From Saprospiraceae bacterium (lineage in GTDB: Bacteria; Bacteroidota; Bacteroidia; Chitinophagales; Saprospiraceae): DNA of 64,000 nt. The DNA lies in the NCBI GenBank assembly GCA_013214355.1, contig JABSSL010000039.1, positions 1-64,000 on the forward strand, given 5' to 3'. The notes below the pieces were generated by a model. It made no database searches, had not been told where the DNA came from, and saw only the letters and a list, made by a program, of their open reading frames with translations. Each line of letters starts with the position of its first letter. Position 1 is the first letter of the stretch. Below are positions 1-64,000 of this stretch, one piece after another. The position numbers and the translations under genes are program-made.

Positions 1-205
1 TTATCGGGTGGAGTACCCTAGTGTGTCTTGGTCTGTTTTGGGAGAAAGAGACATGAGAATGGCCTTTGTCCAACATCACATGTGAGACACTACTAGGATT
101 CTGAATTAGTTCTGCTTTTAAACTTTCGGTAAAGGTATGGCGACTACGAAAAGGAAAAATTGTAAAAAACAATCAATCTAAGTGGTGTGAAACCGTTGTC
201 CTATT
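1..205. other. Window edge, no gene seen
   Basis: Non-coding stretch at the window edge, downstream of the leftward AraC-type gene. No convincing reading frame, hairpin or repeat was seen. It may hold that gene's terminator, but no strong stem followed by a T-tract is visible. Confidence 0.4.
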
Positions 206-1036
206 TTAGTAGGTGACGAAAAAATCATTCCCTTCCTTTCTTACATTGGAGGCGAATTTCTTGGGAGAAAGCCCGGTGAACTTTTTAACCTCTTTGGTTA
301 AGTGAGATTGATCAGAATAGTTGAGGAAATAGGCTAGATCGGTTAATCTTGCGCTGGTATCTAGGTGATGTAGAAACAATCTAAATCGATATTTCCGCTT
401 GATGTCTTTAGGCGATTCACCTACCTTTTCAACACAGGATCTGAATAATGTTGATTCACTGATAAAGTGCTCCTTGCAGAAGTTTTTGATTTTATTCCCT
501 TCTTCAGTGATGGAAGTACTAGCATAATCGAGGTAAGATTGTATCAGTTGGATCGGGCGTGGCTTGCGATTTTTAAGCAAAAATGCCTCCAGCAGTTGCG
601 TGCGCTTTGCAGTAGACGGGTTGGCAAATAACTGCTCCTTGAAATGATTCCTGTCAACGCCAAATATCTCTGTAAATGGATCATCGACTGGAGAAACTTG
701 ATTCAATGGCTTCTGCGTGAACTGCGATAAGCCAGTAGTCGTAAAGAGGATACAAATTTGATCCAATGCTCCGGTGATGGAGACCTTGAAGGCTTGATTG
801 TGCCAACCATAAAGTTTTGACTGTATAGCGGCCTGGCTATCGCTTTGGATGGAACAGCTATTGTCTATTTGGTTCCAGCTTACCTGATTGTTCTTGTAAA
901 GCGCCAAGCAACAATTGTTGTTGGGATAGGTCGTATAGTTATGGATACTTTTAGCATCAGTAGATTTGATAAACAAGAAGTAATCAATAACTCTTCTGAG
1001 TTCCTTGTTTTCTGGTCTGGTGATTGTAAAGTTCAT
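206..1036 (-). CDS. AraC family transcriptional regulator
   Basis: A 276-residue DNA-binding regulator. The C-terminal third (about residues 165-265) carries the double helix-turn-helix of the AraC/XylS family; the second helix-turn-helix region reads LTDLAYFLNYSDQSHLTKEV and is followed by FTGLSPKKF, the usual family signature. The N-terminal 160 residues should be the sensor half; I do not recognise a specific ligand domain, and the layout (a poorly conserved first half with LYGWHNQAF) resembles the DUF6597-type N-terminus common in Bacteroidota AraC proteins. It stands alone, transcribed away from the OxyR-like gene with about 250 bp between them. Target genes cannot be told from the sequence. 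The family call is secure, the sensor domain is inference. Confidence 0.88.
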   Translation of the reverse strand: MNFTITRPENKELRRVIDYFLFIKSTDAKSIHNYTTYPNNNCCLALYKNNQVSWNQIDNSCSIQSDSQAAIQSKLYGWHNQAFKVSITGALDQICILFTTTGLSQFTQKPLNQVSPVDDPFTEIFGVDRNHFKEQLFANPSTAKRTQLLEAFLLKNRKPRPIQLIQSYLDYASTSITEEGNKIKNFCKEHFISESTLFRSCVEKVGESPKDIKRKYRFRLFLHHLDTSARLTDLAYFLNYSDQSHLTKEVKKFTGLSPKKFASNVRKEGNDFFVTY

Positions 1037-1285
1037 GCCTGCTGTTAAAGTGCTGGTCCTTGGGAGATGCTCAGTTGGCTAAGTTACGATCATCGATCAT
1101 TAATAAGACAAACAGTACTGCTTTTTAGGTTGTATGAAGACCTTTCACGACAATGTTTTTAATCCAAGACTGGTCTATATCAGCAAATGTTATCAATGTT
1201 TAGGTCTGCTCTTCTCTGGGTCAGGCGACTTTACGGTTTTTGCTTCTTTAGCACAAGCAGACAAAAAACTCCTGTTCTCAATAAG

Positions 1286-2245
1286 CTATAGCGCCTTCCG
1301 AAAATATGGAGAATCATCCCATCTTACTTTTCGAAATTCTTTATGCGATTTCAGTTTATCGGGTAAGCTATCCGAAATCGCTTCACTCATTTTTTCCAAT
1401 AATAACTTCTTATTGAATCTTTTGGAAACAACCAATCCAACTTCCCTTACAGGTATAGGAGGCTTAAATTGTTTGACAAACTTTTCTTCCTTTTGGTGAA
1501 TAACAGATAATTCTGGGAGAATGGCAATCCCAGTACTTCCTCTAGTCAAATTTTTCAATGTTTCTATAGAAGTAATTTCAAAATTCACTTTTCGATGAAT
1601 GGGGTTAGTTGACTTAATGTTACATATATTCAGTAATTGCGCATTGTAGCAGTACTCATTTTCTAAGAGCAGCAAATTAGATATATCCGATTTACTAATC
1701 TCATAATATGGGGCATCAATTTTTGAGTGGTCTGGATTTAAATAGGCAACAAAGGGTTCTGAAAAAACTGGAAACTCTTTGAGCTTTTTGTTAGCTGTTG
1801 GAGTGGACATCAATGCAATATCTATTTCTCCATTTTCTAAATTTTCCATCAATTCGATCGTAGAATACTCTTTAATGACATACTCTATTTTAGGCGTTTT
1901 CTTGATTAGATTTTCAATAACAAGGGGAATTAAATAAGGAGACAAAGTTGAAACTACGCCAAGTATTATCTTTCCTTGAAGTTTATTTTTTGTGTCAACA
2001 ACAAATTCTTTGATACCTTCTATTTCTTGTAATACTATTTTAGCTCTTTTTATGATTTCTTTTCCTGAAGGCGTTGGTTTTAAAGGCACCTTGCTTCGGT
2101 CAAAAATTAAAACGCCCATTTCTTCTTCCATTTTTTTTACCTGAATCGTCAACGCAGGTTGAGACACTAAGCATACTTGCGCTGCCTTAGCAAAGTGCCT
2201 CTCCCTATCAAGGGCAAGGATATATCTAAGCTGTTGAAGGGTCAT
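1286..2245 (-). CDS. oxyR: OxyR-type LysR family regulator
   Basis: A 319-residue LysR-type regulator. Residues 1-60 form the winged helix-turn-helix (LRYILALDRERHFAKAAQVC, then SQPALTIQVKKME), and residues 90-300 the periplasmic-binding-protein-like effector domain. Within LLLLENEYC and LLNIC lie two cysteines that count to residues 199 and 208, the same numbers and spacing as the redox cysteines of E. coli OxyR. This supports a peroxide sensor rather than a metabolite-binding LysR protein. It is divergent from an esterase gene across a 103-bp gap that holds two palindromes of the T-N11-A kind, so it probably regulates itself and perhaps the esterase. Known OxyR targets such as katG, ahpC or dps are not visible nearby. 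Family assignment is strong; the symbol rests on the cysteine pair. Confidence 0.88.
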   Translation of the reverse strand: MTLQQLRYILALDRERHFAKAAQVCLVSQPALTIQVKKMEEEMGVLIFDRSKVPLKPTPSGKEIIKRAKIVLQEIEGIKEFVVDTKNKLQGKIILGVVSTLSPYLIPLVIENLIKKTPKIEYVIKEYSTIELMENLENGEIDIALMSTPTANKKLKEFPVFSEPFVAYLNPDHSKIDAPYYEISKSDISNLLLLENEYCYNAQLLNICNIKSTNPIHRKVNFEITSIETLKNLTRGSTGIAILPELSVIHQKEEKFVKQFKPPIPVREVGLVVSKRFNKKLLLEKMSEAISDSLPDKLKSHKEFRKVRWDDSPYFRKAL

Positions 2246-2260
2246 GATTATAAATTGTAT

Positions 2261-2315
2261 TTATCAAAGATAAGTATTATTGATTTGATTTATGATCAAA
2301 TGCTGCTCATTTTTG
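2261..2315 (+). promoter_or_regulatory. Divergent promoter with two LysR-type palindromes
   Basis: The gap between the OxyR-like gene and the esterase holds TTATC-aaa-GATAA (2261-2273) and ATTTGAT-ttatg-ATCAAAT (2283-2301). Both are perfect dyads, and the first fits the T-N11-A LysR box. A possible Bacteroidota promoter reading rightward overlaps the second dyad: TTTG at 2284-2287, then 20 nt, then CATTTTTG at 2308-2315 (consensus TAnnTTTG, one mismatch). A regulator on the second dyad would cover the -33 element. The dyads are seen; binding is inferred. Confidence 0.5.
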
Positions 2316-2348
2316 CATTGTAAATAATTCAATAATCTAAAAAATATC

Positions 2349-3380
2349 ATGATGAAAAATGCAAATATTTCAGCAGCAGCAATGGCAAGTGCATCTGCAG
2401 CAAGTGCACAAATCGAAACCACTTTAGTTGGTAATTACGGTGTCGAAAAAGATACCAAAGAATTTCTTAAGGCAGTTCATGGAGACCCGAATGCTCCACA
2501 AATCTATGAGTTGCCTATTGAAGAAGCTCGCAATGTTCTCATTGGAGCGCAAACGGGAGATTATGAAAAATTAGAAGTTGACATCGAAGAAAAAGAAATC
2601 ACACAAGATGGAATAACCGTTTCTATTCGGATTGTAAAGCCTAAAAATAGTAAGGAGGCTCTACCTGTCTTGATGTACTTTCACGGAGGTGGTTGGATTC
2701 TAGGAAATGATTTTACCCATGACCGTCTCGTCAGAGAATTAGCAGTCGGTGGAAATGTAGCAGTCGTTTTTGTTAATTACACACCAACGCCAGAAGCTGT
2801 TTATCCACAAGCCAATGAAGAAGCCTACGCAGCAACTAAATGGATTAAAGCCAATGGAAAATCCATAGGATTGAATACCAACAAATTAGGCTTAGCAGGA
2901 GATAGTGTTGGTGGGAATATGGCTATTGCCGTTACCTTAATGGCAAAAGAGCGAAAAGGACCTGAGATTGATTTTCAAGTGCTTTTCTATCCTGTAACTG
3001 ATGATAATTATAACACTTCCTCATATCAGCAATATGCGAACGGACATTTCCTTTCTTTGAATGCAATGATTTGGTTTTGGGATGCCTATATTCCAGATAA
3101 AAGTGTTCGACGAGAGATTACAGCCACTCCTTTACATGCTACTTTAGAACAATTAAAAGGGCTTCCTGAGGCACTAGTGATAACCGCAGAGAATGATGTT
3201 TTAAGAGACGAAGGAGAGGCGTATGCTAAAAAGTTAAATGCCGCCGGTGTGAAAGTAACCGCTACGAGATATATCGGTACTATTCACGATTTTGTTATGT
3301 TGAATCCTATTACACATACTCCGGCAGCCAGAGCCGCAATCAAACAAGCATCAGAGGCTATCAGAACAAATTTGCATTAA
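2349..3380 (+). CDS. Alpha/beta hydrolase, HSL-type esterase/lipase
   Basis: A 343-residue carboxylesterase of the hormone-sensitive-lipase (family IV) type, which hydrolyses short acyl esters. The oxyanion motif HGGGW is at about residue 111, the nucleophile elbow GDSVGG at about 184-189, the catalytic Asp in ENDVLRDEG near 282 and the His in IHDFVMLNP near 313, so all catalytic parts are present. The length is normal for the family. The first 20 residues are rich in Ala and Ser and end in SAQ; this could be a poor signal peptide or a cytoplasmic tail. The gene is divergent from the OxyR-like regulator and ends in a GC-rich hairpin. A Baeyer-Villiger-type monooxygenase lies 2 kb on, so ester products of that enzyme are a possible substrate (inference). 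Confidence 0.9.
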   Translation: MMKNANISAAAMASASAASAQIETTLVGNYGVEKDTKEFLKAVHGDPNAPQIYELPIEEARNVLIGAQTGDYEKLEVDIEEKEITQDGITVSIRIVKPKNSKEALPVLMYFHGGGWILGNDFTHDRLVRELAVGGNVAVVFVNYTPTPEAVYPQANEEAYAATKWIKANGKSIGLNTNKLGLAGDSVGGNMAIAVTLMAKERKGPEIDFQVLFYPVTDDNYNTSSYQQYANGHFLSLNAMIWFWDAYIPDKSVRREITATPLHATLEQLKGLPEALVITAENDVLRDEGEAYAKKLNAAGVKVTATRYIGTIHDFVMLNPITHTPAARAAIKQASEAIRTNLH

Positions 3381-3391
3381 GAAGATATTAA

Positions 3392-3415
3392 AAGAAGGGG
3401 GATTCTCCCCTTCTT
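3392..3415 (+). terminator. Hairpin after esterase gene
   Basis: A ten-pair stem (AAGAAGGGGG against TCCCCTTCTT with one G-T pair) and a four-base loop begins 12 nt after the stop codon of the esterase. There is no long T-tract after it, but position and strength fit an intrinsic terminator. Confidence 0.65.
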
Positions 3416-3655
3416 AAATCATTTAAGATTGACCTAATTCGTATATTCAGGCTACTCTTTATAACAAAAGAAAATGTGATTGTAAAGGAGTTGTATTTCG
3501 GCGAATAGAACTCGATATTGGAAAACAGAAGTAGGGTAGCACGTCGTATACCCGAACCGTTCTCTCCAAGCAGAAAAAAATCAACTTCACCTTAAACCTT
3601 TATCCACTTTCATAGTCTAAATGAGAACAGAAAAACCTGCAACAAAAATTAACTG

Positions 3656-5185
3656 ATGGTAAAATTTAAATGTGTCATCATCCTAATTGCGCTGTTCCAA
3701 TCCACATTAGTCTTTGGACAAACTGATGTCCAAAGCAAGTCGACTTCTTCCAGTTCACTTGCAGAACAAAAGCAGTCCCTGTTGGAGGCTCACAGCAATC
3801 TAATCAGGAAAAACGATTCCTTTGTAACCGCGAATCGTGCAAAAATATTCAGTCAAGAATTAGAGGACTTTGACTCAACCATTGATTCTTTGGAACAAAC
3901 CGTACAGAAGTTGGTCAAGAAGTACGAAAGAAATTTTAAAGAAATAGATTCGCACGTAATTGACAGCCTATCGAATGAAACAAAATTCAAACACAGACGA
4001 TATCGCTTGCTGTATCCACAAAATTATCATCGCTTCTCTGGCTTTAAGAAAAAAGCAACTGTTTCCAGTGACTATTTTGAAAATGTGATGAAGGGAAGTT
4101 TTAGTAACCCATCCTTATTGCAGTATAAAGAATATCGAAAATGCGTGAATTTTTATCTTGATATCCTTTCTGCTGGAGAGTACAAGTTTTCACACCTTGA
4201 ATATGTTCCAGTAAAGCGCTTGGACAATCGGTATGATGCCATAGTTGACTTGGATGCTGAACAGAGTATTAAAGATTTTTTTATCAAGGAGCATTTTACA
4301 TCCAATATTTGGACCTATCGCGTTGAGGCTTTTGATTACGCCTTCGCGAAAGTTTTGGAAGATGTCAAAAATCAAGCGTATGTAAAGGAAATTAAGGATA
4401 CCTACAAAATGGGTGAAGACAGAAGAAATGCTGCCAGCGAAATAAAAGTCTACAAAACTGTAAATGGTATCACCCTTAATGCTCATATTTTTTACCCAGA
4501 AAATCATGATAAAAAGAAAGCAAAACCTGCGCATTTGTTTTTTCATGGTGGCGGTTGGGCCATTGGACTTCCTGAATGGAGTTATGACGCTTGTAAAGGT
4601 GCCATAAACGAAGGGAGGGTCGCAATCGCCTTCGATTTTCGTCTGAGAAATATCTATGGTACAGATGTGAAAACCACGGTAAGTGATGCATTATCGGCCA
4701 TTACATGGGTAAGAGAAAATGCAAAAGATTTAGGTATTGACCCCAATAAGGTTCTCGTTGATGGTTTTTCTTCAGGTGCTCATTTAGCGTTGGTTTCAAG
4801 CATGATAGAAAACCCTGAAGATTTCGGGGTAACTTCAAAATTTAGTTCAAAGCCAGACGCTTTAATTCTTGGTTCTTGCCCATATGACATCGCCGGCAGA
4901 GATGTTTATAACATCAAGTACGATACTAGAACCATCTCGCCACTTTATCTTATTAGTGAAAACCTCCCACCCATACTGGCATTCCATGCCGAAGACGATC
5001 GTATGGTCAAATTCTCTGAATTCAAAAAGTTCAGGAATGCCATTCAAAATACTAAAAATAGTTTCACTTCACGTTCATATGCTGGGGTAGGACATTTTTT
5101 TGAAGGAAGTCCTCAAAAGGATAGAGAAGAAAGAAGAAGACTCAAGGAAGAATTTTTGATAAAAAATGGCTTTAATATCGAGTAA
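3656..5185 (+). CDS. Secreted alpha/beta hydrolase with long helical N-terminal region
   Basis: A 509-residue exported protein with a signal peptide ending in VFGQ at about residue 22. The C-terminal half (about 265-509) is an alpha/beta hydrolase: HGGGWAIG near 297, nucleophile motif GFSSG near 371-375, acid in AEDDRM near 445 and His in GVGHFFEG near 477. Residues 25-260 are not hydrolase. They are charged and helical, and the stretch around AEQSIKDFFIKEHFT, then KNQAYVKEIKDTYK, resembles the helical scaffold that precedes the thioredoxin domain in Bacteroidota TlpA-like proteins. That match is from memory. The gene lies 275 bp after another esterase in the same direction and converges with the monooxygenase gene. 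The hydrolase call is strong; the substrate is unknown. Confidence 0.82.
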   Translation: MVKFKCVIILIALFQSTLVFGQTDVQSKSTSSSSLAEQKQSLLEAHSNLIRKNDSFVTANRAKIFSQELEDFDSTIDSLEQTVQKLVKKYERNFKEIDSHVIDSLSNETKFKHRRYRLLYPQNYHRFSGFKKKATVSSDYFENVMKGSFSNPSLLQYKEYRKCVNFYLDILSAGEYKFSHLEYVPVKRLDNRYDAIVDLDAEQSIKDFFIKEHFTSNIWTYRVEAFDYAFAKVLEDVKNQAYVKEIKDTYKMGEDRRNAASEIKVYKTVNGITLNAHIFYPENHDKKKAKPAHLFFHGGGWAIGLPEWSYDACKGAINEGRVAIAFDFRLRNIYGTDVKTTVSDALSAITWVRENAKDLGIDPNKVLVDGFSSGAHLALVSSMIENPEDFGVTSKFSSKPDALILGSCPYDIAGRDVYNIKYDTRTISPLYLISENLPPILAFHAEDDRMVKFSEFKKFRNAIQNTKNSFTSRSYAGVGHFFEGSPQKDREERRRLKEEFLIKNGFNIE

Positions 5186-5294
5186 AACCTAGAGATAGCA
5201 ATGTGTATAGGTAATACTACCCAGGATGCACCATCGTTTATAACTCCTTGTAAGCTGTAGCTACCTAATCTGACAGAATCTGAAATTATCTGGA

Positions 5295-6749
5295 TTAAGC
5301 AAACTCCAAATACCCATCATCCACCTTCCCGTACTTCAGCATAAATAGATCTTTGATATAGTTTTGATGCACCTTCCAAGGTTTCTTGCTTCCTTGTTTG
5401 GGTAAAATATCCTTGGCGCGTTGTACGTAGCCGGAGCTGAGGTCTAGCAGGTCCTCCTCGCCAAATTTTGATTGATCAAAGACTGGCGTGCAACTGGTGT
5501 AAGCTTTGTCATTCATGTAGTTGATGAGCTTGGCCACGAATTGGCAGTTAAGATCGCATTTCAAGGTCCAGGAGGCGTTGGTGTAGCCTACAGCCATGGC
5601 GAAATTGGGGAGATTACTGAACATGACGCCGCGGTAGGCATGTTGTTGGTTCATCTGAATGTTCGCTCCGTCCACTTTAATCTGCATACCGCCAAACAGT
5701 TTCATGGTAAGTCCGGTGGCGGCCACTATGATATCCGCCTCCAACTGCTCACCCGAATCCAGTTCGATACCATTGGTAGTAAATTGCTTAATCGTATCGG
5801 TGACGATCTCCACCTTTCCTTCTTTGATCGTTTGGAAAAGGTCGTTATCCGGAACCAGGCACAGGCGCTGATCCCAAGGATCATACTTGGGATCAAAGTG
5901 CTTTTTCTCATACTTATCACCCAATTCTTTTTCTGCCGCCTTTTGAATCATGCCCCTTACCCACTGCGGTTTCCATTTGGATAGGTTGTAGAAAAACATG
6001 CTGAAGAGGATGTTTTTCCAGCGGGCTAGGTGATGTGCCACTTTACTCGGTAGTACTTTCTTCAAGAAATTGGAGACTACATCTTCACTGGGCATGTTCA
6101 TGATGTAGGTGGGCGATCGTTGTAGCATTACTACTTTCTCGGCGGTCTTGGACATCTCTGGTACAATGGTAACTGCAGTGGCACCACTACCGATGACCAC
6201 TACTTTTTTATTGGCGTAATCCGCTGTGGTATCCCAATGCTGGGGATGGAATAATTTGCCTTGAAAGGCCTCTTGGTTCGCAAACTTCGGCAGGTAGCCT
6301 TGGTCATAATCATAGTAGCCACTGCACATCATGAGGAATTTGCAATTCATTTCCGTCGCTTCTACTCCTGCATGTGCTTGTATGCGTACGGTCCATTGAT
6401 TGGTCTCGTTGGACCATTCGGCATCGATCACTTTATGATTGTATTGAATCTTTTTATCGATTCCAAAGTGTGCAGCTGTCTCTTTAATGTAGGCTAGAAT
6501 GGAGGGACCATCCGCGATGGCTTTGGGATCCTTCCATGGGTAGAATGGAAAACCTAAAGTATACATGTCGGAATCGGAACGCAAGCCGGGGTACTTGAAC
6601 AAGTCCCAAGTCCCGCCCATGGATGCTCGGGCTTCTAGTACCGCGTAGCTGCTTCCTGGGCATTTGCTTTGGATGTGATAGGCTGCCCCTATGCCCGATA
6701 GACCGGCTCCTACAATAATAACATCGCGAAAGGTTGTGGTTTCACTCAT
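5295..6749 (-). CDS. Flavin-containing Baeyer-Villiger-type monooxygenase
   Basis: A 484-residue flavoprotein that should use FAD and NADPH to insert oxygen into ketones. The N-terminal FAD-binding motif is VGAGLSGIG (residues 11-19), followed by GTWDLFKYPGLRSDSDMYTL, typical of these enzymes. The type I Baeyer-Villiger fingerprint FxGxxxHxxxW is met exactly by FQGKLFHPQHW at about residues 161-171. A second Rossmann motif (VVVIGSGATAVTIVPEM) follows for NADPH. The closest known type is the EthA-like group of about 490 residues. It is a single gene, converging with a secreted hydrolase; with two esterases nearby a ketone-to-ester-to-acid route is possible, but that is inference from distance only. 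Confidence 0.9.
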   Translation of the reverse strand: MSETTTFRDVIIVGAGLSGIGAAYHIQSKCPGSSYAVLEARASMGGTWDLFKYPGLRSDSDMYTLGFPFYPWKDPKAIADGPSILAYIKETAAHFGIDKKIQYNHKVIDAEWSNETNQWTVRIQAHAGVEATEMNCKFLMMCSGYYDYDQGYLPKFANQEAFQGKLFHPQHWDTTADYANKKVVVIGSGATAVTIVPEMSKTAEKVVMLQRSPTYIMNMPSEDVVSNFLKKVLPSKVAHHLARWKNILFSMFFYNLSKWKPQWVRGMIQKAAEKELGDKYEKKHFDPKYDPWDQRLCLVPDNDLFQTIKEGKVEIVTDTIKQFTTNGIELDSGEQLEADIIVAATGLTMKLFGGMQIKVDGANIQMNQQHAYRGVMFSNLPNFAMAVGYTNASWTLKCDLNCQFVAKLINYMNDKAYTSCTPVFDQSKFGEEDLLDLSSGYVQRAKDILPKQGSKKPWKVHQNYIKDLFMLKYGKVDDGYLEFA

Positions 6750-7175
6750 GCTCGTCGTCGCTTTCGAAGTTTATCGTCAGGTGTGCCTCTAATATAGTAA
6801 AATCGCTCGGAGTGGAGCGCCATGGTAAGGGATCAGATGTTCTCTTTTGTATAGGATTGAGCACTCTAGGTGCCGATGTCAAGCCTGCCATCTTTTGGTA
6901 GAGATTTTTGCAGGGTTTCAGCTGAGGATCAAGATGTTTTTCCTAATTTTCCTTTGGGCATAGATAGACTCTTGATGAATAATAGATCATGTATCAAATG
7001 CGTGGACACCCTGGTACCTCTCCAGCCCTTGTTGCGTGTTTTTACCAACAATACCACGCATTTGATACACCTCTAAATAATAGTCAGTACTTATTTAAAG
7101 AACTCAATCTAATCACTTACTCACAACTACTTAAGTCGATCAAGCAATGGGCCATCTTGTTTTACAGCAACACTT
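6750..7175. other. Intergenic region with nested inverted repeat
   Basis: A 426-bp gap between two leftward genes. Short reading frames here show no family likeness and run across the inverted repeat, so I read it as non-coding. Its one clear structure is the 80-nt element at 6990-7069, described separately. Confidence 0.6.
6990..7069. repeat. Nested inverted repeat, 16-bp outer stem with two inner stems
   Basis: Perfect 16-bp inverted repeats (TGTATCAAATGCGTGG at 6990-7005 and its complement at 7054-7069) enclose 48 nt. Inside are two smaller stems, CTGG/CCAG (7011-7014 with 7022-7025) and TTGTTG/CAACAA (7029-7034 with 7046-7051). Folded as one strand this gives a three-way junction. No T-tract follows on either strand. 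It could be a small palindromic mobile element, a structured RNA, or a transcription end for the phosphatase operon. Confidence 0.7.
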
Positions 7176-8675
7176 TTACTTCACCACCTCATACTGTACT
7201 GCCCCCTTTTCATCATAGAACCGAAAAGTTGCCTTAGGTGTCTCACCTTCTCTTTTAACATCTACCCACAAGAAACCACCACTAGCACTTTCCTTGGTCC
7301 CTTGGATATAATATTGCTGGATAAGACTGTCTGGATCGGTAGAATTGGGGTCCCCCGCCAAGCGGCCCGCCCGAGAATTGTTGTCAACTAAGGCGCCAGT
7401 AGAAAACTCCTCCACCCCGCTCGGGTGTTTTGCATGATATTGCCAGTGTCGGTCGCCACAGACTAGGTAAAGATTCTTTTCCAAGAAGTCATTGTCCACA
7501 AACCATTGGAAAAGGGCTTCTCCCTCATGATGGAAACCTTTAGGGTTGACATGGTTGTCGCTCTTGTAGGCATCATCAGGACCCACCATAGGGGTAGGGG
7601 AGATGATGATCTTGAAGGTGGCATTGCTAGCGAGTAGGGTCTGTTTGAGCCATTGTAATTGCTCTATCCCTAGCAAGGTTTTTTCTGGGCCATCGGGCAT
7701 GCTGTTGGCACTACGATAGTCTCTACCTTCGAGGAACCAAACTTGGAGGTCTCGATTCATTCGATGGGTGCGATAGGTTTTGGCCTTCGCATCCTTGGGA
7801 TCCGTGATGGGCACTTGTTCCTTGAAGTTTTTGATTCCTAGTTCGTGGGAAATGGCTAAGTCTTGATAGGGATCCGCATCATTAAAACGATAATCGTGGT
7901 CATCTTTCTCCCAATAGGTACCTACACTTTGAAATAATTCGCGGAATCTTGGCTGGACAAACTGCTCGTGGTATTTCCGACGCATACCCGTCTCATCTTT
8001 AACTTCCTTTCCATCATACCGGCCCGGATGTGGCGATTTCCCTGCTTCGACGGCTTTAGTAAAATCTCTTTCGGTGGGATGGTCAAAATAGACATTGTCA
8101 CCTGTACCGATAAAGTAATCCGGCCCTAGTTCTTTCATCGTAGCTAAGGCGGGATACCCCAGTGCTTTGTCCGGCCCTTTATAAGCCTTAGTACTATCAT
8201 ATTTACCAAAGTGGAAATGATAGTAGTTCATGCCCGTAACCACTACAAAAGAAACTTTGTCTGCTTTGTCTCGACCAGGGAGCGTCTTGAAAGAAGCCAC
8301 TTCACTTTGCTGGTCAGGCTCGCTGGTTTCCCCAAAGATTAACCGGTAGAAGTACGGTGTATTAGGTTCTAGATCAGCTATTTTTTGTTTCAGGATAAAG
8401 TCGTAGCTTGGTAGTGCTTCGATCAGTTCAGACTGTAGGGCGTTCTCAAAATCATCGCTTTGGGCGATTTCAAAATAACCGAATCCGGCTTTACCTGGTA
8501 CATCTCCAGCCATCAAGGTATCCGAAGCGGTAAGCCGGGCTTGTAAGATGACTGATTCAGCGGTGATCTCGCCGGCCATTAAACCCTGCCCGAGAAATAG
8601 GGAGGGTGAACTAGACTCACAGGCTGTGAATAGAACGACTAGCCAAAGTAAGGTAACGATGGTTGTATTTCTCAT
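7176..8675 (-). CDS. PhoD-like alkaline phosphatase lipoprotein
   Basis: A 499-residue exported lipoprotein (lipobox LFTAC, Cys at residue 19) of the PhoD-like metallophosphoesterase family. Residues 28-125 form the N-terminal Fn3-like domain (GLMAGEITAESVILQARL, ending NTPYFYRLIFG). The catalytic domain has the metal motifs FIGTGDNVYFD near residue 190 and WEKDDHDYRFNDADPYQ near 255, plus the conserved ICGD-equivalent LVCGDRHWQYH further on. Known PhoD enzymes are Ca/Fe-dependent phosphodiesterases/monoesterases; family members in sugar operons may act on phosphorylated sugars. It is last in a leftward three-gene group, 91 bp after the TIM-barrel gene, suggesting release of phosphate from a sugar substrate in the periplasm. 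Confidence 0.85.
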   Translation of the reverse strand: MRNTTIVTLLWLVVLFTACESSSPSLFLGQGLMAGEITAESVILQARLTASDTLMAGDVPGKAGFGYFEIAQSDDFENALQSELIEALPSYDFILKQKIADLEPNTPYFYRLIFGETSEPDQQSEVASFKTLPGRDKADKVSFVVVTGMNYYHFHFGKYDSTKAYKGPDKALGYPALATMKELGPDYFIGTGDNVYFDHPTERDFTKAVEAGKSPHPGRYDGKEVKDETGMRRKYHEQFVQPRFRELFQSVGTYWEKDDHDYRFNDADPYQDLAISHELGIKNFKEQVPITDPKDAKAKTYRTHRMNRDLQVWFLEGRDYRSANSMPDGPEKTLLGIEQLQWLKQTLLASNATFKIIISPTPMVGPDDAYKSDNHVNPKGFHHEGEALFQWFVDNDFLEKNLYLVCGDRHWQYHAKHPSGVEEFSTGALVDNNSRAGRLAGDPNSTDPDSLIQQYYIQGTKESASGGFLWVDVKREGETPKATFRFYDEKGAVQYEVVK

Positions 8676-8766
8676 GGAATATGGACGTTAAAGAAAACGA
8701 AGAACGTGTGGAATGGGGAAGTGAGATCATTGTCTCTGCCCACTTCCCCAAGCCTAAGTAAGCCCT

Positions 8767-9807
8767 TTACGCTAAGATTTTTCTACAAAATTCAAGGCAG
8801 TTCTGTACTTCTTTGACCGCATCAGAACCATCTGGAATCTTGTATTCCAACTCTACTGTTCCAGGGAATTTATATTTCTGTCGTTGCATCAACTGCAAGA
8901 TCTCAACGAGTGGTGTATCACCATTTCCCCAGGGCAAATTAGCCTTTCCGTTAGTCTTATTCTGACGGTCCTTCAAATGGAGACTATAGATGTTCTTGTG
9001 ATACTTTGAAAGTAAGTCGAGTGTATCATCGTAGCCTGCAGCTACATAATGACCTACATCCGGGTTCATAGCGTTGAATTTGGATTGGCTTAGCGCGGTA
9101 TCCCAGAAGGTAGGCGTTTGCTGTGTATGACCATGGTAGGCTACCCTAACCTTATGTTTTTTGGCCATCTGACCCAGTTTTAGGGTATGCGCATCATCGC
9201 TTGGATGTTCTAAGGTGATATGAGAAGCGCCAAGTGTTTTGGCAGCTCGGAATCCATAATCGATCTCCGCATCCGTGTTGTTCTTGCCAAATGTACTAGG
9301 CTTAAAGCAATAGATTTTTACACCAGCATCCTTGTACATCTTCCGCAGCTTCCTAAAGCGATCCATGGATACGGAAGCACGCCACTTGGCTACTTTAGCT
9401 CGATGCTCCTCGCTCAAGGTCTGAAACTCTTTCAACTCTGCTTTCTCCGTGTCTGACAGCTCGCCCGACCGCTGTTTTCTTCGTAAACGGTTAAAGGCCC
9501 TTCGATCGAAGGAAGACTTAGGTACGCCTGCAAAGCCCTCAACAGGGCCCCCCATCAATTCTATAGCACTGATTCCACTTTCTAGTACATGTTTAAGAGT
9601 GGCTTCAGCATCTTGATCTGGCATACTACGGTAGGAGTAAGTGATCACTCCAATTTGTACCCCGTTGATTTTAGAATTGGGTTTATTGTAATATTTAAGA
9701 ATAGCTGGTGCTGCAGCTAGTTGTTGTGTACCTAAGACCAGACTGGTTGTAGCCATTGCCGAGGTGGCTAGAAATTGTCGGCGGGTTTGGTTTTTTCGAT
9801 TTGTCAT
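8767..9807 (-). CDS. Tat-exported sugar phosphate isomerase/epimerase family protein
   Basis: A 346-residue TIM-barrel protein of the AP_endonuc_2 / xylose isomerase-like family. The N-terminus has a twin-arginine signal (TRRQFLATSA, then a hydrophobic stretch to LAAAPA), so the folded protein is probably sent to the periplasm. Residues 45-340 show the barrel with likely metal or acid positions in ITLEHP, YHGHTQQ, PDVGHY, LHLKDRQ and GTVELEYKI. An insertion of basic and acidic helix (about residues 100-145) interrupts the early barrel. It begins only 10 bp after the PQQ dehydrogenase gene, so they are surely co-transcribed. The likely role is isomerising or cleaving an oxidised sugar made by that enzyme. 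The substrate cannot be told. Confidence 0.85.
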   Translation of the reverse strand: MTNRKNQTRRQFLATSAMATTSLVLGTQQLAAAPAILKYYNKPNSKINGVQIGVITYSYRSMPDQDAEATLKHVLESGISAIELMGGPVEGFAGVPKSSFDRRAFNRLRRKQRSGELSDTEKAELKEFQTLSEEHRAKVAKWRASVSMDRFRKLRKMYKDAGVKIYCFKPSTFGKNNTDAEIDYGFRAAKTLGASHITLEHPSDDAHTLKLGQMAKKHKVRVAYHGHTQQTPTFWDTALSQSKFNAMNPDVGHYVAAGYDDTLDLLSKYHKNIYSLHLKDRQNKTNGKANLPWGNGDTPLVEILQLMQRQKYKFPGTVELEYKIPDGSDAVKEVQNCLEFCRKILA

Positions 9808-9817
9808 GATGGTATGT

Positions 9818-12637
9818 TTAAGTTGGAGACTCCGTGTTTTTACAAGTTATACTGTGAAGCCTAAGCAAGATCTGTCCAGGTTTGGCTTCTGGACTTTTAA
9901 ATATAATATAAACATGGTGCTTGCCTGTCTCCTGGCCGATCGGAATGGAAAAACGGGGTCTAAACTTATCTCTGACGTTCCATCGCCGAGGTTCAGGGCC
10001 TTTTTTCCCGTTCTTTTCCCATTCTGCTTTCATCTTTTCTAATTCCGCTTCTTCATCTATGTCCACTTCCTCAATCATGGGCGTACCTCCCAACAAGGTG
10101 CCGTCCGGACTGTCTAGGCGAATTTCGACAATTGCACCGGCAGCATCGTTGCGACTGGGAGCTTCGGCTACGACTTCGATAGCGCTCAGTCCGGTGAGAT
10201 CCAGATCGTGGTAGGCGAGATGTGCATTGTCTTCTGCCACGAACACTGTGCGCCTGGGGGTTGTTAAGACTTGTACGCCTTGGTTTTCGTCGGCTCCTTC
10301 AGGCAATAGGGAAGGATGGCGCAAGGGAATAATCTTTTCAGTGGCGATGGTTTTCAAGTCTTCGGCTCCTTGATCGGTATAGGCTACCCGCAACAGGTAC
10401 CCCCCTTGTCCTTGGCTGTTTTCAGGTGCTTCCAAGATATGTGTACCGGCCAGGGGAAGAGCTGTTGGGGCTGACTTGGGATCATTGAGTCCCATGATGT
10501 ATTCGACCATGAGCTCCGCCTCTTCCTGGGAAAAATCGGGATGGGCGCTCATCGCGTGTTCACCCCATATTCCTACACTTCCTTTGATGATGCGATTGGC
10601 TAGTAATTGGCGGTTTTGCGGTGTGTTTGGATACTTCTCTGCTACTGCTTGATAGCTAGGGCCGATAGATTTCACATCAAGCCGGTGACAAGAGAAGCAG
10701 TCGCTGCCATCAATTAAGGTCCGTCCTTTGGAAAAAGCCACCCAGTCATCCGTACTGCGATGGTTTTGGGCGATCTCAATGGGATCAAAGCCAGGAGGGA
10801 CGTAGTCGAAGTTGATGGCTATGGCATCCCGCGCTATGTCGCCTTCAGCGGTGCTTCCATCTTCTTGGTCCCGTACTTCCACTTGATAATCAATGGTACT
10901 GCCCGGGAAAAAGAAGGAGGAATTGCCCTCCGCAATTTTTATATCGATCTCTGGTGGCGCATTGCCAGCAATAAGCTCAATCTCCTGAGCTTCACTATTG
11001 TTAGCAGCGTCTGTCACGGTAAGTCTAGCACGGTAAAGACCGGCTTGGTTCAGCGTCAAGCTTGGATCCTTTCCTTTTAGCGTTTGCTCAAAACCATTTT
11101 TAGAGGTAACTAACCAGGAATAGGTGAGCTCGTCTCCATCATAGTCGATGGTACCTTCTGCGGACAGTTGAACCACTAAGGGTAAGGCACCGGCCACTTT
11201 ATCAGCGCTGACTTGGACCACGGGTGGACGATTACCTGCATTGAATTGCACTCTTTTAACCAACGAATTATCATTGCCTCTGAACCAGGCAGAGCCGTAT
11301 TCTAAAATGTACAGATCCCCGTCAGGACTAAATTGGATATCAATAGCGCTGATGAAATTTTCATTGGGTAGAAAGGGTTCCATAGAAAGGTAATTGCCTT
11401 CTTCATCCATAGAAACGGCCATGATCCAGCCGCGCATAAACTCACTGATGAGCCATTTCCCTTCGTAATAGGCGGGAAAGCGCTTGTCAGAGGCGGGGAA
11501 ATCGGCCTGCCTGAATACTGGCCCACCAGTAGCACTTCTACCTGCACTTCCCAGGAGCGGGAATTCTTCCGAATAGGCATAGGGATACCAGATAAAGGCA
11601 GGTTGGGCAGGAGGAAGCTCCGTTAGCCCGGTATTGTTGGGAGAATGATTGACGGGATGCTCTACGTCAAAGCGGTTACCTAAGGAATCGACGTAAGGGA
11701 TATTATTGCCTATGAAGTAGGGCCAACCGAAGAACCCTGGTCCTTTGGCTTGGTTGAATTCGTCATAACCTCGGGGGCCGTTCTCATTGTCTTCAGCTGA
11801 ATCAGGACCTACTTCTCCCCAATAGATATAGCCCGTTTCGCTATCGATAGAGACGCGCCAGGGATTGCGGTGTCCCATCGTATAGATTTCCGCACGAGCA
11901 TTGGGGGTATTTTCTGGAAATAGATTGCCTTCGGGTATGCTGTAGCTTCCATCATCCTCGGGATGTATGCGTAAGATTTTTCCGCGTAGATCATTGGTGT
12001 TACCTGCCGTACGTTGATCATCCGAATTCTTATGTCCCGGTCTTTCATCTAGATTGGAAGTGCCTTGTGGTGGGTTGACCGTATTATTACCCGTGGTTAA
12101 AAAGAGGTTTCCATCCTTGTCAAAGACCATGCCTCCTCCGGTATGACAACATTCTTCGCGTTGTGTCGGATATTCCAGAACCACCACCTTGGTATCTTCA
12201 TAGAGCGAGTCGTTTTTATATTCCCAGCGAGCCAAGACATGCTTGGGCTCATCAGGATCAGCATAATGCATGAAAATCCAATTGTTGGCTTCGTAGTCAG
12301 GGTGAGCTATGATACCCATTAAGCCTTCTTCGGCTTCGCGAGATCGACCTTCTTTATTGACATACTTGGTGTTGACGGTGACGTGCCCGATAGCACGCAT
12401 TTGTCGACTCTCTACATTGAAAGCTTTTACCCCTCCTTTACGTTCGACAATTAGCATTTCTTCTTTATTCAAAAAGGTAAAGGCCATGGGCTCATCCAAA
12501 CTTCCTGCTTGATTTAAAGCGATAGTAGTGAAGCGGTTTTCTTCCGGTGGAAGGAGTTCAGCCTGTTCAGATACAGATTGGCAGGCCTGCAATAGGCATA
12601 GAATTATCCCTAAAGTTAGGAGTCTTTTGATATTCAT
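9818..12637 (-). CDS. PQQ-dependent sugar dehydrogenase fused to PKD, cytochrome c and C-terminal sugar-binding-like domain
   Basis: A 939-residue lipoprotein (lipobox LLQAC). Residues 35-470 are the six-bladed propeller of soluble glucose dehydrogenase-type quinoproteins (LTTGNN, LRGKILRIHP, MGHRNPWRVSI, WGEVGPDS, DLYILEYG). A PKD-like domain follows (NRPPVVQVSAD to about 560). Residues 640-720 are a monohaem cytochrome c with CFSCH near 648 and a likely Met ligand in GEHAMSAH. The last 180 residues look like a CBM6-type beta-sandwich (VFVAEDNAHLAYHDLDLTGL, AAGAIVEIRLDSPDG). The enzyme would oxidise a sugar or alcohol and pass electrons directly to its own haem. This fusion is known in Bacteroidota and Planctomycetes. 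It is first in a leftward operon with a TIM-barrel enzyme and a PhoD-like phosphatase. Confidence 0.88.
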   Translation of the reverse strand: MNIKRLLTLGIILCLLQACQSVSEQAELLPPEENRFTTIALNQAGSLDEPMAFTFLNKEEMLIVERKGGVKAFNVESRQMRAIGHVTVNTKYVNKEGRSREAEEGLMGIIAHPDYEANNWIFMHYADPDEPKHVLARWEYKNDSLYEDTKVVVLEYPTQREECCHTGGGMVFDKDGNLFLTTGNNTVNPPQGTSNLDERPGHKNSDDQRTAGNTNDLRGKILRIHPEDDGSYSIPEGNLFPENTPNARAEIYTMGHRNPWRVSIDSETGYIYWGEVGPDSAEDNENGPRGYDEFNQAKGPGFFGWPYFIGNNIPYVDSLGNRFDVEHPVNHSPNNTGLTELPPAQPAFIWYPYAYSEEFPLLGSAGRSATGGPVFRQADFPASDKRFPAYYEGKWLISEFMRGWIMAVSMDEEGNYLSMEPFLPNENFISAIDIQFSPDGDLYILEYGSAWFRGNDNSLVKRVQFNAGNRPPVVQVSADKVAGALPLVVQLSAEGTIDYDGDELTYSWLVTSKNGFEQTLKGKDPSLTLNQAGLYRARLTVTDAANNSEAQEIELIAGNAPPEIDIKIAEGNSSFFFPGSTIDYQVEVRDQEDGSTAEGDIARDAIAINFDYVPPGFDPIEIAQNHRSTDDWVAFSKGRTLIDGSDCFSCHRLDVKSIGPSYQAVAEKYPNTPQNRQLLANRIIKGSVGIWGEHAMSAHPDFSQEEAELMVEYIMGLNDPKSAPTALPLAGTHILEAPENSQGQGGYLLRVAYTDQGAEDLKTIATEKIIPLRHPSLLPEGADENQGVQVLTTPRRTVFVAEDNAHLAYHDLDLTGLSAIEVVAEAPSRNDAAGAIVEIRLDSPDGTLLGGTPMIEEVDIDEEAELEKMKAEWEKNGKKGPEPRRWNVRDKFRPRFSIPIGQETGKHHVYIIFKSPEAKPGQILLRLHSITCKNTESPT

Positions 12638-12725
12638 AAATGAGTTGGTTGATCGTTTTAAGGGGAGGTTCGTTTGGGGCGACTCTAAAGTAAGAAGAAA
12701 TGCGGGAATGTGTTCCTCAGAACTG

Positions 12726-12737
12726 GTACTATAGTAC
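12726..12737. promoter_or_regulatory. Perfect 12-nt palindrome upstream of PQQ dehydrogenase
   Basis: GTACTATAGTAC lies about 90 nt before the start of the PQQ dehydrogenase gene, in the gap between two leftward genes. The 10-mer TATAGTACTA within it recurs at 52432-52441, just upstream of the hybrid two-component gene. A shared operator is possible but unproven. Confidence 0.3.
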
Positions 12738-12793
12738 TAATCCTCGATACATTAATGAAAGTGAATAAGTGGTTGACTATTCCTTTTACAGGC

Positions 12794-13759
12794 TTACTTT
12801 CTTCTAGTAGGAGATAAGAAAAGACCAACCTTCAAATAGGCTCCATCACCTGGCTGCATACCAAAGGCGGTGCCCGCAGCAGGGTCCTCTACTCGAGTGT
12901 TGAAGTTGGTCAGATAACCCATACCCACCTGGAGCCAGGTCCAACCATCAATGTTGTATTGGTAAGTGGCACCCCAATCAATGGCCTGTCTTCTAAAGTG
13001 TGCAATACTGAAGTCTCCTCCTTCATTCGGTACATATAGAGAGTAGGTTTGACTTTGATATTGAGGGCCAAAAAGGAGTAGTGATCGGTCATTGATATTA
13101 TATCGCGCCTTTAGTTTGACCGGAATCGTGAATTCTAAGCCAAATTTATCGCTGAAGGTCTGATTATAGAAAGCAAAAGGAAGGATCTGTGTACGGCGGA
13201 AGCTATTGCTGTAGTATGCCCCGAGGCCATAGGTGAGGCGTTCAGATTTCTTTACACCCAAGGCAGCTGTAGCGCGATAGATGGCATATCGATTATCCAT
13301 GTTGATAATACCCTGGTAATCTCCTGCGTAGGAAGCTTCCAGTCTAAAAGCTGTATAGTATTTGCTATTAATGGCGTGCCCAGCGCTAAGACTTAGTCGT
13401 GATTTCTTCAAAACTCGCTCACTTAAGCGTTGCAGCACGAAGTTAGATTCCAGTAACCCATCTTCTTCAAACTCGTAAGATTCCTGAAAATATTGGAGCC
13501 CCAACAATACTTTGGTGCGCTCCTTGAGCAAGACAGGTATGCGCAGTTTTAGTTCTAAGCGATCACTCTCCTCCACTTGACTACTATTGTTTGGTCCTTT
13601 ATAATTGAACCCTCCCAGGCTGCTGTAGTCTAACAACAAACCTTTTGCTGGAGATTGATTAAGCACGCGGGAAGTAGCATAGGGTTCCGCGGTTCGGCTT
13701 TGGGCAGCTAAGCAATAGGCTGAAACTAAGAAGCAAAGAGTTAATACTTGTTTGCGCAT
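12794..13759 (-). CDS. Predicted outer-membrane beta-barrel protein (DUF6268-like)
   Basis: A 321-residue exported protein when started at the internal ATG that begins MRKQVLTLCFL; the 16 residues before it, possible from 13807, would spoil the signal peptide. The signal ends at CLAAQ. The rest is alternating beta strands rich in aromatic residues (TYQYNIDGWTWLQVGMGYLT, PGDGAYLKVGLFLSPTRRK), as in small outer-membrane barrels. The end, with an aromatic-rich strand before a short basic tail, fits the DUF6268 group, but this is from memory. No partner genes suggest a role: the upstream neighbour is an unknown secreted protein, the downstream one the PQQ dehydrogenase 156 bp away. Function unknown. 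Confidence 0.7.
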   Translation of the reverse strand: MRKQVLTLCFLVSAYCLAAQSRTAEPYATSRVLNQSPAKGLLLDYSSLGGFNYKGPNNSSQVEESDRLELKLRIPVLLKERTKVLLGLQYFQESYEFEEDGLLESNFVLQRLSERVLKKSRLSLSAGHAINSKYYTAFRLEASYAGDYQGIINMDNRYAIYRATAALGVKKSERLTYGLGAYYSNSFRRTQILPFAFYNQTFSDKFGLEFTIPVKLKARYNINDRSLLLFGPQYQSQTYSLYVPNEGGDFSIAHFRRQAIDWGATYQYNIDGWTWLQVGMGYLTNFNTRVEDPAAGTAFGMQPGDGAYLKVGLFLSPTRRK

Positions 13760-14148
13760 GATATAGTCTTGGGCGTTAAAGTGTAATGAGCAAGCCAATT
13801 TTTTCAATCAGGATATTTTCCAAGTCCAGTTTAAAGAACGTCCAATCGTCTTCTGAGTTGTATGAGACTCTCCCGATGATCGGACTTTAAGTTTCTGTTA
13901 AGGATTTCCCTGTTAAATAGCTTTGCATTCGACTTGGATGTGAGCTGATCAAAAGCCAATTCAGCCTACCAATTCAAGTCTTTACCTGCTTATGACGTAT
14001 TATTTCTAAAAAGATACGCTTGAGGCCATAATTTTAACGCCTCTCTCGACGAATGATCCCGAATCATAGCCAAAGCGCTGATTCGGGATCATTAATTTAT
14101 TGCGATCTGATGGTGTTATCTTCTTAGTAATTCCGAATGGGTTGCGTC
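13760..14148. other. Intergenic region with strong hairpin
   Basis: A 389-bp gap between two leftward genes. It holds the promoter of the barrel protein, not located with confidence, and the strong hairpin at 14052-14093. No coding sequence was seen. Confidence 0.5.
14052..14093 (-). terminator. 15-bp perfect hairpin downstream of secreted protein gene
   Basis: AATGATCCCGAATCA (14052-14066) pairs without mismatch with 14079-14093 around a 12-nt loop. It lies 56 nt past the stop codon of the leftward gene. No T-tract follows on that strand, but the stem is strong enough to end or protect the transcript. Confidence 0.6.
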
Positions 14149-14871
14149 TTAGTTGATCCAAGGATCGTCTTGAGACAAGGTGAAGATTACATCAAATTTG
14201 AAAGCTTCTGAACCGATTTGCTGCTCTAGCAAGCTCTTTTCATTCATGCGAGGAGTAGAACCGCGCTGTGGTCTTTCTTGTGTTCCTACTCTCCACTTAA
14301 CTTCAAACTGGTTGTCTGCCGCTTCTCCGATGTTGCTGTGTCCATTTTTGCGCTTGATGATGGTGAAGTCGCGATTGCTCAAGGCTACCGCTCCGTTGTC
14401 AGTAGGTACGATTTCGTTTCTAGCGCGATCGGTTGAGAATCTTGCGCCAATATTGTTGATGGCTAGTTTTTGTCTTCTATTGCCAGACCAGTTTTCTCCT
14501 TTGACATGGTCGCCATTGATGTCTGCTCTCCAATCCAATTTCCAGTTTACGGTAGCGTCTACTCCGAAGCGGTGAATACCGTTTTGTACCCCATTGCTTT
14601 TGTAAGCACCGCCGTTTCTTGGGCGTTCAGCTTTGATACCGTGCTTGAATTCTTCCATCTCGTCAAATACAAAGCATACACTAGGATCTTCAGGAGCGTG
14701 TAGTTGTAGGATGGTTTCCAGCTTCACGCAAACTGCGATTTCTTGTTCCAATACATCCAGATCACCCATGTTTTGATCGCCAGCAGCGAAGTTGTTATTG
14801 CGAATTTGTGCGTTCATAGTGGCGGCGAAAAGCGCGAAGAAAAGGATAGTTAGTGTTGATACTTTATACAT
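14149..14871 (-). CDS. Secreted protein of unknown function
   Basis: A 240-residue protein with a clear signal peptide (MYKVSTLTILFFALFAATMNAQ). I do not recognise the family. The mature part begins with Asn-rich sequence, then LDVLEQEIAVCVKLETILQLHAPEDPSVCF with two Cys 21 apart that could form a disulfide, then a beta-rich and strongly charged region (WKLDWRADINGDHVKGENWSG, FEVKWRVGTQE). The pattern suggests one small beta-sandwich, perhaps an adhesin or matrix protein. It has its own candidate promoter (a TTACTTTG-like -7 box at 14952-14959, complement strand) and a strong hairpin after it, so it is probably a single-gene unit. Confidence 0.7.
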   Translation of the reverse strand: MYKVSTLTILFFALFAATMNAQIRNNNFAAGDQNMGDLDVLEQEIAVCVKLETILQLHAPEDPSVCFVFDEMEEFKHGIKAERPRNGGAYKSNGVQNGIHRFGVDATVNWKLDWRADINGDHVKGENWSGNRRQKLAINNIGARFSTDRARNEIVPTDNGAVALSNRDFTIIKRKNGHSNIGEAADNQFEVKWRVGTQERPQRGSTPRMNEKSLLEQQIGSEAFKFDVIFTLSQDDPWIN

Positions 14872-15343
14872 GACTTTTGAATTTAAGCTTTGCGTTAATT
14901 TGTTTGAGGATTAAGACCGTGTTTTGAATAGGCTTCGTTGTAATTGCACTACAAAGTAAAGGGCAAAAGGAGGGATAAACGCTGGATTTTCTGTTTTTAG
15001 GCGAGATGGGAGTCTTTTTGGATGGATTTGAGCTTATTTCGGTTAAATGGTTTTATGTATTTGATTTTCAGTATTTTGTAAATAGGCGTAAAGGGCGAAA
15101 AATGCTGGTTTTACCAAAAAAGGAGGGATTTCTACCGAAAGTAGGGGCGATGATACCAAAAACCGAAGACGGTCTGTACTCAGGCAAGCAAAGATCTGAA
15201 TAGCCGATGTCAGCAAGGTGAATACTAGCAGGTAATGTCGCTATCCGGTAGCCAACCAGTAGATAAATTAGTATATACCTATCGATCTTAAGGGGAGATC
15301 CGGAAAGTTAACTTCCAAACTAGCTATTGAGTAAAGTAGGGCT
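14872..15343. other. Intergenic region with short repeated blocks
   Basis: A 472-bp gap. Two short words recur: GTAAAGGGC at 14956-14964 and 15088-15096, and AAAGGAGGGAT at 14966-14976 and 15118-15128, which hints at an old partial duplication. A 65-codon open frame at 15006-15203 has no family likeness or ribosome signal and is taken as chance. Confidence 0.45.
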
Positions 15344-17935
15344 CTAGTATACTTTAACAATTAATTCCTTCTCCATTTTCTTTTCACCAATTTTAAGACC
15401 AAGAGAATAGGAACCTGCGGACAAATATCTCTGGTATCGATAGAAGTAAGGTTGCATGCTTTCTGTCCGTGAGGTTTCCAAATCCCAGAGGAATTGATTA
15501 AAGCCTTTTTTGCCATCAATTTCCTGAGACCAGCGGATCTGCTCTCCATCCAATACGTATAGTTGCACGCTACCTTCTTTTTCCAAAGAAAAAGAAATGG
15601 GGTAAGCTTGGAGGCTAGCTTTGTCCACATCTCGATACATGAAACGGATTTTTGGGCTAGTCATACTAGGAGGCGTATACAGCTGATTGCCTTGGAATGG
15701 TTTGGACTGGGCCAGGGCTTCGTGCAGGGGCTTCAAATTGAGTCTATAAATGCCCCGGCCGTGAGTGCCAACGATTAGATCATAGGTTGGTTCTTGAATT
15801 TTGATATCTCCAATACTAACCGCTGGCAGGCTTTTGCCCAGGAGGGACCAAGTAGCCCCCATATCGGTGGAAAGATAAACGCCTCGATAACCACCAGCGT
15901 ATAAAACATTTTCAAATTTTGGATCTTCTACAATCACATTGATGGGTTCATCGGGTAGGTTATTCATGATCGGCACCCAGTTGGCTCCGTAATCTTCTGA
16001 GCGGTACAAGGCTGCACCCAGCTGATCATAATTGATACCGGTCATAGCCACATAGACCCTCCCTAGCTTATGTTGTGAGGGTTGGATGCTTCGGATATAA
16101 AAATTGGGTAAACCTTGGGAATGTTCCTCCCAATGCTCACCATTGTCCTTGCTGTTCCAGAACACCCCTTTGTCTCCACCGAAATACAGTAAACCTGCTT
16201 GCATCGTCGATTCAACCATAGCACCGGCAGCCGTTGAGTTTTTGGTGGAATCAGCGGAGCGAGAAAGATCTGGACTAATGAGTTCCCACTTGTCTCCCCG
16301 ATTTTCGGATTTGAATACATAGTTCCCGGCGTGATAAAGACGGGAGGAGGCGTAGGGAGAGATAAAATAGGGCGCTACAAAATTGAAGGCTAATTCTCCT
16401 AGGTGATTTTTTGGTAAGCTAGGACGGATATAAATTAAGGTATCCGCCTCCATGTCCTTCCGATAGGCTGCTCCGTTCTGAGCGCTTAGGTAAATCGTAT
16501 TGGGATCGCTCGGGTCTACTTGAGTGACACAACCGTCACCCCCACTCCAGGCATCAATCCAAAGGTAGCGCCAAGTATCTGGGAAATTGGGATTCCAGGG
16601 GCGGGCGTGGCCGTAGGCGGTGGCATCATCTTGCGTCCCGCCAAAGATGCGGTAGGGCTCTTCTTGGTCTAACGTAATGGTGTAGAATTCACCTGCAGGG
16701 ATATTGTTGTGATGTAGCCAGGTTGTGCCACGGTCATAACTTACGTATAGCCCGCCATCATTGCCCAATATGAGGTGTGCTGGATTGTTTGGATTAATCC
16801 AAAGCTCACAATGATCTAGATGTAGAGTTTGTGCGATGTTAGGATTGAGGTGGGTCACTTCACCCGCGACCAGGTCAAAAGTTTTGCCGCCATCTGCACT
16901 ATGAGCCATCCGAACGCCTAGTCCATATATTTCCTCATCATCCTGTGGATTGACATAAATATCCGTGAAATACCAGCCTATCCCCGGAAAGATTAGCAGA
17001 TCATCATCGTGGCTTTTTCGCCAGCTCTCTCCCGCATTGGTGGTCTTATACACTTGCGCGGATCTTCGGTTATTTAGGTTTAGGTTATCCATTAAGGCAT
17101 ATACCTTTTGCGGATTAGTGTAGGAAACGGCCAATCCGGTACGCCCCTTCTTAGGACCCTCTGGGATCCCTTGATCAAGTAACTTCCAGGTTTTTCCACC
17201 ATCTTGACTTCCATAAATACCCGTCTTTGGTCCACTTAGGTCGGGATGGTGCTCCCACATGGAAACATATACATAGTTCGGGTCCGAGGGAGCAATTACG
17301 ACGTCATTGGCTCCTGTATTTTCATCTAGGTAGAGTACATGCTCCCAGCTCTTTCCACCATCCTCCGTACGATACACTCCCCTGTTTTTATTCGTCGACC
17401 AAAAATGCCCCAATACCGCCACGAAAGCGATATCCGGATTTGTTGGATGAACAGCAATCTCACCGATGTGCCAAGAATCTTCCAATCCTAGGTGTCGCCA
17501 AGATGCGCCGCCATCATCTGAACGATATACCCCGACTCCAGGCATAGTAAAGTTGCGCGCCTTTTTGAGACTTTCACCAGTTCCGACATAGATTACATCC
17601 GGATTTGAGGGAGCTAGGGCAATATCTCCAATGCCTAGCGCAGCTTGGTTTTCAAAAATGGGCTTCCAACTCAAGCCGTTGTTGGTTGTCTTCCATAGGT
17701 TGCCGGAGCCGAAGGCGGCGTACATCGTGCCAGGGCGACTGGGATGGGCTTGTACCGCTTCCACGCGAGCGGAATTGGTGACCGGGCCCAGTAGTTGCCA
17801 TTCAGCGTGGAAGTCGGTGTCTTCCCTAAGCTCTTGGTATTGCTCAAAGGATTGGAGCAAAGGAGAACTTGTAGTTTGATTGAAAATGGCTGTAGAAAAA
17901 CAAATCGTGCCGAAGAGTAGAAGGAGTTTTTTCAT
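15344..17935 (-). CDS. Secreted BNR-repeat (VPS10/sortilin-like) glycosidase-family protein
   Basis: An 863-residue exported protein (signal MKKLLLLFGTICFSTAIFNQ). It has about eight Asp-box motifs of the S-x-D-x-G-x-x-W type, for example SDDGGASWRHLG, TEDGGKSWEHV, SQDGGKTWKLL, SKDNGEHWEEH and SEDYGANWVPI, spread over residues 60-720, as in ten-bladed VPS10/sortilin-like propellers and BNR sialidase-type proteins. The last 100 residues are a beta domain ending EKELIVKVY, like the FlgD/immunoglobulin-like ends seen in this family. Such proteins are annotated as glycosyl hydrolases but few are shown to be enzymes. It is a single gene. A longer relative lies at 37176-40298. Confidence 0.85.
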   Translation of the reverse strand: MKKLLLLFGTICFSTAIFNQTTSSPLLQSFEQYQELREDTDFHAEWQLLGPVTNSARVEAVQAHPSRPGTMYAAFGSGNLWKTTNNGLSWKPIFENQAALGIGDIALAPSNPDVIYVGTGESLKKARNFTMPGVGVYRSDDGGASWRHLGLEDSWHIGEIAVHPTNPDIAFVAVLGHFWSTNKNRGVYRTEDGGKSWEHVLYLDENTGANDVVIAPSDPNYVYVSMWEHHPDLSGPKTGIYGSQDGGKTWKLLDQGIPEGPKKGRTGLAVSYTNPQKVYALMDNLNLNNRRSAQVYKTTNAGESWRKSHDDDLLIFPGIGWYFTDIYVNPQDDEEIYGLGVRMAHSADGGKTFDLVAGEVTHLNPNIAQTLHLDHCELWINPNNPAHLILGNDGGLYVSYDRGTTWLHHNNIPAGEFYTITLDQEEPYRIFGGTQDDATAYGHARPWNPNFPDTWRYLWIDAWSGGDGCVTQVDPSDPNTIYLSAQNGAAYRKDMEADTLIYIRPSLPKNHLGELAFNFVAPYFISPYASSRLYHAGNYVFKSENRGDKWELISPDLSRSADSTKNSTAAGAMVESTMQAGLLYFGGDKGVFWNSKDNGEHWEEHSQGLPNFYIRSIQPSQHKLGRVYVAMTGINYDQLGAALYRSEDYGANWVPIMNNLPDEPINVIVEDPKFENVLYAGGYRGVYLSTDMGATWSLLGKSLPAVSIGDIKIQEPTYDLIVGTHGRGIYRLNLKPLHEALAQSKPFQGNQLYTPPSMTSPKIRFMYRDVDKASLQAYPISFSLEKEGSVQLYVLDGEQIRWSQEIDGKKGFNQFLWDLETSRTESMQPYFYRYQRYLSAGSYSLGLKIGEKKMEKELIVKVY

Positions 17936-18237
17936 GGTCTATTTTTCAGAAGCTATGAAAATAGTAATTCTGCTTGGATATTGGAGGAGAGAATTTCGTT
18001 CAATGTCCCTGTCCAAGTTTTCAAAGTTGCCAAAAATCATTACTACCCACCTCTATTTATCATTACCCCCTTGTAATTAAATCATCATATTGTTGTACAA
18101 CAACGACCTAGATCCGGTAGACAACACCTGCCCGATTCATAGTGTAAGCTAAGTTCTTACGCTACCTGCCTTGTCCGATAATTCGGATCTCTCCTACGGA
18201 TAACACCTGGATTTTACTTACTAAAACAATCGTGCCT
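17936..18237. other. Divergent intergenic region with palindrome and two leader hairpins
   Basis: The gap between the leftward BNR gene and the rightward acyl-CoA dehydrogenase. It holds a CAACTTTG box for the BNR gene (18022-18029, complement strand), a 14-nt palindrome at 18090-18103, and two hairpins before the dehydrogenase: AGTGTAAG/CTTACGCT (18141-18148 with 18156-18163) and TCCGA/TCGGA (18174-18178 with 18183-18187). Confidence 0.45.
18090..18103. promoter_or_regulatory. 14-nt perfect palindrome, candidate operator
   Basis: TTGTTGTACAACAA is a perfect dyad about 135 nt before the acyl-CoA dehydrogenase start and 155 nt before the divergent BNR gene. TetR/FadR-type regulators of acyl-CoA genes use such sites, but no regulator gene is adjacent. 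Confidence 0.35.
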
Positions 18238-19968
18238 ATGTACCTATTTCATCCGTTGCTGACGAAATATGAGGATTTGGATGCCGAATCCAAGGCTATC
18301 CTGCGCTGCACCATCGATTGGTTTGAGTCGAAGGGAAAGGAGCGTTTAACAGCTGAAGATCAACAAGCTGAATGGTATGCCGACTTCATCGCTTTTTTAG
18401 CGGAGAATCAAATACTTGCTCGACTTTATACCCCCGCGGCCGTAGGCCAGCAGCATTACCAATGGAATACCGCTCGGATTTCAGCCTTCTATGAAGTCTG
18501 TGGCTTCTACGGGCTATCTTATTGGTATGCTGCGCAAGTGACCTCGCTTGGCTTGGGGCCGATTTGGATGAGTGAGAATGATCAGATGCGTAAACAGGCA
18601 TTTGAATACTTGCAGGCAGGCGAACTATTTGCCTTTGCTTTATCCGAAAAAGAACATGGTGCGGACATCTACTCCAGCGAGATGCAACTGGCCAAGCAGG
18701 CTGATGGTACATATTTGGCAAATGGATCTAAGTACTACATCGGGAATGCAAATAAGGCCAGCATGATTTCTGTTTTTGGTGTTGATGCTGCTACCAAAGA
18801 ATATGTTTGGTTCGTGGTTGATGCGAAACACCCCAATTTCCATTTGGAGAAGAATGTCATCCATAATCAGGCTTATGTAGCGGCATTTGATCTGGTAGAT
18901 TATCCTATTTCGGAAAATGAGATCCTGCATGTAGGTCGTCTCGCCTGGGATGCAGCTTTAAATACCGTCAATCTTAATAAATACAACCTTGGTTGGGGAA
19001 GTATTGGGATCTGCACACACGCGCTGTATGAAGCCATCAATCACGCCGCTAATCGTCGTCTTTTTGATCACTACGTGACGGACTTTCCGCATATTCAGCA
19101 GCTATTCTTGAAAGCTTGGATACGCCTAGTAGCCATGCGTTTGTTTACCGATCGCAGCCTGGATTATCTCCGGGTAGCCTCACCGGAGGACCGGCGGTAT
19201 TTGCTTTACAATGCTTTGGTGAAAATGAAGGTAACGCGGGAAGGAGAACAGGTAATCAATGATCTCTGGGAGGTGATTTCCGCTAAGGGATTTGAAAAAG
19301 ATACTTTCTTCAATATTGCCAGCCGAGATATTCGTGGATTGCCAAAGTTAGAAGGTACAGTGCATGTGAACATGGCTTTGGTGATGAAGTTTATTCCCAA
19401 TTACTTCTTCAATGCTAAGACTTATCCATCCGTGGCGAAACAGACGCAGCAGGCAGATGACGCCTTTGTATTTGCTCAGGGCCCAGCTAAAGGCCTATCC
19501 CGGATACAATTCCATGATTTTAGGAAGGCTTACCAGCTCTTTGAATGTTCCAACGTCAAGCTCTTTTGGGAACAAATACAGGTTTTTCAGGAATCCCTAA
19601 TGATGGCTAGTCCCAATCCAGAACAGCAAAAGGATATAGATTTTCTATTGACTGCAGGTGAGCTTTTTACACTTATTGTTTATGGGCAACTTATTCTTGA
19701 GCAAGCTAAATTAATGGAGCTCAGTCCAATCATCATAGATCAAATCTTTGAGTTGATGGTTGAGGATTTCGCCCGTTTTGCCCTTGATTTTTACCACAAA
19801 CCCAGTGCCACAGAAAAGCAGCTAGCATACGCCCAGCAAATGATCAAAAGACCTCACTATTCGCCAGCAGCAAAAGCAAAGATTTGGCATGAGCAGATCC
19901 TTTCCCTGAAGGGTACTTACGAAATGAGTCCAAGAGGCCGGAAATTGATGGCCACGTTCAAAGCCTAA
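18238..19968 (+). CDS. Acyl-CoA dehydrogenase family protein
   Basis: A 576-residue flavoenzyme from the ATG at 18238; a GTG two codons earlier (18232) is also possible. It has the acyl-CoA dehydrogenase layout: helical N-terminal domain to about residue 120, a middle beta domain with FALSEKEHGADIYSSEMQL and YLANGSKYYIGNA, then a C-terminal helical domain. It is longer than the usual 380-400 residues, with a C-terminal helical extension (about 430-576), as in the long type found in Bacteroidota next to CoA-transferase genes. It should oxidise an acyl-CoA at the alpha-beta bond using FAD. The next gene starts 30 bp on, so the two are co-transcribed. The acyl chain cannot be told. Confidence 0.85.
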   Translation: MYLFHPLLTKYEDLDAESKAILRCTIDWFESKGKERLTAEDQQAEWYADFIAFLAENQILARLYTPAAVGQQHYQWNTARISAFYEVCGFYGLSYWYAAQVTSLGLGPIWMSENDQMRKQAFEYLQAGELFAFALSEKEHGADIYSSEMQLAKQADGTYLANGSKYYIGNANKASMISVFGVDAATKEYVWFVVDAKHPNFHLEKNVIHNQAYVAAFDLVDYPISENEILHVGRLAWDAALNTVNLNKYNLGWGSIGICTHALYEAINHAANRRLFDHYVTDFPHIQQLFLKAWIRLVAMRLFTDRSLDYLRVASPEDRRYLLYNALVKMKVTREGEQVINDLWEVISAKGFEKDTFFNIASRDIRGLPKLEGTVHVNMALVMKFIPNYFFNAKTYPSVAKQTQQADDAFVFAQGPAKGLSRIQFHDFRKAYQLFECSNVKLFWEQIQVFQESLMMASPNPEQQKDIDFLLTAGELFTLIVYGQLILEQAKLMELSPIIIDQIFELMVEDFARFALDFYHKPSATEKQLAYAQQMIKRPHYSPAAKAKIWHEQILSLKGTYEMSPRGRKLMATFKA

Positions 19969-19998
19969 CCACCTAATTTGTTCATTAAATGACCAGAT

Positions 19999-22167
19999 AT
20001 GACTTCCACCACAATAAAGAAGAAGAAAACTCCAACTAACCGAGTGTTTGATCAGATTGAAGCTTGTGTAGATGCCGTTATTGAAAAAGTGGGGACAGAG
20101 ATTCGTTTAGGCATCCCTTTGGGAGCGGGCAAGCCTAATCAATTCGTTAATTCGCTCTATCAGCGAGCTAAAACTAATCCTGAAATTAAACTCACCATCT
20201 ATACCGCTCTCACTCTTGAAAAACCGGCCGGGGAGAGCCTCTTAGAACAGCGATTTATGGGACCCTTTGCAGAACGGGTTTTTGAGGATTATCCTGATTT
20301 GGATTATGAACACGATCGTACTAGGGGGCTTCTCCCTTCTAATGTAAGAGTGGTTGAGTTTTATTTTCCAGCAGGTAAGTATATGCACGATCAGCAGGCA
20401 CAACGAGATTATGTGAGTAGTAACTACACCCACATAGCCCGAGACCTTATCGATCAGGATATTAATGTGATTGCTCAAATGGTGGCCAAATCGGAGGATG
20501 GTAAACACCTAAGTCTGAGTTGCAACCCAGATGTGACCCTTGATGTGATGAGAGCCATTAGAGATCGCCGATCCGTATTTGTGGCTCAGGTGAATAACAA
20601 CTTGCCCTATATGTATGGCGATGCAGTGGTCCCGCTGGACACCTTTCATTTCATGATCGATAACCCAGTGTATGACTTTAAGATTTTTGGTCCTCCCAAA
20701 ACAAGCATTCCAGACGTAGATTTTATGATTGGCTTACATGCCAGTACGCTGGTGAAAGATGGAGGTGAATTGCAGATTGGTATAGGTAGCTTGTCTGATG
20801 CTTTGATTTATGCCCTCTTGCTTCGTCAATTAGAGAATCCACTGTATAGAGAGTTGTTGGAAAGAACTGAAATCGACGGTAAGTTTGGAGATATCATTGC
20901 TCGAAAAGGGAGTCGGAAGGTCTTTGAAGCTGGACTCTTTGGGGCTTCTGAGATGTTTGTCGATGGGTTTATGGAATTGATTAAAGAAGGAATCCTAAAG
21001 CGTAAGGTATATGATGATGTGCATATCCAACGACTGCTTAATGAAGGCTTGATTCGAGCGGAGGATATTGATATAGACACACTCTATCATCTGCTTAGAA
21101 GAGGTGCTATCCAACCGGTTTTGCGATCCACGGACTTCGATTACCTGCAACACTTCGGTATTCTACGACCAGAGCTAAGTTATAAGGATGGTTATATCTA
21201 TTTTCCAGATGATACTAAGATCGAGGCTGATCTGAATAATGATCACGCTCATGAAGTACTAATTGAGCAAGGGTTAGGGCGTGCGTTGCAGAATGGAGCA
21301 ATTGTGCATGGCGGTTTCTTCCTAGGCTCCAATGCCTTCTACGATTGGCTCCGGCAGCTACCCGAAGAAGAACGCAGGCTAATTCATATGAAGAGTGTGA
21401 AGTCTATCAATCAACTGTATGGACATGAGGAATTGGATCGTCTGCATCGAAAAGATGCTCGCTTTTTCAACACCTGCTTTGTCATGACCTTGCTAGGGGC
21501 TGCGGCCTCCGATGCTTTGGAAGATGGGCGAGTAGTCAGTGGGGTAGGAGGGCAGTATAATTTTGTGGAAATGGCCCATGCACTACCGGATGGTCATTCT
21601 GTTTTGCAATTGCGTTCCACTCGGAAGAGCAAAGGGAAAGTACGCAGCAATATTGTTTGGCAATACGGCCACGTAACCATCCCCAGGCACCTTCGGGATA
21701 TTGTTATTACCGAATATGGAATAGCCGATATCCGAGGGAAGACCGATGAGGAGGTGATTAAGGCGCTGATCCAGATTGCTGATTCTCGTTTTCAACCTGA
21801 ACTTATTCGAAAGGCTAAGCAGGCGGGAAAGCTTTCCAAAGATTATCAGATACCCGCTCAGTTTGCTGGAAACTACCCTAAACGGTACGAGGAACTATTG
21901 ACCAAATATAAGGGAGATGGCTATTTCCCCACCTTCCCTTTTGGCACGGATTTGACGGATGAGGAACTCGTGTTGGGTAAGGCACTGACGCGTTTGAAAG
22001 CAAAAACAGCTACAACATCAGGGTTGATTTCTGCCATTTTGAAAGCATTATTTATGGGGAAACCAACAAATCAAGAGGAGCAGCTGCTGGAACGTATGCA
22101 ACTGGATAAGACAAAAGGCTTGATGGAATGGTTGTATCGTAAATTGTTGATTGCGGAGTTGCGGTGA
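19999..22167 (+). CDS. Acetyl-CoA hydrolase/transferase family protein
   Basis: A 722-residue protein of the acetyl-CoA hydrolase / 4-hydroxybutyrate CoA-transferase family, which moves CoA between short acyl groups or hydrolyses acyl-CoA. The N-terminal part has RLGIPLGAGKPNQFVNSLY; the C-terminal catalytic part has GVGGQYNFVEMAHAL and the conserved ITEYGIADIRG, whose Glu is the expected family residue. At 722 residues it is about 200-300 longer than simple family members, with an insertion around residues 300-420 (helical, containing RRGAIQPVLRSTDFDYL) and a C-terminal tail past 650. It is the second gene of a rightward unit with an acyl-CoA dehydrogenase before it and an MFS carrier after it. 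Confidence 0.85.
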   Translation: MTSTTIKKKKTPTNRVFDQIEACVDAVIEKVGTEIRLGIPLGAGKPNQFVNSLYQRAKTNPEIKLTIYTALTLEKPAGESLLEQRFMGPFAERVFEDYPDLDYEHDRTRGLLPSNVRVVEFYFPAGKYMHDQQAQRDYVSSNYTHIARDLIDQDINVIAQMVAKSEDGKHLSLSCNPDVTLDVMRAIRDRRSVFVAQVNNNLPYMYGDAVVPLDTFHFMIDNPVYDFKIFGPPKTSIPDVDFMIGLHASTLVKDGGELQIGIGSLSDALIYALLLRQLENPLYRELLERTEIDGKFGDIIARKGSRKVFEAGLFGASEMFVDGFMELIKEGILKRKVYDDVHIQRLLNEGLIRAEDIDIDTLYHLLRRGAIQPVLRSTDFDYLQHFGILRPELSYKDGYIYFPDDTKIEADLNNDHAHEVLIEQGLGRALQNGAIVHGGFFLGSNAFYDWLRQLPEEERRLIHMKSVKSINQLYGHEELDRLHRKDARFFNTCFVMTLLGAAASDALEDGRVVSGVGGQYNFVEMAHALPDGHSVLQLRSTRKSKGKVRSNIVWQYGHVTIPRHLRDIVITEYGIADIRGKTDEEVIKALIQIADSRFQPELIRKAKQAGKLSKDYQIPAQFAGNYPKRYEELLTKYKGDGYFPTFPFGTDLTDEELVLGKALTRLKAKTATTSGLISAILKALFMGKPTNQEEQLLERMQLDKTKGLMEWLYRKLLIAELR

Positions 22168-22175
22168 AGTTGCCA

Positions 22176-22217
22176 TTGTTCGGAGTTTGGTGTGGACAAG
22201 GCAGTTGTTCGGAGTTT
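22176..22217 (+). repeat. 13-nt direct repeat between CoA-transferase and MFS genes
   Basis: TTGTTCGGAGTTT occurs at 22176-22188 and again at 22205-22217, 29 nt apart, in the 99-bp gap before the MFS gene. It could be a tandem-duplication trace or a paired protein-binding site. Confidence 0.5.
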
Positions 22218-22266
22218 CAAACATTTGCAATTTTTGTAATTTAGGCAACTGAACCACATCTATATA

Positions 22267-23580
22267 ATGCCTGAATCTACTCAAGACCTTAATAGTTCCC
22301 GCTTTAACGTTGACCCAGCTGCCGTTCGTCGTATGCTAGTGATGACCACGCTGATCATTGCTGGCGAAACGGTTTTCCTCCTTCCTTTTGTGGTACCCCG
22401 GATCTTCCGTCCTACCTTATTGGATGTCTTCGGCCTGAATAATCTACAATTGGGGATTGCCTTTTCTGTTTATGGAATCGTAGCCATGTTTGCCTATTTC
22501 CTGGGCGGCCCCTTGGCGGATCGATTCTCGGCGAGGAAGCTGATGGCTATCGCCTTATTGACGACCTCTTTAGGGGGAATCTTCTTGGCGAGTACTCCAC
22601 CATTATCTGTCCTCATGTGGCTCTATGGTTTTTGGGGATTAACGACCATACTACTGTTTTGGGCGGCCTTGATTCGAGCTACGCGAGAGTGGGGAGGCGA
22701 TGCCAGTCAAGGAAAAGCTTATGGAGTATTGGACGGTGGGCGAGGATTGGTCGCAGCTTTGTTGGCCTCTATTTCCGTGGCGATATTTGCGGCCCTTTTA
22801 CCAGTAGATGCTGCAGAAGCAAGCTTGGAGCAACGAACTCATGCCTTAACACAAATCATTTGGATTTTTACGGGCTTCGTAGTTTTCGCTGCTATATTGG
22901 TTTGGTTAGTGGTACCGGAAGGACAAACGAAACCTAGCGAAGGAAACTCTAAACGCTTGAATTTAGCTGGCGTGAAAGAGGTAGTTCGCCGACCCTCCAT
23001 TTGGCTCCAGGCTATTATTGTGCTTTGTGCTTATGCAGGTTATAAAGGGACGGACGACTTTTCCCTATATGCTTATGATGCTTTTGGCTATGATGACGTA
23101 GCAGCTGCCCGGATAGGCACCGTGTCTTATTGGGTACGACCTTTTGCGGCTATTGCAGCCGGAATCCTAGGGGATCGCATTGGAATTTCAAAGGTGGTAT
23201 TGTGGAGTTTTGTCATGCTAGTTTTGGGGTGCTTAGTCATAGCTTTGGGGGTAGTACCTCCGGGAATTTATTGGCTCTTAGTTTTGACAGTAGCGGGCAC
23301 TAGCCTAGGAATTTATGCCTTAAGAGGTATCTATTTTGCCCTTTTTCAGGAAGCTAACATTCCGTTGGCCATCACCGGTAGTGCGGTAGGTTTGGTCTCA
23401 GTATTAGGCTTCACGCCAGATATCTTCATGGGACCGATCATGGGTTATTTGATTGATCGTTCTCCAGGGGCCTTAGGACACCAGCATGTGTTTGGGGTAA
23501 TTGCAGGTCTTGCCTTCGTAGGGGCTATCGCTACGATCGTGTTTAGACAGCTTGTACAGAAGAATAAGCAAGGGAATTGA
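22267..23580 (+). CDS. MFS transporter
   Basis: A 437-residue membrane protein with about 12 hydrophobic segments. The loop after the second segment reads GGPLADRFSARKLMAIALL, a clear version of MFS motif A (GxLaDrxGrkxxl). The central cytoplasmic loop falls near residues 215-240 (PEGQTKPSEGNSKRLN). The sequence resembles the nitrate/oxalate-formate-like MFS types found beside CoA genes, but the substrate is unknown. It lies 99 bp after the CoA-transferase in the same direction, so it may carry the carboxylate that the two enzymes before it activate or release; this is inferred from context. No terminator was identified directly after it. Confidence 0.85.
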   Translation: MPESTQDLNSSRFNVDPAAVRRMLVMTTLIIAGETVFLLPFVVPRIFRPTLLDVFGLNNLQLGIAFSVYGIVAMFAYFLGGPLADRFSARKLMAIALLTTSLGGIFLASTPPLSVLMWLYGFWGLTTILLFWAALIRATREWGGDASQGKAYGVLDGGRGLVAALLASISVAIFAALLPVDAAEASLEQRTHALTQIIWIFTGFVVFAAILVWLVVPEGQTKPSEGNSKRLNLAGVKEVVRRPSIWLQAIIVLCAYAGYKGTDDFSLYAYDAFGYDDVAAARIGTVSYWVRPFAAIAAGILGDRIGISKVVLWSFVMLVLGCLVIALGVVPPGIYWLLVLTVAGTSLGIYALRGIYFALFQEANIPLAITGSAVGLVSVLGFTPDIFMGPIMGYLIDRSPGALGHQHVFGVIAGLAFVGAIATIVFRQLVQKNKQGN

Positions 23581-24135
23581 GACCGCCGCTAGCTCCATTT
23601 TTCGGTAATTGGATTGAATTTTACCTGTGGAGTACCGGATCATTCGTCCTTTTTTTCGATGGACTAGTCGATATACTGATGGAGAAAATTTATCTTTTCA
23701 TACTCTAGAAAAGCGTTGTCTTTCTACAGAAAAACGATCCTTCCTCCGCGCGGAAAGACTTTGTTTTGGTTTTTGTTTAAGTGTCTGATTATTAGTTGCT
23801 TAATTTGGTTTTAGCCACTGCTTAATTGTGTCTTTTTGACACTTTATCGTGACTCTCTCCACTTTGTTTCAGCTGTAATATTACTACCATTCTAAGCCAA
23901 GGCAGTGACTGCGCTTCATCGAATGTTACATGTCCCCGTACACAGGAAATTTTTTAAAACGAGAAATATCACTAACTTCGGTAGTGTTCACGCCTGTTAT
24001 AAAACTTCATCAAAACCCCTTAATAACCTCACTGCGGAAGTAAAGATTCAGTATAAAATGTAATGCAATTTGGCAATCCAATGGGTGCAAACCTAATGGG
24101 TTGTGACGCTTCTATTAATCTATAACTTATTTATT
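23581..24135. other. Long leader region before susC-like gene
   Basis: A 555-bp gap without a gene. Small hairpins are present: GTGTC-ttttt-GACAC at 23828-23842 and a UUCG-loop hairpin with one bulge at 23970-23986 (CACTAAC-ttcg-GTAGTG). No regulator, sigma or anti-sigma gene is found here, which is unusual for a SusC/SusD locus. A long structured 5' leader is possible. Confidence 0.45.
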
Positions 24136-27100
24136 ATGCGACAAAAAATCTCACTATTAGTATGTTGCTTAGGCTTGGTGGTAGGGCTTTCTGCTCAAAA
24201 GTCTGTTAGTGGTGTCGTAACCGACAACAGCGGGCTACCATTAATTGGGGTAAATATCCTGATTGAAGGTACCACCACTGGTGCGGTTTCCGATCTCGAT
24301 GGTAACTTCACCTTAGATGTACCGGGGCCCGAATCTGTACTGAAATTCTCTTACACTGGTTATGCTACGATTTCTGAAGTGGTAGGAACGCGAAGCACGA
24401 TCAACGTTGTCTTATTGGAAGACATCGGTGTATTGGATGAAGTGGTCGTTACGGCCTTAGGTTTTACCCAGAAAAGGGATGAGATGGGTGCCACTTCCTC
24501 AAACATTAATCCAGATGATGTTAGCCGCTCAGGTGAAGTAAACTTGATCAATGCCCTTGGTGCAAAGGCTTCCAATGTACGGATTAATCGTTCGAATGGA
24601 GATCCTGGTGCTGGTAGTACTATTCGAATTCGCGGTGCTAATACCATTCAGGGTGATGGTAGCCCACTCATTATCGTAGATGGAGTGCCTTTGAATAACT
24701 CTACTACCTACGGCGGTGGTAATAATATCACTGGTGGACGTACTGGAGGTATTTCCCAGCAGTCTCGTTTGAATGATATTAACCCAAACGATATTGCTTC
24801 GGTGCAAGTACTGAAAGGGGCTTCTGCAGCGGCACTTTGGGGAAGTCGTGCGGCCAATGGCGTAATTGTGATCACGACCAAAGATGGTAAGGCAGGTAAG
24901 CCTAAGATCAATTATCGAGCTTCCTTATCCTTTGACTGGGTGAATGACCGTATTCCCTTGCAATCGGAATGGGGACAAGGTAGAAATGGATCCTTTAGTG
25001 CCGGGACAGCGGAATCCTGGGGAGATTATATTCCGGATCGCCCGGGTGGTCAGGATGCCTTTGACACCAGCGGCGAATACTTTGAGGCAGCTGATGGAAC
25101 ACGTTATTATCCCATTACAGAAAAGCGTTCTACAGAGACTTTTGTAGACGAAAACTGGGATGAGGTCTTCCAAACAGGTGGCTTTCTTCAACATGATCTT
25201 TCCATCAGTGGAGGAGGAGAAAAAGGTACTTACTTCTTCAGTATGGGAAGAATCGATCAGGAAGGAATTATTAGAGAATCTGACTATGACCGTACCAATG
25301 TACGATTCAACAACAAATTATTCCTAACGGACTGGTTGACGCTTTCTACGAAATCTGCCTATACCAATTCGAACTCCAATCGAATCCAACAGAGTTCCAA
25401 TACAGCGGGCTTGATGCTGGGCTTGGTACGTACCTCTCCAGACTTCGATCAAACGGATTACATCGGTACCTATTATGATGACGATGGTGTGCCAACGAAT
25501 CTCCGTCACCGCTCTTACAGACGTCCATTGGGAGATCGCCAGAATCCAACCTATAATAACCCATTGTGGACCATTAATGAGCAGTTGGCTACTTCGGCCG
25601 TGGATCGTTTTACGGTGACACCTCAGCTTACGATTACGCCTAACAACTGGTTGCAGATTATCTTGCGTGGTAATGCGGATATCTCTAGTGACAAGCGTGT
25701 TTACTTCTTCCCCATTGGGTCTGGTGGTGATCGAAACGTAGGTATTTTTGCGGAAGATATCATCGGCCGTCAGGAGTACAACTTCGACGGTATTGCGAAG
25801 GGTAACTTCAAGCTTACCGATGCCATTGGTTTGACTGCTACCGTAGGTTGGAGTATCAATGACCGTAACTACCGCAGAAATTCTGGTCGAGTAACGGGTT
25901 TCTTGGTTAATGCCAGAAAAGAAACGACTTCCTTGAATACAGCGAACGAGAATACCAGTTTTGAAAACTTTAAGACGTTCAGAAGATCCAATCGTGGTTA
26001 TGGTGTTTTGAACTTTGACTTGTTTGATGAGCTCTTTGTAAACTTCTCTGGTGGTCTGGAAGCTTCATCGACCGTAAACGGTAGTTTCTTCTACCCAGCA
26101 GTTGACGTAGCTTGGAACTTCACCAATAGTGCAGTTAACTCCGATATCCTTTCTTTTGGTAAGTTGAGAGCTTCCTACGGGCAAGTAGGGGTACAGCCTG
26201 CTGCTCACCGTGCACAAACGCTGGCAGAAGGGGGATTCTCCTATAGTTCTTATAGTGATCCACTTTCTATCGATTTGTTTGGTGGTGGATTCCGCTTGGA
26301 TGATGACTTAGGTAATCCAAACCTTGAGCCTGAAATCAAGACCGAATGGGAGATTGGAACGGATCTGCGTTTCTTCAAAGATCGCTTAGGATTCTCCGTT
26401 ACCTATTATAGCAATGAAATCGAAGGTATTCTATTGAATACTTCTTTGACGCCTTCTTCTGGCTTCGATACGCAGTACGGTAACTTTGGTTCGATGGAAA
26501 ACCAAGGTGTAGAATTAGACTTGAACTACACCGCTATTACGCGGAAAGACCTCAGCCTTGACTTCACGGTAAACTGGGCAAGAAACCGCAATGAGGTGAC
26601 AGCCTTAGCGGGTACGAATACGATAACCTTGGCCGGTGGTGGTGGATCGGTTTCTTCTAACGCCGTAGTGGGAGAGCAGCTAGGTGTATTGTTTGGTACC
26701 GGTTCTCAAACGGATGAAAACGGAGACTTCATATTGGATGATAATGGTTTCCCACAGTTGACTTCTTCTCCTATCGTTTTAGGTGACCCTAATCCAGATT
26801 GGAGAGGTGGATTTGGATTTAATTTCCGCTGGAAGAATATTGGCGTGAATGTATTGTTTGAGCATTCTCAAGGTGGCGCATTCTCTCCCAGAACGCTATG
26901 GGTACTCCGGCGTTTTGGTACTACTACTGAAACGGCTAACCGAATTACTTTGGATCAAGCCCTTAGGAATTTTGATGGAGATCTAATTGCTGCAGGTACT
27001 ACCGTTAGAGGTAATATCAGAGACTTTGGTGCTGGACCAGTATTGCTAGATGAAACTTGGTATCGACATGGTATTGGCGGTGGATTTGGTGATAACCAAG

Positions 27101-27369
27101 CCTACAACTTCTCTATCAAGGACGCTACTTTTACTAAGTTAAGAGAGGTGACCTTGAGTTATACCTTCCAAGGAAAAGGCTTTAGAGATGCAACGCCGTT
27201 CCAGTCTATTATCATAGCTGCAACAGGACGTAATATCCTTAATATCAATAATATCGATGGTATTGACCCTGAAACAAACCAGGGTGGGGTAGGTAATGCA
27301 TTAGGGTTGGATTATTTCACCAATCCACAGACGGCATCCTTCCTATTTTCCTTAGGTATTGAATTCTAA
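24136..27369 (+). CDS. SusC/RagA-type TonB-dependent outer-membrane transporter
   Basis: A 1077-residue TonB-dependent receptor when started at the ATG of MRQKISLLVCC, which gives a clean signal peptide ending LSAQ; an upstream start at 24103 would add an odd hydrophobic tail. Residues 22-105 are the carboxypeptidase-regulatory-like domain (VSGVVTDNSGLPLIGVNILI). The plug follows with LDEVVVTALGFTQKRDEMG, TIRIRGANTI and PLIIVDGVPLNN, the SusC signatures. The rest is the 22-strand barrel ending FLFSLGIEF. It pairs with a SusD-like lipoprotein 24 bp on and should import an oligomer across the outer membrane. No glycoside hydrolase, peptidase or regulator is adjacent, so the substrate is unknown. 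Confidence 0.95.
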   Translation: MRQKISLLVCCLGLVVGLSAQKSVSGVVTDNSGLPLIGVNILIEGTTTGAVSDLDGNFTLDVPGPESVLKFSYTGYATISEVVGTRSTINVVLLEDIGVLDEVVVTALGFTQKRDEMGATSSNINPDDVSRSGEVNLINALGAKASNVRINRSNGDPGAGSTIRIRGANTIQGDGSPLIIVDGVPLNNSTTYGGGNNITGGRTGGISQQSRLNDINPNDIASVQVLKGASAAALWGSRAANGVIVITTKDGKAGKPKINYRASLSFDWVNDRIPLQSEWGQGRNGSFSAGTAESWGDYIPDRPGGQDAFDTSGEYFEAADGTRYYPITEKRSTETFVDENWDEVFQTGGFLQHDLSISGGGEKGTYFFSMGRIDQEGIIRESDYDRTNVRFNNKLFLTDWLTLSTKSAYTNSNSNRIQQSSNTAGLMLGLVRTSPDFDQTDYIGTYYDDDGVPTNLRHRSYRRPLGDRQNPTYNNPLWTINEQLATSAVDRFTVTPQLTITPNNWLQIILRGNADISSDKRVYFFPIGSGGDRNVGIFAEDIIGRQEYNFDGIAKGNFKLTDAIGLTATVGWSINDRNYRRNSGRVTGFLVNARKETTSLNTANENTSFENFKTFRRSNRGYGVLNFDLFDELFVNFSGGLEASSTVNGSFFYPAVDVAWNFTNSAVNSDILSFGKLRASYGQVGVQPAAHRAQTLAEGGFSYSSYSDPLSIDLFGGGFRLDDDLGNPNLEPEIKTEWEIGTDLRFFKDRLGFSVTYYSNEIEGILLNTSLTPSSGFDTQYGNFGSMENQGVELDLNYTAITRKDLSLDFTVNWARNRNEVTALAGTNTITLAGGGGSVSSNAVVGEQLGVLFGTGSQTDENGDFILDDNGFPQLTSSPIVLGDPNPDWRGGFGFNFRWKNIGVNVLFEHSQGGAFSPRTLWVLRRFGTTTETANRITLDQALRNFDGDLIAAGTTVRGNIRDFGAGPVLLDETWYRHGIGGGFGDNQAYNFSIKDATFTKLREVTLSYTFQGKGFRDATPFQSIIIAATGRNILNINNIDGIDPETNQGGVGNALGLDYFTNPQTASFLFSLGIEF

Positions 27370-27393
27370 TTGGACTTTAAAAGAGAAATTATC

Positions 27394-28809
27394 ATGAGAA
27401 AATATATCAAGATATTATGCCTGGCTATCATGGCGGTCTTCACTTCTTGTGAGGATTTGGTAGACGGTATTAACGATAATCCGAATGATATCCTTATTTC
27501 GGATATCGATGCTCAGCTCTTCTTGACGGGAGCGATGTTGGCCAACGCCCAGGCACAAGGCGGCCACTTAAACCGGATCTCAGCTATGTATTCTGGTCAA
27601 CTGGTTGGTTTTACCTCTTTGTACTCCAACATCTATGGATTCTCTCTTTCTACCGTGGAATCAAATGGGGTATGGAGTAGAATCTACGTCGGGGCTATTC
27701 CTAACCTTAGACACATTAGCGCACAAGCACCAGAAGACCTCTTGTTGTCTGGAATCACTAAGGTGGTCGAAGCACATGCTATCGGTACGGCTGCTTTGTT
27801 GTTTGGCGATGTGCCATATAGCGAAGTGAATAACCCTGAAATTGAAGATCCTACTTTTGATGGGCAAGAGTCTGTGATCAATGCTGCCATCCAGTTGTTG
27901 GACAAAGGTATTGCAGACTTGACTTCTGCCTCCAGTAGAAAATTCACAGAAGATATCTACTTCGAAGGGGATGCTGATAAGTGGGTAGCAGCTGCTAATA
28001 CACTTAAAGCCAGATATCTGCTAAACCTGAGAGACTATGCTGGTGCTTATAATGCGGCTTTGAATGGTATTAATGATGGAGGTGGATCCATGAAGTATAT
28101 TCCTAGAGGTAGCCCTGATATTGCGGAAGGGGACAAGAATATGTTCTGGACCATCTTGGAAGGTTCACGTGCTGGAGATATTGGTAACAAGGACAGTTAC
28201 CTACTGCAGATCCTAGATGCGGGTAATGGACTTTCTCGCAACAATGCCAAAACTGACGAAGCAGCGCGATTGGCCTATTATTCGATCGACGAAACCTCTG
28301 GCAGTGCCAACCAAGGGATTATTGAGCAATTTGAGCCACAAAACATGGTTACTTATGCAGAAAATCAACTCATCCTTGCTGAAACTGCAGCCAGAACAGC
28401 CGGTTTTGATATAGCATTGGGGCACTTGAATGACTTGAGGACCTGGCTGAATACAGGAGCCGGAGTAAATGCGAACTTCCAAGACTCCAGCTATCTTTAT
28501 GAAGCTTATGCAGCGGAAGATTTTGCTAGCGGTGGAATGGAGAATGCAGATGGTATTGATGATACAGATGCCTTGTTAAGAGAAATCTTTGAGGAGCGCT
28601 ATGTATCTGGTTTTGGAATGTATATGCCTTTCAATGATTCCCGTCGCTTGCGCAAGTCTGATCCAGATTTGGCGGTGCCTTTCTTCATGGTGGATGGCCC
28701 TGCGCCTCCTTTTGCAGAAAGATTACCTTATTCTTTCGACGAGATCAATTCCAATGGTAATGCACCTCAGGATCCTGGTATCTTCGCCAAGACACCTATT
28801 AATCAATAA
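27394..28809 (+). CDS. SusD/RagB family nutrient-binding lipoprotein
   Basis: A 471-residue surface lipoprotein from the ATG at 27394; a TTG at 27370 is possible but gives a worse signal. The signal peptide ends in FTSC, giving lipidation of that Cys. The body is helical and fits the SusD-like_2 group: ILISDIDAQLFLTGAMLANAQ, GTAALLFGDVPYSE, ADKWVAAANTLKARYLLNL, and ENQLILAETAAR (a TPR-like helix found in this family). It caps the SusC-like barrel and binds the substrate. A very strong terminator follows, so susC and susD form a two-gene unit. Confidence 0.93.
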   Translation: MRKYIKILCLAIMAVFTSCEDLVDGINDNPNDILISDIDAQLFLTGAMLANAQAQGGHLNRISAMYSGQLVGFTSLYSNIYGFSLSTVESNGVWSRIYVGAIPNLRHISAQAPEDLLLSGITKVVEAHAIGTAALLFGDVPYSEVNNPEIEDPTFDGQESVINAAIQLLDKGIADLTSASSRKFTEDIYFEGDADKWVAAANTLKARYLLNLRDYAGAYNAALNGINDGGGSMKYIPRGSPDIAEGDKNMFWTILEGSRAGDIGNKDSYLLQILDAGNGLSRNNAKTDEAARLAYYSIDETSGSANQGIIEQFEPQNMVTYAENQLILAETAARTAGFDIALGHLNDLRTWLNTGAGVNANFQDSSYLYEAYAAEDFASGGMENADGIDDTDALLREIFEERYVSGFGMYMPFNDSRRLRKSDPDLAVPFFMVDGPAPPFAERLPYSFDEINSNGNAPQDPGIFAKTPINQ

Positions 28810-28866
28810 GCGTATATTGACATAGCTTCATTAAGACTAAGCGTTTTAGTAAAGCATCAAACTGAT

Positions 28867-28897
28867 AAACCCGAAGCTGCCAAGCAGCTTCGGGTTT
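28867..28897 (+). terminator. Intrinsic terminator of the susCD unit
   Basis: A perfect 14-bp stem (AAACCCGAAGCTGC and its complement) with a 3-nt loop is followed by CCTTTTTG. It lies 58 nt after the SusD stop codon, in the gap between converging genes. Confidence 0.93.
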
Positions 28898-28931
28898 CCT
28901 TTTTGATACCTTAGCTATTAATGGAATAGGA

Positions 28932-31900
28932 CTACTCCACAATCTTCAATTCTACTCTTCTATTTTTTGCTCTATTCGCCTCCGAATCATTGGGTACAAT
29001 CGGCTGAGTTTCACCGAATCCTTCAGCAATCAGTTGTTCCGGTTTGCAACCTTGTTCGATCAGATAATCGCGTAGTGCTTGGGCTCTTTTTTTCGATAGT
29101 AGAAGGTTGTCTTGGGAACTACCCACATCATCGGTATGGCCATTGATCGATAGTTTGATGTTACTGCTTTTTAGGAGGGCATTGGCTAAGATCTTTAGGC
29201 TCGGAAAAGATGCTGGCTCTATTTCATAGGAGGCAGTACCAAAGAACAGATTGGTGACCGGTAGTGATATATCTGTTTTCTTCATCTCTTCTATCGAGGC
29301 CAAGTATTCAATGACATTAAGATTTTGATGCCCGCGGCGCAGGTCTACATTGCCAGATTTGGGTAAATAACCTTCTTTGCTGATCGTATAACCATAAAGT
29401 GTTTCCAAGGGTAAAGTGGCAAAAAAGGTACCGCTAGCAGGATCCGTCTTTTGCGTACTAACTTGCTCATCCGTTTCCAGGTTGGTCCAGGTGATCGTGG
29501 CAGTAAGTGCGACGGAGTCTAAGGAATAAACCAAGCCCGTAACGGTAGAGACTTTAGAAGGTTGAACTTCACTAGGAAGATTCAATTGGTAGATATCCAA
29601 GTTTCGCCCTTTGGCTATATTATATAACAATGTTTCTCCATCAGTATGTATGCGATAGCCCCAATCATAATCCTTGGTGTTCAAGGTTCGCCCAAGATTA
29701 CGAGGAAGGCTCCAATTGGTCCAGGTGCTATCGAGTCGCTCGCTAACAAAAACATCTAGTTTTCCTAGACCTACATGCCCTTCCGAACTGAAATACAGTG
29801 TACGCATGTCCGCAGCTAAAAAGGGAGAGCGGTCTATCTTTGAAGTATTGATCGTTGAACCTAAGTGGATGGGCTTCCCCCAATTACCTGTTTCATCTCG
29901 TTCAGAAACGTAGATATCCAGGTCTCCTTCGCTTTTTTGGGCCGCAAAGAGCAAAGCTTTCCCGTCAGCAGTCAAACGAGCATCTGCTTGCCATTCCGTA
30001 CTATTGATGTGCTCTGGTAAGGGTTGAGGAACGGACCAACCCTCTTCCGTTTTTTGGCTGTAATACAATAGGCCAGACTTGAATAAGATCATTTCTTGTC
30101 CGTCAATAGAGATCGATTCTACGGATTCATTATCACTCCTGGTGCTTAGGTTGTTGATCAAGATTGGACTAGACCAACGCTCTTCCTGGCGTTCACTCAT
30201 ATAGATATCTTCTCCCCCCAGGTTGTCTTTCCGACCTCGACCAGTAAAGTAAATTTGCTGGCCATCTGCACTTAAAACGCCATCAAATTCCTGAGCTGTA
30301 GTGTTAATTTGGCTACTAAAACTTCTTCGTTTTAAGGTGGAAGCTGGTGCAGTTAGTAAGTCAAGTAGTTGAAGATATTGCGGGTTTTTATCGCCAAAAA
30401 AGGGTTGGTAGGTAATTACCTTACCTGCTGCTTTTTCCCAATTTCGGTATTTAATATCACTAGCGACCATTGACTGGAGAGCACTAAAAGCACTAGCAGC
30501 AGGTGCAGTGGCTTTGATAAATTCATCAAACTGCTTATGTGTAGATGGATAGTAGGAAGTGCGCTTGATTCGTTCGGTTTGACGAGCTAATTTCAGGGCG
30601 GCTTCCATCCGTTCTTTCTCAATCAAATTGGGATAATCGGATTTGATTTTCTCCAGGCCAGAGGCTTTTCCCTGATCCTGATAGATGACGAATAATCTTT
30701 TTATCAAGGTATCTACCGCTTCATTATCCGGATAATATTGCACAAAAGCTGTGATCTCTGATGGCTCATGGGATACAGATACGCATCGCTGGTAATGAGG
30801 CTCCAAATCAGTTTTGAAAGCACTCTTGGGAAAGTCCTTTAGAAAGCCTCTATAGTGCACTAGTTTGTTGGAAGAATTGGCAAACTCAAACCGGATTCGT
30901 TCCTTTTCTTGCTCATAGATAGCTGCATCCTTAGCCAATAGATCTGGGAATGGGAAATCCGTTTTATCTTGAAAGTCTAGGAAGGCTTCTGGTTTTTTCT
31001 CCTTTTCCAGTGTATACCAATGTAACCATAGACTATCAAGCTTCGGATGATCAGGAAATTGCTTGATGAATTGCCTGGCATCATGCCCATACCTTGAATG
31101 TATGGCGATAGCATACTCGTCTTCAATGGCCGTCTTTTTAGCGACTTCGATTAGTTCAGGGAAGGGGTAATCCCGATGGATGCTGGCAAAGCGACCGACA
31201 TCTTTGACACCAGGATAACGTTGACGGTAAAGGGGCAGCAACTGACGCCAGAGCACCTCTACATTGTCCCGTTCTCCATAGATCTCCAAAAAGGCTCGAC
31301 TTTGTTCGTAATTAGCGTTCTTGGCGAGCATTTGAGCTTCTGATCCGATAGCTTCTTCTACATCGGCCTCTAGTTGCGACTTGTCCGGAAATAAGGGGTA
31401 TTTCTGTTGAAACGTCTGCATATCCTTCAAACGCGGTCGCTGTATTTTGTACAATTGGTAAAAGCGCTGCCAAAGCGGTTTGATCTGTACATGATCTGGA
31501 TAACTATACAAGAAAAACTCGTATTCCGAAAGATCCTTGGTCTGCATAACCAGGGCGTACAGACTATCCTTGGCCAGATTAGCAAAGGGACTAGCGGGGT
31601 ATTGCTTAGCAAATTTTTTGAAAGCGTCAAGGTCACCTTTGCCATGGACTTTGCTGTAAGCTACCCGCATCGAATCTTGCACGTAGGGATTGTTTGGGTA
31701 GCGAACGGCTAGACTGTCAAAGGCATCCCATCCTTGCTCAGCTAGTCGACCTTCGAACAATCGCATTCGAAACTGATCAAATACGCTAGGGGTACGTTCT
31801 GCCAGGTTTTTTCGGTATTCAGTCAAAACCTTTTCATAATGATCCGTTGTGTTGATCTTCAAGGCTTCTTCATATAGCAATTTGTTACGTTCTTTTTCTG

Positions 31901-32354
31901 CAAGTCGTCTCTGTTTGAACCTAGGTTTTTTGATGTAAGTAAGAAAATGTTTCCAGCCTTCTAGCGTCTGCTTTCCGATAGCTTCATCAAAAGCTAGCGC
32001 CTCGACAGCTACTCTATGCTTGGAAATAATCGATGAATTCAGCTTTTTAGCAATCTTGTTTCGTTGTTTGTACTGCAGCTTGCGCATCGTTTCGTAGGCA
32101 AGTGCTGCATGATGATAAGCTGAATCGGTACTGTATTGCGAAAATCCTTCCGCTACAAATAGCCGGGACAGTCCGAAATGACTCACCGGCCGATCCACAG
32201 GATCCTGTAGACCGATCTGATACGCCGTATAGGCCGCAGAAAAATTACGGTTCTTTAGAAATCGGTCACCTTTGTTGGATTGTCCTACAGTTAGCAAGCT
32301 GAAGTGCAATAAAAACACGATAAGTGTTACACGGGGTAGATGTGATTTTGGCAT
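28932..32354 (-). CDS. Large PD40-repeat and OmpA-domain envelope protein
   Basis: An 1140-residue exported protein (signal peptide ending TVGQ near residue 25). Residues 25-650 are helical with TPR-like spacing and many repeats of a YP-containing unit (VRYPNNPYVQDSMRVAY, FAKQYPASPFANLAKDSLY, FIKQFPDHPKLDSLWLHWY). Residues 680-910 carry PD40/WD40-like propeller motifs (DGVLSADGQQIYFTGRG, DARLTADGKALLFAAQ, SPFLAADMRTLYFSSEG). A carboxypeptidase-regulatory-like domain follows, then an OmpA peptidoglycan-binding domain at about 1030-1140 (INGHTDDVGSSQDNLLLS, KNRRVELKIVE). The TPR-PD40-OmpA order is a Bacteroidota speciality seen in gliding and T9SS-linked proteins such as PorE, though this one is much longer. 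It is divergent from a vWA-like gene. Confidence 0.88.
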   Translation of the reverse strand: MPKSHLPRVTLIVFLLHFSLLTVGQSNKGDRFLKNRNFSAAYTAYQIGLQDPVDRPVSHFGLSRLFVAEGFSQYSTDSAYHHAALAYETMRKLQYKQRNKIAKKLNSSIISKHRVAVEALAFDEAIGKQTLEGWKHFLTYIKKPRFKQRRLAEKERNKLLYEEALKINTTDHYEKVLTEYRKNLAERTPSVFDQFRMRLFEGRLAEQGWDAFDSLAVRYPNNPYVQDSMRVAYSKVHGKGDLDAFKKFAKQYPASPFANLAKDSLYALVMQTKDLSEYEFFLYSYPDHVQIKPLWQRFYQLYKIQRPRLKDMQTFQQKYPLFPDKSQLEADVEEAIGSEAQMLAKNANYEQSRAFLEIYGERDNVEVLWRQLLPLYRQRYPGVKDVGRFASIHRDYPFPELIEVAKKTAIEDEYAIAIHSRYGHDARQFIKQFPDHPKLDSLWLHWYTLEKEKKPEAFLDFQDKTDFPFPDLLAKDAAIYEQEKERIRFEFANSSNKLVHYRGFLKDFPKSAFKTDLEPHYQRCVSVSHEPSEITAFVQYYPDNEAVDTLIKRLFVIYQDQGKASGLEKIKSDYPNLIEKERMEAALKLARQTERIKRTSYYPSTHKQFDEFIKATAPAASAFSALQSMVASDIKYRNWEKAAGKVITYQPFFGDKNPQYLQLLDLLTAPASTLKRRSFSSQINTTAQEFDGVLSADGQQIYFTGRGRKDNLGGEDIYMSERQEERWSSPILINNLSTRSDNESVESISIDGQEMILFKSGLLYYSQKTEEGWSVPQPLPEHINSTEWQADARLTADGKALLFAAQKSEGDLDIYVSERDETGNWGKPIHLGSTINTSKIDRSPFLAADMRTLYFSSEGHVGLGKLDVFVSERLDSTWTNWSLPRNLGRTLNTKDYDWGYRIHTDGETLLYNIAKGRNLDIYQLNLPSEVQPSKVSTVTGLVYSLDSVALTATITWTNLETDEQVSTQKTDPASGTFFATLPLETLYGYTISKEGYLPKSGNVDLRRGHQNLNVIEYLASIEEMKKTDISLPVTNLFFGTASYEIEPASFPSLKILANALLKSSNIKLSINGHTDDVGSSQDNLLLSKKRAQALRDYLIEQGCKPEQLIAEGFGETQPIVPNDSEANRAKNRRVELKIVE

Positions 32355-32507
32355 GAGGGGAGGGGTTTGGATTGAAGTTATTAATCTAATTCTATAAATT
32401 TAAGAACAAATTCACGAATTTCACCATGTGTTTTTTGATGAATTATTATTTGAGCGCTCTTTTCACCGAAATTATTAAACAAAGTTTTTAAACCAAATGG
32501 TTTCATC

Positions 32508-33356
32508 ATGAGATTATTTACCCCTTCATGGGTAATCCTAGTGATTACTCTTTACAGCGTTTCTAACCTAGCCGCCCAAAATCCCACTCGTGACAACTAT
32601 GGCAATCAAGTCACACGACCCTCTAAATCTCCCATTGCTTGGGAAGATTCCTATGATAGCCATGGAGCTCGCGTGGCGCATCAGACGGTGGCTCCCATTT
32701 TGTCGGGAGAGGCTGCCGACAACCAGTATGCCAAAGCCATCAAAGAATCCTTTGATCCCAACTGGAAAAATATTCTGTTGGTGACGGACTACACAGGTTC
32801 CATGTACAAATATGCCCCGCAGGCCTTGCGACTACACCTCGCTGATCAGTCTAATCAGATTGTACGTCATCTTGTCCTTTTTAATGATGGCGACGGGAAA
32901 TCCGATTCCGATAAGAAGGCTGGTAGTGTGGGTGGTATCTATTTTGTAGATAACCCATCTGACGAAACGCGCTTGCTCGGTGCGATTGAGGATGTAGTGA
33001 ATAAAGGAGCGGGAGGAGATACCCAGGAAAATGACCTGGAAGCTGTCCTTGCGGGGATTACCCGCTACAAGAATGCAAGTGGCAAAAAGCCCTCTTTTGA
33101 ATACATCGTGCTAATAGCGGATGGTGGAGCGGAAGTTAGGGACATGAAGTTGCTGCCTCAGGTCAAATTTCCAGTACACACGATCCTTTGTCGAGGCAAA
33201 AGCCAGCTGGACGATTATCTGGAGATCGCCTACAAGACTAAGGGAAGTGTATCCTATCGAGGAGACAAGACAACTTTTGGCAAGGAAGATGGCTTAGTCA
33301 TCGCTACCCTTGGAGATCGAAAGTACAAGCGAATGAAGAAGGGGGATTGGCGATAA
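32508..33356 (+). CDS. Secreted vWA-like protein
   Basis: A 282-residue exported protein (signal ending NLAAQ near residue 24). The core from about residue 85 looks like a von Willebrand factor A fold: NILLVTDYTGSMYKYAP supplies a MIDAS-like DxTGS at residue 94, GGDTQENDLEAVLAGI the middle loop, and EYIVLIADGGAEVRD the third. Classical MIDAS is DxSxS, so Thr replaces the first Ser. C-terminal to the fold is a short basic end (YKRMKKGDWR). It is divergent from the PD40-OmpA gene, so they may share a promoter region and act together at the cell surface (inference). Biochemical role unknown. Confidence 0.7.
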   Translation: MRLFTPSWVILVITLYSVSNLAAQNPTRDNYGNQVTRPSKSPIAWEDSYDSHGARVAHQTVAPILSGEAADNQYAKAIKESFDPNWKNILLVTDYTGSMYKYAPQALRLHLADQSNQIVRHLVLFNDGDGKSDSDKKAGSVGGIYFVDNPSDETRLLGAIEDVVNKGAGGDTQENDLEAVLAGITRYKNASGKKPSFEYIVLIADGGAEVRDMKLLPQVKFPVHTILCRGKSQLDDYLEIAYKTKGSVSYRGDKTTFGKEDGLVIATLGDRKYKRMKKGDWR

Positions 33357-33658
33357 GGGCAAAGCTATTTACACTTAGAAAATATCCCAACTCAACTGGA
33401 CCTACAATGACTCATGCTTTTTAGACCATGCTCTAAAAACTAAGCTATATTATTGGTGTAACTTTAATCTCACTCATTAAAGAGTAGTCGGATGTACTTT
33501 AAGAAGAGAAATTGATGGTCTTTCGACGGCTTATTCTTAACTTAATAAGAGTAGTTGAATTCCACTGTTTATAGAAAGAGTGGTTCTCTGGCAATTCTTG
33601 TGTTTTGAGGTCAGCCCTGTAGCCAATTGCCGGAGAACGGAAAAAAGTAAACAACAGG
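33357..33658. other. Structured intergenic region before broken genes
   Basis: A 302-bp gap. It holds a 7-bp hairpin TTTTAGA/TCTAAAA (33419-33425 with 33432-33438), suited to end the vWA gene, and a longer stem-loop at 33583-33638. No coding sequence was seen. Confidence 0.5.
33583..33638 (+). repeat. 14-bp inverted repeat, stem-loop in leader
   Basis: GTTCTCTGGCAATT (33583-33596) pairs with AATTGCCGGAGAAC (33625-33638) with one G-T pair, around a 28-nt loop, ending 20 nt before the ATG of the heparinase-like fragment. It could be a leader structure or the end of a small mobile element. Confidence 0.65.
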
Positions 33659-34042
33659 ATGAAAGACCTAAATCAATCGCTTTCCCTTTGCCTGCTATTT
33701 GTACTACTCCTGCTAAACTGCCAGAAAGAAAGGCCCAGTGCTGCTGACGCGACATTCGGGGAACTTGAACATCCAGTTTTGTTGCTGCAAAAAGGAGAAG
33801 AAGAAGAGCTTAGAAGCCTGTTTGCCACGGAACCAATCTGGGAAGAAATGCACTTCGCCATTTTACGGAAATGCAATGACTTCTTTGGTCAACCGCTATT
33901 ACGAAGAAACCTAATTGGTAGGTATAGACAACGAATATTTCTGACCAAAAGACTTATATTTAGACTACAGTCAGATTTAGCCTTCAAGGTGCGGAAAGGA
34001 AGGACTGAAGAATCTAATAATCTCCGTCTAGAAAATGAATAA
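33659..34042 (+). pseudogene. N-terminal fragment of a heparinase II/III-like lipoprotein
   Basis: A 127-codon frame that starts like a lipoprotein (MKDLNQSLSLCLLFVLLLLNC). Residues 35-87 (EHPVLLLQKGEEEELRSLF, then IWEEMHFAILRKCNDFFGQP, then LLRRNLIGR) match, from memory, the conserved start of Bacteroidota heparinase II/III polysaccharide lyases, which run to 600-900 residues. After LIGR the expected (R)RLLxxSREALRRI helix is absent, and other frames do not restore it. The frame then runs on in charged, low-information sequence and ends 8 nt inside the sigma factor gene. I read it as a truncated remnant; an alternative is a real small lipoprotein. It helps mark a deletion junction near 33915. 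Confidence 0.55.
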
Positions 34043-34903
34043 CCCTTTATCTCCGAAACATAAAGAACATCAAGATCAAGCCTTAATCCAAGGCGCACTC
34101 CGTGGGGACAAAAAATCATTAGCGCAATTAATTAAGCTACATGAGCCCTTTATTTACAACGTAGCCTGGAAGTACACCAATGATCCGGAGGAAGCTCAAG
34201 ATCTAACCCAAGAAGTCTTGATTAAGATTGTTACCAAGCTTTCTTCCTTTCAAGGGAAAAGCTCCTTTAGAACTTGGTCTATCGAATTGTAGTTAACCAA
34301 TTTCTCAAGACGAAGAGAAGGCCGATGGAGGATCGCTGGGAAAATTTTGAAGATTTTGCCCACGAATTGAATGCCATTCCCAGTCCAGAACTAACACTCG
34401 AGGAAGAACAGGAACAAGTACTCCGGACCAAGACGGCACGAAATCGCTGCATGTCTGGCATGTTGATGTGCCTCACTCGAGAACAGCGGCTAATCTATCT
34501 ATTGGGCGATGTCTTTAGTATTGACCATACTATCGGTGCTGAGATATTTAATGTGTCTAAGGACAATTTTCGAAAAAAATTATCTCGGACACGCAAGGAG
34601 TTTCATGCTTTTATGAATCAACAGTGTGGTCTGGTTAAAAAAGAAAACCCCTGCCGATGTTCGAAGAAAGCCAAGGCCATGGAGGCGGCTGGTAAAATGC
34701 GGACGGATGCTAAATTATTTGATCCTACCTATAGTGCGACCATCGCTAAGTTTGCCGAAAGTGTGTCGGATGAGGTCGCAGATATTGTAGATAGAAAATA
34801 TATAGAGTTTTTTCAAAATCACCCCACCAAAGAGGATTTTGGTGTGGATACTGTGATAGAAGAGCTACTTAACGACCAAGATTTGCATAAATATTTCGAA
34901 TAG
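34035..34903 (+). pseudogene. RNA polymerase sigma factor (ECF type), broken by a frameshift
   Basis: A sigma-70 family gene in two frames. The first (34035-34292) encodes region 2: HEPFIYNVAWKYTNDPEEAQ and DLTQEVLIKIVTKLSSF, ending FRTW then off-frame SIEL and a stop. The second (to 34903) resumes exactly with VYRIVVNQFLKTKRR, so the protein would read FRTW-x-YRIVVNQFL if one base were present after the TGG at about 34278-34280. It then gives region 4 (LTREQRLIYLLGDVFSIDHTIGAEIF, NVSKDNFRKKLSRTR) and a C-terminal extension with CRCSKKAKAM. There is no slippery heptamer, so programmed frameshifting is unlikely. It is either a true mutation or a one-base sequence error. Both halves are otherwise well kept, which suggests a recent event or an error. 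Confidence 0.85.
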
Positions 34904-34956
34904 TTTGTCACACCTTAGTAGTACTTGGGTCCAATGTTCAAACTAAATAATTGAAC

Positions 34957-35856
34957 ATGATCAGTACTGCGAAAAGAACCATCACGGCTGCCTTCCCATT
35001 CGAATCAAAGTATGTTGAAATAAAAGGCAGTAAGATCCACTACATTGATGAAGGACAAGGTGCGCCGATGCTTTTTATTCATGGTAATCCTACTTCTTCT
35101 TACCTATGGCGCAACATTATTCCTCACCTTACAGACCACGCCAGGTGTATCGCCCTCGATCACATTGGTATGGGAAAGTCCGATAAACCGGATATAGATT
35201 ATGGCTTCGAAGATTCTTTTTCCTACCTGGAGGCTTTTATAGAAAAATTAGGGTTGAAGGATATCACCTTAGTACTCCATGATTGGGGCGGTATTATGGG
35301 ATTTCACTATGCCAACACGCATCGTGATAAGGTTCGGGCCATCGCTTTTATGGAGGCGTCGATTGATGTTCCACGCTACGAAACCATGCCGACTAGCGTG
35401 AAGGTAGGGCTGGCGATGATGCGATCCAAGCTATTTGGTGCCTTGCTGGTGAAACGCATGAATATATTCATCAAGAAAATGTTGCCCGATTTGATTAGCC
35501 GCAAGCTGACCCAAGAGGAGTTGGCGTATTATGGCGCTCCCTATACAAGCGTGGAGAGTAGAAAACCGCTATTGGCATGGCCTCGTGATGTACCCATCAA
35601 AGGAAAGCCACGAGCCAGTCATGATAAGGTGAAGGCTTACGCTAAATGGCTGAAGGAAACGGAGATTCCCAAGCTATGCTTGTATGTCACGCCTGGGATT
35701 GGCTTGCAGGGACCTGACTTGGAGATCATTAAGAAGGAATTCAAAAACACCAAGTTGGTATACCTGGGTGAAGGGCTACATTTTATTCAGGAAGATTATC
35801 CACATGAAATTGGAGAGCATATCCTCGATTGGTATCAGAGCAGCGTAGTTGGATAA
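34957..35856 (+). CDS. Haloalkane dehalogenase (HLD-II-like)
   Basis: A 299-residue alpha/beta hydrolase from the ATG at 34957; a TTG two codons before is possible. It hydrolyses carbon-halogen bonds of haloalkanes. The family residues are present: HGNP with halide-binding Asn44, the nucleophile Asp109 followed by the second halide-stabilising Trp110 in LHDWGG, the acid Glu133 in AFMEAS, placed as in DhaA/LinB, and His275 in GLHFIQED. This set (Asn, Asp-Trp, Glu, His) is that of subfamily II. The length is as expected (about 295). It is a single gene, 53 bp after the broken sigma factor gene, and ends in a GC-rich terminator. The natural halogenated substrate is unknown. Confidence 0.92.
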   Translation: MISTAKRTITAAFPFESKYVEIKGSKIHYIDEGQGAPMLFIHGNPTSSYLWRNIIPHLTDHARCIALDHIGMGKSDKPDIDYGFEDSFSYLEAFIEKLGLKDITLVLHDWGGIMGFHYANTHRDKVRAIAFMEASIDVPRYETMPTSVKVGLAMMRSKLFGALLVKRMNIFIKKMLPDLISRKLTQEELAYYGAPYTSVESRKPLLAWPRDVPIKGKPRASHDKVKAYAKWLKETEIPKLCLYVTPGIGLQGPDLEIIKKEFKNTKLVYLGEGLHFIQEDYPHEIGEHILDWYQSSVVG

Positions 35857-35904
35857 GACTTTAGACGCTCACCTTGCTTATTTCTACAATTGCGCAAAAT
35901 GAAA

Positions 35905-35931
35905 GCGGGGCGCCGAAATTCAGCGCCCCGC
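35905..35931. terminator. Bidirectional terminator between converging genes
   Basis: A 9-bp GC-rich stem (GCGGGGCGC with GCGCCCCGC) and a 9-nt loop, with T-rich sequence on both sides (ATACGTTATTTATGTTTTT rightward, TTCATTTT leftward on the other strand). It serves the dehalogenase gene and the converging small secreted protein gene. Confidence 0.88.
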
Positions 35932-35985
35932 ATACGTTATTTATGTTTTTACATCCGATCTAGGATGTACCGAATCTCACACTAC

Positions 35986-36573
35986 TTATAGACTCATGTT
36001 CTTGGTGAAAACACGTTTTCCGTTGTCTACGATCACTGTGTAGAAACCGTCAGGCAATTGCTTTAGTTTGTATCCTCTTTCGATGACGGCCTCGTCTTCG
36101 ATGGTCTCTTGAAACTGAATGTTACCACGCATATCCATCACTAGCAACTGAACGTCGCTTTTTGTAGGATTCAGGAGAGAAATATTCAACTTCCCTCTTT
36201 TCTTAGTTACGTTGGCAGGGAAGTAGGCAGCTCGCTGGTTCTCATCCATGCTAACTCCTTCATTTGTGATAGAGATGGGCTGTACCGTTTCTTGATACTC
36301 AGATACGACGGTCAAGACGTAGGCACCTTGTGCCAATTGCTTAAGATCAAAAACACTTTCAAACTGTTCAGAAGCCACTACGCTTTCCTCTAGCACCGTT
36401 GCACCAGTTAGATCTTGAATCTTAACTGCAGCTTTTGCAGAGCCATGATCTAAAGAAAGGTGAAGCTTATTGTCTACTACTTTTATAACCGGAATGTAAT
36501 TGTTAGCCAAGGCTGTATTAACAAACAATAAGCTCATGGCTGCACTGATCAAAACACTCTTTATTGTCTTCAT
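35986..36573 (-). CDS. Small secreted protein with two tandem T9SS-tail-like/DUF3244-like domains
   Basis: A 195-residue exported protein (signal ending TALAN). The mature part is two copies of one small beta domain of about 80 residues: the first has VDNKLHLSLDHGSAKAAVKI, then LKQLAQGAYVLTVVS, and the second GKLNISLLNPTKSDVQLLVM, then LKQLPDGFYTVIVDNGKRVF. The pattern (strand, DLTG/DMRG turn, LxxLxxGxYxV) is that of type IX secretion C-terminal domains and of DUF3244. With no cargo domain before it, this may be a free-standing matrix or binding protein. Its ending KNMSL is a little unlike the usual basic T9SS end. It shares a terminator with the dehalogenase gene. Confidence 0.7.
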   Translation of the reverse strand: MKTIKSVLISAAMSLLFVNTALANNYIPVIKVVDNKLHLSLDHGSAKAAVKIQDLTGATVLEESVVASEQFESVFDLKQLAQGAYVLTVVSEYQETVQPISITNEGVSMDENQRAAYFPANVTKKRGKLNISLLNPTKSDVQLLVMDMRGNIQFQETIEDEAVIERGYKLKQLPDGFYTVIVDNGKRVFTKNMSL

Positions 36574-37175
36574 AATAATACGTTTTAAAAAAAGAAATTA
36601 ATCTTGGAAATAGCCGAATAGCCTGCTATTCAGCAAGTTCATGTTTTTGAGTTCTAGGAATTAGTTTAAACGGGATCCGGAAGTTGGAGACATACCAATA
36701 GATGGGGAATACTGCTTTATTCCATTCGATTGTCCGGCTCAGTCCGTCCTTTCACTGACCTAGATCTCAAGCGTTAATGTGATAAAATGATTTTGTTCCT
36801 TAGACCTCCATGCTATTCATGGAGGTTATTAATGAAATGCTTTAAAACTCCTTTCTATACGCGTTCATCTTTAAGCACCAAATCGATTTAAGTGTATACA
36901 ACATTGATTTGATGCTTGTGATTAAATACAGGGCAAAATTAGAGTGCTCCCTCTCCCCGGTCTACCACAAAAGCAACTACTTTTGATGCTATTTTAACTA
37001 TGTGAGGTAAAAAGAGTGTTTTTTGCGTTAAAATAGCATGCTTAAAACCAAATTTAATTTGGCTTGCCTCCAAAATGAAGAAGAAAAGCAGGATTGGAGA
37101 TAGGCTTAAAGTATAAATTATGGCATTAACGATCAGAAAAATTATAAACGCTGGATGTCAAATTTTTTATAAAAA
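36574..37175. other. Hairpin-rich intergenic region
   Basis: A 602-bp gap between two leftward genes, with no gene seen. Four inverted repeats lie in it: GAATAG/CTATTC at 36616-36631, ACCTCCATG/CATGGAGGT at 36804-36826, CAAAAG/CTTTTG at 36968-36985, and a 13-bp repeat at 36986-37039 directly next to the previous one. It holds the promoter of the small secreted protein gene and the 3' end of the BNR gene transcript. Confidence 0.55.
36986..37039. repeat. 13-bp perfect inverted repeat with 28-nt loop
   Basis: ATGCTATTTTAAC (36986-36998) and its exact complement (37027-37039) enclose 28 nt. It lies 137 nt after the stop of the leftward BNR gene and touches a second small hairpin (36968-36985). 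It may be a transcript 3'-end structure for that gene. Confidence 0.7.
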
Positions 37176-40100
37176 TCACTCACTTTTTTCACTTGGTATA
37201 TAGAATCCTGCCTTTCGGATCTGCGCTGTAAATGGCTCCCATTCGGCCTTCTTAAAAGTATCTACTTGATTACCAAATAGTTCGACTGCTTGAGCTGCCT
37301 CTTGCACCAATTGTTTTTCTTGCATAGAAATGGCTCTAGTTCTAGACATAGCGATGCGTTGTATACTCCTAACCTTTGAGTATGGAGTGACAATTGAAGT
37401 TTGCCAGGCACCCACTTGGCGTTTTGGCCTTGGTGTTTGTCCGTTTGTTCTAAGGGCCTCTACCTTCTCCCGCATGGCTGTGATACGTTCTAGAAGACTG
37501 ACTTTGTCCGGGTATTCCCAGGCTTTGAGTTGTTGCTCCAATCTGGATAAGGCTTCTTTTTTCTGATCTAGTGATCGGAGGGTAGCGCCCAGGATACTCA
37601 CCTGTAGGTCGACTTCCTTTTGATACGCATACAACTGTTCATCTACCTCAGGTGCCAATTCAAAACGGGGATCAGCAATGACCTTCACTATATTTGAATC
37701 CTTTACTCCTTTATATTCAAGTACCAGTTTGTATTCGCCTGGTAAGACCGGGATACCCCGAGTTTCGTCATTCACCCAAGCGCCGGGTAGTAGAGAGGCT
37801 TGTTCATCTAGTTTCCAGATCAGATAATTAAGACCTGTACTTGTGGGGTTTGCATTGACAGTATTGATGAGCTTACCCGCTGGATCATAGACCATAGCTG
37901 TGACAGTAGCTCCACTATCTACTGGCCCTTCCATAAAATAGGGAACCTTCATTTTCTGAAAGACCTTATTCTCTCCTTCAAACGTGGTATGAAAGCCCGT
38001 CCAAATATTGCCTGGAGGGTTGATAAATAGCCCTTTTACCTGCACTACCTCATTCGTTGGCAAAGCAGTAAGACCTTTCTGCAATTGCTTTTCAGCTGCA
38101 GCCCGCAGGGCCCAGAGGTCATCAAGCACCCAAATAGCACGTCCAAAGGTACCTACCACCAAAGCCGATTCACTTTCTTGGATTTTGAGATCCATGGTCG
38201 AAACGGAAGGGAAGCCATTTTTAAACTGCACCCAATTTTCTCCTTTGTCAATGCTGATCCATAGACCATGCTCCGTTCCGAGGAAAACAAGGTTTGGCTC
38301 CTGGATATCCTGAACAACTGCCAAGGCATAGCCCCGAACGGTATTGCCATCAATCATGCGATCCCAGCTTTTACCATAATCTTCTGTTTTGAAAAGGTAA
38401 GGCTCGTAATCACCTTTGCGATAGTTGTTCACGACGACCCAGGCGGTGCCGGGCTGATGGGGGGAGGCGTGAATGCGAGCGATCCAGGCTTCTTTAGGCA
38501 TCTCCTTGAGCCTAGTCGTAAGGTTTGTCCAGTTCTTCCCGCCGTCTCGCGTGAGGTGGAGCTGTCCGTCGTCAGTTCCTGCCCAGATGATGTTGCGGTC
38601 ACGAGGGCTTGGGGCGATGGCCAAGATGCTGTTGTAGTATTCGGCACCAGAAATATCCAAGGTCAGCCCACCATAATCTCCCTTTTGCTGTTCAGGGTTG
38701 TTGGTCGAAAGATCTGGTGAAATGACCTCCCAGGTCGCCCCTTGATCGATAGACTTATGCACAAATTGGGAGCCATAGTAGACCGCATTCTTGTCAAATG
38801 GATCTTTTGCGAAGGCTGCATTCCAATTGAAACGCAAACTTGTACCCGCTGGAGCAATTCGAGGCTTGATATTACTGTAATAGCCAGTCAGTTTATCGTA
38901 GCGGTATAGCTCTCCATTCTGAGAAGTTCCATACCCGAAGCGAGAATTAGCTTCATCCGGTGCAATGTAAAAGCCGTCGCCTCCTACTAGGTATTGCCAG
39001 TACAAGGTGCGTATGCCTCCTCGCTTCCAAGTATAGGCTGGCCCTGACCAATTGCCGTTATCTTGCATCCCTCCATATACATTATAAGGTAGGTCATTAT
39101 CAGCATTGATGTGATAAAACTGGGCTACAGGAATATTTTCTGGAAAGTACCAACTCTTACCGTGATCATAAGTAATTCCAATACCGCCATCCCCACCGAT
39201 GACAAAGTGTTGTGGATCATTTGGGTTAACCCAAAAAGCGTGGAAGTCGGCATGAACTCCTTTGGTCTCGTCCGCAGGAATCATGGGGATGGGGTCAAAA
39301 TTCTTTCCCCCATCATAACTGACGTGAAGGGGTTGATAAATGTTATACAAGCGATTCGGATCTTTGGAATCTACCGCCAACTCTTGAAAGTAGAAGGGAC
39401 GGTTATTGGTGAACCGCGGGTTGTCGTTAATCATATGCCAATGCAGCCCACCATCGTCGCTACGATATAGGGCATTCTTTTGGGCTTCGACTTTCGCATA
39501 TATCCGATTAGGATCTGATGGAGCAATGGCTAAACCCATCCGACCTAGTTCCCCCGCAGGCAACCCATCCGCTTCGCCTAGTTGCTTCCAATTTTTACCT
39601 CCATCATAGGTCATGAATAAGCCAGACCCAGGCCCGCCCGAGGTAAAATAGTAGGGCGTGCGCTGATGCTCGTATACGGCAGCAATCAATTTATTGGGAT
39701 TATGGGGATCCATGATGAGGTCCGCGATCCCAGATTGATTGTTCGTGTACAAGATCTTCTCCCAGCTTTCTCCGCCATTAGTCGTTTTATACAGACCTCG
39801 TGCTTCTCCTGGCGTCCAAGGGTCGCCCATCGCTCCTACGTACACCACCTCAGGGTTCATCGGGTCAATAATGATCCGGTGGATGGTCTTGGTAGCTTCT
39901 AGCCCAAGGTGCTGCCAAGTACGTCCTCCATCCAAGCTTTTGAAAATTCCCATACCGAGGTTCATGGAGTTTCGAGGGTTTCCTTCTCCGGTACCGACCC
40001 ATACCACACTTGGATTGTTTTGTTGAATGGCTATCGCTCCAATATTTTGCGTAGGTTGCTCATCGAAAACCGGACGCCAGGCACTGCCTCCATTTTCCGA

Positions 40101-40298
40101 TTTCCAAACCCCACCAGAAGCGGCTCCGACATACATGATCTTAGGATTGCTTTCTACTACATCGATAGTGGTGATTCTACCACTCATATTGGCTGGACCA
40201 ACATTGCGGATGTTTAGATTTTTGTAGAGGGAGAGATCTAGGGGTTGTGCTTGTAGCGAGACTCCAAAAAGGAGTAAGAAAACGAGTCGTTGAAACAT
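37176..40298 (-). CDS. Large secreted BNR-repeat (VPS10/sortilin-like) protein
   Basis: A 1040-residue exported protein (signal MFQRLVFLLLFGVSLQAQ). It carries about eleven Asp-box motifs between residues 60 and 710, such as SENGGSAWRPVF, SLDGGRTWQHLG, TTNGGESWEKI, SDDGGLHWHMI, SIDQGATWEVI, TRDGGKNWTNL and SIDKGENWVQF, fitting one or two large beta propellers of the VPS10/sortilin type. It starts LRNVGPANMSGRITTIDV, a typical opening of this Bacteroidota family. Residues 740-880 form a FlgD-like beta domain (TGLNYLIWKLDEQ), and the last 150 are coiled helix. It is a longer relative of the 863-residue protein at 15344. Enzymatic activity is not certain. A candidate -7 box (TAACTTTTG, 40336-40344 complement) precedes it. 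Confidence 0.87.
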   Translation of the reverse strand: MFQRLVFLLLFGVSLQAQPLDLSLYKNLNIRNVGPANMSGRITTIDVVESNPKIMYVGAASGGVWKSENGGSAWRPVFDEQPTQNIGAIAIQQNNPSVVWVGTGEGNPRNSMNLGMGIFKSLDGGRTWQHLGLEATKTIHRIIIDPMNPEVVYVGAMGDPWTPGEARGLYKTTNGGESWEKILYTNNQSGIADLIMDPHNPNKLIAAVYEHQRTPYYFTSGGPGSGLFMTYDGGKNWKQLGEADGLPAGELGRMGLAIAPSDPNRIYAKVEAQKNALYRSDDGGLHWHMINDNPRFTNNRPFYFQELAVDSKDPNRLYNIYQPLHVSYDGGKNFDPIPMIPADETKGVHADFHAFWVNPNDPQHFVIGGDGGIGITYDHGKSWYFPENIPVAQFYHINADNDLPYNVYGGMQDNGNWSGPAYTWKRGGIRTLYWQYLVGGDGFYIAPDEANSRFGYGTSQNGELYRYDKLTGYYSNIKPRIAPAGTSLRFNWNAAFAKDPFDKNAVYYGSQFVHKSIDQGATWEVISPDLSTNNPEQQKGDYGGLTLDISGAEYYNSILAIAPSPRDRNIIWAGTDDGQLHLTRDGGKNWTNLTTRLKEMPKEAWIARIHASPHQPGTAWVVVNNYRKGDYEPYLFKTEDYGKSWDRMIDGNTVRGYALAVVQDIQEPNLVFLGTEHGLWISIDKGENWVQFKNGFPSVSTMDLKIQESESALVVGTFGRAIWVLDDLWALRAAAEKQLQKGLTALPTNEVVQVKGLFINPPGNIWTGFHTTFEGENKVFQKMKVPYFMEGPVDSGATVTAMVYDPAGKLINTVNANPTSTGLNYLIWKLDEQASLLPGAWVNDETRGIPVLPGEYKLVLEYKGVKDSNIVKVIADPRFELAPEVDEQLYAYQKEVDLQVSILGATLRSLDQKKEALSRLEQQLKAWEYPDKVSLLERITAMREKVEALRTNGQTPRPKRQVGAWQTSIVTPYSKVRSIQRIAMSRTRAISMQEKQLVQEAAQAVELFGNQVDTFKKAEWEPFTAQIRKAGFYIPSEKSE

Positions 40299-40942
40299 AA
40301 GAACAGGAATATATTATTCAGGCTAGAAATTAGCACAAAAGTTAGAAATAGATATAGAGATGTGAAATAATTACCACGCTTCGACATAACGTTATCAATT
40401 CAGCAAGTATTAACCCTCATAGAGCCATCTCTTTAAACCTGCAACAATACCTAAAGCTTTTGCAACAATAAAAAAGGGACTTGTAAAACAGCTTCCCTAG
40501 CTTTGTTTCAGTCCTTAATTTGTATGAAAAGGTACAGGAGCGTTTAATCGTTTTCTCCAGAGATTCTGATCTCAGCTAGAGGAAGGCAAGTGGATTAGGA
40601 TCATATACTTGGACGAGAAGGCGACACCCGATAAACGTTTTCCTGCATTCGGCAAGACTGGCAAATTAGGAAGGTCTACCTACTTCAATGCAATTAAAGG
40701 ACTTTCTGATGTGAAAGAGTTTTTGCTCCAACTGAAGGAGGCTAGTTATGGAATTGTTTCCTTGACTAGCGGAGCTTCCGTAAAAGGAGCATTACCTGCT
40801 CGTACTAGCATTTTACTGGATAGGCGGAGGAGTTCCATTTCTTCGCCTATCTTTCTTTGTAGGGTACGATCACTTGAACAGCAAGTCTGGTTTTGAAATT
40901 CTCTATATATTGTAGAAGGATCTCAAAACCACCAAAAGCCCA
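40299..40942. other. Divergent control region with TGCAACAATA repeats
   Basis: A 644-bp gap between the leftward BNR gene and the rightward sensor kinase. TGCAACAATA is repeated at 40440-40449 and 40461-40470, 21 bp apart (two helix turns), ending 28 bp before a TAGCTTTG box at 40498-40505. This looks like an activator site pair before a rightward promoter. A 95-codon frame at 40609-40896 begins with TTG, has no family likeness, and is not called. Confidence 0.45.
40440..40505 (+). promoter_or_regulatory. Paired direct repeat before a TAnnTTTG box
   Basis: Two copies of TGCAACAATA 21 bp apart are followed by TAGCTTTG (40498-40505), matching the Bacteroidota -7 consensus TAnnTTTG. The nearest upstream TTG (40481-40483) is a little too close for a standard -33 box, which fits an activator-dependent promoter. 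The likely target is the sensor kinase gene. Confidence 0.4.
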
Positions 40943-43705
40943 ATGCGCAGGTCTCTATTAATAGTGTCAATCTTTTGTTTGTGCTTAGTCGCCTGTCTTC
41001 CTGCTCAGAACGCGCAGCCGACGAGCGAAGGGACTGCTATACCTGCCTTGAAGGTTCTACAACAGATCGACGTATATCACGATACTGCCTGTCAACAAAC
41101 TTTGGCTGAGGTGATGCCGAATTGGGAAGAGAAGAGCCAAACGCTCGAAGCCTTTGCTCAAAGCAATGATCTTAAACCTCAAAATCCGAATTGCTATTGG
41201 ACGAGATTAACGCTAATCAATACGGGGAATCAATCTGCAAGACGAGTGCTGTATTTTCCCAGAGGATGGCGTGAAATCTCCTGTTACCTTCCCGAGTTGG
41301 ATAAGGATAGTTATTATTTAAAAAAGATAGGTATAGATTATGGCCGTGAGGAGGTCTTATTCGTTTCTGTACCTGCACAAGACACCCAATTCCTTTATGT
41401 CCAATATCCAGTGGCAGCCAAGGCTTTTTTTCCCATTTTATGGGTGCAGGAAATGGAGGAGGAGGAGTATGTTACCTTAAAATCTAGGACCAATTACAAG
41501 TTTCTATTGTTAGGTGCTTTGGTTTTCCCTCTACTATTTTTTCTTACTCAATTTCTGGTTCAGCGCGAAAAATTGACCGCTTTCTATATTATTTTCTTGC
41601 TGGGGGCAAGCCTTAACCTCCTTACGATATTAGATACAATCAATTTCTTCGGCTTAACGCCCAAGATCCTCCTATCTATGGAGGTGACTGCTCCAATCTT
41701 TGTAGTCAGTATAGGTCTGACCATTTTGGGTTTGACCAAATACCTACATGAGTTTTTGGACTTGCAGGCACATTGGCCACGATTCAAGAGCATTGGGGAT
41801 GTTCTAGTTTTTATTTTTTCGCTAGTGGTAATTTATCCATTGATCTTTCAATCGGTATTCACTTACTATGCCTATGAGGAATATCTGGTTTACTTTCGAA
41901 TCTTGGCCTTGCTAATCTTTGTCTATATCCTAGCGGTGATCATTTGGGCAGTAGTACGCCGAATTCAGTTTAGCAGATACTTGTTACTGGCTTTTATGCC
42001 TTTGGTGCTGAGTGGGGTTTGGTATGCCATAAGTTTTGTTAAATGGGGCAACTATACTAAGTCCGACCTAGAAAGCTTGTCTGTGATTATTGGGTTCATT
42101 ATGACCTCCTTCCTGTTTGGGTTTATTTTAGGGGTTCGCAACAATGCTGTCAAGGAGGAAAAATTACGACTAGAAGAACGAGCCTTACAACTCAGGGAAT
42201 TAGATGAGTTCAAGAGTCGTTTTTACACCAATATCACCCATGAGTTTAGAACGCCATTAACCGTGGTAAAGGGCATGGCGGAACAGATTAAAGGACAAGA
42301 TCAAGTTCGAAAACTAATTTCGAGAAATAGTGATCGCCTGTTGAGGATGATCAATCAACTATTGGATCTATCTCGCTTGGAGCAAAAACGTTTAGGGATA
42401 AATTACCAACAATCTGATATTATCCCCTATCTGCAATACCTAACCGAAAGTTGTCATTCTCTCTCCAATAACAAGAAAATAAACCTCGTTTTCTTCTCCA
42501 TGGAAGAAACCTTGTTGATGGATTTCGATCAAGATTTGATCCAACAGATTTTGATAAATCTACTGTCTAATGCCATCAAGTTTACGCCTGAGTATGGAAG
42601 TGTTAAGGTGATAGTAGAAAGGCAGAAAGAGCCTTCGGACCTACTGGAAGTACTTGTAAAGGATACGGGAAGAGGTATTCCTGAAGAAGAGCAAGCCCGT
42701 ATTTTTGATCGCTTTTATCAAGTTGATAGTTCCAGTACCAGAACCTCTGAAGGATCTGGTATTGGCTTGGCTTTGGTGAAAGAACTAGTTCGACTATTGT
42801 CTGGGAGTATTAGGGTAGAAAGCGAAATGGGGAAAGGTACTACCTTCAGAATTCACCTACCCATACAAAACAAAGCAGCTTTAGTTACGCAGAAATTGGC
42901 AGACACTGCTCCCCCTATGTTATCGGAGTCACAACCGAAGTTCGAAGCCGCCTCGGCAGAGAACGACTGGACACAAACAGCTACTCCCTTGCTCTTAGTG
43001 ATTGAAGATAATATGGATTTGACAGACTATATTTTCTCCTGTCTAGATCAAGAATACAATTTGGTCAATGCACTGAATGGTAAGAAAGGTATGGAAAAGG
43101 CTTTTGAAGTAATACCAGATGTCATCCTATGTGATGTCATGATGCCTGAGATGGATGGCTTTGAGGTTTGTCGCGAATTGAAATCAGACCGCCGAACGAG
43201 TCATATCCCGATCATCCTGTTGACCGCGAAAGCTACGCAAGAAGATAAAAACTTGGGTCTCTCCCACGGGGCAGATGCTTATTTGACAAAACCCTTTAAT
43301 CGTACAGAGTTGCTTATAAGATTGCGAAACCTGACTGTCCAAAGCAAAAAGCTACGGCAGCGTTTGCTGGGAGATGATCAAGACGAAAAAGAGATGGCAT
43401 TTCTACAGGAGGTCAATGCATGTATCCAGAAGAACCTCAATAATGAACTATTTGATACCAACTTCCTTTGTAAAGCGATGGGAATGAGTAGAACCCAACT
43501 ACATCGAAAACTGAAAGCCTTGACGGATCAATCCACCGCCAATTATATACGCTCAAAACGTTTGCAAGAAGCACATAAACTCCTTAAGCAAACAGATTTG
43601 TCGATCGGAGAGATTTCTGAGCAAGTAGGCTTCAAAGATTTCTCTCATTTTAGCCGCTCTTTTGCCAAGGAGTTTAGTTTTAAACCCTCTGATCTTCGCA
43701 AGTAA
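40943..43705 (+). CDS. Hybrid sensor kinase: 7TM-DISM, histidine kinase, receiver, AraC output
   Basis: A 920-residue one-protein signalling system. After a signal peptide (LCLVACLPAQ) residues 25-170 form an extracellular DISM-like beta domain (NCYWTRLTLINTGNQSARRV, LYFPRGWREI). Seven membrane segments follow (about 185-395), then a coiled linker and the kinase core with phospho-accepting His433 in FYTNITHEFRTPLTV and an ATPase domain (LLSNAIKFTPEYG, DTGRGI, EGSGIGLALVKEL). The receiver (about 685-800) has its Asp near 730 in CDVMMPEMDGFEV and Lys in LTKPF. The last 100 residues are an AraC helix-turn-helix (MSRTQLHRKLKAL, VGFKDFSHFSRSF). So a 7TM sensor signals to DNA in one chain. It ends in a hairpin terminator; the divergent BNR gene is one plausible target. 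Confidence 0.92.
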   Translation: MRRSLLIVSIFCLCLVACLPAQNAQPTSEGTAIPALKVLQQIDVYHDTACQQTLAEVMPNWEEKSQTLEAFAQSNDLKPQNPNCYWTRLTLINTGNQSARRVLYFPRGWREISCYLPELDKDSYYLKKIGIDYGREEVLFVSVPAQDTQFLYVQYPVAAKAFFPILWVQEMEEEEYVTLKSRTNYKFLLLGALVFPLLFFLTQFLVQREKLTAFYIIFLLGASLNLLTILDTINFFGLTPKILLSMEVTAPIFVVSIGLTILGLTKYLHEFLDLQAHWPRFKSIGDVLVFIFSLVVIYPLIFQSVFTYYAYEEYLVYFRILALLIFVYILAVIIWAVVRRIQFSRYLLLAFMPLVLSGVWYAISFVKWGNYTKSDLESLSVIIGFIMTSFLFGFILGVRNNAVKEEKLRLEERALQLRELDEFKSRFYTNITHEFRTPLTVVKGMAEQIKGQDQVRKLISRNSDRLLRMINQLLDLSRLEQKRLGINYQQSDIIPYLQYLTESCHSLSNNKKINLVFFSMEETLLMDFDQDLIQQILINLLSNAIKFTPEYGSVKVIVERQKEPSDLLEVLVKDTGRGIPEEEQARIFDRFYQVDSSSTRTSEGSGIGLALVKELVRLLSGSIRVESEMGKGTTFRIHLPIQNKAALVTQKLADTAPPMLSESQPKFEAASAENDWTQTATPLLLVIEDNMDLTDYIFSCLDQEYNLVNALNGKKGMEKAFEVIPDVILCDVMMPEMDGFEVCRELKSDRRTSHIPIILLTAKATQEDKNLGLSHGADAYLTKPFNRTELLIRLRNLTVQSKKLRQRLLGDDQDEKEMAFLQEVNACIQKNLNNELFDTNFLCKAMGMSRTQLHRKLKALTDQSTANYIRSKRLQEAHKLLKQTDLSIGEISEQVGFKDFSHFSRSFAKEFSFKPSDLRK

Positions 43706-43743
43706 GGCGCGTTACATCTTGTTCTGGATAGGCCTAGCTAGGA

Positions 43744-43777
43744 CACCCAAACTTCCGACGGAGCCAAAGTTTGGGTG
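43744..43777 (+). terminator. Terminator after sensor kinase gene
   Basis: An 11-bp perfect stem (CACCCAAACTT with AAGTTTGGGTG) around a 12-nt loop, followed by CGATTTTAAC. It sits 38 nt after the kinase stop codon in the gap between converging genes. Confidence 0.85.
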
Positions 43778-43799
43778 CGATTTTAACTAGAATTTATTA

Positions 43800-44831
43800 T
43801 CACTTATAGGCTATGGCGGCGCTCGTAGGACCAGCCAGAGGCAAAATTTCAGTTCTTTTAAACCCAGCTTTGGTTGCCCATCTATTGAAGTCAGCAGCCG
43901 TATAGTCAAAGCCTTCAGGTGTTTCGATTAGCATATTCAAGCTCATCATTAGCCCAAATGCATTTTGTCTTCTTTCACTATCAATAATATTTTCGATAGC
44001 AATCAAGACCCCTCCCTCTGGTAGACTTGCATAGGCTTTCTCTAGCAGTATAAGTTTCTGTTCTTCAGACCAGTCGTGTAGAATGTTTCCCATACAGATC
44101 ACATCTGTCTCCGGCAGGTCATCTACGAAAAAGTCACCACTACTGGCTTTAATTCGGTCTTGTAAGCCCATAGCGGTAATATTTCCGTTCGCTACAGCTT
44201 CTACGGGAGGAAGATCGAAGGTTGTGCACTCAATATGTGGATGATGTTGTGCAATAACGATAGAGCAAGACCCATTGGCGCCTCCTACATCACAGAGGGT
44301 TTGATAGGGAGAAAAGTCAAACTTCTTAGCTAAGGCCAAAAAGTTCCCCATCTGTATGCTAGACATAGCACCTAGAAATTCATGCAAAGAGGCCTGGTCT
44401 TTATAAATCTCTTCGAAAACAGGTTTGTCACTGAATTTGGTTTCATTCTGTGGGGCTCCGGTTTTCAATGCCTCTTCCAAGCTTCCCCAGAACTTATATA
44501 GTCTGTTGTTCGCCATGCTGAGCATGCCTCCAAGATAAGCTGGGCGCCCCTTTACGAGAAAAACGTCTACATCCGGAGCGTTGCTATAGATGGCACTTTC
44601 AAGAACTCCTTCTCTTTCCAGAAAACCTAGTGAGGTCAGCGTATCAAGGAAGTCGAAGATACCTCGATCGTGTAAGCCTAAAGCGTCTTGGATTTGCTTC
44701 ACTTCCTTAGGACCACTGCTTAAAAGAGTGAATAGATCTAATTCGTTAGCTGCTAGCAGGACTTTGGATGCCCAAAAGCCCATTCCAACTTGCATGATCT
44801 TTTCTGGATTTACCTGCACTTGAACAGTCAT
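43800..44831 (-). CDS. SAM-dependent O-methyltransferase (acetylserotonin/caffeate OMT type)
   Basis: A 343-residue methyltransferase with the two-domain layout of plant-type and polyketide O-methyltransferases. Residues 10-105 are the winged-helix dimerisation domain (GFWASKVLLAANELDLFTLL, FDFLDTLTSLGFLEREG). The Rossmann domain has the SAM motif LCDVGGANGS near residue 180, TTFDLPPVEA, then DVICMGNILHDWSEEQ with the conserved HDW, whose His is the usual catalytic base, and the closing GGVLIAIENII. It would methylate a hydroxyl on a small molecule; the substrate is unknown and no biosynthetic cluster surrounds it. The promoter region has a compound palindrome, so it is probably tightly controlled. 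Confidence 0.9.
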   Translation of the reverse strand: MTVQVQVNPEKIMQVGMGFWASKVLLAANELDLFTLLSSGPKEVKQIQDALGLHDRGIFDFLDTLTSLGFLEREGVLESAIYSNAPDVDVFLVKGRPAYLGGMLSMANNRLYKFWGSLEEALKTGAPQNETKFSDKPVFEEIYKDQASLHEFLGAMSSIQMGNFLALAKKFDFSPYQTLCDVGGANGSCSIVIAQHHPHIECTTFDLPPVEAVANGNITAMGLQDRIKASSGDFFVDDLPETDVICMGNILHDWSEEQKLILLEKAYASLPEGGVLIAIENIIDSERRQNAFGLMMSLNMLIETPEGFDYTAADFNRWATKAGFKRTEILPLAGPTSAAIAYK

Positions 44832-44927
44832 TATAATTGAGTTTTGGTGGTTGAAAATGTGTAGACTTGTGGATTTAGCCCAATCCGGCTAAGTCCACAA
44901 GCTTAAAATACATGAGCGTTAAGGATT

Positions 44928-44935
44928 CAAAGGTA
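44928..44935 (-). promoter_or_regulatory. Candidate -7 promoter box for methyltransferase gene
   Basis: Read leftward this is TACCTTTG, an exact match to the Bacteroidota -7 consensus TAnnTTTG, 97 nt before the methyltransferase ATG. No clear TTG -33 box lies at the standard distance, so activation by a bound protein at the palindrome upstream is plausible. Confidence 0.45.
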
Positions 44936-44983
44936 GGTCCCGCAGGAATCATTTGCTGGGACGAATTGTAGCATCTGTTCAAG

Positions 44984-45022
44984 ATAAAACAATTTATACA
45001 CGTAGTGTGTGGTTTGTTTTAT
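44984..45022. promoter_or_regulatory. Symmetrical compound palindrome upstream of methyltransferase gene
   Basis: ATAAAACAA (44984-44992) and its complement TTGTTTTAT (45014-45022) are placed evenly about ACAC-gta-GTGT (44998-45008), giving a 39-nt two-layer dyad. TTGTTTTAT occurs once more at 45043-45051. The symmetry and place, about 50 bp before the -7 box, suggest an operator for a dimer or tetramer. Confidence 0.5.
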
Positions 45023-45052
45023 ACTTGTATCTTATGTACTTGTTGTTTTATG

Positions 45053-45652
45053 CTAGCTAGCTGGAGGCATCGGGTTAGGTACCACGTTCTGTATAGCGGG
45101 GAGAGATCTCAAGTAGGCCCAGATGGCTCTTAGGTCTTCATCTGCTAGATTTCGGAAATTTTGGGAGGGCATAGGAGGAAGCAAATCTCTGGCACCATCT
45201 AGACCTTTAGATTTACCCTCACGAAGTGCTTTCCCAAACTGTTCAAAACTCCAGTTGCCGATACCCGTGTCATCAGGTGTTAGATTGGCGGCGAAGGTGG
45301 TACCCCAAGGGCCGACAGCTGCGGTTAAGCCCATATTGAAGATGGCATAATCCTCTAGTACAGAGGGGTCTGCTAGATTCGCTAATTTTTCATTTGCAGG
45401 ATGTCCAGACAGGAGTCGTTTTGGATCTGGCACTGGACCTTGGTCAGTGATGATCTTTGGGGAGTGGCAGTCATTGCACCCCATAATCTCCACAAGATAG
45501 GCGCCACGTGCCGCCAACTCCTCCATCGAAGGAACCGCTGTGACTTCTGTAATAGCGAGGTTTTCTGACGCAGTGGAATTTTCTGTTGAACTACAGTTAG
45601 CTAGGATGAAGCCACACAATACTAGAGCGGCTAGAACTTTGTTTACATACAT
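45053..45652 (-). CDS. Lipoprotein c-type cytochrome
   Basis: A 199-residue exported lipoprotein (lipobox ILANC, Cys near 20). One haem site, GCNDCHSPK, lies near residue 60. Downstream are helices typical of class I cytochromes c: TGIGNWSFEQFGKALREGKS, PMPSQNFRNLADEDLRAIWAYLRSLPAI, in which PMP supplies the likely Met ligand. This form, with DLLPPMPSQNF, is common among cytochromes c that accept electrons from periplasmic dehydrogenases. It is alone, between the DUF4838 lipoprotein and the methyltransferase, with a 420-bp gap upstream. It could serve the PQQ enzymes of this window, but nothing directly links them. Confidence 0.88.
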   Translation of the reverse strand: MYVNKVLAALVLCGFILANCSSTENSTASENLAITEVTAVPSMEELAARGAYLVEIMGCNDCHSPKIITDQGPVPDPKRLLSGHPANEKLANLADPSVLEDYAIFNMGLTAAVGPWGTTFAANLTPDDTGIGNWSFEQFGKALREGKSKGLDGARDLLPPMPSQNFRNLADEDLRAIWAYLRSLPAIQNVVPNPMPPAS

Positions 45653-46072
45653 TGGAAATGATGTTTAATGTTCAAGGGATAATTATCGTTTTCGATTGTG
45701 GTCCCTGCCTTCTGTGTGTCAAGATCTAGGTTATTTTGCTATCTCTAAACCTTTCCGATGGATCCGATTCCTGGAATTCCATCTATGGATTTAGATCGCT
45801 TGGTAGGTGGTTAGAAGAGTGTGGAAGATATTCCTCTAACTATTCGTGGGTTTAGCACGATTTACTTTCAGGGCAAAGTTGCGGAGAATTCAAAGCTGCT
45901 GCACCCAATATTGTTGCAATTCTTAGGACTATTGTTTCACTTAACCGGTACGAGGGAGCGATTGCCAATCAATAAGCCCGGATAAAGCAGAATCTTGGCA
46001 GATTCATTAAAACGGGATTCTATGATTGCTCTAGGATCTTAAATTGATTCCTAAGCGACAGATATCTTTTTC
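45653..46072. other. Intergenic region upstream of cytochrome gene
   Basis: A 420-bp gap with no gene. Read leftward it has one TGCAACAATA word (45909-45918 complement), the same word found twice before the sensor kinase gene, and further on a CAACTTTG box close to the -7 consensus (near 45870). Nothing else stands out. Confidence 0.4.
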
Positions 46073-48283
46073 TTACCTCACCTCTACTTCATCTACAAAT
46101 ACCCAAGAAGGTAGATCCGCGGCGTGATGCCATACGGGGGCTATCTTGTGATTAAGACCGATGATTTTTAGGTAACGGAAGGTCTGTGGAGTGCCGGTGT
46201 GGGTAAAATATTGTATGTCATTGATCTTGCTCTTGGGATGGAGCGGGCGCTGATTTTGTATCAGGGCGATAGGACGATAGGTCTCTCCATCATCGGAGGC
46301 GAGGTACTGGACCTCTTTCGGGAAAAAGACGATATGATTGGTGACTTGTAGGAAGGCGGCAGATATTTCCTTGACTTCCGTTGGTTGCCCTAGGTCAATC
46401 ACGGCTGCTAGGTCATTGCCTTCAAAACCAAGCCAGTTAGCGTAGAAGTTACTGCCTCCAAAAGCCCCGTCGGTTAAAGCTAGGGGATCTTCATTGGCGT
46501 ATTTTTTGGGTTTCTCTAGCAAGGAAACTGGTTTTGCGCTGGCGAGATTGGGTTGGGTAGCTCGCTGCAAAGTTTGCTGGTACAAATGGATGTATTCCTC
46601 GACGGTATAGCGCATTTCATTCATAGCCGTGATATTGGCCCGGGCAGTCGTTTCTTTAAATCGCTTTAGCCGTTCTGCTATGGGGAAAGAGGATTGCTCT
46701 AGGGCCTGTTGTAGATTGGTTTTTGCATGTTCAAGAATGGCATAATCCACACTCAGTCTAGCTTCTTGTACCCTTTGGCGTACTTCGGGTTGTTCTTTTA
46801 CGGCTTCAGTGGCTTCATTGTACAAACTGTCATAGTAGACCAATAGCTCCTCCCGTAAGAAACTATGGAAACCTTGCGAAGGGTCGCCATACAGGAATAA
46901 AAAAAAGCTAGAATCTTGAGCTATTTCTTCATGAACCGTTTCAATGTAATCTTTTACGAAAGGGGCAGCTTCCTGATAGTACCCTTCCAGAAAATCATCC
47001 ATGATGTCTTCGGGATTGACTGTTGGGTCCCAGAGTAATTGTGCCGTTAAATACGAACGCAACTCAAATAGCTCACTGGGTTGGTTACTATGCTGTTCAA
47101 AGATCCATTTCGCATTGTTTTCCACAAACAGCTCAATGTTAGGATGGAGGGTCAAGAGGTTGGGGAAGGGAGCCAGGAAATTGGTGAATTGTGTCGTGTA
47201 ATCCCAGATGCGAATGTTGTCTGTTTTTTCTCCCCAGGCGATGAGATCTGCTGTAAAGTCTTGACAGTTATCTTCAATGGGGGCGCTGCGGTCACATTCG
47301 ATGGAGCAGAGAGTAATCAATATGTTGGGCTCCGGTTTGAGGTTTTTAGGGGCCTTGCGGGTATATTGGTAGGCCAAAGTAGAGATTTGCTTATCTGAAA
47401 ATTCCCGGGCAATCTGATTTACGAACTGAATCATGGAGCCGGAAGGCGCTTCTTCTCTGGCATGAATGGCCTCGCACTTGGGGCATTGACAATACTGCGT
47501 GTTGTCGTCTTGGCTTACCGAAATCACCCCCGCATCCGGATGTCGAGTCAACAAAGCGGCCACCGTGTCTCTGACGATCTCAAATACAGATTCGTTGGTG
47601 AGGCAGAGCTGAGTAGGTATTCGTTTACCATTGCGCAAAGCATAATACTCCGGATGTTGATCATAATAAACTTCTGCTGGGACAAAGCGGTGAAAGGTAT
47701 GAACTCGGGCTCCCGGGGCATATCCAGGGAAGGCCTCAGTGGTGACCCTTAACTTGTTGGCGAATTCGGGGTTTTCATAGAACAGCCTGGAATGGACCGT
47801 GCGGGTTGTCACTGCTGGCGTATATTCGAACTGCAGGGAATTAGAAAGCTCAATACGACCCTTGCTAGGAATGCCTTCTACATCAGGACTATAAAAGCGG
47901 CAATTCAATTCTCTTTCCAAAAACGTATATACCGCTTCTAGGGTACTCTTTGGGCTTCCTCCCTGGATAAATACTTGTCCATCAAGCACGCCATAGCTGA
48001 TAGTGCTTTCTTGGAAGTCTTTGGATTGCTCGGCTTGGCCGATTCGTATGACTTTCCCTTTAGTTTCTCCTTTAGTAATATCTATGCGCACACCACTAAT
48101 TTGCTGCAAATAGTCTTGCAGTACTTGGGCAGCCTGAGTTTCAAGTTCAGTAGCATCTTTGTCCAGATTGATCAGGTATTCACTTTGTCCACTTCTAATT
48201 AAGGTGACAGATGATGACGTTTGGCAGGTAAGTAGAGTTATCACTAAGAGACCAATCGTAAAAAAGATGCCAGATAACTTCAT
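46073..48283 (-). CDS. DUF4838 domain lipoprotein
   Basis: A 736-residue exported lipoprotein (lipobox LLTC). Residues 35-150 resemble the N-terminal domain of alpha-glucuronidase-type and GH20-like enzymes (ELETQAAQVLQDYLQQISG, KSTLEAVYTFLERELNCRFY). Residues 170-440 are the DUF4838 domain, with the telling VSVSQDDNTQYCQCPKCEAI-like cysteine group (Cys at C-x-C-x-x-C) and GSMIQFVNQIAREF. The last 150 residues are a discoidin-like carbohydrate-binding domain (LTDGAFGGSNFYANWLGFEG, DLAAVIDLGQPTEVKEISA). The family is widespread in polysaccharide-degrading Bacteroidota and is taken as a putative glycoside hydrolase. It lies 44 bp after the hybrid two-component gene, in the same direction, so it is probably its regulated partner. 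Confidence 0.87.
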   Translation of the reverse strand: MKLSGIFFTIGLLVITLLTCQTSSSVTLIRSGQSEYLINLDKDATELETQAAQVLQDYLQQISGVRIDITKGETKGKVIRIGQAEQSKDFQESTISYGVLDGQVFIQGGSPKSTLEAVYTFLERELNCRFYSPDVEGIPSKGRIELSNSLQFEYTPAVTTRTVHSRLFYENPEFANKLRVTTEAFPGYAPGARVHTFHRFVPAEVYYDQHPEYYALRNGKRIPTQLCLTNESVFEIVRDTVAALLTRHPDAGVISVSQDDNTQYCQCPKCEAIHAREEAPSGSMIQFVNQIAREFSDKQISTLAYQYTRKAPKNLKPEPNILITLCSIECDRSAPIEDNCQDFTADLIAWGEKTDNIRIWDYTTQFTNFLAPFPNLLTLHPNIELFVENNAKWIFEQHSNQPSELFELRSYLTAQLLWDPTVNPEDIMDDFLEGYYQEAAPFVKDYIETVHEEIAQDSSFFLFLYGDPSQGFHSFLREELLVYYDSLYNEATEAVKEQPEVRQRVQEARLSVDYAILEHAKTNLQQALEQSSFPIAERLKRFKETTARANITAMNEMRYTVEEYIHLYQQTLQRATQPNLASAKPVSLLEKPKKYANEDPLALTDGAFGGSNFYANWLGFEGNDLAAVIDLGQPTEVKEISAAFLQVTNHIVFFPKEVQYLASDDGETYRPIALIQNQRPLHPKSKINDIQYFTHTGTPQTFRYLKIIGLNHKIAPVWHHAADLPSWVFVDEVEVR

Positions 48284-48327
48284 ATGTGAAAATACTAATG
48301 AAAGAACCAGAATTGGATTAAACGAAG

Positions 48328-51300
48328 TTACTCAATATTCCGTTCTTCGAAAGCAGACTTCCTGAAGCTAGTAGGAGACTTCCCAATGGTATTGGTAAAG
48401 ACCTGAGTAAAGTAAGTGGGACTCTTGAATCCCGTTTTATAGCTGATTTCTGAAATGTTAAGATCGGACTGTAGCAATAATTCTGCTGCTTTCTCGACGC
48501 GTATCTTACGGATAAACTCACTTGCAGATTGATCAATCAGGGCCTTTAGTTTGCGATGTAATTGGGTGCGACTTACATTTAGGGCAGTCATGAGTTGAGC
48601 TATCCCGAAATCCTCATTTTCATAGTTGTCTTCAATAACTTGATGGGCCTTTTTCAAAAACATTTCATCCAAGGATAGGGTTTTCTCCGATCTCTTTTTG
48701 AGCCTAGAAATGAAATCTCCTGTATTGTATTTTTCCTGTAGCGTTTGGCGCAATTCAATGAGTTTGCGCAGGCGTACTTCCAGCTCTTTTGGATTAAAAG
48801 GCTTAGGTAAGTAGGCATCAGCACCTGTTTCCAGCCCGCTTATTTTAGAAGCTACATCGGCCTTAGCGGTTAGCAACACTATGGGGATGTGACTTGTTCT
48901 TGGGTCTGTTTTTAAGGTGTGGGTGAGTTCAAAGCCATCCTTTTCCGGCATCATGACATCGCTGACGATGAGATCGGGAGTATGCTCGATGGCTAGTTTT
49001 ATCCCTTCTGCTCCGTTCGTAGCTGATTGTAGCTGATATTGGTCCTGTAAGGCAGCTTGTAGATAGGCTAACATATCAGCATTGTCCTCTACTAAGAGAA
49101 CCACAGCTCGTTCTTGGTCACTAGACTTTGGTGTGAGCACTTTCGATGGAGCTGTCCCATTCTGGTTGAGAAAGCCAGCAAGGCTTCCGTTTAGGTCAGA
49201 TAGGCTTTCTGGCTGCTGTAGAGGTGCCGCATTGGTGATGGGCAACTGCACCCAAAAGGTCGTTCCTTCTTGGAGTGTACTATCAACTGAGATATTTCCT
49301 TCCAATAAGTGTACCAGTTCTTTGGTTAGAGCCAAACCAATTCCTGTACCTTCTGCTTTTCTGGTAGAGGTATTATCGACCTGGTAAAATCTATCGAAGA
49401 CTTTGCCCAATTTATTTGCTGGAATGCCAATCCCCGTATCCTTTATTTCTAAGGTAAAATACGCTTCACTATTGATCTCCTTTCTTAGCGTAATATAGAT
49501 ATCACCTCCACTTGGGGTGAACTTAATGGCATTTGATAGCAAATTAGAGACGATAGATAGGACCTTTTCGGGATCGAAATCCATCAGCAGCTCTTTTTCT
49601 TTGGTCAGCACGTGAATGGGGATTCCTTTGGTGGCTGCGTGTGCTCGAAAAGGTTCGAAAATATAGGTAAGGTAGGCGATGATATCTCCTTGTGTTTTGT
49701 TTATCGCTAGGGAACCCGATTCTAACTTCTGCAATTCCAGCATTTGATTGATAAGCTTTAAGAGTTGTGCACTGTTTCGTTGTACTACTTCCGTGTTGGC
49801 TACGATCTCTTTCGCTCGTAGTACTTCTGCTCGTAGCTTGGTCTTGTTATTTATCCCTTGAATGACCGTCAATGGTGTGCGGAATTCATGGGTAATATTG
49901 GTGTACAATTTCGACTTGAACTCATCTAACTTTTTGATCTGCTTCAACTCGGTGATAGCCAATTGCCGATTCAGAAGATAGCGATAGATGTAATATAGGA
50001 GTATCAGTCCTGCCAAGATAAATAGCGTAGTGCCCCACCAGGTCAGCCACCAAGGTGGCAGTATACGCACTTGTAAGGCTAAGTCTTCTTCGGGTGAGGT
50101 CCAGATTCCTCGATTATTGCTGGCCCTAACTCTGAACGTATATCGACCCGGCTTAAGGTTGGTATAATCCACCTGTCGGAAGTTTCCCATGTCCCGCCAG
50201 TCTGGATCTTTACCCTCGAGCATTACCTGATATTGATTGGCTGCTGGATTTTTGAAATGTAAGGCTGCGTAGTGGAAGGTTAGGTTATTTTGAACATGTT
50301 TTAGTTGTAGTTGGTCAACTAAAGAAATATGTTGCTTCAATGGAGAATTTGGGGCTATTGGGAGCTCAATTCCATTGACTTCCACTTTATTGAAAACCAA
50401 TTTTGGAGAAAATTGATCTGTCAAAATGCTATCTGGATGAAACCAAAGTAAGCCCTGTGCAGTGCTGAAGAACAATTCTCCCTGGCTACTTTGTGCGCTA
50501 TACCAAGATTCCACTCTATTAGTTAATAGCCCATCACTGACGTAGAAGTTCTCGTGGGTTGCGGAGGTGGGATCAAAGCAAAACAGACCGTTTTCGCCAG
50601 CTCCCCAGATTCTTCCTCGATTATCTTTTTCAATAGACCGCGGAAAATACGGTTTTAAGAAGCTATACTCTTGGATGAGGGAGTCTTCCAGGCTAATATA
50701 ACTAAGTCCATTGTAATTGGTCCAGAAGTTACCATTGCCTTCTACAATCATATCGACCCCCTTAACGATATCGAAGGATTCAAATGTCTCGGTTTCAGGA
50801 TCAAACCTTTGAGGTGGGCCATCACCATAACCTGTAAGCCAAAATAGCCCCTCATCGTCTTCAATTACGTCCCGTATCCGATTAGCCCAAGGGCCGGTCG
50901 TAGGATCCCCTGTTCGCATATAGGATTTGAAAAGTTCTGTCCTAGGGTCGAAGCGTATGAGTCCTTGTCCCATAGTACTGATCCACAGCATACCTGTACG
51001 ATCTGATTGCTGGATGGCTGTGATATAAACGCCGTCTAAAAACCGGAGGAATTGATTTTGTCCCGGTAGGAACTTATTTAAACCATTGGAGGTACCTACC
51101 CATATTTGCAGATTTCTATCCTCTAGTATATCACCTACATCATCAAATGAAAGGCTAGTAGGGTCATTCTTTATATTTTGAAAGCGTGTGAAATCCCCGC
51201 TCTCCCTATCGTAGCGATTTAATCCACTATTGGTGCAGACCCATAGGTTCCCTTGATGATCCTCCATCATACCATTAACCACATTATCGGACAAGGAATT

Positions 51301-52395
51301 CTTGTTGTCTGGTTCGTGTTCTAGCCAGCGAAAAGCAGAGCGCTCCGGATTATATTTAAGCATTCCACCCCGCCAAGTTCCTGTTAGTATGGAGCCGGAT
51401 CGCGTTTCATAAAAACAATGATATTGGTAAGCAGTACCTGGTGCTTCATGCAGATCAGTATAGACTACTTTGATTGTGGAAAATTCTTCAGTTTTTGTAT
51501 TAAACCACTGGAGAATTGGCTGTAAGCCTCCACGAACAAAAGCCATCCAGATTTTTCCACTCTTATCCAAGTGCAAACGTAGAAACCCGTTATGTAAGGG
51601 AGAATTTGGATTGTTTGGCTGATGTAGATAGTGCTTGAAGGTTTGTGAACTGGGTTTAAAGTTGACTAAGCCAGCTCCACCAGAACTCATCCAGATACTC
51701 CCGTCTGACGAAAAGGTCAGATCATTATAGTTGTTGAGGACATTAAAGCCGGTATCTTGCTGGGACTGAAATAGCTCAAGACCCTCTTCCTCACCCTGCC
51801 AATGATAAAGTCCCCTTGAAGAGGCTATCCAGAGGTCTCCTGTAGGGCTGATCCCCATGTACCGATAGGAATTGGTATGCACTATTCCAGTATCAATAGT
51901 AATGACCTGATCTGCCTGGATAGAATCCATATCTTCTTGCCATTGGAGGCGATGGATGCCGCCATTACTGAACCACATTGTTGAATCGGGAGCTAGCTTA
52001 AAGTCGTTGCCGAGGTAACTAAATCCCGCTTCGAATTGGTACAACAGTCTGATTTGTTCCGTTTCACGGTCAAACCTAAACAGGCGATTTCCTGTATCAA
52101 GAAGCAAAAGGTCTCCTGCGGGATCTTCTTCTATCTGTATAATATGCCACCAATACTGCATACCCAACGATACAGTAGGCTCATACTGATACACTTCCAT
52201 GTGATCCCCATCGTATTTGACTAAGCCTTTTTGAGTACCTAGCCATAGGAGTCCAAGCTTATCTTGCTGCATCGTAAGTACTGAGTTCTCAGGCAGCCCA
52301 TCATCCGTCGTAATGATGTCAAAGCGGACGGTCTTAGTTTGGGCATGGAATATGGCAGGGAGAAACGTTATAAGGCAGAGGAATAAGGCTTTCAT
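48328..52395 (-). CDS. Hybrid two-component system protein (Reg_prop, Y_Y_Y, kinase, receiver, AraC)
   Basis: A 1355-residue HTCS. A signal peptide (MKALFLCLITFLPAIFHAQ) leads to about 14 Reg_prop repeats forming two seven-bladed propellers (residues 25-690; for example NSVLTMQQDKLGLLWLGTQKG, VVNGMMEDHQGNLWVCTNSG). A Y_Y_Y domain (LKPGRYTFRVRASNNRGIW) precedes one membrane helix near 790. Then come the kinase with His near 837 (YTNITHEFRTPLTV), the ATPase domain (NLLSNAIKFTPSGG), a receiver with Asp near 1147 (VSDVMMPEKDGFEL), and an AraC output domain (VSRTQLHRKLKALIDQSAS). Such proteins sense an oligosaccharide in the periplasm and switch on a nearby utilisation locus. Here the likely target is the DUF4838 lipoprotein. 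No SusC/SusD pair is adjacent, which is unusual. Confidence 0.95.
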   Translation of the reverse strand: MKALFLCLITFLPAIFHAQTKTVRFDIITTDDGLPENSVLTMQQDKLGLLWLGTQKGLVKYDGDHMEVYQYEPTVSLGMQYWWHIIQIEEDPAGDLLLLDTGNRLFRFDRETEQIRLLYQFEAGFSYLGNDFKLAPDSTMWFSNGGIHRLQWQEDMDSIQADQVITIDTGIVHTNSYRYMGISPTGDLWIASSRGLYHWQGEEEGLELFQSQQDTGFNVLNNYNDLTFSSDGSIWMSSGGAGLVNFKPSSQTFKHYLHQPNNPNSPLHNGFLRLHLDKSGKIWMAFVRGGLQPILQWFNTKTEEFSTIKVVYTDLHEAPGTAYQYHCFYETRSGSILTGTWRGGMLKYNPERSAFRWLEHEPDNKNSLSDNVVNGMMEDHQGNLWVCTNSGLNRYDRESGDFTRFQNIKNDPTSLSFDDVGDILEDRNLQIWVGTSNGLNKFLPGQNQFLRFLDGVYITAIQQSDRTGMLWISTMGQGLIRFDPRTELFKSYMRTGDPTTGPWANRIRDVIEDDEGLFWLTGYGDGPPQRFDPETETFESFDIVKGVDMIVEGNGNFWTNYNGLSYISLEDSLIQEYSFLKPYFPRSIEKDNRGRIWGAGENGLFCFDPTSATHENFYVSDGLLTNRVESWYSAQSSQGELFFSTAQGLLWFHPDSILTDQFSPKLVFNKVEVNGIELPIAPNSPLKQHISLVDQLQLKHVQNNLTFHYAALHFKNPAANQYQVMLEGKDPDWRDMGNFRQVDYTNLKPGRYTFRVRASNNRGIWTSPEEDLALQVRILPPWWLTWWGTTLFILAGLILLYYIYRYLLNRQLAITELKQIKKLDEFKSKLYTNITHEFRTPLTVIQGINNKTKLRAEVLRAKEIVANTEVVQRNSAQLLKLINQMLELQKLESGSLAINKTQGDIIAYLTYIFEPFRAHAATKGIPIHVLTKEKELLMDFDPEKVLSIVSNLLSNAIKFTPSGGDIYITLRKEINSEAYFTLEIKDTGIGIPANKLGKVFDRFYQVDNTSTRKAEGTGIGLALTKELVHLLEGNISVDSTLQEGTTFWVQLPITNAAPLQQPESLSDLNGSLAGFLNQNGTAPSKVLTPKSSDQERAVVLLVEDNADMLAYLQAALQDQYQLQSATNGAEGIKLAIEHTPDLIVSDVMMPEKDGFELTHTLKTDPRTSHIPIVLLTAKADVASKISGLETGADAYLPKPFNPKELEVRLRKLIELRQTLQEKYNTGDFISRLKKRSEKTLSLDEMFLKKAHQVIEDNYENEDFGIAQLMTALNVSRTQLHRKLKALIDQSASEFIRKIRVEKAAELLLQSDLNISEISYKTGFKSPTYFTQVFTNTIGKSPTSFRKSAFEERNIE

Positions 52396-53361
52396 AGTGC
52401 AGTGTGGTTGTAGTGTACTAATTTGTATTGATATAGTACTACCGTTGCTTGATAAATGGATTTAGGTGTGATTCAGTCTAAGTACATGTTTGGCGATCAC
52501 CCTTTGGGTGGGAAACGCCCCTTTTTTGCTGATATTTCGTTGCTTTCCTTGACCGTATCTCCCAGATATGGCCTGCGAAAAGCGCCTAGTCTCAGCAAAA
52601 CCTGGCCTGCCGGCAGGCAGGAAATGACACTTTTCTCCTCCAAAAGCAATCACCAAATATGTACTAAGTGTTATTCTTATAACAAAAATCACTATAAAGT
52701 GATTTGAAAATGGCTTTCAAATTGAAATTGGTCGAGTTAGGTGCTTTAAAGAATCACCCGAAATAGCCTACGCTTAAAAGATATGTAAATAGTAAGTGAT
52801 CCTAAAACGCTGACTGATGATCTAGTCACAGCCGTCTTGGAATATAAGTGGTAGCATCTTCTGGATAAGAAGGACTACTGGTAAATGACATACAATGAAT
52901 CAGGCTACCTGATCCTTTCAATAAGCCCTCCAACCTTCAGAATCCCCATAACAATTGAGCTGGACTCTTTTAATGCCAAGGCTCCGTTCGTTATCGAATA
53001 TGGTGTGTTTCATTGATGAACGATGAATAAGGAAACAGTAGGCGTTTCAAGTACTTGGTGTTGCTGAATCTGCGAACAATCTGTGTTGATGTAGCACCTA
53101 ATCAAAATAAAAGATTATATTTATACGCTTTCCTAAGCATAAATTCTAATCTGTGTAAATAGAATTGTGCTGATTCACTCTCTTGTTTGAGGGTATCCCC
53201 GGTCTGAAAATTTTCCACGATCCACTAGCGTTGAGCAATGTTATATGCAGAATAATTCCAGATAAACACCACACTGTACCTATTGTAGCGCCCATTGGGA
53301 AGAATCGTATCAGCTGACTGGAACTACATGCTATCATCTTAGAACCTAACTAAACTATATT
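52396..53361. other. Longest intergenic region, with foldback element
   Basis: A 966-bp divergent gap between the HTCS and the quinohaemoprotein gene. Near the HTCS start GTAGT/ACTAC (52410-52414 with 52438-52442) form a spaced dyad. The 191-nt foldback at 52478-52668 follows, then a hairpin AAATCACT/AGTGATTT (52686-52693 with 52698-52705). From 52710 to 53361 I see no gene, only short chance frames. Confidence 0.6.
52478..52668. repeat. 191-nt imperfect foldback (palindromic) element
   Basis: The two ends (CTAAGTACATGTTTGGCGAT at 52478 and, on the other strand, CTTAGTACATATTTGGTGAT from 52668) are inverted copies, and pairing continues inward: TTTTGCTGA (52524-52532) with TCAGCAAAA (52592-52600), and GTATCT (52555-52560) with AGATAT (52564-52569) about a 3-nt loop. 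Many differences between arms are C/T or A/G changes that keep G-T pairing. On one arm sits a self-complementary GCCTGCCGGCAGGC (52605-52618). It resembles a foldback MITE or a structured RNA. Confidence 0.75.
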
Positions 53362-55509
53362 ATGCTTAGATTTTCCTTCTTAAGCAGGACCATCGCCGTG
53401 ATGTTTGTCTTGGTCATGGTCTCCTGTAAAACAGAAACAGAACCGGCCGTAGAAAAAGGATCTGCGGAGCACATTAAGACGGTTACTGAAGCTATTGATG
53501 ATGATGCCTTAGCTAGTGCTAAGGAAAGCTCAAAGGATTGGCTTTCGTATGGCTTGAACTACGCTGAAAACCGCTTCAGCCAATTGGATCAGATCAACAC
53601 TGAAAATGTTAAGGAGCTGGGATTAGCTTGGTCTTACGATCTTAAATCTGTGCGTGGGGTAGAAGCTACGCCAGTAGTGGTAGATGGGATTATGTACGTA
53701 ACTGGGCCTTGGAGTATCGTGTATGCGATCAATGCCAGAACGGGTGAGGAACTTTGGACTTATGACCCGGCAGTGCCCAAGAGTTATGCCGAAAAAGCTT
53801 GCTGTGATGTGGTAAATCGCGGGGTAGCGGTGTACAAGGGACATGTGTACGTAGCTTCTCTGGATGGCCGGATAATCGCCTTGGACGCTGCTTCTGGCAA
53901 GGTGGCTTGGGAAAAGAATACCTTGATCGACCCAGACAAGCCATATACCATCACGGGGGCTCCTCGAGTATTTAAAGGGAAAGTGATTATCGGAAATGGC
54001 GGTGCCGAATACGGCGTAAGAGGATATATCACGGCTTACGATGCATTGAGTGGTGAGCAAGCGTGGCGCTTCTTCTCTGTTCCCGGTAATCCAGAGGAGG
54101 AGTTTGAAAATGATGCCATGAAAATGGCAGCCGAGACCTGGGATCCAGCTGGCAAGTATTGGGAAGCCGGTGGAGGTGGTACCATGTGGGATGCCATGGC
54201 TTATGACCCAGAGCTAAATCTGATGTATGTGGGTGTTGGTAATGGATCTCCTTGGAATCGTCGTCTGAGAAGTCCAGGAGGAGGAGATAACCTATTCCTT
54301 TCTTCTATCGTAGCTTTAAATCCAGATAATGGCGAGTATGCTTGGCACTATCAAACTACTCCTGGTGACCATTGGGATTATACCGCGACCCAAACTTTAA
54401 TTCTAGCGGAACTGGAGATTGAAGGACAAGAGCGCAAGGTGATCATGCAAGCACCTAAGAATGGATTCTTTTTTGTGATTGATCGAACCAATGGTGATTT
54501 CATTTCGGCTGAGAATTTTGTGGATGTGAATTGGGCTAGTGGTTATGACGAAAATGGCCGTCCGATGGAGATCAGCGAAGCTGAGTATAAAGATGGAGCT
54601 TATGAAGCGATTCCTGGCCCATACGGTGCACACAACTGGCACCCAATGGCCTTTAGTCCCCAAACGGGCCTAGCCTATATTCCTGCTCAAGGAGTGCCCA
54701 TTGTAATTGAGGACAATAAGAATTGGGTCTACAATTCCAATGCGGGTGGTGGACCGCACAATAATCTTGGATGGAACTTGGGCGTACTCGTTTCTGCTGT
54801 ACCGCCACAGTCTGCTCCCTTTGGTCACTTAGTTGCCTGGGATCCAGTCAAGCAGGAAGCGGCTTGGAGAGTGGAGCATATTTCACCCTGGAATGGAGGA
54901 GTATTGACGACAGCCGGAGGGTTGGTTTTCCAAGGAACTGCTGATGGTCGTTTCGTGGCTTACAATGCCGCGAACGGAGAGAAATTATGGGAGAGTCCAA
55001 CAGGAACCGGAGTAATTGCCGCAGCTTCTACTTTTGAGATTGATGGTACACAATACGTGAGTATTGCTGCCGGTTGGGGAGGTGTTTATGGTTTGGCTGC
55101 AGGGCATTCTGAAAATGCTACTTCTGGTAAGGTATATACCTTTAAGGTAGGTGGAACGGGTGAAATGCCAGAGTTGGCGCCTTTCGAGCCTGGCAACTTA
55201 ATTGCTGGGGTAGAATACAATCCAGATGATGTCGCCATGGGCGCGAAGTTATATATCAACAACTGTGTTTTCTGTCATGGTGTACCTGCCGTGGCCAATG
55301 GCGGGGCCATCAAAAACCTGGGATATGTAGATCCTTCAGTCATTGCCAATTTGGAAGAGCAGGTATTCAATGGACCTTATCAAGGAATGGGGATGCCCGA
55401 TTTCACCGGCCGCCTTTCTGAAGATGAAGTGATTAAAATAAAGGCCTTTATCCAAGGTACGGCAGATATGGTACGTGCGCAGATGGAAGCAGCAGCGGCC
55501 GGCGGATAA
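53362..55509 (+). CDS. PQQ-dependent quinohaemoprotein alcohol dehydrogenase
   Basis: A 715-residue exported lipoprotein (VMVSC, Cys near 20) of the methanol/ethanol dehydrogenase family with its own haem. The eight-bladed propeller (about 60-600) has the family signs: adjacent cysteines in KACCDVVNRG (near residues 146-147), which form the ring over PQQ, the GDHWDYTATQ motif near 335 with the Asp expected at the active site, and tryptophan-docking repeats such as GLAWSYDL, GEELWTYD and GEKLWESP. A C-terminal cytochrome c (about 615-700) has CVFCHG near 635 and GMGMPDF with the Met ligand. It oxidises an alcohol in the periplasm and hands electrons to its haem. It is a single gene with a good terminator. 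Confidence 0.93.
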   Translation: MLRFSFLSRTIAVMFVLVMVSCKTETEPAVEKGSAEHIKTVTEAIDDDALASAKESSKDWLSYGLNYAENRFSQLDQINTENVKELGLAWSYDLKSVRGVEATPVVVDGIMYVTGPWSIVYAINARTGEELWTYDPAVPKSYAEKACCDVVNRGVAVYKGHVYVASLDGRIIALDAASGKVAWEKNTLIDPDKPYTITGAPRVFKGKVIIGNGGAEYGVRGYITAYDALSGEQAWRFFSVPGNPEEEFENDAMKMAAETWDPAGKYWEAGGGGTMWDAMAYDPELNLMYVGVGNGSPWNRRLRSPGGGDNLFLSSIVALNPDNGEYAWHYQTTPGDHWDYTATQTLILAELEIEGQERKVIMQAPKNGFFFVIDRTNGDFISAENFVDVNWASGYDENGRPMEISEAEYKDGAYEAIPGPYGAHNWHPMAFSPQTGLAYIPAQGVPIVIEDNKNWVYNSNAGGGPHNNLGWNLGVLVSAVPPQSAPFGHLVAWDPVKQEAAWRVEHISPWNGGVLTTAGGLVFQGTADGRFVAYNAANGEKLWESPTGTGVIAAASTFEIDGTQYVSIAAGWGGVYGLAAGHSENATSGKVYTFKVGGTGEMPELAPFEPGNLIAGVEYNPDDVAMGAKLYINNCVFCHGVPAVANGGAIKNLGYVDPSVIANLEEQVFNGPYQGMGMPDFTGRLSEDEVIKIKAFIQGTADMVRAQMEAAAAGG

Positions 55510-55548
55510 AAGGGAGTTTTTATACCTCATCCGTTTGAGTAGGACCAG

Positions 55549-55589
55549 AAGGAGTGAGTGATTGTACACTTGGCAATGACTCACTCCTT
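55549..55589 (+). terminator. Terminator after alcohol dehydrogenase gene
   Basis: An 11-bp stem (AAGGAGTGAGT with ACTCACTCCTT), with a further ATTG/CAAT pairing inside, is followed by ATTTTTACC. It sits 39 nt after the dehydrogenase stop codon, before the converging cysteine desulfurase gene. Confidence 0.88.
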
Positions 55590-55622
55590 ATTTTTACCTC
55601 ACCGGTGAAAAGTACCAATGGC

Positions 55623-56798
55623 TTAAGCGATGGCTATCCTTTTCCTTCTCGCTTGTAAAGCTTGGACCTTTTCGACTATAGCTTCTCCTACGTAGTCGAT
55701 TTCTTCCTTTGTATTATACTTGCCAATGCCAAAGCGAAATGCCTTATTCCGTAAGGAAGGATCTGTTCGTAAAGCGGAAAGTACATGAGAAGGTGTGGCA
55801 GATCCACTAGTGCAAGCGGAGCCAGTCGAAAAAATGAGGTTGGGTAAGGCCCCAATCAGCTCCTCTCCACTTACTCCTGGAATAGAGATATTGAGATTAC
55901 CTGGGTGTCGGTTGACTGGACATCCATTTAACTGTATACCCTCTAGGGTTGAGAATAGATGGGCTTCCAACTGATCTCGCATTGCCTGTATGGATTTGAA
56001 ATCGCTGATAGCTGTATTGGCTAGGATGTCGATCGCTGTCCCGAATCCAACTGCAGCTGGGATATTCGATGTCCCCGGTCTCAAACCACGTTCTTGACCT
56101 CCTCCGAAGTAGATGGGGTTTAGGGATACTTTATTCCCTTTACGTCTCGAGAATAAGGCACCAACTCCTCTTGGGCCATAGATTTTGTGCGCGGATAGGG
56201 CTGCCAAATCTATGTGCATAGAATCTACATCTACAGGATGCCACCCTAAGCCCTGTGTTAGATCACAGAAGAACTTAGTATTCCATTTTCTACAGATTTC
56301 TCCAATTTGCTGGACAGGTTGTACAGTCCCAATTTCATTATTGGCCAACATGATTGCTACGGCTAATGTGTCATCGCTGATGGCATCATTCAACTGGTTA
56401 AGGTCGATACGTCCAACGGCATCTACCTCAAGCATCGTTACCCTAAATCCTTTTCGGCCTAAAGCCTCTACGCAACGGAGCACGGCACTATGTTCGGTTC
56501 GCTGGGTAATGATGTGTTGACGGTTGTGAGGATTGCTATCTGCTAAACCCAATAAAGCTAAATTGATGGATTCGGTAGCTCCGCTAGTAAAGGTGATTTC
56601 TGAGGGGCGGGCGCCGAGGTAGCTTGCCACCTGATTGCGTGCTCCTTCTAGGGCAGCAGCAGTTTCCCAGCCGGCTCTGTGATTCCCATTCGCAAACTTT
56701 TGCGTGAAGAAGGGTAACATACTAGTTAGCACATCCTGATCCACAGGCGTCGTGGCATGTGAATCAAGATATACTGTAGGTGCTTTTTGGCCTTTCAT
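55623..56798 (-). CDS. Cysteine desulfurase (NifS/IscS type)
   Basis: A 391-residue PLP enzyme from the ATG at 56798, which lies 8 nt after the preceding stop; a GTG at 56828 would overlap the upstream gene by 23 nt. It takes sulfur from cysteine onto an active-site Cys for Fe-S or other thio-cofactor assembly. Class V aminotransferase signs: VYLDSHATTPVD at the start, TSGATESINLALLG, the PLP Lys near 204 in LSAHKIYGPRGVGALF, and the catalytic Cys near 327 in FSTGSACTSGSATPSHVL, in the IscS/NifS long-loop style. It follows a DsrE-family gene so closely that the two form an operon, implying transfer of persulfide sulfur to that small protein (inference). Confidence 0.93.
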   Translation of the reverse strand: MKGQKAPTVYLDSHATTPVDQDVLTSMLPFFTQKFANGNHRAGWETAAALEGARNQVASYLGARPSEITFTSGATESINLALLGLADSNPHNRQHIITQRTEHSAVLRCVEALGRKGFRVTMLEVDAVGRIDLNQLNDAISDDTLAVAIMLANNEIGTVQPVQQIGEICRKWNTKFFCDLTQGLGWHPVDVDSMHIDLAALSAHKIYGPRGVGALFSRRKGNKVSLNPIYFGGGQERGLRPGTSNIPAAVGFGTAIDILANTAISDFKSIQAMRDQLEAHLFSTLEGIQLNGCPVNRHPGNLNISIPGVSGEELIGALPNLIFSTGSACTSGSATPSHVLSALRTDPSLRNKAFRFGIGKYNTKEEIDYVGEAIVEKVQALQARRKRIAIA

Positions 56799-56805
56799 GT
56801 TTGGA

Positions 56806-57174
56806 CTAGAAAGAAAGCGTTTGAGCACCAGAGGCTATCCACTCTAACATGGGGCCAGCACCGACTACTTCAGTACCTCCCACTGTCTTTTGTGCTTCAA
56901 GTCCTCGATGGTTAAAGCAAGGAGAGCAGGCCCAAAGGGTTCCTCCTTTTTCTACAAAACCGTCTATTAATTCATTCAACTTCTTGAATGGAGCCACATG
57001 CGTGAATTCATTGCCCCCTTCTTTACTCAATTCAACCCCATCCGAAGTCAAGAACATTCCTACGTCTAGTCCTTTCGTAATAGCTGCGTTGGCTACCGTA
57101 AAGGCTACCGTGGATATATCATTGTTGCCGTTGACAGAGAGGGTGATCACTAATTTTTTTGATGCTGACATCAT
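56806..57174 (-). CDS. DsrE family protein
   Basis: A 122-residue protein of the DsrE/DsrF-like fold. It starts KKLVITLSVNGNNDISTVAF, then ITKGLDVGMFLTSDGVELSKEG, and ends with VGAGPMLEWIASGAQTLSF, all typical of small DsrE proteins. The motif TLWACSPCFNHRG near residues 79-90 holds two cysteines (C-x-x-C) at the place used for sulfur binding or transfer in the family. It is first in a leftward operon with a cysteine desulfurase. A TACTTTTG promoter box (57223-57230) precedes it. Likely role: sulfur carrier or persulfide-handling partner of the desulfurase; the final acceptor is unknown, as no Fe-S scaffold or tusA gene is near. Confidence 0.87.
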   Translation of the reverse strand: MMSASKKLVITLSVNGNNDISTVAFTVANAAITKGLDVGMFLTSDGVELSKEGGNEFTHVAPFKKLNELIDGFVEKGGTLWACSPCFNHRGLEAQKTVGGTEVVGAGPMLEWIASGAQTLSF

Positions 57175-57496
57175 TTGAAATTTTAAGGTTATTAGTCTGT
57201 TTTTCTTTAGTCGTTATGCCCGCAAAAGTAGGGGGGAAGCTCAGGTTTGCGCCACTTCAATTGAGTGTATGGAGGGTTTGGATTAGATTTTGGACAGATT
57301 GCTTGGATCAATGGAATTTTCTTCGAGTATTATCCTTAACCTAGCTTTCTAGGAAAGAAAAATCATGACTGTTAATGGGTTTATGCGCACTTTCTACTTC
57401 TATTTCTCTAATACTTCTAGTAACTTGTTGAGTACACGCTGCCGCCTCAATTAGTCAGCGTTCATTTATAGTTTCGACGAGAACCAACTCCTATTT
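57175..57496. other. Divergent region between dsrE and sulfatase operons
   Basis: A 322-bp gap. It contains the leftward TACTTTTG box at 57223-57230 and a small hairpin CCTAG-cttt-CTAGG at 57340-57353. No rightward promoter box for the sulfatase operon was recognised and no gene is present. Confidence 0.45.
57223..57230 (-). promoter_or_regulatory. Candidate -7 promoter box for dsrE operon
   Basis: Read leftward this is TACTTTTG, an exact match to TAnnTTTG, 49 nt before the dsrE start codon. A matching -33 box is not evident at the normal distance. Confidence 0.45.
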
Positions 57497-59044
57497 ATGC
57501 GAAGAATTAACAAGCTTGCGCAGCTGATACCCTTGTGGGGTCTACTCTTCCTCCTCAGCTGTACTGAAAAACCAAAAGATAGCCTACCTAATATTCTCAT
57601 TATTTATGCTGATGATATGGGCTATGGCGACCTAGCCTGCCAGAACCCGGAAGCTAAACTGACCACGCCTAACTTAGATCAATTGGCCGCCGAAGGTATT
57701 CGATTTACCGATGGACACAGTTCTTCGGGGATTTGTTCCCCTAGTCGCTTTGCACTCTTGACGGGGCAGTATCATTGGCGGAGAATGCATGGGATAGTGG
57801 GACCTTTTGGTGGGACAGTTTTCCAGCAAGACGAATTCACCTTAGCCCGAATGCTGGATAGCAAGGGCTATAATACAGCTTGCATTGGCAAGTGGCACTT
57901 GGGATGGGATTGGGATTCCATTAAGGTGGAAGGGGCTGAATTATTGCCAGTGCCTGGAGATAGTACCAGGAAAGGGTATGGTCCCAATGATTTTGACTGG
58001 GGGCAGGCCTTTACTGGTGGGCCTTTGGATCAAGGATTTGATTATTATTTTGGCGATGGGACCATAAATTTTCCACCCTATGCTTTTATCGAAAATGACC
58101 GCTTAACTAAAACGCCTACGGAATATCTCACCTTAGGCAAACGGAGTACAAAAGAAGGTAATTGGGAATTTAGACCAGGGCCAATGGTGAAAGATTGGGA
58201 TCCTTATGAAGTATTGCCGACGCTGGAAAAGAAAGCAGTGGCTTATATCAAGCAGCAAAAGCAGGATCAGCCTTTTTTCTTATACTTTGCTTTACCAAGC
58301 CCACATGCTCCTATCATTCCGAATGAGGCCTTCATTGGAAAAACACAAGCAGGGGGCTACGGGGATTTCGTATATCAAACGGATTACGTAGCTGGGCAGG
58401 TTCTGAAAGCTTTGGAGGACCAAGGTTTGGCAGAAAACACCTTGGTCATTTTTACTTCTGATAACGGACCGGAGCGCTATGCCTACCCTCGTCTACAGAA
58501 CTATGGGCACCTTAGCATGGGCCCTTTGCGAGGGCTGAAGCGCGATATCTTTGAAGGAGGGCACCGCGTTCCTTTTGTGATGCGATGGCCAGGAAAGATA
58601 GAGCCAGGAAGGGTTGCTCAGGACCTTATCCACCAGGTAGACATTGCAGCAACAATTGCCTCTATTGTTGATTTTCCTTTGACTATCTCGCAAGCAGTGG
58701 ATAGCTATAATTTTCTTCCCTTGCTGCTAGGAAAAGAATTGGATCAACCGATTCGAGAGGTCGCGATACAAAATACCTTCAAGGATGGATTCGTGATTCG
58801 ACAAGGGGATTGGGTGTTGGTTGAACGTTTTTCGGGTTATCACTCTCGAGTGCCGGATTGGTATTTTGAAGATAGTAAGTACCCGGTAGATGATCGAGAA
58901 CGCCCAGGACTGCTGTTCAATTTGGAGACTGACCTCGGGCAATTTCAGGATCTATATGAAGAAAAACCGGAAAAGGTGGCCGAGTTGAAAGTCTTGCTAC
59001 AAGAGTATCGAGAAAGTGAACGAACTGCACCACTCTTACAATGA
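57497..59044 (+). CDS. Sulfatase (formylglycine-dependent) lipoprotein
   Basis: A 515-residue exported lipoprotein (lipobox LLSC) of the type I sulfatase family. [16 protein letters not shown] supplies the metal-binding Asp pair. The motif [13 protein letters not shown] carries Cys80 in CxPxR form, the Cys that is turned to formylglycine. [11 protein letters not shown], then [14 protein letters not shown], supply further metal ligands, and [12 protein letters not shown] is typical of S1 arylsulfatases. It removes sulfate esters from a sulfated sugar or polymer. It overlaps the next gene by 4 nt (ATGA), showing translational coupling. No maturase gene for formylglycine is in the window. Substrate unknown; the family call is secure. 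Confidence 0.94.
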
Positions 59045-62000
59045 GCAAAATGACTTGGAATAATTTCATAAAGGGTGTCGAGAGACGAGGCTTTACCATA
59101 GGATTGGTGCTACTCTGTCTCTATCTTGTCTATAGTTGTCAAAGCGATCTTAATGGTTCGGTAGAGCTTGCTTCTAAGTTGCCAGAAAAGATCAGCTACA
59201 ATTTCCATATTCGCCCCATCTTGGCAGATCGCTGTTTCTCTTGCCATGGCCCGGATGAGGCTGCCCGGAAATCAGATCTTCGATTAGATCAAGAGGCATC
59301 AGCCTATGCTCGCCTAGCTAGTGGAGGGAAAGCGATTGTCCCCGGAAGACCAAGGAAAAGCGTAGTCCATCAGCGGATGTATAGCGATGACCCGGAACTT
59401 ATGATGCCGCCCCCCGAAAGCAACCTCTCTTTAACGGATTATGAGAAGCTTTTGATCCAGAAATGGATTGAGCAAGGCGCAGCCTACGAACAGCATTGGG
59501 CATTTCGTCGGGTCGAATCACCTAAAGTACCGAAGGCAAAGGATACTGAAATGGTGATCAATGAAATCGATTATTTCATCTTGGAAAGATTGCGGCAGGA
59601 GGGCCTCAGTTTATCTAAGGCTGCCTCTAAAGCACGCCTGATCCGAAGGTTGAGCTTCGATCTTAGGGGATTGCCACCAACGCTGGAGGAGATCGATCAG
59701 TTTGTGCAGGATGACAGAGAAGAAGCGTATGAAGAATGGGTGGATCGCTTTATTGATTCAGACGCGTATGCGGAACGAATGACTATGGATTGGTTGGATC
59801 TGGCCCGTTATGCCGATTCACAAGGCTTACACTCCGATGGCTGGCGTTCTATGTACCCTTGGAGAGATTGGGTGCTCCAAGCATTTAGGCAAGGGATGCC
59901 TTTTGACCAGTTCCTGACCTGGCAATTGGCGGGCGATCTGATGCCAAATCCAAATCGTGATCAATTGATTGCCACCGGATTTAACCGAAATCATAAGACA
60001 ACAGCTGAAGGTGGGGTAGTGGATGAGGAATATCGAGCGGAGTACGTACACGATCGAGTTGCCACGACGGCTACTGCTTTCCTCGGCTTGACCATGGAGT
60101 GTGCCCGTTGCCATGATCATAAATACGACCCTATCAGTCAGAAAGAGTACTATCAGTTTTATGCCTTTTTCAATCAGGTTGACGAATTGGGTATGAGTGG
60201 GGATGATGGCAATGCGGGTCCCAACCTGTTATTGCCTTCGCCGGATACGGAGATCCAGCTGCAAAAATTACGGACAGCTATGGTAGAAACGAAGGCTTTG
60301 ATCGAACAAACCCAGACGGAATTGTTATCACAAAAGGCCTTCATCAAGCAGCTGCAGAAAGAGGCGAGGACTTGGAAAACTGATGCATTAATCCATCTCC
60401 CCTTTGATGAAATTGGACAAGATAAAATCGATGGGAATGCTTCAGTAACAGTAGCTGGAGAGGTAGAGGTGGTGTTGGATGAAGAACGAGGGGAAGTGGT
60501 GGAATTGAATGGGGAGTATGAGTTTGTTACGATAAAGAAATTAGGTCTATTTGATCAACATCAATCCTTTTCCGCGGGCATCTGGGTGAAGCCGGCGGAG
60601 CAAAGAACATCACAAACGATTGTAGGTAATAGCGGGCAGAAAGGAACTTTTTGGCGAGGATGGGATCTGATTTTAGATAGCTTGAATCGCCCCACTGTAC
60701 GCCTGATTCACGCCCTACCGCATGATATTATTGCGATAACTGCAAAAGGAAACATCCCGACTGACCACTGGAGTCATATTGCCTTCTCCTATGATGGTTC
60801 GGGAACGGCTGCTGGATTGAGGTTGTACATTGATGGGCTGCCAGCCGAACAAGCAATTAGCCAGGATAGATTGCAACGAAGCATTTATCCCATTGCCTTC
60901 AATAAGCGTAAAACCAATCGAGGCCTTCGCCTAGGAAAAAGCTATCGAGGGTTCACTGGAGAATATGGCATTTTTAGCGGTCGCCTGGATGATTTTTATC
61001 TCTTTAACAGAGGGATCCTACCAACTGAAGTCAAAGATTTGGCTGGGGTAGAATCCCTAGACGAGAGACTCGCTTTGACGCTGGAAGAACAGCTAGAGGA
61101 TGGAGTGAAAGAATTCGCGGCTATCAATTGGTCTCGCCGTTCCCATCCCTTAAAGGATGAATTGGCCAACTTGCGGCAAAGGTATTTCTCCCTGCTGGAT
61201 ACGGTGCCTGAGGTGATGATCATGAAAGAATCAAATTTACCAAGAGTTACACACATTCTCAATCGAGGCAATTATGATGAGCCTACCGAAATAGTGGAGC
61301 CAGGCACACCTGCATCCATGCTTCCCTTTGATTCTGCTTACCCCATTAATCGCCTTGGCCTAGCTCAATGGATGCTTCACCCCAATCACCCCTTAACCAG
61401 CCGGGTAATCGCCAATCGCATCTGGCAGCAGTTCTTCGGCAATGGACTTGTCAGCACGCCGCATGACCTCGGGATACAAGGAAGCTTACCCACACATCCA
61501 GCCTTACTGGATTGGCTGGCTGCTACGCTAATGGAAGAAAACTGGGATATACAGGGACTGCAGCGCAAGATCGTGCTATCGGCTACCTACCGCCAATCCT
61601 CCCGGTCGAGTCCTGAAAGTCAGGAAAACGATCCAGATAATTTATTGCTAGCCAGAGGCCCATCCTATCGCCTGCCGGCGGAGATGATTCGAGATAATGC
61701 TTTGGCTGCAAGTGAATTGCTATTTGAAAAAGTAGGTGGCCCCAGTGTCAAGCCGATTCAACCTAAGGGACTATGGCGGGAGAAGACTAGTAGTACACAC
61801 ATCCTCCGAAAATATGAAGCAGACGCAGGAAAAGCTCAATATCGTAGAAGTCTTTACACCTTCGTGCGAAGAACTTCTCCGCACCCAGCTATGACCGCTT
61901 TTGATGCCCCAAATCGCAGTGTTTGTACGGCTAAGCGGCAATATACCAATACCCCAATGCAGGCCTTAGTGTTACTGAATGATCCGCAGTTCGTGGAGGC

Positions 62001-62295
62001 TTCTAGGTATCTGGCGCAAACAGCCCTAGAGGGGAACCAAGAATTGGACAAAGGCATTGCCTGGGCATTTAGGAAACTAACCGGGATTGAAATTGATGAA
62101 AACCAATTACAGATTCTCACAGATTTGTTTGAGGAAGAACTAAGTCGCTTTGCAGAAACGCCAACGGATGCACAAGCTTATGCTTCAATAGGCCAGGCAG
62201 TTTCCGCGGCAGAACTTGATCCAGCTCAATTGGCCAGTATGACCGTAGTTGTCAATACCATCATGAATTTTGATGATTTCTACATGAAAAGATAG
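59041..62295 (+). CDS. PSCyt1-DUF1549-LamG-DUF1553 protein
   Basis: A 1084-residue protein, anchored or exported by a hydrophobic segment ([12 protein letters not shown], possible lipobox). An N-terminal planctomycete-type cytochrome c domain has [19 protein letters not shown] near residue 63. DUF1549 (about 165-375) contains [18 protein letters not shown] and a second haem-like site [14 protein letters not shown] near 355. A LamG/concanavalin-like domain (about 440-650; [33 protein letters not shown]) is inserted before DUF1553 (about 760-1030; [42 protein letters not shown]). Paired DUF1549/DUF1553 proteins are very common in Planctomycetes with unknown chemistry. It is translationally coupled to the sulfatase before it and 5 bp from the DUF1501 gene after it. 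Confidence 0.92.
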
Positions 62296-62300
62296 TAGCT

Positions 62301-63761
62301 ATGCATAGTTGTTCTCAATATAATACTAACTATACACGCCGTGATTTCTTGAGTAAGACTACGCTGGGACTTGGGGCACTTACCCTTGGTAGTTTATTAC
62401 AGCCGGTAGGTATTGGGGCTCAATCTTCGATGATTTCCCCATTGGGCACATTCACACCCGAACCACATTTCCCGCCGAAAATAAAAAGGGTCATCTATCT
62501 CTTTCAAAGTGGGGCTCCTTCTCAGGTTGACCTCTTTGATTACAAGCCGGGCTTGCGGAAATATCAGGGCCAGGACCTGCCTGACTCTGTTCGTCAAGGT
62601 CAGCGCCTGACCGGCATGTCGGCTGGGCAAAAGCGTTTGCCGGTGGCTTCGTCTCCATATGCTTTCAAACAGCATGGCCAAAGCGGGGCTTGGATGAGTG
62701 AATTACTCCCGCATACAGCAGGCATCGCAGATGAGCTATGTTTTATCAAATCGATGTACACCGAAGCCATCAATCACGACCCTGCGGTCACCTTTATCCA
62801 AACCGGCTCACAACAACCTGGTCGGCCGAGCATTGGTTCCTGGATAAGCTATGGTTTGGGTTCGGATAATGAAAACTTACCCGCCTTTTGTGTTTTACTA
62901 TCTCAAGGCGTTGGCGGGGGAGGGCAGCCACTCTATAGTCGCTTATGGGGCAATGGTTTTTTGCCCTCGCATCATCAAGGGGTGCAGTTTCGGGCTGGTA
63001 AAGATGCTGTTTTATATCTAGGGAATCCGGAAGGCTTAAGTCCAGCTGCTCGGAAAAACCAATTGGAGCATCTACGGCGCTTGCAAGAAGACCAATACGA
63101 TAGATTCCAAGATCCAGAGATCACGGCTAAAATTGCCCAATACGAGATGGCCTTCCGCATGCAGACTTCTGTCCCGGAGGTGATGGATCTACAAGAAGAA
63201 CCAGATTACACCTTCGATCTATATGGCCCAGATAGCCGAACGCCTGGTACCTATGCCGCCAATTGCCTCTTGGCTCGGAGATTAGTGGAAAAGGGCGTGA
63301 AATTTATTCAATTGTACCATCGAGGTTGGGATCATCATGGCGCCCTACCTCAACAGCTCCCCATCCTCACCCGTCAAACGGACCAGCCCTCCGCTGCTCT
63401 GGTGAAAGACTTAAAGCAAAGAGGACTTTTAGATGATACCTTGGTCATCTGGGGCGGAGAATTTGGTCGGACCACCTATTCACAGGGAAAGCTTACGGAT
63501 AAGAGTTTCGGTAGAGATCATCATCCACGTTGCTATACCCTTTGGATGGCTGGCGGTGGTGTGAAGAAAGGCCTCACCTATGGCCAAACCGATGATTTTA
63601 GTTATAACATTGTTCAGAACCCCGTGCATATACACGATTTTCAAGCCACCCTCATGCATCTTCTTGGTTTAGACCACGAGCGCTTAGTCTTTAAATTCCA
63701 AGGCCGTCGATTTAGGTTGACGGATGTGCACGGGAAGGTGGTGCGGGATGTATTGAGTTAA
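62301..63761 (+). CDS. DUF1501 family protein, Tat-exported
   Basis: A 486-residue protein with a twin-arginine signal (YTRRDFLSKTTLGLGALTLG), so it is folded before export, which suggests a cofactor or metal. The body shows the DUF1501 pattern of the alkaline-phosphatase/sulfatase superfamily: IKRVIYLFQSGAPSQVDLFD with the first metal Asp, YTEAINHDPAVTFIQTGSQQPGRPS, and near the end VIWGGEFGRTTYSQG, FGRDHHPRCYTLWMAGGGVK, and DFQATLMHLLGLDH. The retained His/Asp sites suggest a sulfatase-like hydrolase, but no activity is established. It follows the DUF1549/DUF1553 gene by 5 bp; these two families nearly always occur side by side, which points to one joint function. Confidence 0.92.
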   Translation: MHSCSQYNTNYTRRDFLSKTTLGLGALTLGSLLQPVGIGAQSSMISPLGTFTPEPHFPPKIKRVIYLFQSGAPSQVDLFDYKPGLRKYQGQDLPDSVRQGQRLTGMSAGQKRLPVASSPYAFKQHGQSGAWMSELLPHTAGIADELCFIKSMYTEAINHDPAVTFIQTGSQQPGRPSIGSWISYGLGSDNENLPAFCVLLSQGVGGGGQPLYSRLWGNGFLPSHHQGVQFRAGKDAVLYLGNPEGLSPAARKNQLEHLRRLQEDQYDRFQDPEITAKIAQYEMAFRMQTSVPEVMDLQEEPDYTFDLYGPDSRTPGTYAANCLLARRLVEKGVKFIQLYHRGWDHHGALPQQLPILTRQTDQPSAALVKDLKQRGLLDDTLVIWGGEFGRTTYSQGKLTDKSFGRDHHPRCYTLWMAGGGVKKGLTYGQTDDFSYNIVQNPVHIHDFQATLMHLLGLDHERLVFKFQGRRFRLTDVHGKVVRDVLS

Positions 63762-64000
63762 TGTTTTGTGGGCTGACGGTGAGAGCTTAGCCAGTTAATT
63801 ATACTAGGTCCCTAGCGGAACCATCGTAGGCTAGCTATCTTGATCTTTTCTATTGCCTAAGACTACAGGGCTGGTTCCTGTCCTTGTCTAAAGTTAAACC
63901 CGATTGTTCGTCTAGTGGTCTATTGTATCAGATTCCATCTTATCCTACTCAAAGCCATTACTTAGGGCGTCCTCAAAAAGGGTTTGTGGATCAATAAAGG
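63762..64000. other. Window edge, no gene seen
   Basis: Sequence after the DUF1501 gene. No strong terminator hairpin, repeat or coding frame was seen before the window ends. Confidence 0.4.

Follow-up and report, generated by a model that had tools for sequence, protein, structure and literature searches.

The foldback element and its copies

The window, i.e., the whole 64,000-nucleotide stretch of Saprospiraceae DNA analysed here, includes a 191-base foldback element at 52478–52668 (body 52482–52664), with coordinates accurate to within one base. It is located in a divergent gap between an HTCS gene (48328–52395, minus strand) and a gene that starts at 53362 on the plus strand. The HTCS start is 82 nt downstream of the element, whose better-folding strand (minus, referred to below as the sense strand) is co-oriented with the HTCS gene. 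Covariance model R1, built from 26 elements, matches a single place in the window, with 163 bits on the minus strand and 45.8 bits on the plus strand.

On the plus strand the window copy reads C-TAA-(element)-TAA-G. The two TAA triplets (52479–52481 and 52665–52667) can be read from the sequence as a 3 bp target-site duplication. The TIR with the outer arm at 52482–52510 (plus strand) starts with GTACATGTTTGGCGATCACCC and resembles an IS5-family TIR; its counterpart at the opposite end (52640–52664, minus strand), recognised by sequence reading and alignment, starts with GTACATATTTGGTGATTGC. Between them the alignment places, all on the minus strand, the 5′ side of the core at 52582–52600 (helix TTTTGCTGA, then the conserved loop strand GAGACTAGGCG at 52583–52593), the apical hairpin CCATATC..GATACGG with a frequent A-C mismatch at 52553–52571, and the 3′ side of the core at 52520–52543 (conserved loop strand CAACGAAATATC at 52531–52542 and helix TCAGCAAAA). 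The side hairpin CCTGCCTGCCGGCAGGCCAGG (52601–52621, minus strand) is an insertion that is missing from the C223 copy in the alignment.

The earlier note described the whole element as folding on itself, and this foldback is real. The folding energy is -68.2 kcal/mol (z -5.27) for the plus strand and -76.6 kcal/mol (z -5.57) for the minus strand, and none of the 200 dinucleotide shuffles folds as well in either case. The pairing of TTTTGCTGA with TCAGCAAAA, the GTATCT/AGATAT hairpin and the GCCTGCCGGCAGGC side hairpin, all named in that note, are present in the window copy. Palindromes of the GCCTGCCGGCAGGC type occur not only at 52601–52621 but also elsewhere in the same genome (L011:1506-1519 and L021:299-312) and perhaps constitute a second dispersed repeat family.

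A terminator-like hairpin followed by a T run was seen inside the element on the plus strand (52506–52520); the region has two terminator-like sites vs. 0.6 in shuffles. Upstream of the element, with respect to HTCS transcription, there are a small palindrome AATCACTATAAAGTGATT (52687–52704) and a promoter-like site on the minus strand (52720–52691), promoter-like sites being no commoner than in shuffles (2 vs. 3.1). A CRISPR-DR46 candidate at 52673–52710 was rejected, with a score of 24.9 against 50.

In the same genome, a 206-base query found three further full copies (C161, C174, and C223), a fragment of a diverged copy (C90) and some shorter pieces; eight of the latter are 58–123 nt forms that share the ends but lack the middle. 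With up to 150 candidates scored per genome, the covariance model matched 81 places in this genome and 16–140 in seven others, including 140 in G032 and 40 in the single-contig genome G485. The refuting condition of the earlier note fails in all its parts: the element is neither single-copy nor devoid of relatives, and its folding energy is far better than that of shuffled sequence. Full copies are about 160–210 nt long and have TNA followed by GWGC at the ends; at least two end types, GTGCATGTTTGG and GATCATGTTTAAG, coexist in the genome of the window. The C223 copy has a bacterial RNase P RNA gene (L004:1760-2181) at a distance of about 70 nt.

In G032, the terminal motif has 531 matches vs. 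one for the reversed motif. Paired ends (pairs below 420 nt) enclose 42 to 361 nt there, with nested hairpin modules. Elements of up to 361 nt at L186:7161-7521 and L189:2133-2459 carry several nested G+C-rich modules, which looks like repeated insertion of such modules into the element. Two long TIR pairs of this genome (L193:8351-10878 and L196:681-3072) were considered as autonomous elements and discarded, as their long ORFs are, by eye, not transposases. Matches to the element are located at contig ends in both G032 and G004.

R1 matches were found in 45 of 395 genomes sampled from Bacteroidia, representing 19 families as counted from the rows, with E-values from 9.0e-35 (the genome of the window) to 1.4e-4. 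A phylum-wide sample gave matches in 8 of 395 genomes, one of them outside the class (E 9.5e-6); four genomes are common to both lists, and up to seven candidates per genome were scored in either scan. Uninterrupted members are about 165 nt long and mostly keep ACGAGGC..AACGAAGTA, while their TIRs differ widely. With the C223 copy as a query, 9 of 60 genomes, including its own, gave matches. Since those in G029 and G054 are merely palindrome pieces of 22–25 nt, the element is present in seven of the 60, its own genome among them. Scanning GTDB genomes with a pattern yielded 56 stretches from the Saprospiraceae DHS20C18, MAG.096, KLAP184, Phaeodactylibacter, an uncultured Lewinella and HyVt-532, and from the Bacteroidia MAG Prado075, whose stretch (L091) is without a TIR. 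Core-only matches were also considered as TIR-free forms and dropped: three matches in G283 and one in G287 (C67) are cut by contig ends, L268 adjoins an N run, and the others that were read have diverged or different outer arms. One strict pattern had no matches in viral contigs, and three elements used as queries had none in plasmids. HyVt-532 contains further strong foldbacks at L109:2312-2428 and L115:1525-1631, with microRNA-model scores below the cut-offs; these are probably another hairpin repeat.

Insertion footprint and IS5 partner transposons

The triplets flanking 36 core-bearing elements are direct repeats in 26 cases and inverted ones in a single case. Among the direct ones TAA (14) and TTA (7) prevail, followed by TCA (2), TGA (2), and TTG (1); the search pattern favours T and A in the outer places, so the free observations are the middle base and the agreement in direct as opposed to inverted orientation. 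End pairs in G032 have direct flanking triplets in 16 cases out of 20 and inverted ones in none. In addition, a nested element in this genome (C87, L195:14266-14537) interrupts a site at AAACTTA/TTACGC whose uninterrupted counterpart is present at L192:8761 (AAACTTACGCTTGCGC / AAACTTACGC). The TNA direct repeats together with the nested insertion and its intact counterpart therefore indicate insertion with a 3 bp duplication. This agrees with the suggestion of a foldback MITE in the earlier note.

The ends of the element match the IS5-family TIR GAGCATGTTTGG from a genome of the same genus, G003. An 881-base element of this genome (L205), flanked by TAA on both sides, has the GAGCATGTTTGGG TIR at both ends and carries a 263-aa transposase frame with the domains PF13340, PF01609, PF13586 and NF033580. 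Pfam and NCBIfam both assign it to IS5 (NF033580, 173.8 bits with a cut-off of 110; PF13340, 79 bits with a cut-off of 34.3). A sample of 150 genomes from the family contained relatives in 16. Both ends are within one mismatch of TNAG[AT]G[CT][AT]TGTTTGG in four of the 21 IS loci examined (L211, L217, L218, and L227), while related ends, among them GATCATGTTTAA and GAGCATGTCTAA, are seen in others. An IS in G118 has GAGCTTGTTTGG at both ends. In G485, which belongs to a distant family, one IS5 locus ends in GAACTCATCTTGACTT, identical in 16 of 16 bases to the end of the local structured element; there is one mismatch at the opposite end of the locus, the frame is 217 aa long, the flanking triplets differ (TAT/TAA), and it is the only one of six IS5 loci of this genome to fit well. 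A transposon sharing its TIR with the element is thus found in G003 and, with these reservations, in G485.

Elsewhere such partners were not found. In the genome of the window, no IS with the TIR of the element is present among the IS5-type matches checked, and the intact IS5 relative L214 has different ends. G032 has just two PF01609 matches, neither with the TIR of the element, and none for PF13586 or PF13359. PF13340 has no match in 20 of the 25 element-bearing genomes searched. Loci from G400, G213, G178, and G226 lack a local TIR pair, although G213 has one end-like match with two mismatches.

The dispersed copies, TIRs, TNA duplications, nested insertion and, in two genomes, IS5 elements that share the TIR are all evident from the sequences themselves. 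Presumably, IS5-family transposases (DUF4096 plus DDE) recognise the TIRs and move the element in trans, and each insertion would duplicate 3 bp (TNA).

Conserved core and its better-folding strand

Alignment A1 of 26 elements has a consensus of 50 base pairs, in 29 of which both sides have changed, vs. 17.1 in shuffles; none of 500 shuffles reaches any of five measures. Cells of this alignment are paired in 95.0% of cases, compared to 46–51% when partners are slid and 82.4% when they are shuffled, controls which are flattered by the structure being derived from the same alignment and by the relatedness of its rows. HyVt-532 has quite different helices in the same place, e.g., GCGAAAAATTGG/CCGATTTTTC. 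Of the 95 rows aligned for the wider set, 64 were retained, each place being represented by one strand, and gap-rich columns were removed; 63 rows were used downstream. The two loop strands carry 1.27 bits per column in these 63 rows, and helix H3 and the TIRs 0.66–0.68; the other core helices reach 0.91–1.15 bits, which makes the contrast with the loop less sharp, and as distant members were recruited with a model that rewards the loop, its conservation is partly built in. In many families compensatory changes preserve the approximately 165 nt fold, with its strongly conserved asymmetric internal loop (mostly ACGAGGC / AACGAAGTA) and varying helices and terminal repeats. Of the two strands, one is favoured.

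The favoured strand corresponds to the minus strand of the window. It is more stable in all 26 elements, by 16 kcal/mol on average. After correction for composition (60 shuffles each) the difference does not change direction in any of the 26 (mean z -2.5), and in 24 of them the z of the sense strand is lower than that of the antisense strand. Substitutions lean the same way. Only pairs common to both folds were used for this comparison because pairs specific to the antisense fold lean to A-C (G-U:A-C 52:76, compared to 140:17 for those specific to the sense fold). In the 40 common pairs of the 63 rows G-U outnumbers A-C by 101 to 46, where composition predicts 1.22:1; bootstrapping over genomes gives a ratio of 1.52–3.14. 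Out of 41 genomes or loci, 29 lean to G-U, 7 to A-C, and 5 are equal, and common pairs in A1 give 46:15. The earlier note read the arm differences as wobble-preserving; this holds for the family, while the strand difference of the window copy alone (-0.42) is unremarkable and about what its composition gives. Paired changes, TNA duplications and the G-U excess jointly support both parts of its proposal, a foldback MITE and selection for a folded single strand.

No Rfam model matches the window element (E up to 1) or the element in nine other loci (E up to 0.5). GACGAG..CGAA recalls a hammerhead, a reading that was given up on inspection by eye, as the CU expected before GA in a hammerhead is missing.

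Explanations and known systems

We consider it very likely that the element is a MITE with a selected folded strand, an estimate which counts action as ssDNA as a share of the same explanation. A folded shape kept by matched base changes in many families suggests a function for one of the folded strands. The element is probably a long-lived MITE that hitchhikes on transposases, with its core selected as one folded strand, probably of RNA. RNA would be likelier than ssDNA in this role, and the element may have lasted because its TIRs were exchanged to match different IS5 transposases and its core was retained.

The preference for one strand cannot separate RNA from ssDNA. The folded strand could act as ssDNA, e.g., in the lagging-strand template during mobility; the strand bias fits this variant, DNA hairpins likewise tolerate G-T better than A-C, and the TIR duplex forms the base of the stem. 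We find it rather unlikely, as TNA duplications and common TIRs suggest a DDE transposase that works on double-stranded DNA. IS200/IS605-type transposons, which move as single strands, are not known to produce a duplication of this kind.

A more sceptical explanation is that of an ordinary MITE with an unselected fold, where covariation results from DNA-level correction of one arm by the other through quasi-palindrome template switching. The element is indeed near-palindromic along its length, and the eight copies without the middle suggest slippage or template switching. However, arm correction should yield perfect palindromes, while the best conserved part is an asymmetric internal loop (with the recruitment effect mentioned above), and G-U exceeds A-C on one strand. 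We judge this explanation distinctly improbable.

The idea of a cis-acting leader RNA of the HTCS gene, also raised in the earlier note, owes its appeal to the co-oriented position close to the start codon and can be practically dismissed, as the genome of the window has 81 matches and gene-adjacent copies occur in either orientation, which makes such a leader unnecessary. For 78 places with genes counted within 400 nt, co-oriented and oppositely oriented neighbours number 34:21 upstream and 28:21 downstream; these places come from 85 found with three core patterns (some may be chance matches), after the exclusion of seven within ORFs. This is a weak lean with no fixed leader or terminator role, and the orientations are mixed where a cis leader would keep a fixed place and orientation before related genes, as scored on orientation rather than on gene identities. 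That this copy ended up in front of the HTCS gene seems to be due to chance.

Returning to the MITE with a selected strand, we can tentatively extend it to class-wide mobile structured RNAs, in which a loop core of about 90 nt would act as RNA with the ends borrowed from whichever IS5-family transposase is available. This broader possibility is one that we do not favour over its negation. Such a core would bind a host or transposase protein, or protect or process host transcripts; the cargo would then be conserved and the transposon ends exchanged. MITEs are usually regarded as decayed transposons of which little survives apart from the ends. In the present family it is the inside that lasts: the structure is kept across 19 families in one sample, and the ends change. 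Whether a bacterial mobile element without genes can come under selection for an RNA thereby becomes a question open to testing. Rfam would also gain a family, and many repeats in Bacteroidia genomes would be explained, as would, given the matches at contig ends, probably many contig breaks.

Correia/NEMIS and ERIC elements make a TA duplication, and we know of no conserved internal loop in them; their sequence and hosts also differ from those of the present element. They resemble it as short palindromic mobile repeats of Proteobacteria with folding transcripts, and a review reports that Correia transcripts are cut by RNase III and that ERIC has an RNase E effect (PMC10969869). REP and REPIN sequences are likewise dispersed palindromes. 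The earlier suggestion of a REP-type element fails on size and ends, as REPs are 20–40 bp long with GTAG or CGTC tags (PMC3733652), whereas the present element is about 165 nt long with TNA ends. A MITE derived from IS982 has been described (PMC9769881), and no description of the present family was found in the literature covered, which includes few subscription papers.

The element is closest to IS5-family MITEs: it is short, has TIRs in common with IS5 transposons, many dispersed copies and a duplication of fixed length (3 bp). The 3 bp TNA group within the IS5 family is IS1031-like, and an IS5-type transposase is indeed the partner found here. Unlike IS5-family MITEs, it has a core absent from the 12 IS loci searched (best match 14.6 bits, E 0.061), and its structure is kept across many families whose TIRs differ.
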